From NCBI GenBank assembly GCA_951799445.1, contig OX637289.1, positions 10,259,321 through 10,323,320 of the forward strand: a stretch of DNA of 64,000 nucleotides. The letters run 5' to 3'. Below are positions 1 to 64,000 of the stretch, in pieces. The position numbers were made by a program, and so were the translations under genes. A model generated the notes under the pieces. The model ran no database searches. It worked only from the letters and a program-made list of their open reading frames with translations, and was not told the origin of the DNA. How positions within the stretch are numbered: the stretch's first letter is position 1; every line of letters begins with the position of its first letter. The stretch is from Pseudisothecium myosuroides (lineage: Eukaryota; Streptophyta; Bryopsida; Hypnales; Lembophyllaceae).

Positions 1-519
1 AAGGGAGACGACCCATTTCCAATCACTTAAGCAATTCAACATATTTGGTGTATGGATATGATGAGGGGGAAAATTTCCCCGTCTAGAGAAATAGATTTAA
101 GAAGGATTTCATATTTTTGTACATTTCTTTCCTCAAAAATAAAATTACTAGGAATTTTTTTCGTGGAGATTCCGTTCAACCTATTCTTGTTACATAGGTC
201 AACTAGAGGCTGGTTACAAAATCAACAATGCTTCAATGTGGGTGATAATTGTAGCCTCCATTGTACATCTTGTGGTCATTCTATGCTTCAATGTATACCT
301 CCCCAATATTTGTGCTGCTCCTTTTCACAAATATTTGCGTGAGCTATCATCTAAACCATCTATGCTTTCAATGTACACCTCTCTAATATTTGTGCTGTTG
401 GCTGCTGCTTTTCACAAATATCTACGTGAGCTGTCATCTAAACCACTAGCTGATAAAAAAAACAAAGCAGTCTAACTAACTGAAACAGGTGGCTAATCGG
501 AAATGGGTCGGCTCCCTTA
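1..519. mobile_element. Non-autonomous TIR element at window edge
   Basis: Bases 1-24 (AAGGGAGACGACCCATTTCC...) are matched by the reverse complement of 493-519, whose inward reading begins TAAGGGAGCCGACCCATTTC. The ends are about 25 bp with few mismatches, so the element is about 519 bp and its first base probably lies just outside the window. Inside is an imperfect tandem duplication of about 80 bp. No transposase-like ORF is present; the small ORFs inside lie in the repeated DNA. The TAAGGGAG terminus resembles the second element family described below. The superfamily is not assigned. Confidence 0.65.
282..446. repeat. Two-copy imperfect tandem repeat (about 80 bp)
   Basis: Unit 1 (about 282-358) and unit 2 (about 361-446) both run from a TATGCTT(T)CAATGTA start through AATATTTGTGCTG, TTTTCACAAATAT and GTGAGCT to ATCTAAACCA. 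Unit 2 carries a short extra GCTGCTG stretch. The pair lies inside the edge TIR element and accounts for the two overlapping small ORFs here, which I do not regard as genes. Confidence 0.7.
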
Positions 520-3250
520 TATCATGGCATGACTTAACGGCTTAGGGTTTAGATTTTTCTATATAATTTTAGAAGTGTATGGTTTAGTGTATTTATTGAA
601 CTCTTGAAGGTAGGATCACCAGCAGAGAAGATGACTTTGGATTGTCTTTATTGTGGGCTAAGAGATTTGTAAACTTTGCATGACTATCCAACTATGTAAA
701 AAGATGCCTTTGTTGATTATTCCTAATTGATAAAGAGACTCGAGAAGATTTTTTTTCAAGTAGCTAATTTGTTGAAGACAATATTGATAAGTACATGATA
801 AATTATAAATAACTTCAATGATACAATACCAATATGTTGTTGAACTCAAGTTTAGTAAAATTATAGATTGTTATTGATCCAAGTGTTGGAAAAGCATTGA
901 TGCATGTTCCAACACAATGTTCTTTCAACATTGTTTCAAAGTTCCAAAAATCAACATTGTATACAACCAAAACAATACCATGATATTAATATGTCATTGA
1001 ATCCATCTTGATGTAGAATTGGATTGACATAGATTCAATATCCTATCAACTCTCACCATCAATGTATTTGCGAGTGCATTTGAATGATACAAGTTGTTAC
1101 AACATCACAACAATCTTGTATCAAAAAAAATTATAGTAGTATAGACATGAAACTTTAAAAATTTACAAACAATTTTATGATTCTATCATTAGATCAATCT
1201 ATATGTGATAAAGCCACTTCCACATTGTATCAATAATTATTTTACACACTGCCATATCAATATTTGAACATAGTCATAGAATCAATAACCTAATATCACA
1301 TAAGAATCAACATTTCTCTAATGTGCATGAGTATGTTTTGATCAACATCGAATCATGTCAGAATTGAACAATATTGAACCAATATTGTTTGCCAAGGGTC
1401 CTTTTTGACATGGATGAATTTGAAATTGCATTAATATCATACAATATAATAATGTTTAGTTCTCCTTTTAATAATTATTTTTTGTCAAGGGACTAGGAGG
1501 TACCAGTGTTGAAGAAGTATGCTTCAATACATTAAAAAAATCATTATATCAGAGAACATACATCTACAACATTGATATCACATAAATTTTTAAAAATCAT
1601 TTAATATTTTAAAGTCAATTTTGTTAATTTGTCACACTTTGACGTTTAGGATTTTTTTATACTATTGAGCGGTGTAAATTAATGATTTTTAGCTAAAATT
1701 TCTATATTTCTTTTAGCTAAACTTCATTAATTTACATCACTCAATAGTATAAAAAAATCCAAAATTGACTTATAAATATAAAATAATTTTTGAATTTTTT
1801 TGAAAAATAAAAAATACAAACTTAATTAAGACATCTAGGAATATTTTTATTTATTTTTGGCATTGGATTCATAATTCAAAAGTCATAGTGTTCCAAAATC
1901 AAAACGCAACCAAACTGGCAAGTGTTCCTTGCAATCACCCTCTTGTGTTTGGAAGGCATGCATTGTAAAGAAGAATCAAAATGCCGGGATGGTTTTGCAA
2001 ATAGGTTACAATTAGATTTAGTTATTTTAGTTAAATATATCAAGAGAAAAAAAGAAATTATATTTTATGTTTTTGAGTAGTAAATATAATAAGTTTACTA
2101 TCATAATAATAGATATTAATGTGCAATGCATTAAAAATTTAAAGTGATCAAGTTAGAAACTATGATTGTAAAAGGTGGAAAGGATGAAGAAAAAAATACA
2201 CATTCAAAAAGAATCCATGAGTTGTAATTTGAATACTTGCTAAATTTACTTTATATGATTTTTGGAACTTCTAATGTTTACATTTATTGGTTGTATTCTC
2301 AAATTACAAACCTTTGAAATACTCATGGGATTATTGTAAGTTATCTACTCTAAATGTTGGAGTTTTGAATCTTTTTGATTGCCATCTACAATTTTTAAAG
2401 GTGACTTTTTACAACTACTAAAGAATGTTACAAAGTGGAGAGGTATGTTATTCTTGTATCATTGTCATTGTCATTATTCTTGAAGTGGGCTTTATAAAAA
2501 AACTTAAACAAATAAATTTTCAGAGTAAGCTTGTATTTATAGAATATGCTTGCTTTGAGGGAACCTCAACCTTGATAAATAAAATTATTGTTGTTTGAAA
2601 TGTAAAGAAGACAAAAGACACAAATTCACAACCCAAGACATAATAATATTCAACTATAAGACAGAGTAGTCATTTGTATACAAACAACAAAAGTGGATTG
2701 TAATTAGACTATCATACTTTTTTTTGTGTATGACAACATGACCCAACTTATTTTCAAGCTACTAATGTTCTTCTCATTTATTTCTACTTTGTTGTATAAA
2801 CTTGCCAATATCAATGTTTTTACAAACAAAAGTTGTTGATTGAATCTTCAACGCTTGACAGTAGTGGAATATTTTGTCTTTTGGTATTGATTGTAAAAAC
2901 ATCCATTAGTATACAATAAGATAGATGGACCTTATTTTCACCCTTTAATTCCTAAAGGTTGTTGGGATCTTGTGAACAAAAAAGTTGCTTGAAGAATGCA
3001 ATTTAGAAATGTGGTATGCAAGAGAATACATTGTGATGGTGGAGCCATAGGATCTTCAATAGCAAGGACTTATAAACAAAATAAGTAATTTTGCTAAAGA
3101 ATCTACCATTTTAGATCTTCAGATTATATGTTTTGATCATGAAAATGAGAGAATTGATTTTGATGGTTAATCCCTATTCTACACAATATATTAGAATTAG
3201 GAAGTGTTTATAATTACTTGAAATTATTTGGAATACAAGTTATAAATTGA
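520..3250. other. Gene-free AT-rich stretch
   Basis: No ORF with coding character, no splice-consistent exon chain and no RNA gene was recognised. The stretch contains the hairpin at 1611-1772, listed separately. The remainder is AT-rich, with homopolymer runs. Confidence 0.6.
1611..1772. repeat. Foldback (MITE-like) hairpin
   Basis: The left arm at 1649-1698 (GGATTTTTTTATACTATTGA...) pairs with the right arm at 1711-1760 (...TCAATAGTATAAAAAAATCC) with a few mismatches around a short loop. Outside these, AAGTCAATTTTG at 1612-1623 pairs with CAAAATTGACTT at 1760-1771, so the left arm appears to carry an insertion of about 25 bp. It has the structure of a short foldback element and no coding capacity. 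Confidence 0.7.
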
Positions 3251-3482
3251 TTAACCCTTAAAAATTGAGGTGGACATTTTGCACCTGATAAATGACAAGA
3301 AAATCTCCTGGGTAGGACAGAAGTGCAATTATTCATCCTCAGAATTTTGTGTAAGAAAGGAAAGATCATGAATAGTAGTTTGACCTTGAGTGAGCACTTT
3401 TGATTTTTTTAAAGAAGGTGATGTCATCTGATGCCAAAAGGGATGATTTCCATGGTCACCAGCTCGGCGTTTAAGAATTAAA
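3251..3482. mobile_element. Degenerate TTAA-type element (230-bp subfamily)
   Basis: It starts TTAACCCTTAAAAATTG. It shares its internal order with the elements at 29410-29641 and 55315-55542: AATGACA(A/G)..., ACAACTATTCATC-like, TAGTTTGAC, TTCCAATGA-like/GAGTGAGCACTTTTGA, GGGATGATTTCCA(T/C)GGTCACC. The right end (CGGCGTTTAAGAATTAA) has decayed from the intact GTCCTTACAGGGTTAA end. It is non-coding. Confidence 0.55.
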
Positions 3483-4739
3483 TACAGTAAAATACCTATC
3501 ATAATCTTTATTGTACCCTTACAAATATATAAGTATGGAGAGATTGTAGGCCTTACAATTGGAAGCTTCTTATTCTCCCCTTATCATCTTGCCCATATCT
3601 GGTAGCTTTGATAGGGCAAGTACTTGTTTTTTTTAATTTAAAAATTGACGTAAGACTAAAGAAGTGAATGGAATGCCAAACCAAGCATTGGGCTTCTTGA
3701 AAATTTTCAGCAAGGAAGACACATATCTACATCAAAGGCTCTACATTGATGAGTAATAGTTTTTTATGACCATACACTAGCTTGGATCATGCTAACCTTT
3801 ATATTGACCCTCAAAAAATGAAAAAAATGAAAATACCACCGAATATAATAATAAAGTTCCTCTATTATCTTAGACAAAAATATTAAAGCAGTCAACCCCC
3901 AAATGATCCTTATTTCATTGATTTGTACCCCGTATATGATAAGGGTTCATTCATGAAATTTTTAGAAGCAATTGAAATGTCTAGCTTACACTAAATCACC
4001 CTACAATGCAAGGAGGTTAAGTGAATTGGCAATACACTAGTAATTTTGATGATTTCTTGTACAATGAGGAAATTTTTTATTTGAAATCCAAATGGTTAAA
4101 AGTTAGAGACAAATATTTAGAACATGTAGAAAAAAATTCAAGAATTTTGACTTCACAAATTGCAAGATAATAGAGCTTGAAGTTAGAAGAAAATGTTTTT
4201 TATTTGAAACCGCTCCAACATAGCTAACAAAGTGTGACTCTTCTTAGAATGTGATTTGAAGACTCGAATTTTATTTTTTGTGGACAATTGTATGCCATAT
4301 TTTATTAGTTACATACATGCCAAATTTCAAAAGTTGATGAGCTTTTTTGCAAAAGATTTGCAAAAGGTTCCAAAATTGCCCAAGTTGCCCCAAAAGTTCA
4401 AAAGCATCATAACTTTTGATCCAGGCACCGGATTGGAAAAAAAATTAGTTTTTCACCACGGAGGAATATAATTTTATACTTTGTGTCCAAATTTCTTAAA
4501 TAAATTCAATCAAAAATGACTTTGTAGGAACCTACCCGAGATTTCTTGTAATTATAACCATGTTTGGAATTAACAAAGTCACATTACCGTATGTGAAGGT
4601 TTGATTCGGTGTTGATTCGAGTTTTCTTATCAGATTTTTAGGGGTCCTGTCATGACCCTTGTGACAACCTCTAATGGATGAATGCATTGATAGATGAAAG
4701 AATTGATGATGACTGTGTCATGACTTTTGTCATGACTAG

Positions 4740-4907
4740 GGATGGATGAATGATGACTGGTCATGATGACCAGGGATGGATAAATGATGACTGGTCAAGA
4801 TGATTAGGGATGGATAAATGATGACTGGTCAGGATGACCAGGGATGGATAAATGATGACTGGTCATGAAGACCAGGGATAGATAAATGATGACTGGTCAA
4901 GATGACC
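4740..4907 (+). repeat. 34-bp minisatellite, about five units
   Basis: Repeated units are built on GATGACTGGTCATGATGACC followed by AGGGATGGATAAAT, with point differences between copies (for example TCAAGATGATT and TCAGGATGACC). The last unit is cut after GATGACC, and the downstream GGGATGGAT appears only after the foldback element at 4908-5266. The array was therefore interrupted by that insertion. Confidence 0.85.
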
Positions 4908-5266
4908 ACATCACAAAGTTTAGACCCTACGATTTGGCAACAATTACTGTGCGGTTATCGTTGTTTCGTGGGTTCGTACCATAATCGCACTAACTCAGTG
5001 TATTTTTATGCACTGAATCAATGCGAAAACAATGAATATCAATAGCGTACGGTTTATGTACTTTAACTATACAATTGTTGTGTCAAAACTGCACAGCAAT
5101 TATATAGTTAAAGTACATAAACCGTTCACTATTGATATTCATTGTTTTTGCACTTATTCAGTGCGTAAAAATACACTGAGTTAGTGCAATTATGGTACGA
5201 ACCCATGAAACAACGATAACCGCAAGATAATTGTTGCCAAATCGTAGGGTCTAAACTTTGTGATGT
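4908..5266. mobile_element. 359-bp long-arm foldback element
   Basis: Nearly the whole element is an inverted repeat: arms 4908 to about 5084 and about 5096 to 5266 start ACATCACAAAGTTTAGACCC and end GGGTCTAAACTTTGTGATGT, with a few percent mismatch and only about 12 bp of loop. There is no ORF. It sits inside the 34-bp minisatellite. The very long arms and small divergence suggest a foldback or Mutator-like MITE of fairly recent insertion; a clear target duplication is not visible. Confidence 0.8.
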
Positions 5267-6745
5267 AGGGATGGATCAATGCATTGATAGATAACTAATT
5301 CATGATGTAATGTGAATTAGTGGATGAGCAGAAATTGATTGGAGATAGATATCTCCCGATGATGGATTTGTGCATTGGAGTTAGGCAACTCCAATTGGAT
5401 GACAAGCGTACTGGAACTTGGAGTTAGACAACTTCAAGTGGAAGATCAAGATTAGATGAGATAGGAATGGATACTTAGAATACTTTTAAGTATGACTAAG
5501 ACTTTTACTTTAGCGGATGGTTTCAGATAGAACCAAGGATAGAACTTAGCTAAAGATAGAAAAGAAGACCTAGTCTATCTGAAAGACTAATAGTCTTCGA
5601 TTGATATATAAGATAGAGCTCGGGGGTGAGGAGGCTCTCTTCTCTTTGGAGATTGATCTCTCTCTATAGTCGGGTGGTTTGAGCTCTTGTTGTTGTTAAT
5701 AAATCTATTTGTGTTTTTATTGCCTTCCATTGCTATTTGAAGTTGCAGATTGTGTGAGGTCCGTAACAGGTCCAAGTTACATCAGACCATTCACAGGATG
5801 ACATGTGTCACTCTTTTTACAAAAATGATTTAATTTCTGTCAAATCTGACTTTTGCCTACGGTAACATCTAAATGGGCAAGAATACCCCCTCTTGGAACA
5901 ACAATAGGAAGTTAAATTTTTTTTCTTCTAAAACTAAGTTGGCAAAATACATAAAAAAATATTCCTTGATTTGTCATTCTCTCTCCTAACAAAGAATGGA
6001 ACTTGATGTGCCTAATTAAAGTCCACCCAAGGTTGCATTTATTTTGGGTAGTATTAAAAGCAATCTTTACTACAACAATGAAGTTGTTTACATCTATATA
6101 AATAGATGAAATAGGCAAAATTGTACATCAAATTCAAATTATTCATTCAAAATAGTATACATTCATCCAAGGAAGATCAATATTGTTCTAGGAATACGTA
6201 GCAATTTAGTGATTCATCCTATGAAAATAGAAGAATATATTGCCAAATATTTCCTCAGAAAAAGTTTGAGCAAAATGTTGCTAAAAAAACAACACAAATG
6301 ATGGGTCATGCTACCTTTTTGACAAATTCCAAAGTAAAGTAGTCTGCTCTAAAAGCGAGTGGTCTCTTCAAATCAACCCTATATTTAGGTCTGAAATGGA
6401 CATTAGGTGATCCTTAAATGGACCTCTAAAGCCATTGAGAGAATTGAGAGAAAAGCATTATTTATTGCAAGAGCCAATTGTTGGCCTTCACTTATTCAAA
6501 TCACTTTAGAAGTTGCAAGTAATCAGATTTTGGAAGACCTAGGGTCACAAATAGGTGCCTACAATAGTTTTTTTTTTAAATTCACAAGTAATTCAAAAAT
6601 GATTCAAAAAATATGAAACCACTTTGTGTAACGTTCTACATCCATTTTTCTTTCTCTGGAAAATGATCCAAAAATATTTCTATTCATGGAAACCTGTGAA
6701 AAAGGCAGATCAGCCCTTAAATGGTCGCTTTTAGGCCATACTACC

Positions 6746-7725
6746 TTAACCCCAAAGTGACAAAGAGGACAGAAAGTGTCCTCACAGAGTTTCACGTCCA
6801 ATTCAAAGTGCTGTAACTTTTGCATTCAAGGTCCAAATTCAATAAGACTTGTTGGGAAAGTTGCGTTCTCCCTTCTAGTTTGCATGGTAAAATTTTCAGA
6901 TCAATCCAAGATGTATTGATTTTTTGGAAGCCAATTGAAGTTCACAACTTCAATTTGAGTTCACCAAACTGCATTTTAGGGCTGCAACTTCGGGGCCTTG
7001 TATCTCCTTCATCCATTGCTCATTTTCAATAAAATGTGTTGTATTTTGTTTCCCTTGAAGTATACTTACTGTGGTAAAGTTTTCATGTCAATCCAAGTTG
7101 TTTTGAATGTTTGGGAGCAATTCGAAGTTCAAAATCCTGCCATTTTTGGAGTGTAGTGAACTTTGGCGGCTTGTTTCTTCTTCATACAGAGTCCATTTTC
7201 AATAATTCTTTTTGGAAAAGTTGCGCATACTAGTCTAGTTTTTGTGGCTAAAATTTCATGTTAATCCAAGAATTAATGAGTGACTGAGAAGCATTCTAGT
7301 AGAAGGAGGTTCAGCTTTAGATGTGTTTTTTGCAATTTTTCTTGCTGATTTTTGACATTTCAAAGCCGTTTTGTAGACACAATGATTCAATTGAATGAAT
7401 GTTTTTTTCACCAATGTGTTTGTATACTAGTTTTGAATCTTATTGTAGTGTAAAGTTTTTTCATTTGAGTAGGTTTAGAAATCAAACTTCACCTCCAAAT
7501 GTGTTTTTGGGAAAATTTCAGCATTCATTTTCAACACTAAAACATTATGATCTTGCAATCTATTTGGCCAAATCACTTCAAATTTTGTACATATCATCTA
7601 CAACATGTACACTACAAGATTGTACGGTTGAGATTTGTATAACTTGAATACATTTAGATCCATAAAGCTTCAGAGCAGTGATGTTTTTGAACACCAAAGA
7701 TTGAATGTCACGGCTTTGGGGTTAA
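6746..7725. mobile_element. piggyBac-like (TTAA) non-autonomous element, 980 bp
   Basis: The left end reads TTAA-CCCCAAAGTGACAAAG and the right end is the inverse, ...CGGCTTTGGGG-TTAA. Both flanks carry TTAA and the termini start CCCC, the arrangement typical of piggyBac elements. The interior includes three diverged repeats of about 180 bp. The small ORFs inside have no recognisable transposase. It lies just upstream of the B12D-like gene, whose transcribed region probably begins shortly after 7725. Confidence 0.6.
6838..7270 (+). repeat. Diverged ~180-bp direct repeats
   Basis: Three blocks begin at 6838, 7025 and 7198. Each starts TTCAATAA and runs to a shared segment of the form GGTAAA(A)TTTTCA(G/T)(A/G)TCAATCCAAG. 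The period is 173-187 bp and the copies are strongly diverged. They lie inside the TTAA element at 6746-7725. Confidence 0.6.
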
Positions 7726-8775
7726 GTGAGAATGAGAACGGCTAAACTGAAACCCAGCTACCGAGATTCGACTGGCGAATGGACGAAGCGGTCGGCGCTT
7801 GCATGACTTGCCAAATGGCAGCAGCAAAACGCACCAACTGTCATACACCCGATCCCCGTGGTCCGTAGAACCCGTCAGGAGTCACGTTTTCTCATCCATG
7901 CCAACAGAGCCCAAGTGCCAAACTGAAGGCCAAAGCATCTCACTACTCTCACGCATCCAATTGAAAGGAGCCGCAGCTTTGCTACTGGATTCTGGCTATG
8001 GAGGCAATGAGGGTGAGTTGGTGCGCATTCCATCGTCCCCTTTGTTGCCAATTTCAGTTTTTTCCCGGCTTCAGATTCATGAACTGTGGTCGATCCAAGG
8101 CCCGCACAGTCGTTGTAATCTAATTCGATGTTGGTTAGAATGTGATACTTCCTGTTTCTACAAGATGTTTCTACTCGGGGCGTCTTGCAGCGGAGGTTCC
8201 CGTCTACATGTGTCTCTTTGATGTTCTCGTCGTGGAATTCGAATCGAATTTCTTAAACACTTAGTGTGGCGCTTCTGGAAGGATAATTCGGTGTTGAAAT
8301 TGTTGCTGTGCGAGCTGATCGTTTCGTGAGGGTGTCATAAAACTTTCTCTTGGTTTCGCTGATTGCGTACTTATGACTTTAGAATCATGGTGTGTGTGCA
8401 CTGCTAGGTTAGTGGATACACGCCGGCCTCAAGTTAAGTGTGACTCGTAATTGACGTACTGGCTTGTCCGTCTGTCAAAGTTTGTGAGATCGAGCTGGGT
8501 GCCGTCACAAATGGGCTAGGGTATATAATTTATCCTAGCATCCTACATGTTACAAATTACCAGATTTTTGATTTAAACTCGGATCATCAGTGATTGGAGT
8601 CTATTCCAAAAGTGGCAATTATGGCGTGTGTACATGTGATCGCAGAAGTCTCGCATCAGAATGGTTTATTCGTCACAATATTCTGTTGTAAACTTGAGTT
8701 CTTGCTGGGCTTTGCGGCCATTATGAATATCTGTTTTTTGTTCTTAAATAGAGATACTCCCTCTGGATCACTGGG

Positions 8776-8841
8776 ATGCCATCAAGTGTCTGCAAGGGAG
8801 AAAGAATTTACTGGTATGAGAGCATGAATTCGGGTTTCTAA
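8776..8841 (+). other. Upstream ORF (21 codons) in the B12D-like 5' leader
   Basis: An ATG at 8776 opens a 21-residue frame that stops at 8839-8841, eight bases before the main start at 8850. It lies in the probable second leader exon: an acceptor (TTCTTAAATAG) ends at 8751, and a GTGAGT donor at 8013 could pair with it. If the transcript includes it, it would be read before the main ORF and could lower its translation. Transcript structure is inferred only. Confidence 0.35.
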
Positions 8842-8849
8842 ACAACGGA

Positions 8850-10108
8850 ATGGCATGGACTTCGCAGGGAGCTCGCAATTTGCGCTCGGCTGCGACCAGA
8901 GTTGGACAGCAGTGGCGGCGAGTGTCCGCGCAGTCAGCTAAGTATCTCAAGGAGAATGCAGACACTACAAAATTGAGTGCAGCAGAGGCTGAGCAGTTGG
9001 GCGCTGCGAAGAAACCGCCTGGCAAATCCGGCACTCCCGGCAGCTTCATGCATCAGCAATCAGGCCTCTCCAACGAGCACAACAAGTAAGTCACTGCAAA
9101 ACGCATCGTTTGGATATTATCATATGAATGTATTATGAGTGTTTGAAGATTTGCTCATTGAATGAGGGAAATGTAATGTATTTTTTTTCGACAAATTTTA
9201 GCCTAAAGATTAGAAGAGGAAATTCTTGGCTAATTTCAGTGAAGGAACTTATTTGGTAACAATTAGCCAACAGTTTAGATAATTTCCTAAACAAATTGTC
9301 GAAGTGAACCACATTTTACCAAATATAAATAAGTTACTCTCAGTCGTTGAAGAATCTAGAATCTTCTATCAAATTTGGCAATCGATTGTTAATGACTGGA
9401 ATTTTGCCTTTTTTTTTCATATAGATCATCTATTTGTTCTGGCGGAAAGAGACTCTCTTTGCAAATTTTGAAACTTTAAACATATCACTGGTAAAATTGT
9501 GAGTAGGCTTTGACTCTTCAATTGCTAAATGTTGTGATAATCATTAACTGTTGAATATGTACAAGTTGTCACATTTATATAACTGCAGAACTAGTTTAAT
9601 CCTATCCACGACAACGGCAAGCCTTCAGTTGTGAATGTAGGGAACCCGTGTAAGTTAATCCCCCATTCGGGACTACGAACATTCCATTATTGAAAGCTAG
9701 AAGCTCACGTTCTCTGATGCTTGCCACAGATTCCTCCAGCCATGGCTCCTGCCGATCTACCCAATGGTCGGCATGGTAGCAGTAGCTGTCGGCCTGGGAA
9801 TAATGACAGCTTACCGACATCTCACGGTCAATCCAGGCGTGGTTGTCGACAAGGACAAGCGCTCGGAGGAGTTGCCGGAGATGTACGAGAAAGAATGGAC
9901 GGTGGAACGCTCACGGCGGTACGCGCAGGGCAGTCCACTGCGGAAACTGTCGACCGAGCATATGGTTTCTCCTTTCGGTCGTCACCTCGACGAAGACGTC
10001 AGGGAAGGTCCCACCATCGATGTCGGTGATAAACCTGGGTTACCGGGGGATGACAATCCTGTCCATGGCCCGGGAGGCAAGGGAAAGCCCTTGGGCGGCA
10101 ACCTCTAA
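8850..10108 (+). CDS. B12D-like mitochondrial membrane protein (204 aa)
   Basis: Two exons, 8850-9085 and 9730-10108, are joined in frame across a GT-AG intron with phase 2 (GTAAGT donor, CCACAG acceptor). The product is 204 residues. Residues 80-123 match the plant B12D family (NADH-ubiquinone reductase complex 1 MLRQ-subunit-like): LLPIYPMVGMVAVAVGLGIM forms one membrane segment at about 87-107, followed by R-x-L-x-x-NPGV with N113-P114. B12D proteins are small mitochondrial proteins of about 90 residues. This one has an N-terminal extension of about 79 residues (Arg/Ala/Ser-rich, a plausible presequence) and a Gly/Pro-rich tail of about 80. The start was chosen because it gives the presequence and the context GGAATGGC. 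The exact function of B12D is not settled; a respiratory-chain or hypoxia link is known for the family only. Confidence 0.75.
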
Positions 10109-13100
10109 ACTAGAATTGACCGGTATTATCGATCTCGTGATGTTTTCTCTGATTCTCTTCTTTCCTGTTTCACCTGACTGGACGGATATTTTGTATTTGA
10201 TGGAAGTGAGATCGTACAGGTCAAGGGAGGTGATAATTAGCTGTGGTGCATTGTTCGAATAGAAACCTGTAAATATTCTTTTGGCGGATGATCTTGTGAG
10301 ACAAGCTGTATTGATCAAGCTGTATTGATCTCTGGCGGAAGTCTGAAACTCATTTTACTACAGATGTCGTTTCTCTTGAGTATGTGGTCGGCAATTGGTG
10401 TGATTCGATTAGGGTTTCGTTTGTAAGAGCCAGAGTGTAATAATCCAAGTGGAAGGCGATTGATTCAGTTCTTTTTGTGTTGGTTCCTGACTTTGTTGGT
10501 GTAGATGGACTTTGGTATCTGAATCCTGAGCAGTAAAGATTTACAGCGGTCTATTCTGTTGCTTCGTCTATCTCACCCTAAACCGACATGCATCTCGTGA
10601 AGTATGAACCAGGATTCGCGTGACTTGTGTGTATGAACGATTGTGAACTACATAACCCTTTCCTCCAGACTAGACTAGATCAAGACTTTCAAGTCTTCGA
10701 AATCTTCGAAACATACGGTTCTCTCAAATAGGCTGGGGAGGATGGTGTAATGGATTACACCGTTACAACTTGCTTCCTCTCAACTGTGCAAGAACGTGGG
10801 GGACCAAGAGAGTTCGATGAAAGACTTTCATCAATGTTGCAAATCATGGACATGCACTGCAGTTGAGTAACCGAATCCCACCTCATTGGAAGCTTTTGTT
10901 TTTCTGAAAAAACTGGCGAAAGTGACGGACGAATACTACAAAGGGGTTGATACTCTGGTGAGCAACTCTGTTTCAAGTGCTGGCAACGTCCTGCACAGTA
11001 GAGTAGCACCTTCTGCATGAATTCCCCAACCATTACAATTTGGGGGTAAATTGCCGTTGAATTCTATATCACGGTTGTAGAATTCCCCGCTCAGGGAAGC
11101 ACACTGTTCCGAGTGTGTCGTTTCAGTATCTTGTCACAACTGATTTTGATTCATTAGTCAGATTAGCGCCATGTAGATATGTAGTGGTGCACTGGTGCTA
11201 GTGCTAGGATGAAGGATTCATTTTTGGCTTACATTTTGAGATATCTACGTTAAAAGAGAGAGTAACACTCCATTCTTTCACCTTACAATCTTTATGCTTA
11301 GCTGAATCTTAGAAGGGAACTTGTTTTTTTTGCGAAACGACTTGATTCTGTAGTGCTGCATTTTGATATCTACAAGAATTTAGTTGTAGTTTTGGGAGAA
11401 GCTTTGATTCAGTTCTGTGACAGGAGGTTGATGTTTCTGGAGTGTGCTTTTGCAATCGATTCTCCTGCAATAAAAAAAACTCAACAGATTCTTTGGATGC
11501 GTCGCTTTTTCTGTATCTGCAGACGCATTGGTCTGCGGGTTGATGATGCTCGAGATACAGCGAATTTCTCGCCTCTGGTCCTCACTTCTCAGCTGGACAA
11601 TGTTTTATTGGATTTTGGTGACACTTGCGTTGATGATGTCTTTTTCACTCATGAAGTCATCAACACTTGAAGAAAAGGTGACTACAGTAAACCTTAAGTG
11701 GAGCACTCCTCAAAATCGATCCCTATTTTTGAAGGGAAACTAAACAGGGAGGATATCCAAAATGGTGCACATTACAAGGACAAGTGTAAAGTGGAGTTGG
11801 GGGCCATTTTAAATAGTGTGCAGCTCTATTTATAGTACTGTGGAGGTGACAACCTTACAAGTGGTCAATTTTATGTAAACTTTTTGTTGTTTTAACTTGT
11901 TCTCTATGACATGTTTTGATACTACTAGTGTCAATTCTTTCATGTGCATCAAATGGATTTTGGCAACATCTACGTGACACTTTTAGCACCCTACACCTTG
12001 CATCTTTGAAATTTTGTAACTAATTCACAATGCGTTCAAAAATTATGAAACCACTTGCATTTTAATTCATAGTCTTTCACCAATGTGCAAAAATTGTTGT
12101 TCATTTTCTAGAGTATATTGGCTATGCCACAGAGTTTATTTGTGCGATTTTAGATGTAGTTACCTTACATTTTTGGCAATCTACAAACTCTTCTCAATTG
12201 CCACGAGTAGTTCACAGATCAAGCACGTCGCACATCCAAGATAGACAAAAGACATCTTACCAGCATACACTTGAAGTGGTCAATTGTGTCGCATACCGTC
12301 CTACACAATTAGCGCGTGTGCTCCGGCTATGCTTGCGCATCTTGTTACAATTGTCGAGCTTCAGATATATCCGGCAAACCTGCAATGCGGAAACAACACC
12401 AAGAGGCCACGAAAACAGGACCAGAACTCGTCAATGGAGGTTGCACCCTGGGTACAAAAATCACGGGAACATGTGATACTTGCCTGTTTGTTGTAAAGAT
12501 TCTTTGACTACGGATGTCTGCTGACGATTGGCTCTACAGAATCACAGGAGTTCGAAAGACGAGATCAAAGTGTCAGTGTCTTCGTGCATGTTGACAAGCG
12601 GATGGACTGTTTCCCGAGGCTTGTGGCGTCTGCCATTTGGCTACACGTGAATCTCATTTTTTCGATTTTAATTAAAATTCTTGCCTCATCTATTTTAGTG
12701 TCTCTTGAGCCCGGATGTACTACACTCCGGCTATATCAAGCTTCCATACTAATCGAAGTTTCAGATTTTGGATGCGCAACTGAGATACTGTATTTGTAGG
12801 TTGGAGAGTGGATTACTATCTTTCGATTGAGCTCTTCACGGTTGGATTCAGGTGATTGATTTCTATTTTCTTGTGATTCGGGATGAGTTGTTCAGTGCCT
12901 GTTTTTTCGTGACATTATAAATCACGATTGCCGTAGCTGCATTGTTTCGAAGTATGGTCAAATTTTCCAGATTCGAGTTTCTGAATTGCATTTTTGCGTT
13001 CTTGTCTGTTATTTTTCAAAATCATGTGTTCTTGAGCAGTACCCTTCCATATGTAATTTAGAAACGGTCGAATAACGGTCAATTGGGCGCTGAGCTAGAA

Positions 13101-13367
13101 ACCTAGAAACCTAGAACGTCCTCGAACGCCGTTATCGTAACAATGCAGAGCCGGGGCTGAGATGCATCGGAAGTGCATTCGTCGTATGATAATTTTGCTT
13201 TCTTGCGAATTGGTGATCTGGGTAGTGATTACTGTAGTGTACAGGGAGACTTCGGGCAGGCGTAGGTTGTGAGTTGAGACAGGGGAGGAGTTTCTCGTGT
13301 CAAATTCATGGTTTTGTGAATCTCAATTTTTGTATGTTGTGCAGGCTAAGGTACTTATTTTGAGAAA
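10109..13367. other. 3.2-kb gap: flanking UTRs, no gene recognised
   Basis: The first few hundred bases are presumably the 3' UTR of the B12D-like gene, and the last few hundred are leader of the serpin gene (an acceptor-like TTGTGCAG at 13337-13344 lies 24 bases before its ATG). The ORFs at 11353-11670 (105 codons) and 12198-12476 (92 codons) have no recognisable family, no splice partners and mixed composition. They are not called as genes. A short duplication (AGCTGTATTGATC twice) lies at about 10304-10330. Confidence 0.5.
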
Positions 13368-14979
13368 ATGGACGTCGCGGCGGGCCAAACACAGTTCGCG
13401 ATAGATTTATATAAGGCTGTGGTGACGGGCGTAGGGACCGAAAATGCGATCCTGGGGCCTTTGAGTATCAGCCTGGCATTGGCGATGTTGGCGGCGGGGG
13501 CAAAAGGGCCGACTCTGTCGCAGATTGCCAAGAGCATCCAGCTTCCCGAAGGTGCGCCTATGCACAAATCCTCTTCGCACCTCCTCACCAGTGTGCTTGC
13601 CGATGGGAGCCGCGCCGGAGGTCCGCAATTGGCACTTGCCAACGGTGTCTGGATCGAGCAATCTCTGAAGCTGAATCCCCAGTTTCAGCAGGTTCTTAAG
13701 GATAGCTATGGATCGGAAGCCGCATCGGTGGACTTCGTTTCTAAGGTACCAAATAAGTTGATCTCGTCGATGTCACCCACTGTTTTGATTAACACATTGG
13801 ATTCCCCTGAAGCGGTTATGCATTATTGTTTCCTCCTGCTTAGGAATATATGTATCCACTTTTTTGGCTTTGAGTTCTCAAGTTGCGGAAGGCTCTCATG
13901 CAAATGCGCTATTTTTGTCCTTGTTATTCTCGACCAGGATTTTCCATTTTGTGCATATGGTAGACACATTCAGTCCTCTTGCTAAGAGAAGGTGTGCGGA
14001 TTAAGCAGATTAAGCATGTGCAGATTACAATTCTAATTGCCTTTTGCCGTTAAATGCTACCCTGCAAGAACTGCATATAGTAGATCCGTCATTTTGTAAT
14101 GAAATTTGTACCCATTTTTAGGCTGTGATGAACCAGCTTCTTGCATTAGGAGCTGAAATGGACTAGGAAACTGAAATGGTTATTTGTTTGTAGGCGGAGG
14201 AAGTGTTGGCGAAAGTAAACGCATGGGCCAAGGAAGAGACACATGGGAAAATTGAAGACCTACTTCCTCCAGGTTCCGTGGATCAAGGCACCCGTTTAGT
14301 GCTAGCAAATGCGCTCTATTTCAAGGGAAAATGGAAGAAGCCCTTCGATAGCTACTCCACCCGTGAGGAGGATTTCTTCTTGCTGGATGGGAAAACCATC
14401 AAAGTGCCCATGATGCACACATCCGAAGAGCAGTATGTGAAAGAGTTCTCCACCTTCAAAGCCCTTCGTCTTCCCTACGAGTCCGGCAGCGACAAACGCT
14501 TGTTTTCCATGTTCATTCTGTTGCCTCACGAGAAGAACGGGCTTGCAGACTTGGAGAAAGCTCTGGACTTGAAGACGTTGACTGAAGACCTCAAGCATGT
14601 CAATAAAGCAGTCTCCTTGACGAAGTTTCAGCTGCCGAAGTTCAAGGTCTCCTGTGGGTTTGAGGTGCCGCAGGCATTGAAGGCCCTCGGCTTGACCTTG
14701 CCGTTTGGAGACAAGGCAGATCTGACAGGTATGGTGGATTCGCCCGAGGTCGGCAAAAACCTCTACGTCTCCAATGTGTATCATAAAACGTTTGTTGAAG
14801 TGAACGAGGTCGGTACAGAGGCAGCTGCAGCCACAGCCATCACCGTTCAATTGAAGAGTCTCATGATGTCTACTGACCCTGTGGAGTTTGTCTGCGACCA
14901 TCCCTTTTTGTTCGTTCTCAAGGAAGAAGTTGCAAACGTGATTCTCTTCACCGGCCGGATCACCGATCCTTCTGCTTAA
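13368..14979 (+). CDS. Plant serpin (serine/cysteine protease inhibitor), 387 aa
   Basis: Exons 13368-13745 and 14194-14979 join in phase 0 (AAG|GTACC...TTTGTAG|GCG) to give 387 residues, the usual serpin length. Typical blocks are present: N-terminal helix with NAILGPLSISLALAMLAAGA, LANALYFKGKWKKPFD in the core sheet, the breach region TFVEVNEVGTEAAAATA (hinge, Ala-rich), and the C-terminal HPFLFVLKEE and ILFTGRITDP. The reactive-centre loop runs about 333-352. Aligned with the plant LR-x loop, the scissile bond falls at Lys347-Ser348, so an inhibitor of a Lys/Arg-specific protease is predicted; Arabidopsis serpin1 with Arg at P1 inhibits papain-like RD21 and metacaspases. There is no signal peptide, so it is probably cytosolic. 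The intact hinge indicates an inhibitory serpin. The exon 1 reading frame runs on into the intron before stopping, so unspliced messages would give a truncated product. Confidence 0.92.
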
Positions 14980-15963
14980 AAGTAAAATTTTGAGTTCGTT
15001 AATTGATCGAATTCCGGCTTCACTGAGAATTTGGTCAACTGAGAGTCGATCAACTGGTCCAGGTTACCGTACTAGATTTTATCCTCTCTTTCTTTTTTCT
15101 TTTCTTCTTTTATACGGTTATGTTAGTAACCAATCAATAGCTGATTGGAGTGCCAGTAGCAGCCGAGGTTGTGAATTGGATTGTATATTAAACGTTCTGT
15201 ACTATGTGACTAATTAATGGATTAGAATACTACTATGACCCACTACAAAATTTTATTCTATTATATTTAGGCACCTGCGCCTGCCTCACTTACGAAATTT
15301 GGCCAAAGTTCATGAGGGGTGTATGATAACACATTCCAAAACACCCTCCATTGGCAAGAGGTCCCAAAGAATGACAACACACTAGCTAGTTTTTAGAAAT
15401 CTCTCGGGAGCTCAAATCCAAACAGTGAAACCATGTAATCAATCATCCGTCATAAGTAGGAAAAAAAACTAAAGAATTACAAAAGCGATAAAACTGATGA
15501 GGGCATTAACTAAAGTAGGCCTTTGAAATCACTCAGCTGCATCTGTTTTTTCATATCCATGCAAACATTTGGACCGACATCGTAATAGGCTAAAGCATAT
15601 TAATCTGTTAATCTGTTACCACAGAACCGGGATTAGAATTGAGAACTTCAATAGCGAACCTTCAGTAGTGGTTTCTTCAAATTAGAGAAAAGAGTAGACA
15701 CCTCATAACTTCGAAAAATCTCTCCTGCAAGAACCAAAGCCAGCAATAGGACTTTAAAGCATTACAAAATTGTTACAAGTAGTATTGGGTTACTTGCACA
15801 AACTCTAAAAATGACTTGCAGTTGCATAAACTGACAATTGTTTCAGTCAAGTTCAAATTGCCAAGATACAGGGGTGACCAACGACCACACTTCACTCTAA
15901 AATAAACTAATAGAATCAATCGAAAACGCTGGTATACAAGGTAGGGAAGATGTAATGGAAAGC
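14980..15963. other. Convergent 3' region between serpin and VIPP1
   Basis: The interval holds the 3' ends of two convergent genes. The C/T-rich tract at about 15080-15110 and AT-rich DNA after 15200 fit serpin 3' sequence. No independent gene, RNA or element was recognised. Confidence 0.5.
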
Positions 15964-18900
15964 TCAAAAATCATTTGTCCTCTTCCGCAACTCATTCAAT
16001 TCCCTTTCAATCTCCGAGTCCTGGAACGGATAAGGAGTATTGCTACTACGTGCCACTGGTTGTGTGCGGCCTTCCGGAAGCTCTCCTTTTCTCTGCACAA
16101 GTAGCCGATCTTTGTTAGAGGGACAAGAGTAGTAGAGAGGACACAGCGTTCTATAGGGTATTGAAGACCTCGGCGTATTTATAAAAATCAAAGGTCAATG
16201 AGATCAAACCCCAAGTAGACCGCTTTCTCGTAAATAGTTGTATTAGATACTAAGCAACAGGCCTTGAGATGAGAAACTCTTTAGTGTCCTGGGTTTCCTG
16301 CTCCAGGTCCTCTGCAGTACAAACTAGTCTGCACTCTTGTTTGAGACACTAGTCCCTAAGGGCATATTTTGCAGAGGACATGGAGATATTAATAAACATT
16401 CATACAGAAAACATTGAAAAGTGAGACGCCAATTTAATTAATAATAAGGGAGAAAGATGAACCTTTGAAGTGCCCAATACGTCTTGCTTCAATGATGCCA
16501 GATCGTCATCAACAGAGTCAGTTTCTAAAAGTGCAAACTGCAGACACAATCATTCAAACTCCTGTTAGAGATGCAAGCCTGATTTAACAAACCACGTAAA
16601 CTTGTAACGTTAAAACAGGAGGTTGACAACTTCTACAACTTTCTGTAGAAGTTAATTTCAATTCATCAAAAAGTTCATCAGCGAGGGTCAAAATGACGTA
16701 AAGGAAATACAATACCTTGCTAGCTAGATCATCAGTACTGAGTTGAGTAAGTGCTTCAGATTGCGCCTCCAATGAATTAACTGCAGGGCAAGTATTACTT
16801 TAGTAGCGACATATTTTGCATATTTCAACCAACGTTACAAGATTTCTCCCAAGATGCCCTCAATATATTGCGTCCACTAAAGCAGTAATTAAACTAATAG
16901 AAGTACCATTCCCTCGATCTGTTCTAGAAAACCTAGCCGTGTTATGATTGGTAAGGTTGATGTTCGAAACTGCCTTAAATGGCAGCACAGTAGGGAGGAT
17001 TAAAGCAGCTAGGATATCTAGCAGTGGGGTGGGTGTGGTGGGGATCTACTGATTGTAATCCGCAACTTAGATCACTACTGAAAGCGTCATCAACTCTAGC
17101 CGATGCGTTCAGAATAGAGCGGTTTTGAGTCATTGTTAATCCTACTACTCGTTCAGACACAGCCAAAACTATCTGAAGCAGCAATGTATTGGGTTCAAAA
17201 GAGCACCACAACAGCAATCTACCTTTCTCTTCCATCTTCTCAAATGCTGCGAGAGCACCACTGGAATTGATACCACCCAAGAGCTCATTGACCTTCTGTG
17301 AAGTCCTGTAGCATTCCCAACACCCTCTCATTGGTTAAGTGCCTCTCACCCTCTTACTTTCCTTTCAACCTGTTACAGTGCTCAGCACAATCTTAAACCC
17401 AGAGTATGTACCCTGGTGGCAGAGTGTGCAGCTACTTTCAATTGGTGGTATGCTTGGAGTAGTCTTAACTAGACCCTAAAACCATGAACGGCACCTTTCA
17501 CTGGTGAATTAAGCATTCTAGAATGATTTTCTGGTTACCACAAGAGCCTGGGTTTAAGAAGATGCCATGACACTAAGAAGAAATATATCCATGTTCAAGA
17601 CTGAGCTATGAAAAGTGGTATGTACCAAGCAATTGGAAAGATCATCACATAACAACTTAATACTGGAGATAGAAAACCAAAACATACTTTGCAGATTGTG
17701 CTCTTGCTTTCAATGTGTCCTTCTTTGACTTGGCTTCTTGGATCTTGCTCTCAAGCAGCTGCGTGCAAATGCAATAATATTAACCAATAAAAACCACTAC
17801 TTGGAATAAATGCGGTAATTGATTCGATTCTAAACTGGTGATTAACCCCCGAGAGCCCAAATGGCCAAAAGTGGCCACTTCCATATCTATAGGAGTAGAA
17901 ATGAACCACTTAGAAAACTTCCAAGGTAACAAGGTAACAAGATGTGCCGATAGAAAGAAGAAATCGCACCCTACATTTCTGAACAAAAGATATATTATAT
18001 ATATATATAATGAAAGTTACTATAATCGACTATTATCTTCCGAAGTGGAATATCTATTTCCATGTCCGGCACTCAGAGGATAAAATCATTAATAACAGCT
18101 AAAGCAACCGTCCTGTAAGCGAGGGTGAGAATCACTATACCCGAGTGTTGGATATTAGCTTCTCTACCACACCCTTCTGTTGATCCAGCTGGCTTTTCAA
18201 CGCCTTTGCACTTTCCTGTGCAGAAAATGCATCCAGAGCACTGTGAGTGACATGCAGGGTAACACTTAACCTCACGGACAATCATTGTAAATTCTCAACT
18301 CCTCAAGCATGACTTAAGGATGACTTAAGAATTGTTTTCTCCTCAAGCATGACTTAAGAGTTGTTTTCTTCTCAAGCATGACTTAAGAGTTGTTTTCTCC
18401 TCAAGCATGTCAAAATAGACTTGATGAAAAGAAAGTACAAAAAAGAGTCGAATTTGATACCTCGTAATCCTTACGACGTTTTAGAGCCTCTCTAGCCAAA
18501 ACCTCATCGCCTTTTTCCAGAGCCAGCTTGGCTCTCCTGTACCAATCATCGGCCGCTGTTTGGGATGCTTTGTACTTGTTCTCCAGCTGCTTTTGTGACG
18601 CTAGTACCTTCACCCAACCAGGCCAAAGCAAATTAACCTTACGGCCTAATCCAAATAGGATGGCAGTAACAAACTACACAACAAGAGAAAGCTTGTGCAG
18701 TGACATATTTAAATCTGGATGAATTCCAAGACTAGAAAAACATACATTAGAGACCCATTTGCAAGGGTCTCTTTCCTGCGGGTTGAAAAGTCACCCATTC
18801 ACAATGAAATTTATCATCCAAACTCGTGAATTAGATGTAATAAGATGCTTCTACATTCTATCCCAGTCAAAGGTGCTTCCATGAAATGCAATACTCACGG

Positions 18901-19995
18901 TTCAAGGATAGTCTAGGCTCATGATTGAAATCCTACTACTTCAAACACTCATAACTTATCCAAGTGATGTCTAAATAATACATATTTTAGTACATTGGAA
19001 TCCTCTTCAAAATGAGAACAAGAAGCACCAAAAAAAACCCATTCAAAGAATAGAAACCACTCAAGCAAGCTGAAAGCCACGAGAATGGGTTCCCAACCTT
19101 CCCAAGTCATCTATCTTCACACTCAAACTAGGAATCATAAACAAAGAGAGACAAGAACCTGTGCAGATGCTTGCCGCATCTTGATCAAATCATCACTCAT
19201 TTCCAGCACAGTCTGGTCCAGTAGCTTTTCAGGGTCCTCAGCTGAGCTCACAATAGCATTCGCGTAGGACTGCATTCCACATAATATATAAATTTGCCTT
19301 TAGATTATAGAACAAGATTGCCTCTCCAAACATTCTCCTCTGCTCATACAGCAAACTGAATGCTATGGAGAGGATAATCCAACCTTCACAATTCGGACGA
19401 CGCGCTCAAAAATGTTGGCTTGAGCGCATAGGGCACCACCCCGCTTGCTTTGCTTCATTGAACCTTCCACCGCAAGGGCGAGCACACAGGCCCCCACTGC
19501 CACCAATGTCACGAATGTCACACAACAGCTAATTGCCGACTCATGGGACGGCAATACACTTAAACCTCTTTAATATGACCTTCACCAAAACAACATTTGC
19601 AAACATTTCAAAAAAAGTGAAGATGAACACGAACTCTCACTATCAAGCTTTCAAGTTACCTGCGTTTCTTTCATCAATCCTTTCAAATCTAATATTACCT
19701 TTGCCCTAATAAATGCCATGGAACAAAACGGTGATCAATGCGTTCAATGTACCAATATGATCGTACCTCCCCCATCCCAAAAACTGGAATGCGTAGTCCT
19801 TGCGACGAAGGAGCTTCGCAGGGCAAGCGGCTTGTGAGATCTGGCATTGATGTAGTTTGATAAGGAAGCAGAGCACGAGGAAGATGAAGAAGAAGTAGAC
19901 GAACAAGGTGCAGCGGAGAAAGCTCTCTTGCTGCTGGTCACCAACTCCAAGCCCGGACCCGCAAGTCCCAAGGCCACACCCGCCATGGCCACCAT
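15964..19995 (-). CDS. VIPP1: VIPP1/IM30, plastid ESCRT-III-like membrane remodeller (365 aa)
   Basis: Ten exons on the minus strand join with consistent phases: 19767-19995, 19384-19496, 19159-19269, 18461-18607, 18141-18215, 17688-17758, 17223-17305, 16716-16780, 16463-16537 and 15964-16092. The 365-residue product belongs to the PspA/IM30 family, which binds the inner envelope and thylakoid membranes of chloroplasts and forms oligomers needed for thylakoid biogenesis. Residues 1 to about 100 are Ser/Ala-rich and fit a transit peptide. The amphipathic first helix [17 protein letters not shown] starts near 103. Diagnostic motifs follow: [55 protein letters not shown]. The VIPP1-specific C-terminal tail after the PspA core ends [17 protein letters not shown], separating it from bacterial PspA. 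A 31-bp minisatellite lies in the intron after exon 4. Exons 1 and 2 (presequence) are less certain than the rest. Confidence 0.93.
18301..18412 (+). repeat. ~31-bp minisatellite in a VIPP1 intron
   Basis: About 3.5 copies of CCTCAAGCATGACTTAAGAG followed by TTGTTTTCT occur, the first one carrying an internal duplication of GATGACTTAAG. The repeat lies wholly within the intron between the exons at 18461-18607 and 18141-18215, about 50 bases from the former's donor. No function is implied. Confidence 0.85.
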
Positions 19996-21091
19996 CCCTC
20001 ACAAAAACTTCAATCTCCAACAATCTGCATCACTACCCTCGTTCAATGCCGACAACCCCAAACCCTAATTTGCAAACAGAGAATTTCAAATCTCTACCTG
20101 ATCCTCGCCTACGGGTATAGGCTGCGTCACCACAAAGAAACCAATTTTTTTTTAAGTGCAAAAACATCCATAAATTCATAACTTTTAATCTCAACTCATA
20201 TCCCAATTTATAGCCTCTGCCGATAATCTCAGTTCACACCATCAGTTTAAGAAAAATTGTTTAACCCTTCCTCTTTCAAACTTTCCCACAACCATCACAG
20301 CTCCTAATGAAAGAAACACGAATTTTAAACCGCTTCCTCGGCCTCTGTAACGGAGCTCACAACAACCAAATTCAAAAAAATCTCAAAAAATTCGGACATC
20401 CTCAACTTACAATCTCAGATTACAAAACTAAAGTAGTGACAACCGTAATTCGAAACCAAATCGACCTTAAAAAGAAATGGTGAAGGAATGGCAGGTAAAC
20501 TCTCAGAGGGATCTGGAAAAGAATGCATTCACGTTCGAATTCGAAACAATTTTTAAAGCGAGTCTCCTCCCAAAACAGTCACAACTATTGAATTACACAC
20601 TCACCTTCAGTCAATTGCCAAACTGGAGATCAAAAAAATTCAAACGGAAGACCCCAACAACAAAGAAACCGAATAAGCTTAATAAGCATAACCACGACCG
20701 AAGTTTGAAGCTGGGGCACCATATCCGTCTCAGCCAATACACTGCCGCGGCGTCATTGTTCGGCCAGTTTCGATGATTTTTCAAACGAAAATTATCTTAT
20801 TATTATCATTCATCCAAAATCTCCTCTTTCCCGCCGGTTCTTAAACCCTTTCGCGTGTGTGTGTGTTCCGGCTGCGACAGATCTCCACAGTTCTCAAAGA
20901 TCGACTGCCGCAGCTCCCTCTGTGTGTGTGTGTGTGTTTTGCTTGTCGTCGCTACGGGACAGGTTTTGAAGTCTGTTTAAATTATTCCCGTTTCGTGCTG
21001 TTTCATTTCACCTTTTGTTTGTCTCGTGGAGTGGAGTATAGGAGAAGTTGAAGCGAGGGTGCGCTTCGTGAGGGTGAGTTTTGGTGAAGCT
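19996..21091. promoter_or_regulatory. Divergent promoter region, VIPP1 / RPA14
   Basis: The 1.1 kb separates two start codons pointing away from each other, so it holds both leaders and probably both promoters. A telo-box (AAACCCTAA) at 20060-20068 lies about 65 bases upstream of the VIPP1 ATG; telo-boxes are common in plant promoters of growth and ribosomal genes. On the RPA14 side there are short GT microsatellites at about 20856-20865 and 20920-20937, probably in its leader. No clear TATA box could be fixed for either gene. Confidence 0.5.
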
Positions 21092-22135
21092 ATGGCTGAC
21101 ATATCGAATCCTCGACCGATCGTGAATTCGAAGGTTCTGAATAACTACATGGGACGGAGGGTGACGACCGTGGTGAAGGTGTTGACGTTGGAAGGCGGAA
21201 ATGTGGTCGGGGAGATGCCGGATGGCGCTACTATCACGGTGAAGCAAGCGTCACAACACGTTGCCGCTCAGTCGACGTTTATGGAGGTGATTGGAGTCGT
21301 CGAAAGTGACCGCTTCTTGCGAGCGGAAACATGCACAAGCTTTGGTGACAATTTCGGTGAGAGTTCGGTCGAAAAACCCTAAACCCCTCATTAACGTGCA
21401 CAATGCTGTTGCGCATGGTAGGATACAGATCGTGTATGTAATGTTTTGTAGACTTGTAACTTCTTTGGTGAAGTTTAAGAGAATAGTTATTTGTTGTAGA
21501 TTGGAGTGAACCCTTAAACGTCAGGGTTTGTCCTCAAATTGAATGTCATTTGAGTACCATTTTGGGAAATTTCTTTTTGTACATACTTTTAGACACCAAA
21601 ACGTTGTAGTACACACATGCATTGACCAGATGATCAATCTCTGCCATCTCTTAAAAATAGAATATCAAGAATGGCTTCCCCTTTCATTTTTTTGTTTTTC
21701 CTGAATTTTAATGACAAGGTTAACCTAAAACTATACTTTTGGGCATTCAGACTTGTCATGCAATCGAGGGTGAGATTAGTTCATGGCATTGGTACCGTAA
21801 ACATCGCATTTGGAAGAGTCTTAAAGTTTCGTCAATAAACCCTATGCTTGCAAGGATTAGGGCGGGACGACAACCGAGTGTTAGTTTTGGCTTCGTATCA
21901 CTCTAACACAGCGAGTGCGTCAGTGATTCTCGGGGCAGGGACTTGGGCAAATAACCATCATAGATTCTGAGTAAAATCCACTGGCCAGAACTACTAGCCT
22001 ACTTATATCCATTATGTTCATGTGGTTGATCTGTTTTTAAGTTTTACTAAGGCTAGCTAATTGTTTGCAGACCTGCCGACATACAACGAGCTATGTCAAC
22101 TTTCGAATGGAGATAACCGTGACTGCTTCTTTTAG
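21092..22135 (+). CDS. RPA3: Replication protein A 14-kDa subunit (RPA3), 109 aa
   Basis: Two exons, 21092-21356 and 22071-22135, are joined in phase 1 (TTCG|GTGAGA...TTTGCAG|ACC). The product is one OB fold, the whole of the RPA14/RPA3 subunit. It resembles plant RPA3: VLNNYMGRRVTTVVKV, then GGNVVGEMPDGATITV, FMEVIGVVESDRFLRAETC, and in exon 2 TYNELCQLSNGD, which forms the C-terminal trimerisation helix. RPA is the nuclear single-strand DNA-binding heterotrimer used in replication, repair and recombination. The ATG at 21092 was chosen over an in-frame ATG at 21026 because the family starts close to the fold and the extra 22 residues are not conserved-looking. It is divergent from VIPP1. Confidence 0.9.
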
Positions 22136-23207
22136 GCGTTTTTCTGTACTCAAGAACACGTGTGTCGAGAACCTATCTTGACGAGAGAGTAAACGGATGA
22201 AGAAACATGTGACATCGAAGTTCGTGGATTCGGGAGCTTACACAAGTATGCCATACGGAGACTTAAATCTGAATTTGATGAATCTATGAAGGCAAGCAGC
22301 AACTGAACGTTTCTGCCTGCTTTAAACGGCTGTGCATGACGTTAGATTCGAATATCAGAAAGCGTAGTCAGATTTTGTACCTGGATATGGCATGTGCTTG
22401 GTTTATATCTTATAGGGTTACAGTCCGAGCGTCTTTTGTGTGAGGAAAACATACATTAACTTCTTGCAGCAATTCACATCTTGCGTATATATGTGATTGT
22501 CTCATTTTTTTTGTGTCATTTAATCAACTTGAGCTGTCTTTTGTTACTGTTGTTACTGGTTACTGGATCATGATATGTGACATAGTGATTACTGGTTCCG
22601 GAGGTAACAAGGGTAGCGCTCGCTACCCAAGGGCATGGCTAAGGCAAACTACGCAACAGACACTTCATTCACGACCCAGCGCTGTTATTATTGAGCTGCC
22701 TGGTTTCTACGCCTGGAAATGTCTCGTTGTTCTTTTAATTTACTAAATGCAAGTTTACAAGGGTTTTATTTTCAATTGAACCTGATTCTTTATCTGAAAT
22801 AAACGAAGCGAGCACCAATGGACTTGTCAGAGATGGCTTCGCCAGCTCCACAAGGGTGCACCCTCTCAAGTCTCAGATGACGGATTATATTTCTTGAAGA
22901 TCCGCAACCCTGAAGATCAAGAAATTCTTCTATATTCTGACTTACAAGATCGGGAAGATAGTCCGTAACGTCCATGATGATACGTTCACGATGATTTGTC
23001 TCTAGTCTGACCGAAGATCCGTAACTCCCCGCGATTCGTAATTTCTTGATGTTCTTACCGCGGACGCAATTGCGAAGCTCAATGCAGGCGGCATGTTCGG
23101 TCCCCTGGATCCACCTCAAGTTGTGTCACATCGACTTCAGCGACGCTTTTGCAGATGGCTCGAGGACCTGGGTGACGGTCAACTCTCAAGGTTTGTGTCT
23201 GGTTTTA
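22136..23207. other. Convergent 3' region; possible extra exon on minus strand
   Basis: It contains the 3' UTR of the RPA14 gene and downstream sequence of the minus-strand gene ending at 23208. A minus-strand open frame at 22790-23094 follows a CCAG acceptor-like site and could be an alternative 3' exon of that gene, but its composition is not clearly coding. Nothing else was recognised. Confidence 0.4.
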
Positions 23208-25664
23208 CTAACAACAAGCCCTGCTCCTCCTGCAATCTACCGGTTGGCGCTCTTGCCGGTTTTGCGTACTGGACAGTTCCTTCGCCTCGGTCCAGAACGG
23301 ATATGTCGGCGGCGCCTCCTTGGAAGAATTCTTGGCGATTTGTTTTGTGGCGGAGCGGCCCATTGGTTGTGGTCTCAGTGGCTTCAAATCTTGATGACAA
23401 CGAGTTGTGTTTGTGTAGTTCATCTTCTGTGCCAATGAAGGCGGGCATAGGCTCTGAATCTTCAATCGCTCCTCCTCGCCAATGATACTGTAAAGTGGTG
23501 TCAGGTTGTCATGTTCTTGGAGGTTGTTGCAAGTTTTAAGGGCAGCTCCATGAGTATCGTGCCATTTTCTTGGTTCTCCACTTTGTGAATTTGAGAGTTT
23601 TCTTGCTTGCAAGATTTTTCCTTGCTCGTTCAGTTCTTGTCTGTAGGCATCCTTCAGGGGGAGGCTGACAGCTTTTGTTGGCGATCGGAGAGAATGCCGA
23701 GTGTCAGGCGGATAGAACGAAGGCAACTTTTCTGATTCGTCTTGTTTCAACTGCCAATTGTTCCTTCTCCCTCTATGAAACGATGGCTGTGGAAGTGACG
23801 TCACACTCGATCTTGAATCGGCGCTCGCAAGCCGGCAGCTATCAGGACGACTGGAGTTCCATGGCTCCTCTGCGTCACCTGCTTGCGGATTTGCCCGACG
23901 GCCGTGGAGGACTTTCTCCTTTCTGGGCAATATGTCGGGCACTCTGTTTGGTTCCTTCTGACAATTCTCTTTCTCCCGTATTCTGTGGTTCTCCGCGTCC
24001 TCGAAGTAGTCGTTGTACACTACAAATTGGTTGGCCTGCAAGAACAGGAGGGCGTCTCGTGACTCTCTTGTAAATCTGTCCATTCAATTTCTGTGTACAA
24101 GCAAACAGCTCACTGAACATAAACATGTGGAAGAGTATAGAAACTAGAACCTGGCTGTTGTAGCTTCTTAGTTTATAGTGCTTGTTCATGAAGGAGAGCA
24201 GATTGTCGGAGGGTTTGTCGTAGCTGCACATTAAGAATACAACAGGAAAATGCTCGCTGCGTTATGAACGCTGAATATGCTTCTTTAACAATCGTATGTA
24301 GTGCTCTGCATTTGCGGGTTGAAGTCTACTAATGTAAATGCCTACATGGTTCGCGAGCGTGGATGTCAAAGAGAGCAACATCAAAAAAGATTTCTCTAAC
24401 GAAGGTAAGAAACTTCAAGATACAGTGGGGAGAAGATTATATCATCGTATTGAGAGCGTTACTTTAATGTGCATGTTGTTCCTATTTTCTCACCCTCACT
24501 GAATTTCTGCTCTCGCGTTGCAAGAGGCATCAGAAACAATTAAATTTTTGCAATAAAAATTATGTGTAAGCATCTTGTGCAAAGGAGATGAGCGTGAGAG
24601 TGGCACCCAAGCTGACATGGTCGTTTTTTCTCCTGCTCCAGCATGAACTCGAACATCATGTGCCCCAACCCCTGCCTGTTCATCACCGAGAGCACAGTTA
24701 GTGGACAAGCTTTTCGTAACTGAACCCCCAAGGGCTGTAACTGCTAACCATGAACCTGAAGCTGTTGACCATGGACAGTGAACCAGGCAAAAAGCATGGA
24801 GCCATTTTCAGTTTGTTAGAAAGCAATCTGATGAAGTTGCGCACCTTTGGCAGGACTCGTGCACATAAAAGTCCAGTACACACAAGGGCGACATCTCCAC
24901 AAGTTGAGCATTGTCTCTTCGAATGAAAAGATTCTTCTGACCAACTTTGAGGAGACCCTGAGCACGAATGTGACCCGGACGTTCAAGTACGTTGCTTGTG
25001 AGAAGGTAGAGCTTTTGAAAGCTCTGCAAAAGACGGTCTACGCTAGTGATGGGACCGCGTAACCGCTGTGCAATAGCAGACAACTCTCCCATATGATTAA
25101 TGATTAGCTGCAGCTGCTCACCCTCCTTGCCACGCATGAGATTCACTGCGTTTTGCCAAACGAACAAAGCATGATTATCGCAGCGTAGGTTATAATTAAT
25201 CTCGAAACTCATCAAACCATCTCCTGAGAGCAGTAATTTCGAACTGTGAATAATGAGTCTGTCAAATGGCCTCCTATCGACGTATTGACTTAATTAGGAA
25301 GGAGAGTTTCTTACTGAGTTGGTAGCTGTTCCATGCAGTGATTTGGGGAGCGTCGCTGAGGCTCTTCAAGGAAGGAATGTTGCAAAAGAACTCCACCATT
25401 GCGACAATCAACTCGCCGAAGTAAGTTTAATTTATTGGATATCACCTGCAGTTCTCTCCAATATGATTGATTAGAGAAGACCAGATTGTATGTCGTGGTC
25501 TCTATACATCCTGACGAAATCCCAGTCAATTTGAATCCCTCAAACCAGTTTCTGCAACCCTCGAATTGAAACTCGCTTGCCTTCTCAACCACCGAAATGG
25601 TCTTCCCTGCCACGCCTCACATCCCACCATGCTTGTCCGTATCTGTCAATCACCTGTCTGCCAT
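23208..25664 (-). CDS. Unrecognised six-exon gene, predicted ~551 aa
   Basis: I do not recognise the family. A frame-consistent chain was built: 25654-25664 (11-nt first exon, ATGGCAGACAG, MADR), 25315-25551, 24865-25243, 24607-24734 (or to 24740), 24151-24223, and 24035 down to a stop at 23208-23210. All junctions are GT-AG and all phases agree, which is the main evidence that the gene is real. The N-terminal half looks folded: NWFEGFKLTGISSG, YWRELQVISNKLNLLRR, GELSAIAQRLRGPITSVDRL and GHMMFEFMLEQEKK are amphipathic or helical. A Tyr-rich segment, LLSFMNKHYKLRSYNSQ and NQFVVYNDYFEDAENHR, spans exons 5-6. The last ~250 residues are Ser/Arg/Gln/Pro-rich and probably disordered. There is no signal peptide or membrane segment, so a nuclear or cytosolic protein is most likely. 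The donor of exon 3 and the 3' end (a further exon near 23050-23165 is possible) are the weakest points. Confidence 0.5.
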
Positions 25665-26023
25665 TGTTTTCAGAAAGCTTCACCGTTCTTGACAAATTCA
25701 CCCAAATCGCGCATCATCACCGGGATCAAACCTTTAGAAAAATCTGTGGCCTGGCTCTGTGGTCACAGAGAAGGAGCGCAGGCGAGCCTTGGCTGAAATT
25801 CTTCAGCTGGCAACTACCTTCCGTTACAGTTGCTAAGGATGTGACGCTCTCTTTTCCTCTGCCCTTTCCTTTCTGCTCCAATATCTTTCTCTATCCCTCC
25901 TTTTCTTTCTCAGGGAACGTAACCTCAAATTTTGGTCTATTATATTTTAGGGACGACCTTATTCCTGAGAATTCACTATTATGATGAGCGCCGAGTAAGG
26001 GAGGAGGTTCATGAAGCACCCAT

Positions 26024-26400
26024 TTAACCCCTACAGTCTCAAGGCCTTTTTTTCATCAAATTTCACTCAAAACTGCCAGAAAGCAAAAAATTTAGAAATT
26101 GTTATTTTTGTATTTCTAACTATAGGATCTTGTACTAGACTAGCAAAAGAATTTGTCAAAGAAATTTCAAAAACTTTGACCATGTGGAGTGTAAGATATT
26201 TGGGTTTGAAGTGAGAAAAATGGGTTTTTTGCTCCTTGCCTAAAAATCTAGAAATTGTTTTTTTTTTGTATATCTAACCATAGGATCTTGTACTAGACTA
26301 GCATAAGAATGTGGCAAAGAAATTTCAATAATTTTGACCATGTACATTGTAAGATATTTGTGTTTGAAGTGAAGAAAACTGGGTTTTATGCTCCTTGCCT
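26024..26400. mobile_element. TTAA-type element fragment with internal 165-bp duplication
   Basis: It starts TTAACCCCTACAGTCTCAAG. The segment at about 26083-26234 is repeated at about 26248-26400, both with TAGGATCTTGTACTAGACTAGCA, TTGACCATGT, GTAAGATATTTG and GCTCCTTGCCT. The same sequence occurs in reverse orientation inside the element at 51300-52236 and, truncated, at 45076-45213. The right terminus was not found. Confidence 0.6.
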
Positions 26401-27143
26401 TAGAACTAGATTTTAAGGCTGTGAATCTTCTTGGCTTAAATTTTTTTTTTTTATTAATATTGAATTAAAAAATTAATGTTGAAAAATTGAGTTAAAGGCC
26501 AAGAAATAAAAATAAAAAATAAAAACATTTGATTTTCATTCTTAAAAAAAAACTTTAAGTAGAAGTGAGTATGAGATTGAAGGGAAAACTAAATCAATAA
26601 TAGGTCTATGATGGAATTGAAACACGATAATTCCAACAATGAGATTGTTCTAGTATACAATCTAAACCTTGTCAAACTTCTTTTTTTAAATTGTGAAAAT
26701 TGTGTTAAAAAAATGAATCCTGTAAGTTATTTTTTCAAGAAGATGCTTAGATTGCCTAAAAAGCAAGATTGTCTATAGCTTTTTCATCACTAGTCCAAAT
26801 AGAATGAATCAAATCTTTTCATGTAAACAAAAATACTTTCTATGAGAAAAAAATTTACTTTTATCTTGACATTTTGTGATTTTTGTGCTACCTAACAATC
26901 CTTGTTTTAGACTTAGGGTGGTATAACTTTTGCTATTGGGCACCAATTCAAATAAAAATTGTATTTCTAGAAACTTAAGGTAGTTTTTAATCTTCAAAAA
27001 AAGTTTCAAAAAATCATGACAAAAATTGAGATTGTAGAAGCCTATCCAAAATTCATTTTGTCCCTCGCGGGGATAATGGGACTTTAGGAATTAAGAGCTG
27101 GAAATTAATTTGGAGAGGATAGAGTGACTTTTTGAAAAAAAAA

Positions 27144-27250
27144 ATTCAGTAAATTTTCTGAAAGAAATGGAATTGGCATCTAATTCAAGTCATTTCATAT
27201 TTTTGGAGCTTTGTAGAATTAGTTATGAATTTTTAAAGTTGAAATATAGT
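27144..27250. repeat. Dispersed repeat, copy 1
   Basis: Shares TTCAGTAAATTT, AATGGAATTGGCATCTAA, AAGTCATTTCAT and GTTA(T/C)GAATTTTT(A/G)AAG with 34222-34335 in the same orientation. Internal to some element family; no ends could be defined. Confidence 0.6.
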
Positions 27251-29409
27251 AGTTTGTCATTGAAAAGCGTCCACCACCTATAATGTACACTATTTGTACA
27301 TTGCTAATGCAATGAAAAATTAAAATGTACCTTTGCATTAGAAGATGCATTTAGAGTTTGAATGCTTTATAGAACCCCTATCTTAATGTTTTGCAAAGTA
27401 AAATAATATGATGTATTGGGTAGGTCACTTGCATCAATGGCTTTATCCTACTTTTATTGAGGATAACTTTCTAGATAGAGATGCAAACTCATAGTTCTAC
27501 ATGTGATTTCCATAGCATTTATAGGCAAAAAGTCAAGGATAAGGAACTTTGTTGAGTGGCTTCACCAATGTAAAGCAATTGAGCACTAGGCATATGTCCA
27601 AATCTTAAAAGCCTTACATTGGGAGGGCCATTAGATTGTAGTTTATCCTAACTTAAACCTCAAAGGACATTTCTTGGCCAAGAGGACAACCCAAAGGAAA
27701 ATCAAAGATCTCTTTGAAGTGGGGCATGGTCACATGGGTCTTGCTCTTGGCCCAAAGTTTGTGTAGTCAAGGCATGTAAAATTGACCAAGGAATAGAGCT
27801 CTGACTTTGCAACCTAAATGCATTGCATTGCAAGCCTTATTCACTATAGAAATAAATCTAGTAGGTTGAAACATTCCAAGAAAATTCTAAAGTCACTTTT
27901 TGTCAAAGATTCACTTGAAACTGAGCCCAAGGTATGTTGTTTAAGGGTTAAAAATTGATGAAATTACACCAATGGATACTTGAAGCTTGATTTTCATTCG
28001 TCTCAATTACATGTGGTGAATTATGTACTATCTATATAGCTAAACTTAGAAATGGTAGCTTAATCTTGATATGTTGTAGAGGACAAAAAGTGTTTGATGA
28101 ATGACTTTGAAAAACTATTCAAACAAAAAATGCACCTATCTATCTAAGAATTTGATTTTGATTATTTTCAGCTAACTACTTTAGTGATGGTTTGGAACTA
28201 ATCCTTTAAGGACCAAAGATTTATAGTTTTCAAATGAGAGTTTTGATTGATTATATTTTAGAGACCATAACTAGGTAAACATTGAAGCTCTATACATTTT
28301 AATGTAGTTTAAAGATGCACTTGAATGAAAGTACTTATAAAAATGAATAAAATAAATTTTGCAAAATTGTTCACTTAAAATGTCAATTACATACTTAAAT
28401 TTAAAATCTAATGAAGACAATATATGAACCAAGGATACATGTCAAATGATAAGACATCAAGACCTATCATAACAAACTGAGAACTACACCTCTAAATATT
28501 TTTTTGGAGTTTCTATTATTATTTTTTTTGAAGTTTTTGAATTCAAATTTTTTTTTACATTGTAATTAAAAAAAAGAAAAAGGTTGGACCTCTCAATTTT
28601 CTTAGCAATATAAAAAGAAATCATTCATCATAAGAATACTTAACAATGAACCATTTCTTAAAATTGAAAACCACCATTCAACATGCCATTTAATGTAGGA
28701 GATGTCATATATACTACAATTCAAAAGTCTCCCTATTTATGTTCCTATATATCAATAGAATTTCAAATTTGCAAATGTATTCTCCTGATATATAGTGAAT
28801 ATATAGTAACTTATAAATACCTTAGTTCCAACTTACACAAATCTAGAGATGAAGGGGCCAAAATTTTGAAGGTATTGATTGGTTGAAATCATGAAGTTTT
28901 GAAAAATGATTTTAGCCCATGACATAAAAGGTCACAAGTCTCCATAAAGGTCCAATGATATGGAGCACACTTTTTCCTAATATGTGGTAACAAACTTCTC
29001 AAATTTTGAGCCCCCAAAATTATAGTCAAATCCACCTTGAAAGAATAGGTCCAACAAAAACTTAAAAAATCCTCATTGAAAAGCCCTATTTTTTAATATT
29101 TTTAAAATTAAATATTTTTGCCATTTCATGCCCTATTGGTGGTTGATACCAATCCAAAGGTCATGATCTTGAAAGGAGGACTTCATGAGGGGGCTTGGAG
29201 AAGGAGCCCTTCATTTTCTATGCAAATTGGGCCTTAGCCACATACCAAAATGTGATTCTTGATAATAAGCTCAACCCTTAAAAACGATGACATACCTAAA
29301 AGGTCCAATGGATGACTTTAAAGTGTAGAAACAAAAAATGCACCTATTGGTCCAATAATCAAAGGTATTTTGGTGACTACTTTGATCACAGGGCTACATC
29401 CTTCCAAGT

Positions 29410-29641
29410 TTAATCTTTAAACGTCGACGAGGATGTTTTTGTACAATAGATGACAGAGAATCCTTCTAACAAGACAAAAATACAACTATTCATCTTTATA
29501 ATTTTGTTGTGAAAAGGAGAGATCTTCTATAATAGTTTGACTTCCAATGAATGCTTTTCCACTTTTTTGAAGGCAATGATTTTGACGATATCCAAAGGGA
29601 TGATTTCCACGGTCACCACTCACCAGTCCTTCCAGGGTTAA
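29410..29641. mobile_element. TTAA-type element, 230-bp subfamily
   Basis: The right end TCCTTCCAGGG-TTAA is intact and the left end (TTAA-TCTTTAAACG) is decayed. The interior matches 55315-55542: ACAACTATTCATC, TAGTTTGACTTCCAATGA, GATGATTTCCA(C/G)GGTCACC. It lies about 380 bp upstream of the ELOF1 start codon, so it borders that gene's promoter. Confidence 0.6.
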
Positions 29642-30022
29642 AAATGGAGACGGAGCCAAGAAACAGGAAGAACGACGACGACGAACTGAAAACGATGGAC
29701 GAGAACATGACGGAGCTCATCCTAAACCTGATGGATGAAAAAGAAACGAAAGAATCTAGAAGTAAAAGAAACGGGAAGGTTCCAAAAGAAATGCCTAGGA
29801 AGGAGGGAGGTTTGAATGTATGTAAAAGGAGAGAGACGAGGCCGACAGACCTTGCGAGACACGCACTTCAGTGCTCCTTGTTTCCACAATTTGTTGTTTC
29901 CACTGCCAATTTGTTGCAGTCTTTGTCCGTGACAGATTCAGAAGCGAAATTTTGTTTTCGTTGAGGTCGACGAAGGAGCTTTTGTGTTGTTTTTCAAGTT
30001 TGTTGCGAAAGAGCCGACCAAA

Positions 30023-30589
30023 ATGGGGAAGCGCAAGAGCGCGGCGAAGCCAGCGCCCCGACGTGGCCAGGAGAAGCTCGCGACGGTGTTCAGTTGCCCG
30101 TTTTGCAATCACGATAACAGCGTCGAGTGCCGAATGTATGTGCCTTTGCGTGGAAGCAGTGTTTGATTTGTCCTTGTTTGGGGGTTTGATTTGGCCTCGT
30201 TTGGGGTTTGAAGTGGATTTGTGGTTGCTGATGTCGGTTGGCTGGTGATCTGCAGGGATCGCAAGAACCAAGTGGGAGAGGCGTCTTGTCGGATTTGCCT
30301 GGAGAAGTTCAGCACGCCTATTGATTGTGAGTTTTCCAAATTTGTGCTCTTCGACTGCCCCTCGCACACAAGCGTTAGGGTTACCGCTGTTGATAATTTG
30401 GGGTTTGATAATTTGCCGTTAGGGTTTGATCATGAACGCGTTGAGGTGAATTTTGTAAGCAAGCTTTGATTCTAACACAGTATTTCTCTTGTGTGTGTGC
30501 GTGTGCTTGCAGCTCTGAGCGACCCCATTGATGTGTACAGTGATTGGATTGACGAGTGCGAGCGTATCAATGGGGGAGCGGAAGCATGA
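30023..30589 (+). CDS. ELOF1: Transcription elongation factor 1 (ELOF1), 86 aa
   Basis: Three exons, 30023-30135, 30256-30326 and 30513-30589, join in phases 2 and 1 to give 86 residues. The product begins [19 protein letters not shown], the basic tail of the ELF1 family, followed by a zinc ribbon with CPFC and CRIC cysteine pairs, and ends with the conserved [22 protein letters not shown]1/Elf1 travels with RNA polymerase II through chromatin and has a role in transcription-coupled repair. Length matches the animal protein (83 aa). The long acidic tail that Arabidopsis ELF1 homologues carry after the DECER block is missing: the frame stops five residues after RIN. The upstream in-frame ATG at 29984 was rejected because the conserved MGKRK start is at 30023. 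Confidence 0.95.
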
Positions 30590-32694
30590 GACCTTCAAAA
30601 GAAGGTTCATGTGGTTAGAGCTTTAGTGTTCTACTTGAGAAGATTCCAGAGAGATTTGTACAGACTCTTGGAAACTGTTAGTGGCAGCCGCACGCAGCAG
30701 CGTAATACGAATATTTTCGGTTGCTAGTTGTGGTTGCTCGTGTAGGTGAAGGGTTTAAAAGTTCCATGTCCTTTCTACGGCTTAGTGGAGAGCTACTTTT
30801 CTATTATGGAAAAAAAATAAGACAAAAATTACATGGGGTTGTAGAATATTGGAACTGGCAGACTTTTAGCCGAGCCCCTCCCATTATGCTACTATTTCTA
30901 CGTCTATAAATGGATATTTAGGACTTGAAAATACAAGTCCAACTTTCACCCTGCACAGTTCGAATTTTGTTTGTGTTATTACATGTGATGCAGACATGCA
31001 AATGAGCAGGTTGAGCGAAGTTGTTGCAAATAACAGGATAATGAGGCGAGGAATGCGTTTTTATGGTGTGCCACTTGTGATTTGAAATCTGTTGTGGATA
31101 TTGTTTCACGTAGATTTAGCAACCACTGAATGGCAATCTCGGACCTGCTTCCGTCTTGGAGTTGTTGCGAAAAGATTATGTGTTGTGTACAATTTCATCA
31201 CGAGTCGAGATGGTTTGCAACTAAGTTAGCTTTCACCTGCACATGGCGATGTCCTGCTATGCTGCAGTTGGTGCAGTTGCATTGTTGCGATGTTCTGCTA
31301 AGATATAGGAGTTCATTGATGCTAATTGCTCAAATATAATACTGCGCATGAAATTTGCACGTGCGGAAGGTAGTCAACAGGTTTCTACGGAAGTCAGTGA
31401 GTGTCAACTTCAGTAAACTTTCATTGTTTCCAGTAAATGCAGGTTGTAGCAAGAGGGCCACTTTAGTATGACATCTGCTTGTTTCTGTTATGGGAGATTC
31501 TGGAGAAGGGAATTGAAAAATTACGATGCTGTTGAGGCAGATATCCACGAGCGAGGTATTCTGGCTTGCGCGTAGTGGATGATCTTCTCATGGTCGTTAC
31601 TGTATTTGCTTTTCTCATGTGACTCGCTAACCTTGGGCATCGGTAATGCTTAGCTTACGTTGTGCTGCATGTAGTGTCTTGGAGATTTTTGTATATAATA
31701 ATAAGAAACAGGGTTTGTAGAAAGGACGAGGAAACTGAGAATGTGCAGACTTATGCCAAGCCGTCAAAGTCACTACAGTTGCAAGTCTTAGATTCTGGCG
31801 GAGCCTTTGATTCGTATCAATGAGGGACATATTCTGGAATCTCGGTAGAACCCAGATCTCGTCGATCGCTGTTCATTTTCTAGGATTGGAGAGAAAGAGC
31901 CGTCGAGAGAATAGATTTTTGGATGAGAGATAAGGTGGTGATTATGTATAGCACATCCGGCCGAGGGGGGAACCCAAACGGCTCATTTGTAATTTCGTCT
32001 CTGGTAGTAGCAGTGTCGACAATCGAGTGCCAATCGACAGGTGCTTTGAGAGGGTTGATTAATTACCACCGGCCTTGGTTTCGTCGGCATTGTACTTTTG
32101 AGAGTTAGATTTCAGCCTGGACAATGAAGGCTGAGCGACACAAGGTTGGAAAACTGACTGGCGGAACATTTCTTTAGAAGTGGGAAGTGCAAATGTTTAG
32201 ATTTGATCTGCTTGCAACAAAATAGTTTGAATTCTGAAGTTTATCTTGAGTTCTTCCTTCTGGCAGTTCTCCAACTCTTTGTCGTGACAATGTTTGGAAC
32301 GCTAGTGAACCCAATAGTTCCTTAACTGGAGAATCAAACTGAAGACACTAAAATCTTGCTGATTCCACGAAGTTTGGCTCCTTCATCAATCTTGAGAAGC
32401 TGGTTGAAGGAATTTTGGTTGCTGCCTGGTCTGTTCCACTGTGCCTTCGAACTTGTAGTATCAATGTGATTGAACTTTCATTCCTTTTCTTGGTGAGTCT
32501 TGCTCTAATACGCCGTTACCTCTTTAATCTGACTGTCTAGGTTCCAAAAATTGATTTGCAATAGTTTGAATGTTACATGGGCATGCAAAGACAATGCCAG
32601 TGACAAAATGTGTTGACATTCTATAATGATTTTTTACAGTTCTGAGTTGCATGTATTTTTGGAGATCCTGTGAATAAACTACGAAATTTTTAAG
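30590..32694. other. 2.1-kb gap after ELOF1, no gene recognised
   Basis: The first part is presumably ELOF1 3' UTR. Scattered ORFs of 60-72 codons have no family resemblance and no joining partner. No TIRs or tandem repeats stood out. Confidence 0.45.
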
Positions 32695-33237
32695 GTGTTA
32701 AAATGTACACTCAAAAAGGATCACAAACTCTCATGTTCAAAAAATAGAGAGATTCTTCCATCTCATGCAAACAAAGCTGTAAGGCAAGATAGGAAGAACA
32801 ATAGGCCTTCCTCCCTGAGGCCGTTGCTTCAAATTGCAGACGGCGTGGATTACCTCTACAAGAACGTTTTGCAAAAAAAATTGAAGTCACATGAAAATCT
32901 GTATCTGTAGGTGACTGACTTCGGACTCTCTAAAACGAAGGAAACAAACACCACACATTCTAATTTGACCTTAAAATCCGGCACAACAAGATAGATGCCT
33001 CCAGAGCTCATGGATCCCCTTCGCAAAGCAAATTGACATTGAATAACGTGAAGACCGACGTCTTTAGTTTTACTATGATTTGTTCCAAGATTTTGACTGG
33101 GGAAGCTTCCTTTCTAAACCCGAAGCAGCCAAAACTAGGGCTATCTATCATTCTTGGATCAAACTTCTGGGGCTGGGTGGACATTGATATGGCAAATTCG
33201 ACCTCTTTGTCTTTGTAATTTAAGTTATCATTCAACC
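32695..33237 (+). pseudogene. Protein kinase relic (TKL-type C-lobe)
   Basis: Translated fragments follow kinase subdomain order: LLQIADGVDYLYKN then LKSHENLYL (the catalytic-loop region, with the HRD replaced), VTDFGLSK (intact DFG, 32912-32935), a Thr/Ser-rich activation segment ending SGTTR, a stop where a conserved Trp is expected (TAG at 32992-32994), MPPEL (the APE motif), then, after a frameshift near 33030, VKTDVFSFTMICSKILTGEASF (subdomain IX). The N-lobe is absent. At least one nonsense change, one frameshift and loss of the catalytic Asp make it non-functional. The wording of the activation segment resembles the TKL kinases abundant in mosses and lycophytes. Confidence 0.75.
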
Positions 33238-33497
33238 CAAATTGTTGTTACTACCCTTTTGTGGCTTCTTAGCTCATGGCCGGAGCCAAAAGTAACACAC
33301 TGATCATGCTTGTGGTAACTTAATAGATCCCTATGACATTCAATTGTTCTGAAGTTCCTCAACTGGCAGGTGGCAGCTCATTACACAGTACATTGCACAG
33401 TTCATGGATACTTTGGGGTTGTCACTTGTCACCCAAGAATTAGTAGCATAGACTTGCAAAGCTGCAGTAGGTATATATATGAACTTGAAATACTGTA

Positions 33498-33747
33498 CAG
33501 TGGGGTACCAAAAAGAATGTCGTCATCGACTCATCACTGTCACCGTCATCACATTTGATCAAATCCAACGGAGGACCTACATGTTGGTAAATTATGAAAG
33601 TGTGCAGTATATATAGTTTATATACAACATATTGCATCTGCAAAGTTTGGTAGGCATTGAGCCAATTTGGTGGCAATTGGAAAATTGTTTACTGGTTGTA
33701 GTTTGAAGGGACTACAAAGTGACGACATTCTTTCTGGTACCCCACTG
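33498..33747. mobile_element. pogo-like TA-flanked MITE, 250 bp
   Basis: The ends are TA-CAGTGGGGTACCAAAAAG and the inverse CTTTCTGGTACCCCACTG-TA, with inverted arms of about 28 bp plus a shared CTG outside the TA on the left and CAG on the right. TA target duplication and CAGT termini are the Tc1/mariner-pogo signature. There is no transposase. It lies 0.3 kb beyond the kinase relic. Confidence 0.75.
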
Positions 33748-34221
33748 TACAGTACTGTACAACTCTTCTTGAAGTTGACAGAAATTTTTATGTCTTCCCA
33801 GATTTGTAGCCTTTTTTAGACTGAGGGAAGGCTTGCTACCTTTAGAAATCGTACTGTTCTTGGTTATGACTGAGATTTTATTGTTGAAGAACAGTATTTT
33901 TTTAATTTATATTTCCCTCTTCACTGATTGTGATTGGGGCAGACATTGCATGATGGTGAAGACAGGGCTGTAAGCTTATGACGTACCAGACTGAGAACAC
34001 TGTGTGCCTAGGGTGCTAGACTGATCAACAGTTATGAGTGCAGCATTCAGAAGAAGCGTATGGATTAGATAACCCTCCCGTAAGTTACCACAACGCTGCA
34101 GAAGATTATCAGACATAACAGAGTTGTACTTTAATTCATAAGAAGGTATGAGGTCCATGAACGGAAGCGCCCATTTAAGAGTTGATCACATTCTGGCGGA
34201 AGGGAACTCCTTGAAATATTT

Positions 34222-34335
34222 TTCAGTAAATTTTTGTAGAAAGAAAAATGGAATTGGCATCTAACACAAGTCATTTCATGTTTTTTGGACCTTTGTGGAG
34301 TTAGTTACGAATTTTTGAAGATGAAGTGCAGTGCT
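34222..34335. repeat. Dispersed repeat, copy 2
   Basis: Partner of 27144-27250, same orientation and about 80% similar by eye. Confidence 0.6.
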
Positions 34336-36092
34336 CACTAAAAGTTTTGGGTAGACTGCATGGACAAGTTAAATGGAGCCTACATATCAATTTCTCAAAA
34401 CAATAGAAACAACGATGTCTCTGATAGGGGATTCATACTCAGAAAAGTTCGAACATTTGACCAAATTTGCAGCCCAAAGTACTTCAGGCGGGTCTCAAGA
34501 AATTGTAGAATGCAGATATCTCCAAATATTCTTGAAAATTCCAATTTCTGCCACTAAAAAATAATTATTTCTCTAAAATTTTGGAATTTATATCAGAATT
34601 ATTTAACACTGAATCTGCCAGTAGTCTGCAATAGTAATAATCATGTCGAGCTGGTAGTCATTAAATAAATTTGTAAAGTGCCAAACAGTGATCTCAAAAC
34701 AGGTCCAGGTTTTTTAGCCAAATGTTCATTTTTGGAAGATTTTTTGTGAATTTACATTGAGGGCAAAAAAAATAAAGTAGAAACCGAGCGAAATTTAGCC
34801 AGTTTTGAGATTGCTGGTCCCAAATTGCCAATACTCAAGTGAATATGAAACATCCACAATTTGATCTTCGATGTACAAGACGTTGTTTGTGAATTTCTTA
34901 TTTGGACAAATGACGATGTTAAGCTTAATTGATTCATAGAACTTTGGACCAAACAGTGAAACTACAAGAGAGGAAAAATCTTCACACACAGTAATAAATC
35001 GCCCGCAGTAAATAGCGCAGACCCTTTCAAAAGTGTCCACTGATTGGTAGATAACGAAACCGTAGATACGAGGAGTGGAACGCGTTCACAGATAAGGGAA
35101 CTTCCAATAGAACAGTGCCTGCCCCGCTGTGGCAGACCACAATAATAAGTCCAGTGCAGTGAGCTCAATATCTACGTATTATAAAATCATTTCGTAGATA
35201 GACGTCAATAAATCTACCTTCTGATAGAAAATGGCCCAATGAGAGTTGTGGAGCCGGCTTCTCGGGGGCTCATTTGTTATTGCAGAGCGCCTGCCGGCTA
35301 TGGCGACACCTCTCTCGCTCCGTACGCCGGTTTCTTCTCCCTTGGATCGCACTAGACGTCCTCCCTGTCGTGTGTAGTTCTCACCTCCAGATTGGAGAGT
35401 TTTTTTGCAGCTCCATTTCGATCTCTTTTTTCAATAGATTGGTGAGATTTAGCTCGATTGCGAGCTCTATTTGGATTGCGGTTGCGGACCTGACGTTGAG
35501 TCTCGGAGCTTTCGTTTGATGTTGCGGTTTCCTGAAGATTAGAGGTGTCGCATTCTTATGCAGGAGGTTGCGGTATTTCACACACGGATGCGAGCTTTTG
35601 ACCGGACAAATTCGAGATGAGTTCGTGGTTGTAGTGGTTGTTGCGATTGTGGTGATTCGGCTTCATTGCAGCTGAGTGATGGTGAATTGCGGATGCGAAT
35701 AATCAGCTCCAGATCCCGGTGAGAGGCTAGGTGATCGACATTTTGCTGCCTTGGTGCAGTTAGGGTTCGCTATTGCATTTTCAGATTGAGAGAGCCTGGG
35801 TTTGGTAATTTCTAGGTGATTTTAGCTCGAAAATTTTGTGATTGTCTGGCCAGTTTCCTGCTCTGAGGAGATTGAAGAGTTTCATGGAGGTCAGTAGTTC
35901 TGAGACCTGTATCTAGGGTTGCGGAGCTGAAGTTGGCTGAGGCGAAGTTAGATAATGCAGCTTTAGGTTTTTGTATTGACACAATCCGCCAGGGTAAGCG
36001 TACAGAACTGCATTTAGTCTGAATGTAAGCTCTCAGATTCAGAGTGCGTCGTTTGAGTGGAGAAGAAACTCTGAAACTACGTATCAGGAAAT

Positions 36093-39000
36093 ATGGCGAA
36101 TGCTGAGGTGTTCGACTCGTTTTTTCGAAGGGCTGATCTGGACCGTGATGGTCGTATCAGTGGTGGTGAAGCAGTTGGATTTTTACAGGGATCTGGACTG
36201 CCTCAAGCTACTCTTGCAAAGGTGTGCGCCTTTCACTCATTTCAATTTTTTCTCTGAGCCGATTCATCCCGGATTTGCTTCGTTGAAGATCTGGGACTAG
36301 ATTAGAACATTATAAGGGACATACTAGGAATTATGACGGATGCGTGAATTTTCAGCATCACCTTATTGATTCTAGCCAATAGATGTGAGAAGGACTCTTG
36401 GAAGAATTTGATCATACCCCTTCAGCTATGTATAGAGTTCACTTGACTTTGAGCTCGAGTTGGAGGTGCTCAGATGCTAGGAGAGCCGTTGCAGCTGAAT
36501 GGAGAATCTCTTTTTAATATCATATCTGAGTATTCAGGATCGTTTATTGAAGATAAAAATCATTTCTATTAATTTTGTTCGGACAATGAGCCTTCTACAA
36601 TGTCGAGTGGAGCTTTCACGTAATTGCTTAAGCTTACTCTACATGTTTTCAGAGTTTCAGCTGTCATAGTTTCCAGGTCTACTGAACAACTGAATTTAGT
36701 TTAACTTGATTTCGAGTTTATTTATTTCTTTTTGAACTGGCAGTCGAGGTGGATACACTAGAACCTCTCTAAAGTAATACTCTCTAATACTCTCTAAAGT
36801 GATAACCTTTCTGAGGTAATGTTGATTGCCCGGTTCCGCCCTGGGCCACATACAAACGTCATTAATGCCCTAATCTAATAATCTCTGTAATGTAATGTAG
36901 TCAGCCCAGTCCCGGCCCTATTACGTTAGAGAGGTTCTACTGTATCTTCTTAGGGTTTCTCTTGCATTTGAGAGAACATTGTTTACTAATTGTCACTGAC
37001 ACGTTTGGCCTAGGACAGAGTCTTCTTTTTGACATGTCTATCACTCTTGGAGCTCCTTATGCTTGTCCGTATATATACTCTCGGCAGGGATCTGAAAAAC
37101 ATGCTGAAACTGTTAGCAACATTCCATTTCCACTTGACAAATGAAATGTGTGTACTTTGAGAAGGGAAAGACAGCGATTTGTGGATTTTGCTCTAAATTT
37201 TGGTCGTTACGATAATGCGATTGTGTTTTTCTTAGTTCTAAGTTCGCCTCTGAGTTCTTTTTATGTACGTTTTCCAGATTTGGCAATTTTCAGATCAGAA
37301 CCGAGTGGGATTCCTTTCACGCCAAGAATTCATCAATGCATTGAAACTTGTGACAGTAGCACAGACAGGAAGAGATCTTACTCCGGAGCTGGTGAAAGCA
37401 GCCTTGAATGGTCCAGCTGCTTCACAAATTCCCCCTCCCCGTATCAATACTCCGGCACCACCTTCCGCTAACTTTGGCCAGGCACCTCCAGCTCAGACTC
37501 CAGCATCAGCCCCACAAGGGAATTATGGGCAGCAGTTCTCGGCACAAAGTGGTCATGCCCAGCAGTTTGGCTCACAGGGAGTGTTCGGTCAGGCCTCGCA
37601 GTTTTCATCTCTGGGCAGTGGTATTCCACCAACGACTCAGGCCCAAGGGCGTTTCTCTTCCGTTGGAAATATGCATCAGGGGCCACCTCCAATGCAACAG
37701 CCGCCTAGGCCTGGGTTTCCTTCTGCTGGACCGGGAGTGCCCCAGGCCAGGCCGACCTTAGGGGGTCTGATGGGAACTTCCTCTCTGCCGTCTGCCCCGC
37801 AGTTTTCTGGTGGTATGGGTTTGTCCACTGGGCCTGGATTCCAGTCTACCACCGCTTCAGGATTGCCAAGGCCAACTGCTCCAAATAACTTGTTATATTC
37901 TCCAGCTTCTTTGCCGAATGCAATGAGCACGCCAGCTTCACAAGCAGGTGTTTTTCGCGAGCCATCTTTGTTTGAAGTATATGTATGTTTTCTGTGTCTA
38001 TATGTAGCGCATCTATCTATCGCCTTCACATCATGTACAATATTTTTGATATGCAATGGTTTCTGCTACGTGATAAATAAATTGGTTCAACACGTCTAAG
38101 TGCTTACACTTTGAAGATGGAGTTATCGAGATTCTTGCATAACGCTGATATCATTTTTCTCTTCTGCACTTCTTTTCTACGTTTCTTCAGTTTTTGGTTG
38201 GATTCAGAGGTGCTACTTTTTCAGTCCATTCATTTTTGGTGATTGGTGTGAGAATTGTCTTCTTAATCATAGCTCATTTCAGAGTTGTCGGTGTCTTCTC
38301 TCGAATCAATTGTGGTTAAGTTTTGAACAAATCTGTGTCACAATGGTTTCACAATAGGGGGAACAGGAGGTCTCAAAATTGGGCCGGGGTCTTTCAGTAG
38401 CGGGGATCTTTATGGGGCTGCATTATCCGCAAGACCTCCTGGGGCTGGGGCCCCTCCAAAGTCGAAGTCCACTTCTGAATTGCAAGGCTTTGGAGATTCT
38501 TTCAGGTTAGCACGCTGACAGTTTTTCCTTACCGGTCCCTTTTTGGGGGTGATCCCCATTCCTTTATGTTTGGAGAACCTTGTAATGATTTGGAAGGTTT
38601 CTGGAGCACATGTTCCATGAGGAGTCCTGGACCCATTGAATTTCCAGCGCAGTTTATATTTTTCTGATGTTTATTTCTTCTTGGTTGCTTTACCTCTTCT
38701 ATGATAACCTCAACTCATCTTGCAATGCCACATTTTGGTATTTTAGGGTAGATCCTGTTGGCCCCAAGGCGCTGGCACCCACGACGCTTTCCTCTTCATC
38801 CGGCTTAGCTGCCAAACCTTCTGTAGTTTCTCAAACACCAGATTTGGGTTCTGGATACGGTTCACAGTCCCTGAATGGAGCAGGGGTGAGCCCTCCTTGG
38901 CCACGAATGAATACAAATGACGTGCAGCGGTACGCACGTGTATTTAGCAAGGTGGACACTGATCATGATGGGAAGATTACAGGAGAGCAAGCTCGCCAGC

Positions 39001-42000
39001 TTTTTCTTAGTTGGCAACTTCCGAAAGGTGTGTTGAATGACAAACTAGATGGTTTCCGTGATCTTGCTGAGTTTCCTACCGTCTGCACCTCTATTCAATC
39101 TATTTGGTTCAGTTCATATGTTGGTACAGAGTGGACAACGATTACTCAGTGTGAAGTGTACAAGATTTATACTCGAGATATGGAGTCAGTGAGGTATGGT
39201 TTAGGGTGTTGTCTCGTGGTTGTGATATTATGTTGTTGTCATCTCTCTTATTCGAATTTTTCTGGGACATTAAATGGTTAGGTACTTCCTGTTTATCGAA
39301 CCGTTCAAGTGACCCCTGTGCTGAAATTCTTTTCTGTACTTTGTGAACCCAGATGTGCTCAAGCAGGTCTGGAATCTTTCTGATCAAGATGGTGATAGCA
39401 TGCTATCAGTACGAGAGTTTTGTACTGCGCTATATCTTATGGAACGCTTTAGAGAGGGCCGACCCCTTCCTCCAAGACTCCCACCGGGCATCCATCTTGA
39501 TGATCCCCGTGGTCCTGACGGGCAGATGTCAGCAGGCCAGCGTCAAGGCTATGGTGGTTCTAACTGGCAGCAGCAAGGTAATTAGCCACGATGCTTCATT
39601 TCGTTCTGCAAAGATGTCTTCAAATCATTTTAGGGGGCAAATATAGCTGTTGCTCCTCCTCAATTTCTTGCATTCTTGGTTATACTTGCTGAATGCTGCT
39701 CCCTTGGAATCTTCAACCTTAATAATAGTCTTGCACACTGTATCTATGGAGTTACTAATGTTGAGATTCTGGTTTGGAGGGTGTTCGTCGGTGTTCCTAT
39801 GGTGTACTGCATCTCCCCCTCCGATTGTTAATTGCAGCTTTGTAAGTGTTTTTCGTAATAGTTTTTTTTGGGTTTGCAGGGACCATGCAACAGATGGGTC
39901 CAGGATCTGCACCAGGATCTGGTCCAGCCCCTATACGTCCTACACTTTTGACCACTCCAGCAGGACAACAGAATCTCCAAAATCTAACTTCTGGCGGACG
40001 AGATGCTGCTGAACCCCCAAAAGATGCTTTCGGGGAATTCAACTTTTTGAATAAGAAAAGGCAGCCTGAGAAAGAAGTTTCAAGTTCCATGCCTACTCCA
40101 AATGCTTTGCCAAGGGGGCTGGACACCTCTCTTAATAATGTATGTATTGATTTGTTATATGGTCTGCTTTTGTCCACAAGACTCAAGTTTTGACTCCTGA
40201 AGAATATTTGATATCTGATATAATGTCAGCAAGTGAACTTTCTGTTGCTATTATTTTTGATTTGCTGATATAAGGGGCATTGAGCATGAGGTGTCGGGTA
40301 CTTCTCATGTTATAATTGTATTCTACGTGATGCACAGGGTAATGTAGGTAGGAAAATGATGGATCACAGAGAGAAGTCTGCATATTATCGAACCAAGCTC
40401 CAAGAAATTGTAAGTCTCTTTCATCATTATCATGTAGCATCTTGTGCGTCCCTACTACATGACTTCGCGTTTGGCATCTAGCATCTTGTTTTATGATGCA
40501 TGGCGAATTAAGAGATGTTGAATCTTAGAAATTGTATGTAACATGTTATTGTTTGCTTGTGACATATATTTTAGTAGAGAAACTTTATCCTACCTTGGGT
40601 TTACAAAAAATGTTTTCCCTGAACTTACCAGGTTTTGTTCAAGAGTCGCTGTGACAATAAGCTGTCGGAGATAACGGAGAGAGCTGCTGCAGACAAACGA
40701 GAGGTTTGCGCACTTCATACTCTAGAAACAATGTACTAGTGTTTCATGCGCACTTTCCGTCATCACTATCGTTGTTGTTCTGGTGCTGCAAATGTATAAT
40801 ATGGATATATGGCTTAAGTATTAGAAGACAATATCCGAGTTTTTTTCATTTTGATGAAGCTCATGCATGTTTTATCATTCACAGGTTCTCACCTGCAGTT
40901 TTGTGAGGTGTCCACATACCTAAATGACTTGAGTTACTGTCTTTCGTATGTTTTATTACTCAATGCTTCTGTATGCTCTAGGTGGAGTCGTTGGCAAAGA
41001 AATACGATGAGAAGTTCAAGGCTGCAGCTGAAGTGAATGCCCAGCTAGCTCTCGAGAATGCAGCTCTGAGAGATGCTCAGGTAATTGGCGCAACATCAAT
41101 ACAACTACTCAAAGATGACTTTAAGAAACAGTATCTGCACCAGATCGATGGGACGGATGTTGCCTTGTGTACAATAAATTATTCTTAATTTTTGAGTTTC
41201 CTACCTATATTGCAGGAGAAGAAGATGGAGCTTCTGGATGCTCTTTTCAAGATGGAACATGGTGGTGATCCTAATGCTCTTCTTCAGGTACCGTTCACAT
41301 TATCCATACGGGTGAAATTTGGGATTTTTCTCAGATCAGCACTCCTGGCTGGGAGATTGTTGCTATGCAGTGACGGTTCAATATCTTTTGAAGTTGGAGA
41401 TGTAGTTGGCCTTGAAAAAAATATTTTGGCGTTAAGTAATCATAGTCCTGTTACTGCTTCTCCTATCTGCAGAAACGAGCGGACCACATCGCTACTGACG
41501 TAGACAAGTTGAAGATAGCACTTCGTGAGCGTGGTCATCTTCTAGGTGTGGAGGTCAAACAGAAGATTCCCAAGGAGATGCCTTTCGGTGAGTGCAAGAT
41601 CTGTGAATATATGCCATGTGAATCGTACGCATCTTGGTCTGATCTATATTGATATTTACATGGTTAGGGAAGGAATGTCTCATGGGTTTTGGGATATATG
41701 TTTCAGGCTGGACGCAAAATCTTCAAGAGAAAGCTGCTGCATGGGATAACTGGGATGAGCTGGTGGATAGAGGTTGGCTTCTGACAACTAGAATGAGAAT
41801 TTTTTTTATTTCTCCGTATTTGCTGAGTTCTTATAGTTCACTAGCTTGGCTTGGTCTATGTTGTTTTTTAGGAAAGTGAGCACCTGCTTTATTTTGGGTC
41901 CAGGCCACAGTAGTCATTCATCCAAGAGCTGTTTATTTCCGCGATTTTGCTGTCATTCTTTTAAAAGACTAATTTAATAACTCTGGCAGACTTCTCTGCG

Positions 42001-43775
42001 GTCCACAATTTGACGGATGAGATCACTTCTACGGACAAACCTTCTGCTGCAGCCAGTTGGGGTAAAGAGGAAGACGATTCTTTAGAGAATGGAACTCCTC
42101 CTGCCGTCAAAGTTGAAAACAAAGTTCCTGCCGTAAATGGCGATTTGGATGTACATAAAGAAGCTCCTTCAACCCCAGAAACAGCCCCAGATGTGACTCC
42201 TGAAAATCATAGTGAAGCACCAGCAAGAACTGATGCCAGTGATGTTTCGTCTTCGAAACCCTCCTCTGATGTAAAGAGTGGAGTTAGCTCATCAGTTCCA
42301 ACTACCAAAGCCAGTGATAGGTGCACTACCCTTTGCCCATTCATTTGAGTTACAGTTTTGGATAGAAGACTCGTATAGTCTCTTGATAGCCACTGTCGGA
42401 GTTTAAGTTTGTTCTATCACGAGGAACTCTGTCACCTTCATCATCTTTTGGTCTGATACATTCCTGTTGGTGCAGATATGCAAACGTAGCAGAGTCGCAG
42501 GAGTTTGGTTCCGACGTGTTTAATGGCTCCACAGCTGCAAGCTCTCCAACAAGCAGGTTTGTACCTTTCGTCTTGTGCTTTGGTTGTTGAGCTCTCATTT
42601 CTGTTTGAACTTTGCAGTTATTCTGAATTGTGAAGTTTTATTCAACCTTCTGGCTTCCTTGCCCTTCCATAATTTTTTGTATTTGTTGTCTGCAGTTCGG
42701 AAGTAGGTCGTGGGTCTTTCACACAGGACGCATTTTCTGGAGTTGGATCTTCTTGGGGATTTGGATTGAATGAAGATGATGGAGAATCAGGGTCACGAGC
42801 TTCGTGGAATCCGCCCAGTACTCAGGTGGATACATTTCCTGGTTGTGCCATTTTAACTGTACTTTGAGGGTACTTTTGGCAATTCTTTTCATGAGTGTCG
42901 GCATTTTCAATGTTTTCCTGGACTTAGGATTTTTTTTTCCCCATATTTGTAGCTTTTGAATTTGTAAACAGATCGCCTGATTATGTTGCTGCTACAGGAT
43001 GTAAATAATCAGTTGGATTATAAAGTGGGTATTTCATCCTGGGTTGATGGTGCTTAAAGAGTCTCTTGAGTACTTACTAATTCTATATGAGTACGATCCA
43101 GGCATCTCTCAATATCACAAGCGCCCGTGGTGCGACACGACTCAGTAAATCATCTGGTTCCTTCGACTTGGGCTCACCACGACCTTCAAGCATTGACGGG
43201 ACCTCTAGCCCAGCGAGAGCATTTGAACGAAATGGAACCAATCACAGTCATGATTTTGACTCGTTTGGAACTTTTGGCACTTCTAGAGACTCTAACAAGA
43301 TTTCATCACTTTTTGGAGGCAATTCAAGCCCCAGAGCTTCTGCTACTCCTTCGCTATTTGGTGGCAGCCCGAAGGCCTCCAAGCGGGATGACGGTTTCAA
43401 CAGTAGCTTCTTGCGATTTGATTCTTTTGGACCTGGCAGTCCAGTTGCCCAACCAAGAGCGTTAGGTCAGCGGATACAACATTTCATTTTTTACTTGTGA
43501 AGATGCCAAGGATGAGTGCTTTCCTAATTGCAAGGGAGTGTCACTTCAGAGAGTTCCAAACATTATATCTTACTTAAGACGTGTAATGTGTTGCAGGAGC
43601 AAGTGAGGACCGACCCAGCAGTTTCTTAAATCGCTTTGACTCATTTAACAGCGTTCAAACTGATGGAGCACGCGACAGTGGCTTTCATTCGGATGATGAG
43701 CATGATTTTTTCTCAGCGCCAGGACCTTTCAGGGCCAAGCAACCACAGGCATCTGATGGATGGAAAGCTTTTTAG
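36093..43775 (+). CDS. EH1: EH-domain endocytosis protein, AtEH/Pan1 (TPLATE complex) type, 1106 aa
   Basis: Eighteen exons join without a phase break: 36093-36221, 37278-37947, 38358-38505, 38747-39027, 39353-39577, 39880-40139, 40338-40409, 40632-40703, 40982-41080, 41216-41287, 41473-41587, 41707-41772, 41990-42320, 42476-42556, 42696-42825, 42998-43024, 43102-43465 and 43597-43775. The product has 1106 residues. EH domain 1 is at about 1-90 (EF loop DLDRDGRISGGE, then IWQFSDQNRVGFLSRQEF), and EH domain 2 at about 367-455 (VDTDHDGKITGEQ, VWNLSDQDGDSMLSVREF). Between them is a Gln/Gly/Pro-rich linker. Residues about 572-714 form a coiled coil (KSRCDNKLSEITERAAADKR...). The C-terminal ~390 residues are disordered with FDSFGTF and SLFGG repeats and end in an acidic stretch and DGWKAF. 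The layout matches AtEH1/AtEH2, which bind NPF-type cargo and membrane and nucleate clathrin-mediated endocytosis. Exon 16 is only 27 nt. Intron 1 carries an Emigrant-like MITE. Confidence 0.93.
36756..36942. mobile_element. Emigrant-like (pogo family) MITE in EH intron 1
   Basis: The element is flanked by TA on both sides. The right terminus read inward is CAGTAGAACCTCTCTAACGT and the left is CACTAGAACCTCTCTAAAGT. These match the CAGT(A)nAACCTCT start of Emigrant/Lemi1 pogo-type elements described from Arabidopsis. It is 187 bp long with no coding capacity and lies wholly inside the 1056-base first intron, so it should be removed on splicing. Confidence 0.8.
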
Positions 43776-44206
43776 GCAATAGTGTAGTTCATGTTTGTCT
43801 CGCTGCCTTGTACCAGTGCAAAATATTAGGTTTTAGTTGGCTCAGCATGAGGCCTCCACCTGGTTTGTATGAAGGTTCTCTTTCATTTCCTTCTATAGCT
43901 GTCATTCAACATTTTAAGCGTAGAAAGTATACTGGAGTGTATTGCTTCTTCATATTCATCTTGCTATGAGACGCGTTGCACGTTTTTAGGGCTATTTTTA
44001 GGTTTTACAGCTTGAAGTGGTTGCTGCAATCTTGCTTACAAGAGCAGCTATTCTTTTTGTTTCAAATGACTAGAGATTCATATTATTGTGTTTTTCAGGT
44101 AATTCTCTTATGACAACCGTGAAGTGTGTTTTGGAGTAGAAATTCTCTTGTAAGCAGCAAGGGTCTCTGGTTTCTGACTGTTTCAAAATGTGAGTCTTGA
44201 AACATA

Positions 44207-44738
44207 CTCCCTCTGTCCCACTAAAAACCTCCAAAAACCTTCAGCATGAGGGATTAACTATATTTTTAGTCTTTATGCTAGTTATACGTATATTCTAGAA
44301 CTAATAATCTATTCCCTATATTATGCAAAATCTCAAACTTAGTTGCCATTGTTTAGGCACCCAAAATCTATGTGGAAAAGTGTCATATTTGAGCATTGTT
44401 TATAAATGCCTCTAGCTTGTCATTTTGAGGATTTTAAAGGTTGGTGGCAACAATGGGATTGTAGAAATGTATGCTCCCAACCTAAATATTGCATCTACGA
44501 AACTTGGCCCCCTTCATGAACAAATCTCCATAGTGCCAAAGTAGTCCCCAATCCATTGTCAACACAACTATTTGACGAAGTAGCAAGTACAAGGTGCCTC
44601 ATGGGCAAGGCCAAGCTTACTAGAGGAGGAACATTCCTTGATTGCTTGCCACTTACTCCCACGAGGTCATTCAATACAGCCAATGCTTACTCAACAGTCA
44701 AAATCAAGAAATGGAGGTTTTTAGTAGGACAGAGGGAG
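44207..44738. mobile_element. Stowaway-like MITE, 532 bp
   Basis: Termini: TA-CTCCCTCTGTCCCACTAAAA and the inverse TTTTAGTAGGACAGAGGGAG-TA, about 27 bp with one mismatch. The CTCCCTC(T/C)GTCC start with TA duplication is the Stowaway (Tc1/mariner) signature. An ORF inside (44556-44741) is not a transposase. It lies about 430 bp after the EH stop codon. Confidence 0.85.
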
Positions 44739-45075
44739 TAATAGATTTATCCTATAAGTCTTGAAGTGTTGCCCTTATTTGGCCCCTTCTGAAATTCTTA
44801 TTCTAGATTGTATTTGAATTTTGAATCAATTTGTCATTTTATTCGAAGAACATAAGATATATGACCTCTTCATGAAAGCGTAGAGTTCAATTTTAGATAC
44901 ATATATTTTCAGCACTTTGAAAATTCATAGTTTATTCATTTGGTTTTAAAAGAATGCATTCTAAGAAAATCTAAAATGCACTTTTGACTCCCAACAAGAT
45001 CTAGCAAAAAATTTGATAGTTTAGTAGTAAGAGTCATATTTGAGTGTTCATTAGATGATTGTAGGTGTCTTAACC

Positions 45076-45213
45076 TTAACCCCTCAAGACCCAAGGCCTT
45101 TACTTCATCAAAAAAATTCTCAAAATTGTCATTTCTATTGCAAAGAGCAAGAAACTTTTTTTTTTTTTTAATTTGCATATCTAGTTGGAGGATCTTGTAC
45201 TAGACTAGTAGGG
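45076..45213. mobile_element. Truncated TTAA-type element
   Basis: Starts TTAACCCCTCAAGACCCAAG and runs through CAAGGCCTTTACTTCATC to GGATCTTGTACTAGACTAG, matching the first ~150 bases of the element at 26024. The similarity stops after 45213 and no right end is present. Confidence 0.6.
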
Positions 45214-45604
45214 GAGGCAATCCATTCATGATTAGCGCCTCTATTCTGGCTATCTCTACTGTTTTCTTTCCGTGAACAGTGATTAATTATGGCACGGTTC
45301 TCGACATAGTTGTGGCACATAATGATTGACCAGAAGACTCTCAATATTGTAACCACCCCTTGTCAATTTTGTTTTCAGCCCATGGTCGGAAATAGAAAGC
45401 CCCATATCACCGATATGGAAAGAATATAATCTTCCTATAAAAAATTCACAATAATTATATCAGACCTAATTTTCATGGAGGCTCATAAAAAATAGGAAGG
45501 CAAGTTTTCAATTTTTGGAGTTCTTATTTTCAACATTATTTTTAACACTGAACTTGACCTTTCTTTTTAGTTGACAACAAGGCAAAGCTAAAGTATTTGC
45601 TCTT

Positions 45605-45716
45605 AAAAAGTGCCACTCTCCTAATTGCGACACCTATCTACAGATGTCCAAGATTTCAAACTTGTATTCTTGGACAATTGTAGATAGGTGTCGCAATTAG
45701 GAGAGTGGCACTTTTA
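45605..45716. repeat. Near-perfect 112-bp hairpin
   Basis: The arm at 45605-45642 (AAAAGTGCCACTCTCCTAAT followed by TGCGACACCTATCTACA) is repeated inverted at 45679-45716 with almost no mismatch, and the inner GATGTCCAAGA / TTCTTGGACAA extends the stem partly, leaving a loop of about 15 bases. It could be a small foldback element or a small-RNA precursor; nothing in the sequence decides between these. Confidence 0.75.
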
Positions 45717-45761
45717 GGTGCACATATGTTACTCCTAAAATCTTGTTTCTCCCTACTCACA

Positions 45762-46322
45762 TAAGGGAGAAGCACCCAAAACCAACAATGAGTACACAAT
45801 TGCATTAAATGAGATTCACCTACTCAACAAGGTCGCTAGTTCCCAAGAGTTCTCGGACTGTGGAAACTTTGTTGCAGCAGTAAGCTGACGTGGCACAACG
45901 ACTGCCACATCAAATAATAATATTTAATTTTTTTTAAAATATATATTAAATTTTTAAATTTTTAAATTTTTTTAAATTTTTAAATTTTTTTAAAATTTAA
46001 ATATTCTGACCGCAGCACTGTTCATTACAACAAGGGAATAGGGCGGAAATGACCCTCTAATGCCTCCAAAAAACATCTAATGGTGACAATTTCTAGTGAC
46101 AAGGTAGTCATTTTAAAACTTAAATCTAGGTAGACCATAGATAGTTTATTCACTAGAAGAAAATCTTGTTACTCTTAACACAATCTACATGACGTTTCTA
46201 TTTTTTTCTACTGTAGTGAATAAGCTATCTATGGTCTACCTAGATTTAAGTTTTAGAATGAGTACCTTGTATAAAAATTGTTACAATTGGGTACACTGTT
46301 GATTTTGGGTGCTTCTCCCATA
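45762..46322. mobile_element. TAAGG-type TIR element, 561 bp
   Basis: The left end TAAGGGAGAAGCACCCAAAA pairs with the right end TTTTGGGTGCTTCTCCCATA, with a further match inward (CAATGAGTACACAATTG / CAATTGGGTACACTGTTG). It carries an internal AT-rich segment and a hairpin at 46108-46261. No ORF of note. Confidence 0.65.
46108..46261. repeat. Internal hairpin, 48-bp arms
   Basis: The left arm at 46108-46155 (TCATTTTAAAACTTAAATCT...) pairs with the right arm at 46214-46261 with two or three mismatches; the shared core is GGTAGACCATAGATAG. It is nested in the TAAGG-type element, so it is either part of it or an element inserted into it. Confidence 0.75.
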
Positions 46323-46717
46323 AGGTAGAAACACCCATTAGCGTCCTTGTTCCCATTCCTGAACCTTAGATTGTCACCAAATCTATCCCTAGACTTCCCA
46401 TTAATGTGTCCTTGAAATGCTTGGCTCTGATTTGCTAACGCATTTGAAGGACACATACCTCACTCTCATATGCTAACTATTGATTTTCTTAAATTTCAGT
46501 TTTGGGTCCACCTAAGTATGTGACAATTTCAATGGTCTAGGGAGCCGTCTCTTTGAAAAATCATAGAAATTACATACCACATCCAAAAAATCTATTTTTC
46601 TTATTGAATATTCATCATTTTCACTCGCTAATACTACAAAAATATTGATTTTAGCAAAAGTTGCCTCCAACTATGCTGAATTGCTTATTATTGACGGTTT
46701 TGGGTGCTTCCACCTTA
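46321..46717. mobile_element. TAAGG-type TIR element, 397 bp
   Basis: The left end TAAGGTAGAAACACCCATTA pairs with the right end GTTTTGGGTGCTTCCACCTTA. It abuts the element at 45762-46322. Its right end is about 290 bp before the hydrolase start codon, so it lies in or next to that promoter. Confidence 0.5.
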
Positions 46718-47005
46718 GAAGCATCATGGAACTCGGCTAAGGCCTCGGCTAAGGCAAAACTCCAAAAGCTTTCTGGACAGCCTTCAGTTCATCCCTTCGA
46801 AGCTCTGGCTGCCATTCGCAGGGCATTCGTTCCTGTGTGGCTGTCGTTCCACGCCGTTCACAAAATGACTCCTGAGTAGTTCAGTTGGGCAGGAACCCAT
46901 TCAATTGCAGATTCACGAGCTAATTCTTCAGCTCGGCGTGCTGGCTTCAGTTCTACTGCGCTTCCGCTCTTCATCCTTCCATCGCTGTCAAATCCTGAAG
47001 CTTGC

Positions 47006-50000
47006 ATGATGGCCTTGACTAATTGTGCAGCACTCCGCCAGCCTCTCTTGGCCCAACAATTTGGCTCGGAGACCACGGCATGGCAGCCTGCTTCCCCTTT
47101 CAGACTCCAACGCAGGAGTCCGACAACAATTCCATCTCTGAAATGGACGAAATGTTCGAGCAGTCGGAGGATTGTGAGGGTGCAGGCGCAGAAGGTGGTG
47201 GAGGGCAGTGAGAAAGAGAAAGAGATAGAGAAAGAGGGAGCTGCAGCAGTGACGGTGGGCATTGTGGCCCCTGAGCCTTCGACCGCAATTGAAGCTGCCA
47301 TTGCCGCTGCAGACACATCAGCTGTAGGTACCGGTAGTCGGCTAGCCGCCCGCCCTCCTGTCATTACCAAAATTGCCAAAATTGAATCCAAAATGTAACC
47401 AAAATTTTGGCAAAATTTTGTAACATCGTGGAATCAGCAACAAGGACGAAAATCTTGGAAATCCGTGATGCACATGTTCTCATTCTTTATATGGATAAAG
47501 ATACAGACATGGAAGGTTGTGAGGGATTTGGTAGAAGCAGGAATGCACATGGTTATGTTGGTCAAGCCTCATAGTGTATTACTTCCTCCGTCCCGAAATA
47601 ATTGTTTTGTAAGGGTGTGTTGAGGCTTTCTTAGGGAGGGTGCTTTCTTCTGTTCAGTTTTATTTAGGTTGAAATGAACGCTTGCGATGTTCTTCATTGA
47701 TTCAGGTTATATAGAATTTGGACCCTTCTGAATTTATGCTTCTCACTATATGATCAATGAAATTGGTAACAACTGTTTCAACAACATTGAGGACACTGCT
47801 TTGAAACTAGAGATTTTTAGATATGGTTTAGGGTTCCAATCACCGTTGTGGGGATTGGAGCTGGTACTGAATTCATGGCGTGTGCAGGGTGAAGAAGAGT
47901 TGGCCACATGTGAAGAAGAGTCTTGCATTAGTGCGGAGCTCAAGGCCATTTACGCCACCCAGCGTGAGTGGACATGGCGAGGGTACCCTATCGTGTACAC
48001 CGTGCAAGGCACTGGTCCGCCGTTACTTCTCGTTCATGGTTTCGGGGCCTCCATAGGGCACTGGCGAAGGTGACTGCTCAAACCCTTTTTGCTGATTTCA
48101 AGTTTAGGGTTCTCTCCTCTGTTATACAATGGCCCCTATTCGCACCACTATTTGTTCTTCTCTTTTGTTTCGTTGCGCTTCTTCTTGATTGAAACTAGGG
48201 TACACATGGCATTGATGCACACCAAATGAGCGGAAAATTGCAAAAAGAATTGGTGCACAGCGTAAGAAAGTCGGTTCCCTTCTCGTGGAATCTATCTTGA
48301 TTGTAGAATTGCAATAAGCTCTCTTGTGTTACCAACTTTTGCCCTCTAGGCGAGTGAGAATAATTGTGCATGGTGGATGTGAAGTGAAGGAGAAACACTC
48401 GTGTTTTTTTTTTAAATTTTGGACGCTCATCTCATCGCCAAATGCATCAGAAATCACAAATTTTACGTGATCCTTGAAACATTTTTTTCCTGGAGAGGCT
48501 TTAAGAGTCGATCGTCGATACTTGTAACTCTAAGATTGAATTATTTTGCGTTCGATGACTGCAGGAACATTGGAGTGCTGGCGGAATCCAACACTGTTTA
48601 CGCCATTGATTTGCTTGGTTTAGGAGCCTCAGCCAAGCCTTCCGATTTCCAGTACACCATGGAAACCTGGGCTGACGTATGTCTCCCTCTTCTCAAACTT
48701 AGTTGACTGATTGATTGATTTACTAAGTTCCCTGTTGCATGTGGCAATAGCGATTGATGTATTTGTTGCTGCGGTGTGAGCTGCTGCAGCAACTTGTGGA
48801 CTTCATCAAGGAAGTAGTCGACGAGCCCACGGTTCTTGTAGGGAATTCCATTGGAGGCCTGGCATGTCTCATTGCAACCGCAGGTAAATCCTTACGATTA
48901 CCCTGCCTGAGAGATCATCTGCAAAACTCTGCAAAGAGGTCATCTTAGCTTTGTGAAATATGTTGTGTGTCCAGAAGCTGCGCCTCTGAAGCTGGTGAGA
49001 GGATTGGTCCTTCTCAATTGTGCGGGAGGCATGAATAACAAGGCCGTCTATGACGACTGGCGTGTCAAGATGGCTTTTCCTCTGTTTTTGCTGATTGACT
49101 TCCTTCTTAAGCAACCTTCCATAGCTGGCCGTCTCTTCAACCGAGTCAAATCCAGGTGTACCTTCATTCTCCTCCCTTTTCCACTTCGCCAATACTTCTT
49201 TGGACTTTTGTGGCTAGTTTGTACTATTGAGGACTTGGATTAGGGAACTCAACCTTTTACAAGGTTTCTTCCATTAGATCCAATGCTCTTATGACCCCCT
49301 CAATTGAATACCCTTGATCCTGGCTTTCAGGATGCTCTTTGAAGGTCTTCATAAATTTAAGAGCCCATTGAGTGGAGCAGGTTGCCCTGATCAGCTAGTA
49401 GGCTGTGAATGCTATCTCACTTGGGGTCTAATAAGGTGTATACATAGATAGAGCCCTCTAGAGGTTGATCTCATTGACCTTTTGGTTTTTGTAATCACAC
49501 TAGAATTTACTATTTTTCAGATAATTGGGACGTCATCACCTTCCAGATCCTATTGAACGTCCGTCCTGCACGGCGGGTCCTCTACACTGCTCCTGTCCTA
49601 ACTTTTGCCGATTTTGATCTTTCGTTTTGGTACATGAAGTGAACAATCTCGATGGTTTTGTACACAGGGGCAACTTGAAGACTGTATTGCGGTCAGTTTA
49701 CAGCAACAAGGAAGCAGTTGACGATGAACTTGTGGAGGTGACTGTTGCAGCCAACTTCAATGCTTAATATCTCTTGTCCAGATCATTTCCTTTCTCGCAC
49801 TTGGTGATGAGTATCTTTTTGTTCTTGTTGCAGTCAATGTAACCCCCGATAACCGTCTTGAGCCTCCGAGCTCTCAAAGGTTATCGGGCATTATGCTTAG
49901 TCGTTTGATGGAATTCTCAACGTCCAAATCGGTGGTGGTGCTGGTGGTTTTTGAGGGGCGGGGGATCAGAGGGCTCACATTGAGCACAAAGGGTAACCTT

Positions 50001-50392
50001 CCTCTGACCAGCCAAAAAGGGAGTGACATCGTTGCCTGAGGATCTCACATTCTTTTTCCGTGATTTTTGGTGTTCAGGTCGTAGCGAAGCCTGCAGATAC
50101 CGAAGGTGCACTGGACGCGTTCGTCTCCATCATTACAGGCCCTCCAGGTCCCAAGCCCGACACTCTGACTCCGGCCATTAAGAATCCCATTCTCGTGCTG
50201 TGGGGCGATGAAGATCCTTTCACGCCCGTCAATGGTCCTGTGGGAAAGCACTTCCAATCTCTTGCGGATACGAACACCACGGTGGAGTTGCATCTCCTCA
50301 AGAGTGTGGGCCACTGCCCTCAAGATGACCGACCTGAACTTGTGCATGCCAAACTGCTTCCATGGCTTGCTCAGCTTCCTGCACTTGCCTGA
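47006..50392 (+). CDS. CLD1: Plastid alpha/beta hydrolase, CLD1/pheophytinase-like (423 aa)
   Basis: Seven exons: 47006-47323, 47888-48069, 48565-48676, 48790-48883, 48975-49155, 49668-49737 and 50078-50392; 423 residues. The first ~80 residues are Ala/Ser/Arg-rich and fit a transit peptide. The hydrolase fold follows: oxyanion-loop LLLVHGFGASIGHW (HG at 156-157), nucleophile elbow VGNSIGG with Ser224, acid in WGDEDPFTP (Asp365) and base in GHCPQDD (His398). RRNIGVLAES, YAIDLLGLGASAKP and LVLLNCAGGMNNKAV place it with plant chlorophyll dephytylase CLD1 (At5g38520) and the related pheophytinase, which remove phytol from chlorophyll or pheophytin. CLD1 works in thylakoids during photosystem II repair. 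Substrate is inferred from similarity only. The exon 1 donor is uncertain: the GTAGGT at 47324 keeps phase, but the open frame runs to 47398. A half Stowaway terminus lies in intron 1. Confidence 0.88.
47582..47625. mobile_element. Solo Stowaway-like terminus in intron 1 of the hydrolase gene
   Basis: TACTTCCTCCGTCCCGAAAT followed by AATTGTTTTGTAAGG is a typical Stowaway end. No inverted partner was found nearby, so it is a truncated copy or has a decayed second end. It differs from the copy at 44207-44738. Confidence 0.5.
49845..49888. repeat. Short intronic hairpin
   Basis: CCCGATAACC at 49845-49854 pairs exactly with GGTTATCGGG at 49879-49888, with TTGAG / CTCAA partly extending the stem in between. 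It lies in intron 6 of the hydrolase gene. Meaning unknown. Confidence 0.6.
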
Positions 50393-51299
50393 AATCACGA
50401 TGGTTGTGAAGAAGGTTGTTCCATTTGTGAATATGAAGGTTAGACCCTCTTGCGCCTCTGGAAGTGTTAGTCAATCAACTAGCAGTTACTGATACTGCAC
50501 ACAGTCTGTTTGAAAGTGGGCACTCTGGTAGTGAATCCCCAAGTCTTCCTTGAAGAAGCAGATGGGCTAAAGGTGTTAGCAGCTACTTGCTAGATGTTAT
50601 GTTCAACTCTTTGATGGACAAGGAGCAGCATTGTGTTATTCAATTATTTCATTTCTTCCCATTGCACTTGGCAAGCGACGACCTGGGCGCAATCTTCTTG
50701 AGAATAACCTTGAACTATTGCTTCTGTGAGATGATTTCAGATGTAAAAAAATAATCGAGAATTTCCCCATTGTGCAGGAAACTCACTGCACCTTTGACCT
50801 TTGAACTTGAGTTTACACAGAATCAACCCAAAACAAACAGTACCACAAACCTTCCCATTTTAATCTCTCCTCCGTTGTCATTGTATCAGTAGTGTTAGTA
50901 GGATGATGTGAGGCGTACCTGTCTGCTTACCTGTCTGCTTACCTTTGCCACAGCCAGACCCATCTAGACAGATAGAATACAAGTACTCGACAGTATTGGT
51001 GTATCTATTTCCGATGTTGTACACCACTATATTGTTCTACATCATGGTGCAAACCAAGTTTTCGTGTATTTCTCTAATTAGAAAACCAGTAACGGCATGG
51101 TTATAAGCTCAAAGTTTGAATTGCAATAGATATTCAATTTTTTTGTATCTTCTTATTGGAGTAGAAAGTATACTTGATAAACTTCATTTCAATAGTTGGA
51201 CTCTTAGTTAGATTGAAATTCAAAAAAGACAAATATGTGGCTAAATTTCAAATCAAGAGCAAGGAGCTAAAATTGCTCAAATGCAAGGTGATGTGAGAA
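50393..51299. other. Hydrolase 3' region and a truncated repeat copy
   Basis: The first ~450 bases are probably 3' UTR and flank. About 51010-51280 (ATCATGGTG, TAATTAGAAAA, CAAAGTTTGAATTGCAATA, TTGGAGTAGAAA, AGAGCAAGGAGC) is a diverged copy of the interior of the elements at 59445 and 61252. No gene is seen. Confidence 0.5.
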
Positions 51300-52236
51300 T
51301 TAACCCCTAAAGGACCGTTGTTCCTTTGGGGGACAAATGGCATTTCGGGCAGGTACCTACGGGCTGAAATTTTTTCCTGATTTTTTGAAACTTTTTTGGA
51401 GGTAGAAAAGCTGATCAGCTTTGTGGGAATATTATTTTTTTCACAATCGGTGCCCGGGAAAAAAAGTTATGACCAAATAAGCTCAAACGAGGGGACAGTG
51501 GGCAGCCCGGGCAGCCAAAAAAAAATGGACAAAATTTGAATTTTTTTTTAATATTTTTTTTCTCATAGATTATATTTTTGTCTATTTGGAAAGCTTTGAT
51601 TCATTTCATTTGGATTTGTTATGAGAAAGTTATGGACATTCTTGTTTTTTGGGCAATTAGAGCATCTTTTTGAAAAAAATAACTTGTAGGATTCATTTCT
51701 GAATGCAATTTTTCAAATTTTTCAAATTCTTTTTTTTTGCATGGTCTGATTTACTTGTTAGAACAATCACACCATTGGGATTAGTGCATTTTAATTCCAT
51801 CTAAAATATATTAATGTTTTAGATTTTCCTTCTATCTCATACCTACTTCTTCTTAACAATTTTTTTAAGAATGATAATTAAGTTTTTTTGAATTTCTTTT
51901 TTTTCCCTAGACTCTCAACTCAATTCTCCACTCTAAAGATTTAAAGCTCAAAACTCTGTAGTGCAAAAATTTTAAGTTAAAAATGTTCAAAGTCAAAATC
52001 TAGTCCAGCAATGTGTTGAAAAATTTGTTTTTTCTACTTTAAATGCAGATATCTTGCAATCTGTGCGGTCAAAAAATTTGAAATTTTTTCCACACACTCT
52101 TATACTAGTTAGGTGTAAGATCCTACGGTTAGATGTGGGGAAAAAACAATTTTCAATTTTTTTTACTCTTTGCTATAGATATGGCACTTTTGAGTGTTTT
52201 TTGGCAGAAAAAAGGCTTTGGTCCTTTAGGGGTTAA
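51300..52236. mobile_element. piggyBac-like (TTAA) element, 937 bp
   Basis: Ends TTAA-CCCCTAAAGGACC and the exact inverse GGTCCTTTAGGGG-TTAA (13-bp perfect TIR plus TTAA on both sides). Inside, at about 52040-52180, is a reverse-orientation copy of the 26024-type sequence. Small ORFs, no transposase. Confidence 0.7.
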
Positions 52237-52486
52237 GTTTCTTCTTTTGTTTAAAAATCAATTATTTGACAATGAAGGAATTTCCAACACTATTGCAAAT
52301 GCCTTCAAAGCAACATCCAAAAAAAATTGGATAAAAAATTGTCTTTTTCATCTTAGGAAGCTCCTTGAAATAATTCATTGGATCCTAAATTAGACGGGCA
52401 TTATTCTAAGATTAATACCCCAAGGAACAAGAAGGGGGTATGTTGCTCAATGTTACATATACCAGACCCTTCTCAAGTATTGAAGC

Positions 52487-53077
52487 TTAACCCCTAAATG
52501 CCCAAGGCACCCAAATGTGGTGTTGAAGAAACTTTGAAGTTAAATAAAACCTTACCAAATTGCTATTTTGAGTAGTTTATATTTTTGAAGTCTAGTTTTA
52601 GCATCAAAAATCTGGATTTTGAAAATGAATGATTATGATTTTTCTATTCAAGATTTTGTACAAAGGTACCTATTGCAATCTTGACTTCTCGTAGTGGAGA
52701 AAAAATCACACTAGAAATTCATTTAAAAAAAATGTAGAGTAGATTTTGAGAAGGCATAAATTGATTGAGGTTATATTTGTTAGGGCCTTCAACCTCATAT
52801 TTTTTAGGTCTTGAATTTTTTTAGATTTGACATACAAAAAGAGAGCTCAAAGATTTTCATAGTTTTAACACCCTCATGATCAAACATTATAATCTTTCAA
52901 TCCTTAATTAATATTGTTGTGTTTTCTTTTCTTATATGATCTCTAACATGTCTAGTTTGAATTTGTACGGTTACAATTCAAAAAAAATTGATTCAACTTA
53001 TCAAATGTTGTCTTTTTTGTTCAATTTAGAGCAAATTTCAAGAGGCTCAAAACAGGCCTTGGGCATTAAGGGGTTAA
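52487..53077. mobile_element. piggyBac-like (TTAA) element, 591 bp
   Basis: Ends TTAA-CCCCTAAATGCCCAAGGC and the inverse GCCTTGGGCATTAAGGGG-TTAA, an 18-bp TIR with one mismatch. The ORF at 52936-53172 runs out of the element and has no recognisable homology. Confidence 0.7.
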
Positions 53078-53160
53078 AACAATGGCATCCGTACAAGCAA
53101 AAAACAACATGCCATAATTTTACATCTATATTTGACAAGCTTTTGTCTTTTTCTCCACCC

Positions 53161-53462
53161 TTAACCCCTTAAGGACAAGGAGTAGTTCAAATTTCCAAAA
53201 TTGTAAAAATATATAATAAAATGCATCTTAGAATAATAATTTGATAACAATTGCTAATCAATAGTTGTAAAATATGATCCATAGATCATATTCGCATATA
53301 TTTAGATCAACTACTATACTAACCAATATTTTTTAATTAAATTTGAAGCAAAAAATTGGAAAATATTAAAGAACAAACACAAGAATGCATTTCTGTATAT
53401 TTGGGATGTATTTGTATTCATTTGTTGTTCAAAATTTGAACATTTTGTCCTTAAGAGGTTAA
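53161..53462. mobile_element. piggyBac-like (TTAA) element, 302 bp
   Basis: Ends TTAA-CCCCTTAAGGACAA and the inverse TTGTCCTTAAGAGG-TTAA (one mismatch in 14), with further inverted similarity inward (GTTCAAATTT). A short, clean non-autonomous copy. Confidence 0.7.
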
Positions 53463-53649
53463 CCTCCAATGACCCAAGGAAAGTCAGTGCTTTCAAAATA
53501 GGCAAAAACTACCAAAAACTTGAACAATTTGTTTGCTCATTTTTCTTGAGATCAGATTGAATATAATTTTAAGATCTTGAATTTCACATTTGGAATAAGC
53601 ACCTCAAAAAATTTCAAATTATCATTAGAGGAGATTTGGGCTTCTAAGA

Positions 53650-53900
53650 GCCCGCGAGTTCCCGGACTGTGGGAACTCTGTAGGACTGCTGAAACGTTGC
53701 CGCATGGCCAGTCCGACGTGGTCAAGCGACTGCCACGTCATTTTTTTTAATTTTTTAATTTTTGAAAAAAAAAATAGTATTCTTTAAACATTTTAAGAAC
53801 TTTTTTTTTTTTAATTTTTTTTTTCTGACAGCAGGGGCTGGTTCCCAGCATTGAGAACAGCCCTGAAACGGTCTTCCAGAATCCCAGATCTCCTCTAATG
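53650..53900. repeat. Dispersed repeat shared with 45838-46040
   Basis: Both copies contain GAGTT(C)(C/T)C(C)GGACTGTGG(G/A)AACT, a GC-richer block ending GACGTGG...ACGACTGCCAC(G/A)TCA, then a long A/T run and TTCTGAC(A/C)GCAG. Copy two of the block lies inside the TAAGG-type element at 45762-46322. Boundaries are not defined. Confidence 0.6.
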
Positions 53901-55314
53901 TTGGCTGCACAGTTTTGTAGACACTTGAGTTGAAGTTTATTTGGGTCAATGGAAAAACAGGGCAATGCACTTTGAAGGAGCATATCACAGTGAGAATATT
54001 TCAAAATGATGACCTTTTGTGCTCAGTGAAAGACAAGAGAGTTGAAAATGCTCATCTAACATTTCATAGCATTATGAACATTTTCCAATTCATAGTAGAG
54101 CTTACAATGCATAGTGGTCACTAAAATGAGATTAGTGTTTGTAAGAAAAATAAGATTGGGACACTTGCTCCTCCTTGAGCTCCTTGGATATGCCCATTTT
54201 GAGGTAGATCTAACCTTTTTGAGATGAACAACAATTAAAGTGGTTGTCTCACTTTTTAGTCCATGCCCAAACCAAATCCAAAAAAAATGAGTTGTGAACT
54301 ACACTATCGACTACTCAACTTTAAAAAATTCCACAAGGTAGAGTTTAACTCAAACTTTGATGAAACTACCGCCATTGGATTCATAGCACAGTCTAGTTTC
54401 TAGAAATCATTTTTATTTTTAAGAAATTCAAAATTTGAGAACAAGAAGCTCATAAAAGAGGGGCAACAACCAAAAAATGGTCACTTGGATTATTAGGGGC
54501 TTAACAACAAATGTATCCATTAAACAATCATTTGTCTAATTACAAGTAGAATGTAGGAAAAAGCCTTTTCAACTCAGATTGGCAGAAATAATCTTGACAT
54601 AGTAGGATACAATTTTTGGAAAATATTTGGAGGTTCCCAAAGCATTTTTTGTCCACTTTGGCTGTGTATCAATTTTTTGCATGCAAAGGTGCAAGTGCCC
54701 TTCATCTTGTTGTTGTTTTTTCCCTTCTTGATCCCAGTGTTTCTATCTATAAGTTTCTTTGGTGTTTGCATAAAGAAGATTATACTCTTAGTTACTTAGT
54801 TTATTACAATTTGTTGGGTAAGATTTTCCACCACAATGCCTAGCATATCAAACTACATGTATACTTTAGGAATCATGAATAAGGTAGAACAATCCAATGC
54901 TGTCAGTCACCCAGTTCCGGCATCTACTAAACCCTCCCATTTGCATCAACCATCCACCCATTACCACAATCTTAGCAACCCTTTAGCACCATGACAATGC
55001 ACTTGGGGATTGGACATATCACCGTCACCGTGTAGTCTAGCATGGGTCTACCTAGTCATGCCTTACCAATTTCGTCCCAACAAACATTGAAAAATCACAA
55101 AAAAATCCATTTTTTGTTGGAATGTCTTGATTCAACTTGACAATGGCTTAACTCCACCTTCTCAATCTCTGGAGAATACATGAGTTGACAAATAGCTTCT
55201 CCCAAGGTAGATAACTAGACAGCTAATCTGCTTGGTAATAGGCATGTTAACCTTATTATTGCTCATCTCATCTCATCTCATCATCCAGTGCCCTGCCCAT
55301 CTCTCTCGAGAGCT

Positions 55315-55542
55315 TTAACCCAGTAAGGACGCCGCGGACCATAAGTGTCCGATGAATGACAAAAGATTCTCCAATGTAGGACAGAACTACAACTATTCAT
55401 CCTTGGAGTTTTTTGTGGAAAGTGGAGAACATTTACAGTAGCTTGACTTCCAATGAGTACTTTTGAATTTTTTTATTCCAATGACTCTCACGGTTATACA
55501 ATGCATGATTTCCAGGGTCACCCCCGCGTCCTTACAGGGTTA
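55315..55542. mobile_element. piggyBac-like (TTAA) element, 228 bp, intact ends
   Basis: Ends TTAA-CCCAGTAAGGACGC and the inverse GCGTCCTTACAGGG-TTAA, a 14-bp TIR with one mismatch. It is the best copy of the 230-bp subfamily (also 3251-3482 and 29410-29641). Confidence 0.75.
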
Positions 55543-56527
55543 AGAAGAAAATGCAGTGCTTATGGGTTTCCTAGTATCATGGTGCCATGATAGTCCTTCC
55601 ACTGCGTGCTTGGGCTCCCTCTCTCTTCCTGCTTGCAGAGCTGGTTGTGATGTTATGATGGCCACTCTCAGGTGCTCGCAGTGAGTCTGGAATGGCTGTT
55701 CCCTGACCAGTTGAATGTTGCTTGCAGCACAGTTGGCATTTGCAGGTCATTGAATTGCAACCAACTTACCAGAGAAATTCAGTGAGGCAACCACACCCAA
55801 AAAACTTCCAACTCAGCATCGGAGCAGAGTCCCTAGTTTTGGTTCAAGTCTTGTTGGCTATTGAAAGAGGATTCCAACACTTCTTGACGTGTATTTTGAG
55901 GACACTCTCAATAAATAAACTATGAATTTTCAAGGAGTGTGGAGAGTACATACAAATGTATCTTATGAAATCAATCTTTGGCTCTTACAGCCGTTTGAAA
56001 GTGTATATTTTGGCAAGACTAAGTAACTGGGGTCACAACTAGATGTGGTTCCCTTATTTAATTGCATGCAAATATTCCATTATCATTCTCAGCTCACTCA
56101 CTCTTCCTTTGCGTGATTTGGTCAATCCCTGGCTTCTAACTTAAGTGGTGAAGGGCTTTTTTAGGTTGCATTGGTTCCTAAGAATGCATTGAAAAAACAA
56201 AACTCTAAACTCTAAACTGGTCCTTTTTGAAAGCTTACTACTGAGGATTCTAGCACAAGCAAATTTTGGTTTGACTGTAATTAAACTTGTCATAGATAAG
56301 TTGAACTTGACAACAGAATCTTCATTTCGTTTTTGATGGACCATTGTGTGACATGAATGTCATGTTGGAGTATTGATTTCAGAAACCCGCTTTTGTTGCA
56401 CACGGTTTTCCAGCTAGTCAGCAACTGAAGAGCAGCATAAGTTGCTGCAGGGGGAGAGACAACAAAAATAGGAACTTACTCAAAGAATCCACTGAAGAGA
56501 ATGAAACTCACTACTAAAAATCATATA

Positions 56528-56806
56528 CAAGGTAGCTACACCCAAATGTGCCACTGATCTTAGACCACCATCTTTATCCTGTGTACATCTTCAAAATCAA
56601 TTTCTGTACCTATGTGGAAGATACCATTTTAGAACCAAACTTTGTTCCTTAATAACTTTTGCATATAGTATCCAAATGCCATGTTCTCTGGTGTGTTGGA
56701 ACCTCCTTTCACTTGCCAATAAGAACATATGAAAATCTGACCAGTCTAATAATAGTAACTAGACACAGCAGCAAGAAGTGGTGGTTTTGGGTGCACCCAC
56801 AGTAGG
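56528..56806. mobile_element. TAAGG-type element, copy A
   Basis: About 280 bp, colinear with 57578-57850 (shared AGAACCAAACTTTGTTCCTT, AACTTTTGCATATAGTATCC and TTGGAACCTCC). Its ends (CAAGGTAGCTACACCCAAAT and GTTTTGGGTGCACCCACAGT) are partly decayed. Confidence 0.6.
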
Positions 56807-57577
56807 CTATAATTCAAGTTTGATTATGTTGGACTGTTTTTTGGTTTCCTACTTACTAACTTAGTCATGGTTTGTTTTTTCAAGTTCAAATCTGTACACA
56901 TGAATGCAGTCAGTCCAGCAAGACTGAATGATGTATTGGGTGCACTTTGACAGCTGAATTCCAGTTTCAGCAACTCAAGTGCTTCATGGAGATTTGCACT
57001 GAAGCCCTATGGAGATCATCACAAACTTGATGTGCATCTTTCAGTTGCTGTGGTACCCAAATTACGACGACAACCGCCAGTCAGTGTTAAGCTTACCCCC
57101 GGATTTCAGCGTTCCAGGTCAACTGTACATGAAACTCACGGGGCACTAGGTGGAGACAAGGACTCAACTTGGCCATCAAGGACATGAAGTTATTAACCTT
57201 TGGAAAGACCAAGAAGCCATCACTTGGAAGAGGTTTTGAGTTCAACCTCATTACTTAGGTGGGTTTTTCGAACATTTCAAAAACTATAATTTCTTTTAAC
57301 CAACACATGCACGCAATGCCCATCAGTCAATCTAGTGCTATACTATGAACATCACAATCCCATGGCATTGTACTTTTGTGCAATATGATCCATGGAAGTG
57401 ATCATTTTAAAACTTCGAATTTTTGGTTTTCTTGGGATAAAATGCAATTATGATACATTGCAACTGAGAGCTAATTTACTGGTAGAAATATCCAAGGCTT
57501 ACAAAATGCCAGCCTAAATATGCAACTCAAAATTGGACTTTGGAGCTGCTGTAAAGGAACCCTGATCTTGAGGTACG

Positions 57578-57850
57578 TAAGGTAGGCATCCCAAATGCGC
57601 CACTGACCTTAAAGCGCCATCTTCAGTGTGTACATCTCCAAAATCAGTTATATACCTCTGTGAAAGAAACGCTTTTAGAACCAAACTTTGTTCCTTCATA
57701 ACTTTTGCATATAGTATCCAAATGTCGCGTTCTTTGGTGCGTTGGAACCTCCATTCCCTTGCCAATAAGAATATATAAGAATTTGTACAATCTAATAGTA
57801 GTAATTAGGCACAGTAGCAATTAGTGGCGGTTTTAGGATACCTACCTTAT
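57578..57850. mobile_element. TAAGG-type element, copy B
   Basis: Ends TAAGGTAGGCATCCCAAATG and the inverse TTTTAGGATACCTACCTTA. Colinear with copy A about 1 kb upstream, roughly 80% similar by eye. The 83-codon minus-strand ORF inside is not thought to be a gene. Confidence 0.65.
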
Positions 57851-59444
57851 AGACTTTGAAGGATGAAGGAAATGAAGTTAAGTTAGTTTAGGACTCTGTA
57901 TGATTGAGTGCAAGGATACCAATGTATTTGCACAAAAACATCACACTGAATAGTGAAATTAGGTTGCCCATCACTAATTTCTCAACATTTGACAGTATGT
58001 AAATATTTACAATCAATGTATAAAAATGATGCACTACTCCGAATTAGGTGTTGTTGTAATTGGATACTCATAAACTACCACGTGTACAAATGGAAATATT
58101 TGTAGAAGTATTTGTTGAATTTGATGGCTTATAAAATAACTTTCGTAGGGTAAGACGGCAAACTAATTGTTAAGGCAATCTAATTTTCACTGTTCTGTGT
58201 AGAGCATATATTGTTTTTGATATTTTATTTTATTTTTGTGTGCAAAATGAACAAGACATTATATTGCAGAGCATGCAATAGAAAATCCTAGTGACGTATG
58301 AGCTCCCAGAATCTTCTTTTATTATAATTCATCCAAAATTGATTGGTTCTACAGGAAGAAGAGAGAGTATAGAAGTGAAAGTAAGCAATTTTGACCTCAC
58401 ATTGCAGAGATATTCACTTCTAAAGTTCACCTAAGTAAAGTGTCAAATATTTATAACATGGTCACCTCTAGATTAGAAACAAGCATACATATTCAAGAGA
58501 ATGCTATCTTTTGTAGGTGCGCCTTAGTTTATAGGGTTTGTGATTGGCCATGGAATTTCCAAGGCCTAGGCAACCTTAAAATAGGGGAAAGGTGTTGCAC
58601 TACGTTCCTGCGCAGGGCTGCACCCACAACAACATCCCTCTCCTCAATGGAAGACAATGACAATGAGCATCCAAATGGTAAATATACATAATCATGACAT
58701 ATGTTCAATAATTCACCTCCCAATTATCTCCTTTACTCACCATCCATGCTCGTATAAGTTTTCAATCTTTAGACGATGTGGAAGATATATACACATGCCT
58801 TATCAAGTTATCAACATACCAAAATGGTTATTTAATAAGGTTGAATAATTGGCCAATATGGAAGTTAGTATGACCAATCTAAAAACGCCACCCTTGCACA
58901 CATACAACAAATGCTACGACGCCACCACTACAACCGATGTTGGGTAGTACGTCCTCGTGATAAATAGTTTAGACCATACTAAATAACCATTTCAGTGTTA
59001 AGCTTAGTAGTGTCAGAATTAGCAACTGTTTAAATTATGAGACTCATAAGGTAGAAGCACCAATTGTCAACCACGCCCAGCACTCAACTTGCAAGGGTGC
59101 AGTACGTATTTCCAACCCAAGGTTGGAACAAATTAAAGGGAAGCTAGGAATGTGTTTTTTTGGTCCTTTTCAAAGTTGGGACTAATAAGGTTATGACACA
59201 TGTCTCAAAGTAGCGAGCAAGAAAGTAAGAAGTAATGAGCAGGAAAGTAGTTCTTGAATGATCGGAATTGGAAGACTCTAGAAAGTGGCTACTAGTGAAA
59301 TGCACTTTTGGGTTCCCAAAATTCACTGTAAATTCAATTTTGGAAGAAAATTTTTGAAAACTTTGTAATCCCCATATTTCCTATCTTCCTACATGGGAAA
59401 AAATTCCACCACCTCTTACTGCGCACAATCTGCTCCAAAATTGC

Positions 59445-60201
59445 TTAACCCCTAAATGACGGACCCGTGACCATTGATTTCAAACCTCACTGCCCATCAC
59501 TCAATTTGCTACCATTTTGCGACTCAATATGAATGAAAAAATTTATAAAAAAATTTATATTTATTTTTCAGAGATGAAAGTAAATGTCTTCTTTACTTCA
59601 CAAAAAAATTAGATTTTTTTGTGGAAAATTAATTTTTTGAAGATTTTTTGAAGAAAAAGTGAAGAAAAATCATATTAAATAGAAAATTATTTCAAAAAAT
59701 CTGAAAATTCCACCATGTGTGTATATTACAATGACAAACATCATGGTGTAAACTCAATTTCCGTTGCATTCTATAATTAGAAAATAATAGACATTGAAAA
59801 TACACCCAAAGTTCAAATTGCAATAAAATATGCAATATTAGAAATTTTTTCAAAATTCAAATTGGAGTAGAAACTAGAATAGATGACCTTCATTTTGTTA
59901 GTTGAACTCAAACTCAAAAAATATCATTTTTGTGGAGAAATTTCAGATTTAGAGCAAGGAGCAACAACTTCTTAAAATACTCTAAAATAGCATATTTTTT
60001 GATCCGTTTTTTTTAATAACTTCTCATTTTTGTGAAGACAAACATTGGAAAGAGTACAAACTCAATTGGATACTCTTCATAACCCAATATGAAAAGTCAA
60101 CAAGGAAAACAAGGATGAAAAAATGCTTTTGAACTTTTATTAGCTCAACAGTATTGTCATTGGAACGCCACGGAATGGCGTCGGCGGCGTTCCAGGGTTA
60201 A
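59445..60201. mobile_element. piggyBac-like (TTAA) element, 757 bp
   Basis: Starts TTAA-CCCCTAAATGACGGAC and ends GGCGTTCCAGGG-TTAA. The right end contains a GC-rich hairpin (GGAACGCC...GGCGTTCC). It is homologous along its length to 61252-61984 in the same orientation. Beyond CCC(C)T the two termini are not strongly inverted, so the TTAA flanks and shared family structure are the main evidence. Confidence 0.65.
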
Positions 60202-60482
60202 AAGGTCGACTACTAGTGCTTTTACCTTATGTTTCTTCATCGTTTTCTCTTGCAACCCATGGTAAGTCAGTTGCTACCGCATTTATTACACAGGTTTGTG
60301 TTTTCAGATGCCACACAACATAAATAACTGATCTCAGATTAATGACACATCTCAGGTTGAGGAGCTGGTCCAGTGTCAGCAGGTAGTTTGTGGTTCATAA
60401 AGAGGATGATGACCTGATCAAAGCAGTCTCTTTAATGACTATGAGCTCCCACCAACTTATAAGGGGCTCTACAATATATGTG

Positions 60483-61254
60483 TAAGGTAGAGGTACCTAT
60501 TTCAAATAATTTAAACATTTCAGCCTGTAGGATATGGGAAATTGGTTGACAAATTGAGCTCAATGCGTGCAAACATACAGACGAGGAAGAATGCAAAAAA
60601 TCAAGAATTATTTTTTCCAAGAATGAATACTCTATTCAATATGAATGTGGATTTTTCATCTGGACCAGTCTTATAGACTTACAGCATCACCATGGCTACT
60701 CACCGAAGGCACTCAACACAGGCAATGGGTGGGCTGTGGCTTAGAAATTGCCCTACGGCACGCACGCCAAGGGCAAAAATATGTCCGGTCACTTCCAAAA
60801 ATGAAGAAGGCACAGGCAAGTAGAAACTCTTGAACGCGGCTCATCGGGCTATTTAATAATGGTTTGAATCCCACCTTTTGAAAGCTTGTTTTCAAAAGTC
60901 AAGGAGATTCTTTTTAAAATAATAAATAAATAAATATGGTGCACCTTTTGACCACTTGACGAGCCTTCCCATGGGGCTGTGACTCTTCAATCAAAATGAC
61001 GGCACACCAACCAACAACAATTCCTTGTTTGGCGCCCTAGTTCTATGCTGTAGCTGTAGGGATGCTCTTACGGTCTTACCTGTTACAATTAGCTTTGGCA
61101 CTTCTCCCTAAGCCAAGAAGGAAAAGAAACAAGTGGACAAGAAGGTACAAACATAAAATCTTTTTCAATGGATATTGCATCCAATTGTTGTCCACAATAG
61201 GTCACCTATAAAGCCATTAGAAGGGGGCTATCTGAAATAGGTACCTCTCCCTTA
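60483..61254. mobile_element. TAAGG-type TIR element, 772 bp
   Basis: The left end TAAGGTAGAGGTACCTATTT (then CAAATA) pairs with the right end AAATAGGTACCTCTCCCTTA with one mismatch over about 20 bases. Its right end overlaps the TTAA of the next element by three bases. No transposase ORF. Confidence 0.7.
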
Positions 61255-61984
61255 ACCCCTAAATGACAAACTTATGACCATTGATTTCAAGCCTCACTAC
61301 CTGCCACTCATTTAGCTGCCATTTTGCAATTAGATATGTATGAAAAAATTTATATTGTTATTTTTCAAAGATGAAATTACATGTCTTCTTTACTTCACAA
61401 AAAAAATAGATTTTTTTGTGGAAAATTGTTATTTTTGAGAATTTTTGAAGAAAAAGTGAAGAAAATCACATCAAATAGAAAATTATTTCACAAAATCTGA
61501 AATTTTTCACCATGTGTGTATATTACAATGACAAGCATCATGGTGTAAATTCAATTTCCGCGTCATTCTATAATTAGAAAATAATAGACATTGAAAATAC
61601 ATCCAAAGTTCAAATTGCAATAGAATAGTCAATATTAGGATTTTTTTCAAATTTCAAGTTGGAGTAGAAACTAGAGTAGATGACCTTCATTTTGATAGTT
61701 GGGCTCAAATTCAAAGAATATCATTTTTGTGGAGAAATTTCAGATTAGAGCGAGGAGCAATAGCTTTCCAAAATACACTAAAATATCATATTCTATGATC
61801 CATTTTTTTTAACTAACTTCTCATTTATGTGAAGACAAACAAACTCAATTGAATATTCTTTATAAATCACCATGAAAGGTCAATAAAGAAAAATATGGAT
61901 GAAAAAAAGCTTTTGAGCTCTTTCCATTTCACAATGTTGTCATTGGAATGCCACAGAATGGCGCCCACGGTGCTCTAGGGTTAA
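61252..61984. mobile_element. piggyBac-like (TTAA) element, 733 bp
   Basis: Starts TTAA-CCCCTAAATGACAAAC and ends GGTGCTCTAGGG-TTAA. It is a direct-orientation relative of 59445-60201 (shared CATTGATTTCAA, TCATGGTGTAAA, TAATTAGAAAATAATAGACA and GGAGTAGAAACTAGA). Confidence 0.65.
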
Positions 61985-64000
61985 TGTTAGTAACTTACAC
62001 CTAATTATGACCTTTACCCTCAATACCGGTAGTAATTCTTGTCTAAAATGTACACAACTTTAACATGAAAAATCTAGGATTGCATTTGGGTACAACTCTA
62101 TTAATATTTTAATTAAAAATTCATAAATTATTCTATTGGAGCTCTGACATTCTAATTTTGGATGATGATCAAAGAAATTCCAAAAGCTTTTTGACCACAA
62201 AAACTCTCATCCATTCAAACTAATGCTTGACTTTTTTTGAATTCTTTGTGAATGATGAATTTAATGAAATTGAGGTAAATAATATATATATTTATAAAGG
62301 TATGTAACCAAAAATATGAAAAAAATTCAAGAAAGGATTTAGGTGCTAAAGGTTTAAGGATATATAAAATCTCATCAAGTCTCAATTTGTAGTCACTTTA
62401 AAACATGCATAATCATTCAAATCTATTTTGACTCTCAAAAACTATATTGGAAAAAAAATTCAATTTTCATTTCAATTATTTGTACAAGTGGGTAAATTTT
62501 CTAATGATAAGAAAGTTTGGAAATGAGACTCAAATATATTGGAACTTGGGGAAATTCACATTACTAATTTATGTATAAATTTTACAAAATCAATTCACAT
62601 TACTAATTCATTTTGGTTGTGCATGTTATTTACTTGAACCTCACATTTTTCTTGTGACTATAATATTAGATATGCCATGTAAATAAAGGATTGAATGACT
62701 ACAAATAATTTCTTATTTCTCCCCTCCAGTTTGTAATCATACAAGTGCTATAATCTTTATACAGAGAGAGATTTATTCATGTGATTCATAATACACCTAG
62801 TTTAAGATTATATGGTTACAATTTGAAAAATTGTAAAATTTTCTCAAATCTTTGAGTTTTTGTTTCATTTAGGATATGTTTGTAGGAGTTCCAAAAATAC
62901 CTTGAATATTTAGGGGTCAATCTTCATTAATCACTTAACTCCTAAAGTTCTTTAAGCTCCCGTAGAGTTTTCTAAAAGTTTTTTTGAAAGCTTGAGTAGA
63001 TTCATATGAAGTCAATTTTTAGTGAATGAAAGTAAAATTACCAAAGATGGGGATTTGTATAAGATTTCTAAAAATATATATCAGGCGCGTGAATAAAAAG
63101 TTATAGGGACCTAAAAGTTTAAGGGCACTTTGGACATCACGCATGTGTTTTAAGTAAAATTTTGCTGAAAATCTCCTTAAAGGTCATTACTTAAAATCTT
63201 ATGTCTAGGACTATACTTAAAAACTCACTTAAAACACCCCTTTCTCTTGTAGTGGGACCAATATGCAATTTTTGGCAATATAGCAATTTTATGCAGGCTG
63301 GTGTGAATATGGATTTGCATATTTTAAGCTAAAATTTTAATAGAAGGTGGAAACGAGGAATATCTTCCATATATACAAAATTTCATGACATTTAAAAATA
63401 TTAGTCAAAAGTTATGGCCTAAAATGTTACTTTTTTTCGTAAATGGGCTGTCTGAGCAAATTTTTAAAAATCATTGTTTTCAAAAACAAAAATTTGAAAT
63501 TGATTTTCTAGATTTATATATACGTGGAAAGCTTTGAATCACTCCATTTTGATTTATGAGTCAAAAGTTATGAGGAGTTTCAGTTTGTGGGCAGTTATGG
63601 ATTCTCTATTCTAAAATAAACTTTGAAGTCCTTTATTTTACTCAATTTTCAATATTTTTGGAAAAAAATAGAATTATAGGATGTAGATTGTTTATTACAA
63701 CATTGCAATCATTGGGATTGGCAATTTTCAATTCCATAACTAAATTCTTAACAATTTTGCATTTTGATTCATTCTCTAGTTCTTTCTACAAACTATTTTT
63801 TTCCTATATGTTGTACAATTTCAGATGATGTGAAATTTTTCAAGCATGTAGCCAACTTGTCTAGAAAAACAAATCCAAAGAAGCACCACCATTTTGGACA
63901 TTTTTTCATAGAATAGTGAGCTTGTGAAGTGTAGCTACCTTGTTTTGTGCAGGACCAAAAAAATGATTTCAGTGGATTTGAATGCTTATATTTGGCAATC
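61985..64000. other. AT-rich repeat-derived end of window
   Basis: No gene or complete element was found. A TTAACTCCTAAAGTTCTT motif at about 62936 may be the decayed end of another TTAA element. The stretch at about 63360-63600 (GGAAAGCTTTGAATCA, AAAAGTTATGA) resembles 51580-51640 inside the 51300 element. Confidence 0.45.

What the first reader, a model, noticed from the sequence alone, without database searches (positions are those of the whole stretch)
51300..61984. A piggyBac-like, TTAA-flanked MITE family in a plant genome
Eight elements in the window (6746, 29410, 51300, 52487, 53161, 55315, 59445, 61252), plus decayed ones at 3251, 26024 and 45076, start TTAA-CCC or a decayed form of it. 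The complete ones end GGG-TTAA. Four have clean TIRs of 13-18 bp (51300, 52487, 53161, 55315). TTAA target duplication with CCC termini is the established piggyBac signature, and piggyBac elements are seldom reported in land plants. Several size classes (about 230, 300, 590, 750 and 950 bp) suggest a long-lived mobilising source elsewhere in the genome.
Basis: partly seen in the sequence, partly recalled or inferred. Interest (0 to 1): 0.75.

Follow-up and report, generated by a model that had tools for sequence, protein, structure and literature searches.

The report
Moss piggyBac transposons and their MITEs
Short mobile DNA pieces in this moss genome are passive passengers of piggyBac jumping genes, a kind best known from animals, and the same genome holds many full-length piggyBac copies, some identical to one another, that carry an extra gene of unknown kind.

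Summary
The window (388-Mb assembly; a moss, judged by one serpin gene) carries eight TTAA-CCC...GGG-TTAA elements, two with one decayed end, plus decayed ones, far above shuffled controls. The genome holds piggyBac (DDE_Tnp_1_7) transposases: 116 of 116 scored candidates pass Pfam's cut-off. In 18 of 20 fetched loci the transposase lies in a 5.0-6.6 kb element with such ends; a matrix made from partner ends finds 16 ends in the window against 0.33 expected. Two nested insertions into copies of the window's 51300 family show the empty site with one TTAA. So these are piggyBac MITEs, with partners present. Beyond the finding: six copies of one 5632-bp family sit at different sites (three read in full, 0-1 differences), so it moved very recently; 18 of 20 loci carry a conserved upstream ORF1 block of no known family. 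The moss transposases form a clade with unnamed sequences; two protein searches listed no named plant. Mobilisation in trans and ORF1's role are inferred.

The parts
51300..52236 (+). piggyBac MITE, 937 bp, TIR TTAACCCCTAAAGGACC
   Evidence: 43 matches listed, 40 candidates scored of 8852 at first look, the other 39 full-length ones 92-95% identical; first 97 bp 77% to L015 and last 220 bp 75% to L016, both with transposase
51791..51794 (.). TTAA inside the 51300 element: empty site of the nested insertion in L029 (another copy of the family)
52487..53077 (+). piggyBac MITE, 591 bp, 22-base TIR incl. TTAA, 95% matched
   Evidence: TIR 14 of 16 to ends of L013/L015/L016
53161..53462 (+). piggyBac MITE, 302 bp, ends TTAACCCCTTAAGGACAAGG / TTAACCTCTTAAGGACAAAA
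55315..55543 (+). piggyBac MITE, 229 bp, 23-base TIR 87% matched
   Evidence: genome-wide copies not counted (search did not complete)
59445..60201 (+). piggyBac MITE, 757 bp; lies inside a TAAGGTAG-type inverted-repeat element
   Evidence: 44 matches listed, 40 candidates scored of 3357 at first look, others 86-94% identical
61252..61984 (+). piggyBac MITE, 733 bp, 83% identical to 59445-60201
6746..7725 (+). piggyBac MITE, 980 bp; first 38 bp 82% identical to the left ends of L026-L028; right end below the matrix threshold
29410..29641 (+). piggyBac MITE relative of 55315, left end decayed
26024..27094 (-). decayed relative of 51300 (68%), with an internal tandem duplication
3251..3481 (+). 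decayed relative of 55315
45076..45154 (-). single end resembling the right end of 51300
51039..51281 (+). decayed relative of 59445, interrupted by 51300
17842..18083 (+). candidate decayed element (17.9 and 10.3 bits for its two ends; at 10 bits five base-shuffled windows gave 2-10 sites each, so the right end is weak)

Best explanation
The elements are non-autonomous piggyBac elements (MITEs). A piggyBac transposase made by 5-6.6 kb partner elements elsewhere in the same moss genome recognises their TTAA-flanked CCC(C) ends, cuts them out and joins them into another TTAA, which ends up on both sides of the new copy. Shown: the pairs of ends, no transposase among the window's ORFs of 75 aa or more, transposases enclosed by such ends, single-TTAA empty sites for two nested insertions, shared subterminal sequence between 51300 and partners L015/L016, very recent movement of two partner families. 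Inferred: mobilisation in trans, and the cut-hairpin-join chemistry, from the known piggyBac mechanism (recalled). The partners carry a second conserved ORF (ORF1) upstream of the transposase; that it helps transposition (for instance by binding DNA or steering the complex) is a guess.
For: Ends in excess of chance. 116 of 116 scored candidates (899 at first look) for PF13843 pass the cut-off; the same search over the tool's 14 control genomes, not named in the answer, gave 0. 18 of 20 fetched transposase loci have TTAA-CCC ends on both sides, picked by me from the motif lists. Matrix from 26 ends of 13 partner elements: 16 window ends at 15 bits or more against mean 0.33, max 2, in 100 dinucleotide shuffles. 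The 16 bases after TTAA at the right end of 51300 equal L015's left TIR; 97 bp of its left end are 77% identical to L015. Nested copy in L029: host pieces 1-495 and 492-937, overlap TTAA; the window's own 51300 element is the empty site, flanks 39 and 38 of 40 identical. L025, a 5585-bp partner, sits in a 51300-family copy; four of four close empty copies (90-95%), the window's among them, have one TTAA. Transposase core matches solved piggyBat (8e-34) and piggyBac (9.5e-22); four aspartates invariant in 14 of 14 aligned moss sequences. L026, L027, L028: 5632 bp, 0-1 differences, different flanks; three further copies with identical 100-base ends and TTAA on both sides.
Against: Only 51300/26024 shows long subterminal similarity to a fetched partner; for 52487, 53161 and 55315 the matches are 20-36 bases with E 0.014 to 0.76, 55315 weakest. 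For 6746 and 29410 only one end matches a partner end at 12 of 16; the other reaches 9 and 10. By sequence alone a TTAA duplication cannot be told from a TA duplication at a preferred TTAA; the transposase family decides it. Of 19 comparisons spanning a junction, one (L026) is not an empty site; of the other 18, 9 read TTAA. The 9 that do not are: TAAA and ATAA (two 68-69% copies for L025), TAAA (1 of 4 for L024), TGAA, TCAA, TTGA (3 of 3 for L010, 73-75%), TTTG and TTTT (2 of 2 for L011, 78-82%), TCAA (1 of 2 for window 51300 against L017, 66-67%). Five further joined flanks found no spanning match in the sequence held, and the window alone gave none.
Confidence: 0.96

Rival explanations
1. 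The MITEs belong to Kolobok, another superfamily with TTAA duplications.
For: Kolobok makes TTAA duplications too (PMC9587614, passages).
Against: That paper gives Kolobok termini as 5'-RR...YY-3'; here they are 5'-CCC. The enclosed transposases are DDE_Tnp_1_7. The genome was not searched for Kolobok transposases.
Confidence: 0.01
2. They belong to PIF/Harbinger (TTA/TAA) or Sola3 and only happen to end in TTAA.
For: TTA/TAA is part of TTAA; Sola3 is recalled to use TTAA (no call shows it).
Against: Both sides read TTAA as a direct repeat, the close empty copies of two nested insertions have one TTAA, and the partners with the same ends are piggyBac. The genome was not searched for Harbinger or Sola3 transposases.
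Confidence: 0.01
3. The MITEs are fossils of another extinct TTAA family whose ends merely converge on those of the present piggyBac elements.
For: Some window families share little more than the TIR with fetched partners; fetched copies of the 51300 and 59445 families differ by 3-17%, so they are older than the identical partner copies.
Against: 51300 shares long subterminal sequence with L015/L016, and 6746 its first 38 bp with L026-L028; only 20 of at least 116 partners were read.
Confidence: 0.03

Closest known systems
piggyBac-like elements of animals (T. ni piggyBac 6x67, piggyBat 9c0f)
   Same: TTAA duplication, CCC ends, DDE_Tnp_1_7 transposase with conserved aspartates, Cys/His-rich C-terminal tail in 12 of 14 aligned moss sequences by eye
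   Different: 5.0-6.6 kb, long N-terminal extension (L028 frame 1091 aa, DDE at 618-988), a conserved upstream ORF1, a clade apart from the animal sequences
piggyBac MITEs of corals (CMITEs, PMC2872659, passages)
   Same: TTAA duplication, CC[C/T]T-type ends, partner in the same genome sharing TIRs, copies in tandem
   Different: Host is a moss; several unrelated internal sequences; partners include copies that moved very recently
Kolobok (PMC9587614, passages)
   Same: TTAA duplication; some lineages carry accessory proteins
   Different: 5'-RR ends; another transposase

Membership tests
piggyBac superfamily | TTAA target site duplicated on insertion | tested here: met
   Nested insertions in L029 and L025 against close empty copies; over all usable comparisons, diverged ones included, 9 of 18 read TTAA
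piggyBac superfamily | Termini CCC/CCY with short TIR | tested here: met
   yardstick from passages of PMC2872659 and PMC10813416
piggyBac superfamily | DDE_Tnp_1_7 transposase between those ends in a partner element | tested here: met
piggyBac superfamily | C-terminal cysteine-rich zinc finger | tested here: inconclusive
   Cys/His-rich tail seen by eye in 12 of 14 rows of alignment A2, not in L012 and L022 as read; a strict pattern found it in 0 of 14
piggyBac superfamily | Footprint-free excision | not testable with these tools
   needs alleles with and without the element
MITE | Short, with TIRs, repeated, without its own transposase | tested here: met
   (no transposase among 144 ORFs of 75 aa or more in the window); genome-wide repetition tested only for 59445 and 51300
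Kolobok | 5'-RR...YY-3' termini | tested here: not met
PIF/Harbinger (Tourist) | 3-bp TTA/TAA duplication | tested here: not met
   The doubled stretch in L029 and L025 is four bases, TTAA

The most novel reading that the evidence does not exclude
Mosses hold their own deep piggyBac clade with a two-gene design: ORF1, a conserved ~110-aa protein block of no known family, ahead of an overlapping transposase ORF2 with its own start codon; in this species at least one family is still moving and several MITE families ride on it.
Probability: 0.5. Interest if true: 0.75.

Novelty: new variant of a known kind. Interest (0 to 1): 0.62.

Why it matters
Active, diverse piggyBac is known mainly from animals (recalled). 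A moss with at least 116 recognisable transposases, identical or nearly identical full-length copies and MITE families with thousands of first-look candidates (two families counted) gives plants a native piggyBac system to study: how it is held in check, how it shapes genes, and what an accessory ORF adds. It also makes the age and origin of plant piggyBac testable.

Tried and rejected
Rejected: chance; Kolobok, Harbinger and Sola3 as the mobiliser, from ends, duplication and partners only, without a genome search for their transposases (see rivals). Tried without gain: tRNA and Rfam scans of the window (0 hits); window-only empty sites (its one spanning row was a self-match; the script still had a wrong end, 53484, for the 53161 element); five more joined flanks (no spanning match); the 767-bp insert in a 59445-family copy in L012 turned out to have other ends. 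Pfam, NCBIfam and PDB searches for ORF1 gave nothing convincing (best Pfam E 0.022 and best NCBIfam E 0.067, each in 1 of 10 members; PDB 0). A strict zinc-finger pattern found nothing. In one search I used 27093 instead of 27094 as the end of the 26024 element. One search stopped on a script error after two loci and was finished.

Dropped before counts: the end matrix leaves out L021, whose right end is unsure, L014 and L023, whose left ends were not found, and the near-identical L010, L011, L027, L028. Right ends of L016 and L020 each had two candidates 6-7 bases apart; I took the inner one.

Not done: structure prediction of ORF1 or the transposase. Genome-wide copy counts of 55315, 52487, 53161 and 6746 and of the TIR pattern were not obtained.
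Full report
Host. The window lies at C3:10259321-10323320 of a 388-Mb assembly in 222 contigs. The second part of its serpin gene (14194-14976) is 70-74% identical to annotated serpins of the mosses Ceratodon and Physcomitrium and only 53-54% to those of named liverworts; the closest hits, 92% and below, are unnamed. So the host is most likely a moss of another genus; this rests on one gene. Pfam finds ordinary genes and no transposase among 144 stop-to-stop ORFs of 75 aa or more.

Observation. All eight listed starts exist. Exact TTAACCC and GGGTTAA motifs (12 and 8) exceed dinucleotide shuffles (3.5 and 4.0), and convergent pairs at 150-1300 bp number 6 against 0.28; three of the six share 7 or more of the next 13 bases inside, which no pair did in 200 shuffles. 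That count leaves out 53161 and 29410, each with one decayed end. Self-comparison shows several families that share ends but not interiors.

Partner elements. After five unanswered tries, the search of the window's own genome with PF13843 scored 116 candidates of 899; 116 of 116 passed the cut-off, with E down to 1.7e-83; by my count 73 of 116 have no stop within the match. The tool's 14 control genomes, not named in the answer, gave none. I fetched 20 loci of 9.9 kb, chosen mostly among the best-scoring ones with long open frames. In 18 of 20 the transposase is enclosed by TTAA-CCC...GGG-TTAA, 5011-6624 bp apart; the first 16 TIR bases agree at 9 to 15 positions. In L014 and L023 no left end was found with my patterns. 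L026, L027 and L028 are 5632 bp each with 0-1 differences between any two, at different sites; L009, L010 and L011 differ by 1-4 substitutions plus 1-2 gap bases. Ends of three further copies of the first family and two of the second are identical over 99-100 bases and flanked by TTAA.

Link between MITEs and partners. A 20-position matrix from 26 ends of 13 partner elements, none from the window, scores 16 window sites at 15 bits or more; 100 shuffles average 0.33, maximum 2. The right ends of 6746 and 53161 and the left end of 29410 fall below that threshold. The right end of 51300 equals L015's left TIR over 16 bases; its first 97 bp are 77% identical to L015 and its last 220 bp 75% to L016. 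59445 shares 46 bp of its right end with L012 (78%), 6746 its first 38 bp with L026-L028 (82%). For 52487, 53161 and 55315 only 20-36 bases match, at E 0.014-0.76.

Empty sites. In one search a 51300-family copy at C2:4907269-4908210 is flanked by the two parts of another copy, 1-495 and 492-937, so positions 492-495 are doubled. Reading L029 shows that these are TTAA and that the window's own element has one TTAA there, at 51791-51794, with flanks identical at 39 and 38 of 40 bases. The partner L025 sits in another 51300-family copy; four of four close copies, the window's included, have a single TTAA at the same place. L024 gives TTAA in 3 of 4 and L028 in 1 of 1. Over all 18 usable spanning comparisons 9 read TTAA; the other 9, six of them against copies less than 76% identical, do not and are listed under evidence against. 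Copies of the 59445 family abut each other sharing one TTAA in L030.

Transposase. PF13843 covers residues 618-988 of the 1091-aa frame of L028. phmmer finds piggyBat and piggyBac among solved structures (8e-34, 9.5e-22), the profile of 14 moss sequences at 6.7e-56 and 6.9e-52. D234, D313, D426 and D429 are invariant in all 14; that they match the catalytic residues of piggyBac is recalled. Two searches of the protein collection listed 64 and 30 hits; where an organism is named it is an animal or, once, a bacterial MAG, never a plant. Most of the closest hits are unnamed, both searches score only candidates sharing short words, and plant gene sets often mask transposons (recalled), so this is weak evidence of absence. 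In a tree of 84 sequences the 20 moss copies and 14 unnamed ones form one clade with support 1.0, in two main branches (midpoint root).

ORF1. Ten of the elements carry, upstream of the transposase domain, ORFs sharing a ~110-aa block; a profile from these ten finds it 1.7-3.8 kb upstream of the DDE domain in 18 of 20 loci but not in L015 and L016. Eight of the 18 were not in the profile: four near-identical copies (L009, L011, L026, L027) and four independent ones (L012, L014, L020, L023; E 8e-18 to 7e-29). Codon positions 1/2/3 differ 35/18/51, 38/24/56, 32/25/56, 19/15/52 and 32/25/71 in five pairs, as expected of a protein under purifying selection; the sixth and most diverged pair gives 58/45/59 and says little. 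In six elements whose transposase frame is open (L009, L018, L022, L024, L025, L028) the first Met of that frame lies within its first 25 codons, next to the end of the ORF1 block (for L009 read from its near-identical L010); in L009, L022, L025 and L028 it begins a shared MS...K(E/D)(A/S)..R-like stretch. In L010 and L011, near-identical to L009, the frame is broken and shorter. In three of three pairs of L022, L025, L028 this frame is better conserved downstream than ORF1's. Genome-wide, 149 of 150 scored candidates (312 at first look) match the ORF1 block of L028; 47 of the 116 listed transposases have an ORF1 match within 6 kb, 47 of 47 on the same strand and upstream; eight shifted controls gave 0-1. 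The other 102 of 149 ORF1 matches have no listed transposase nearby, which may only reflect that 116 of 899 candidates were listed. No library names it convincingly. Whether ORF1 is a separate protein, an exon or a frameshift partner is open.

Age. Fetched full-length 51300-family copies (5) are 83-95% identical to each other, 59445-family copies (7) 84-97%. The MITE copies read here are thus older than the identical partner copies.

Literature, passages only. Kolobok has TTAA but 5'-RR ends (PMC9587614); piggyBac CC[C/T]T ends (PMC2872659) and CCC-type motifs (PMC10813416); piggyBac-like elements are said to occur in plants (PMC8086355); a fern annotation counts 1230 piggyBac hits (PMC6890710); a survey lists piggyBac among superfamilies found in all groups studied, land plants being one (PMC4438587); a review names piggyBac among MITE superfamilies of angiosperms (PMC10004981). 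In PMC7466625 on expressed Physcomitrium transposons the word piggyBac does not occur. In the listings of searches (25 of 553 papers shown; 25 of 51), 62 and 101 I recognised no paper describing piggyBac in a moss; subscription journals are not held.

Noticed in passing
57578-57849, 59047-60229 (interrupted by 59445-60201), 60483-61254: Another inverted-repeat family with TAAGGTAG...CTACCTTA-like ends; 59445 sits inside one, 61252 at the end of another, and 6746 also starts right after CTACC.
   Followed up: partly
53623-53900: 278-bp inverted-repeat element with arms CATTAGAGGAGATTTGGG..., not of the TTAA-CCC kind.
   Followed up: no
L012:8134-8900: 767-bp insert with ends GGGTAGTTGCAAGAAACACTT... 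inside a 59445-family copy; apparently a different DNA transposon.
   Followed up: partly
L028:2351-2695 and 18 of 20 transposase loci: Conserved ORF1 block upstream of the piggyBac transposase, no known family; two matches lie in open frames of 545 and 710 aa, perhaps fused forms.
   Followed up: partly
26086-26410: Tandem duplication of about 170 bp (88% identical copies) inside the decayed 26024 element.
   Followed up: no
window, among the 144 ORFs (place not looked up): Two ORFs match Mec-17 tubulin acetyltransferase, a gene recalled as tied to cilia and flagella, fitting a plant with swimming sperm.
   Followed up: no
L031:841: Two 59445-family copies meet at GGGTTTAACCCC, one base more than a shared TTAA.
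   Followed up: no
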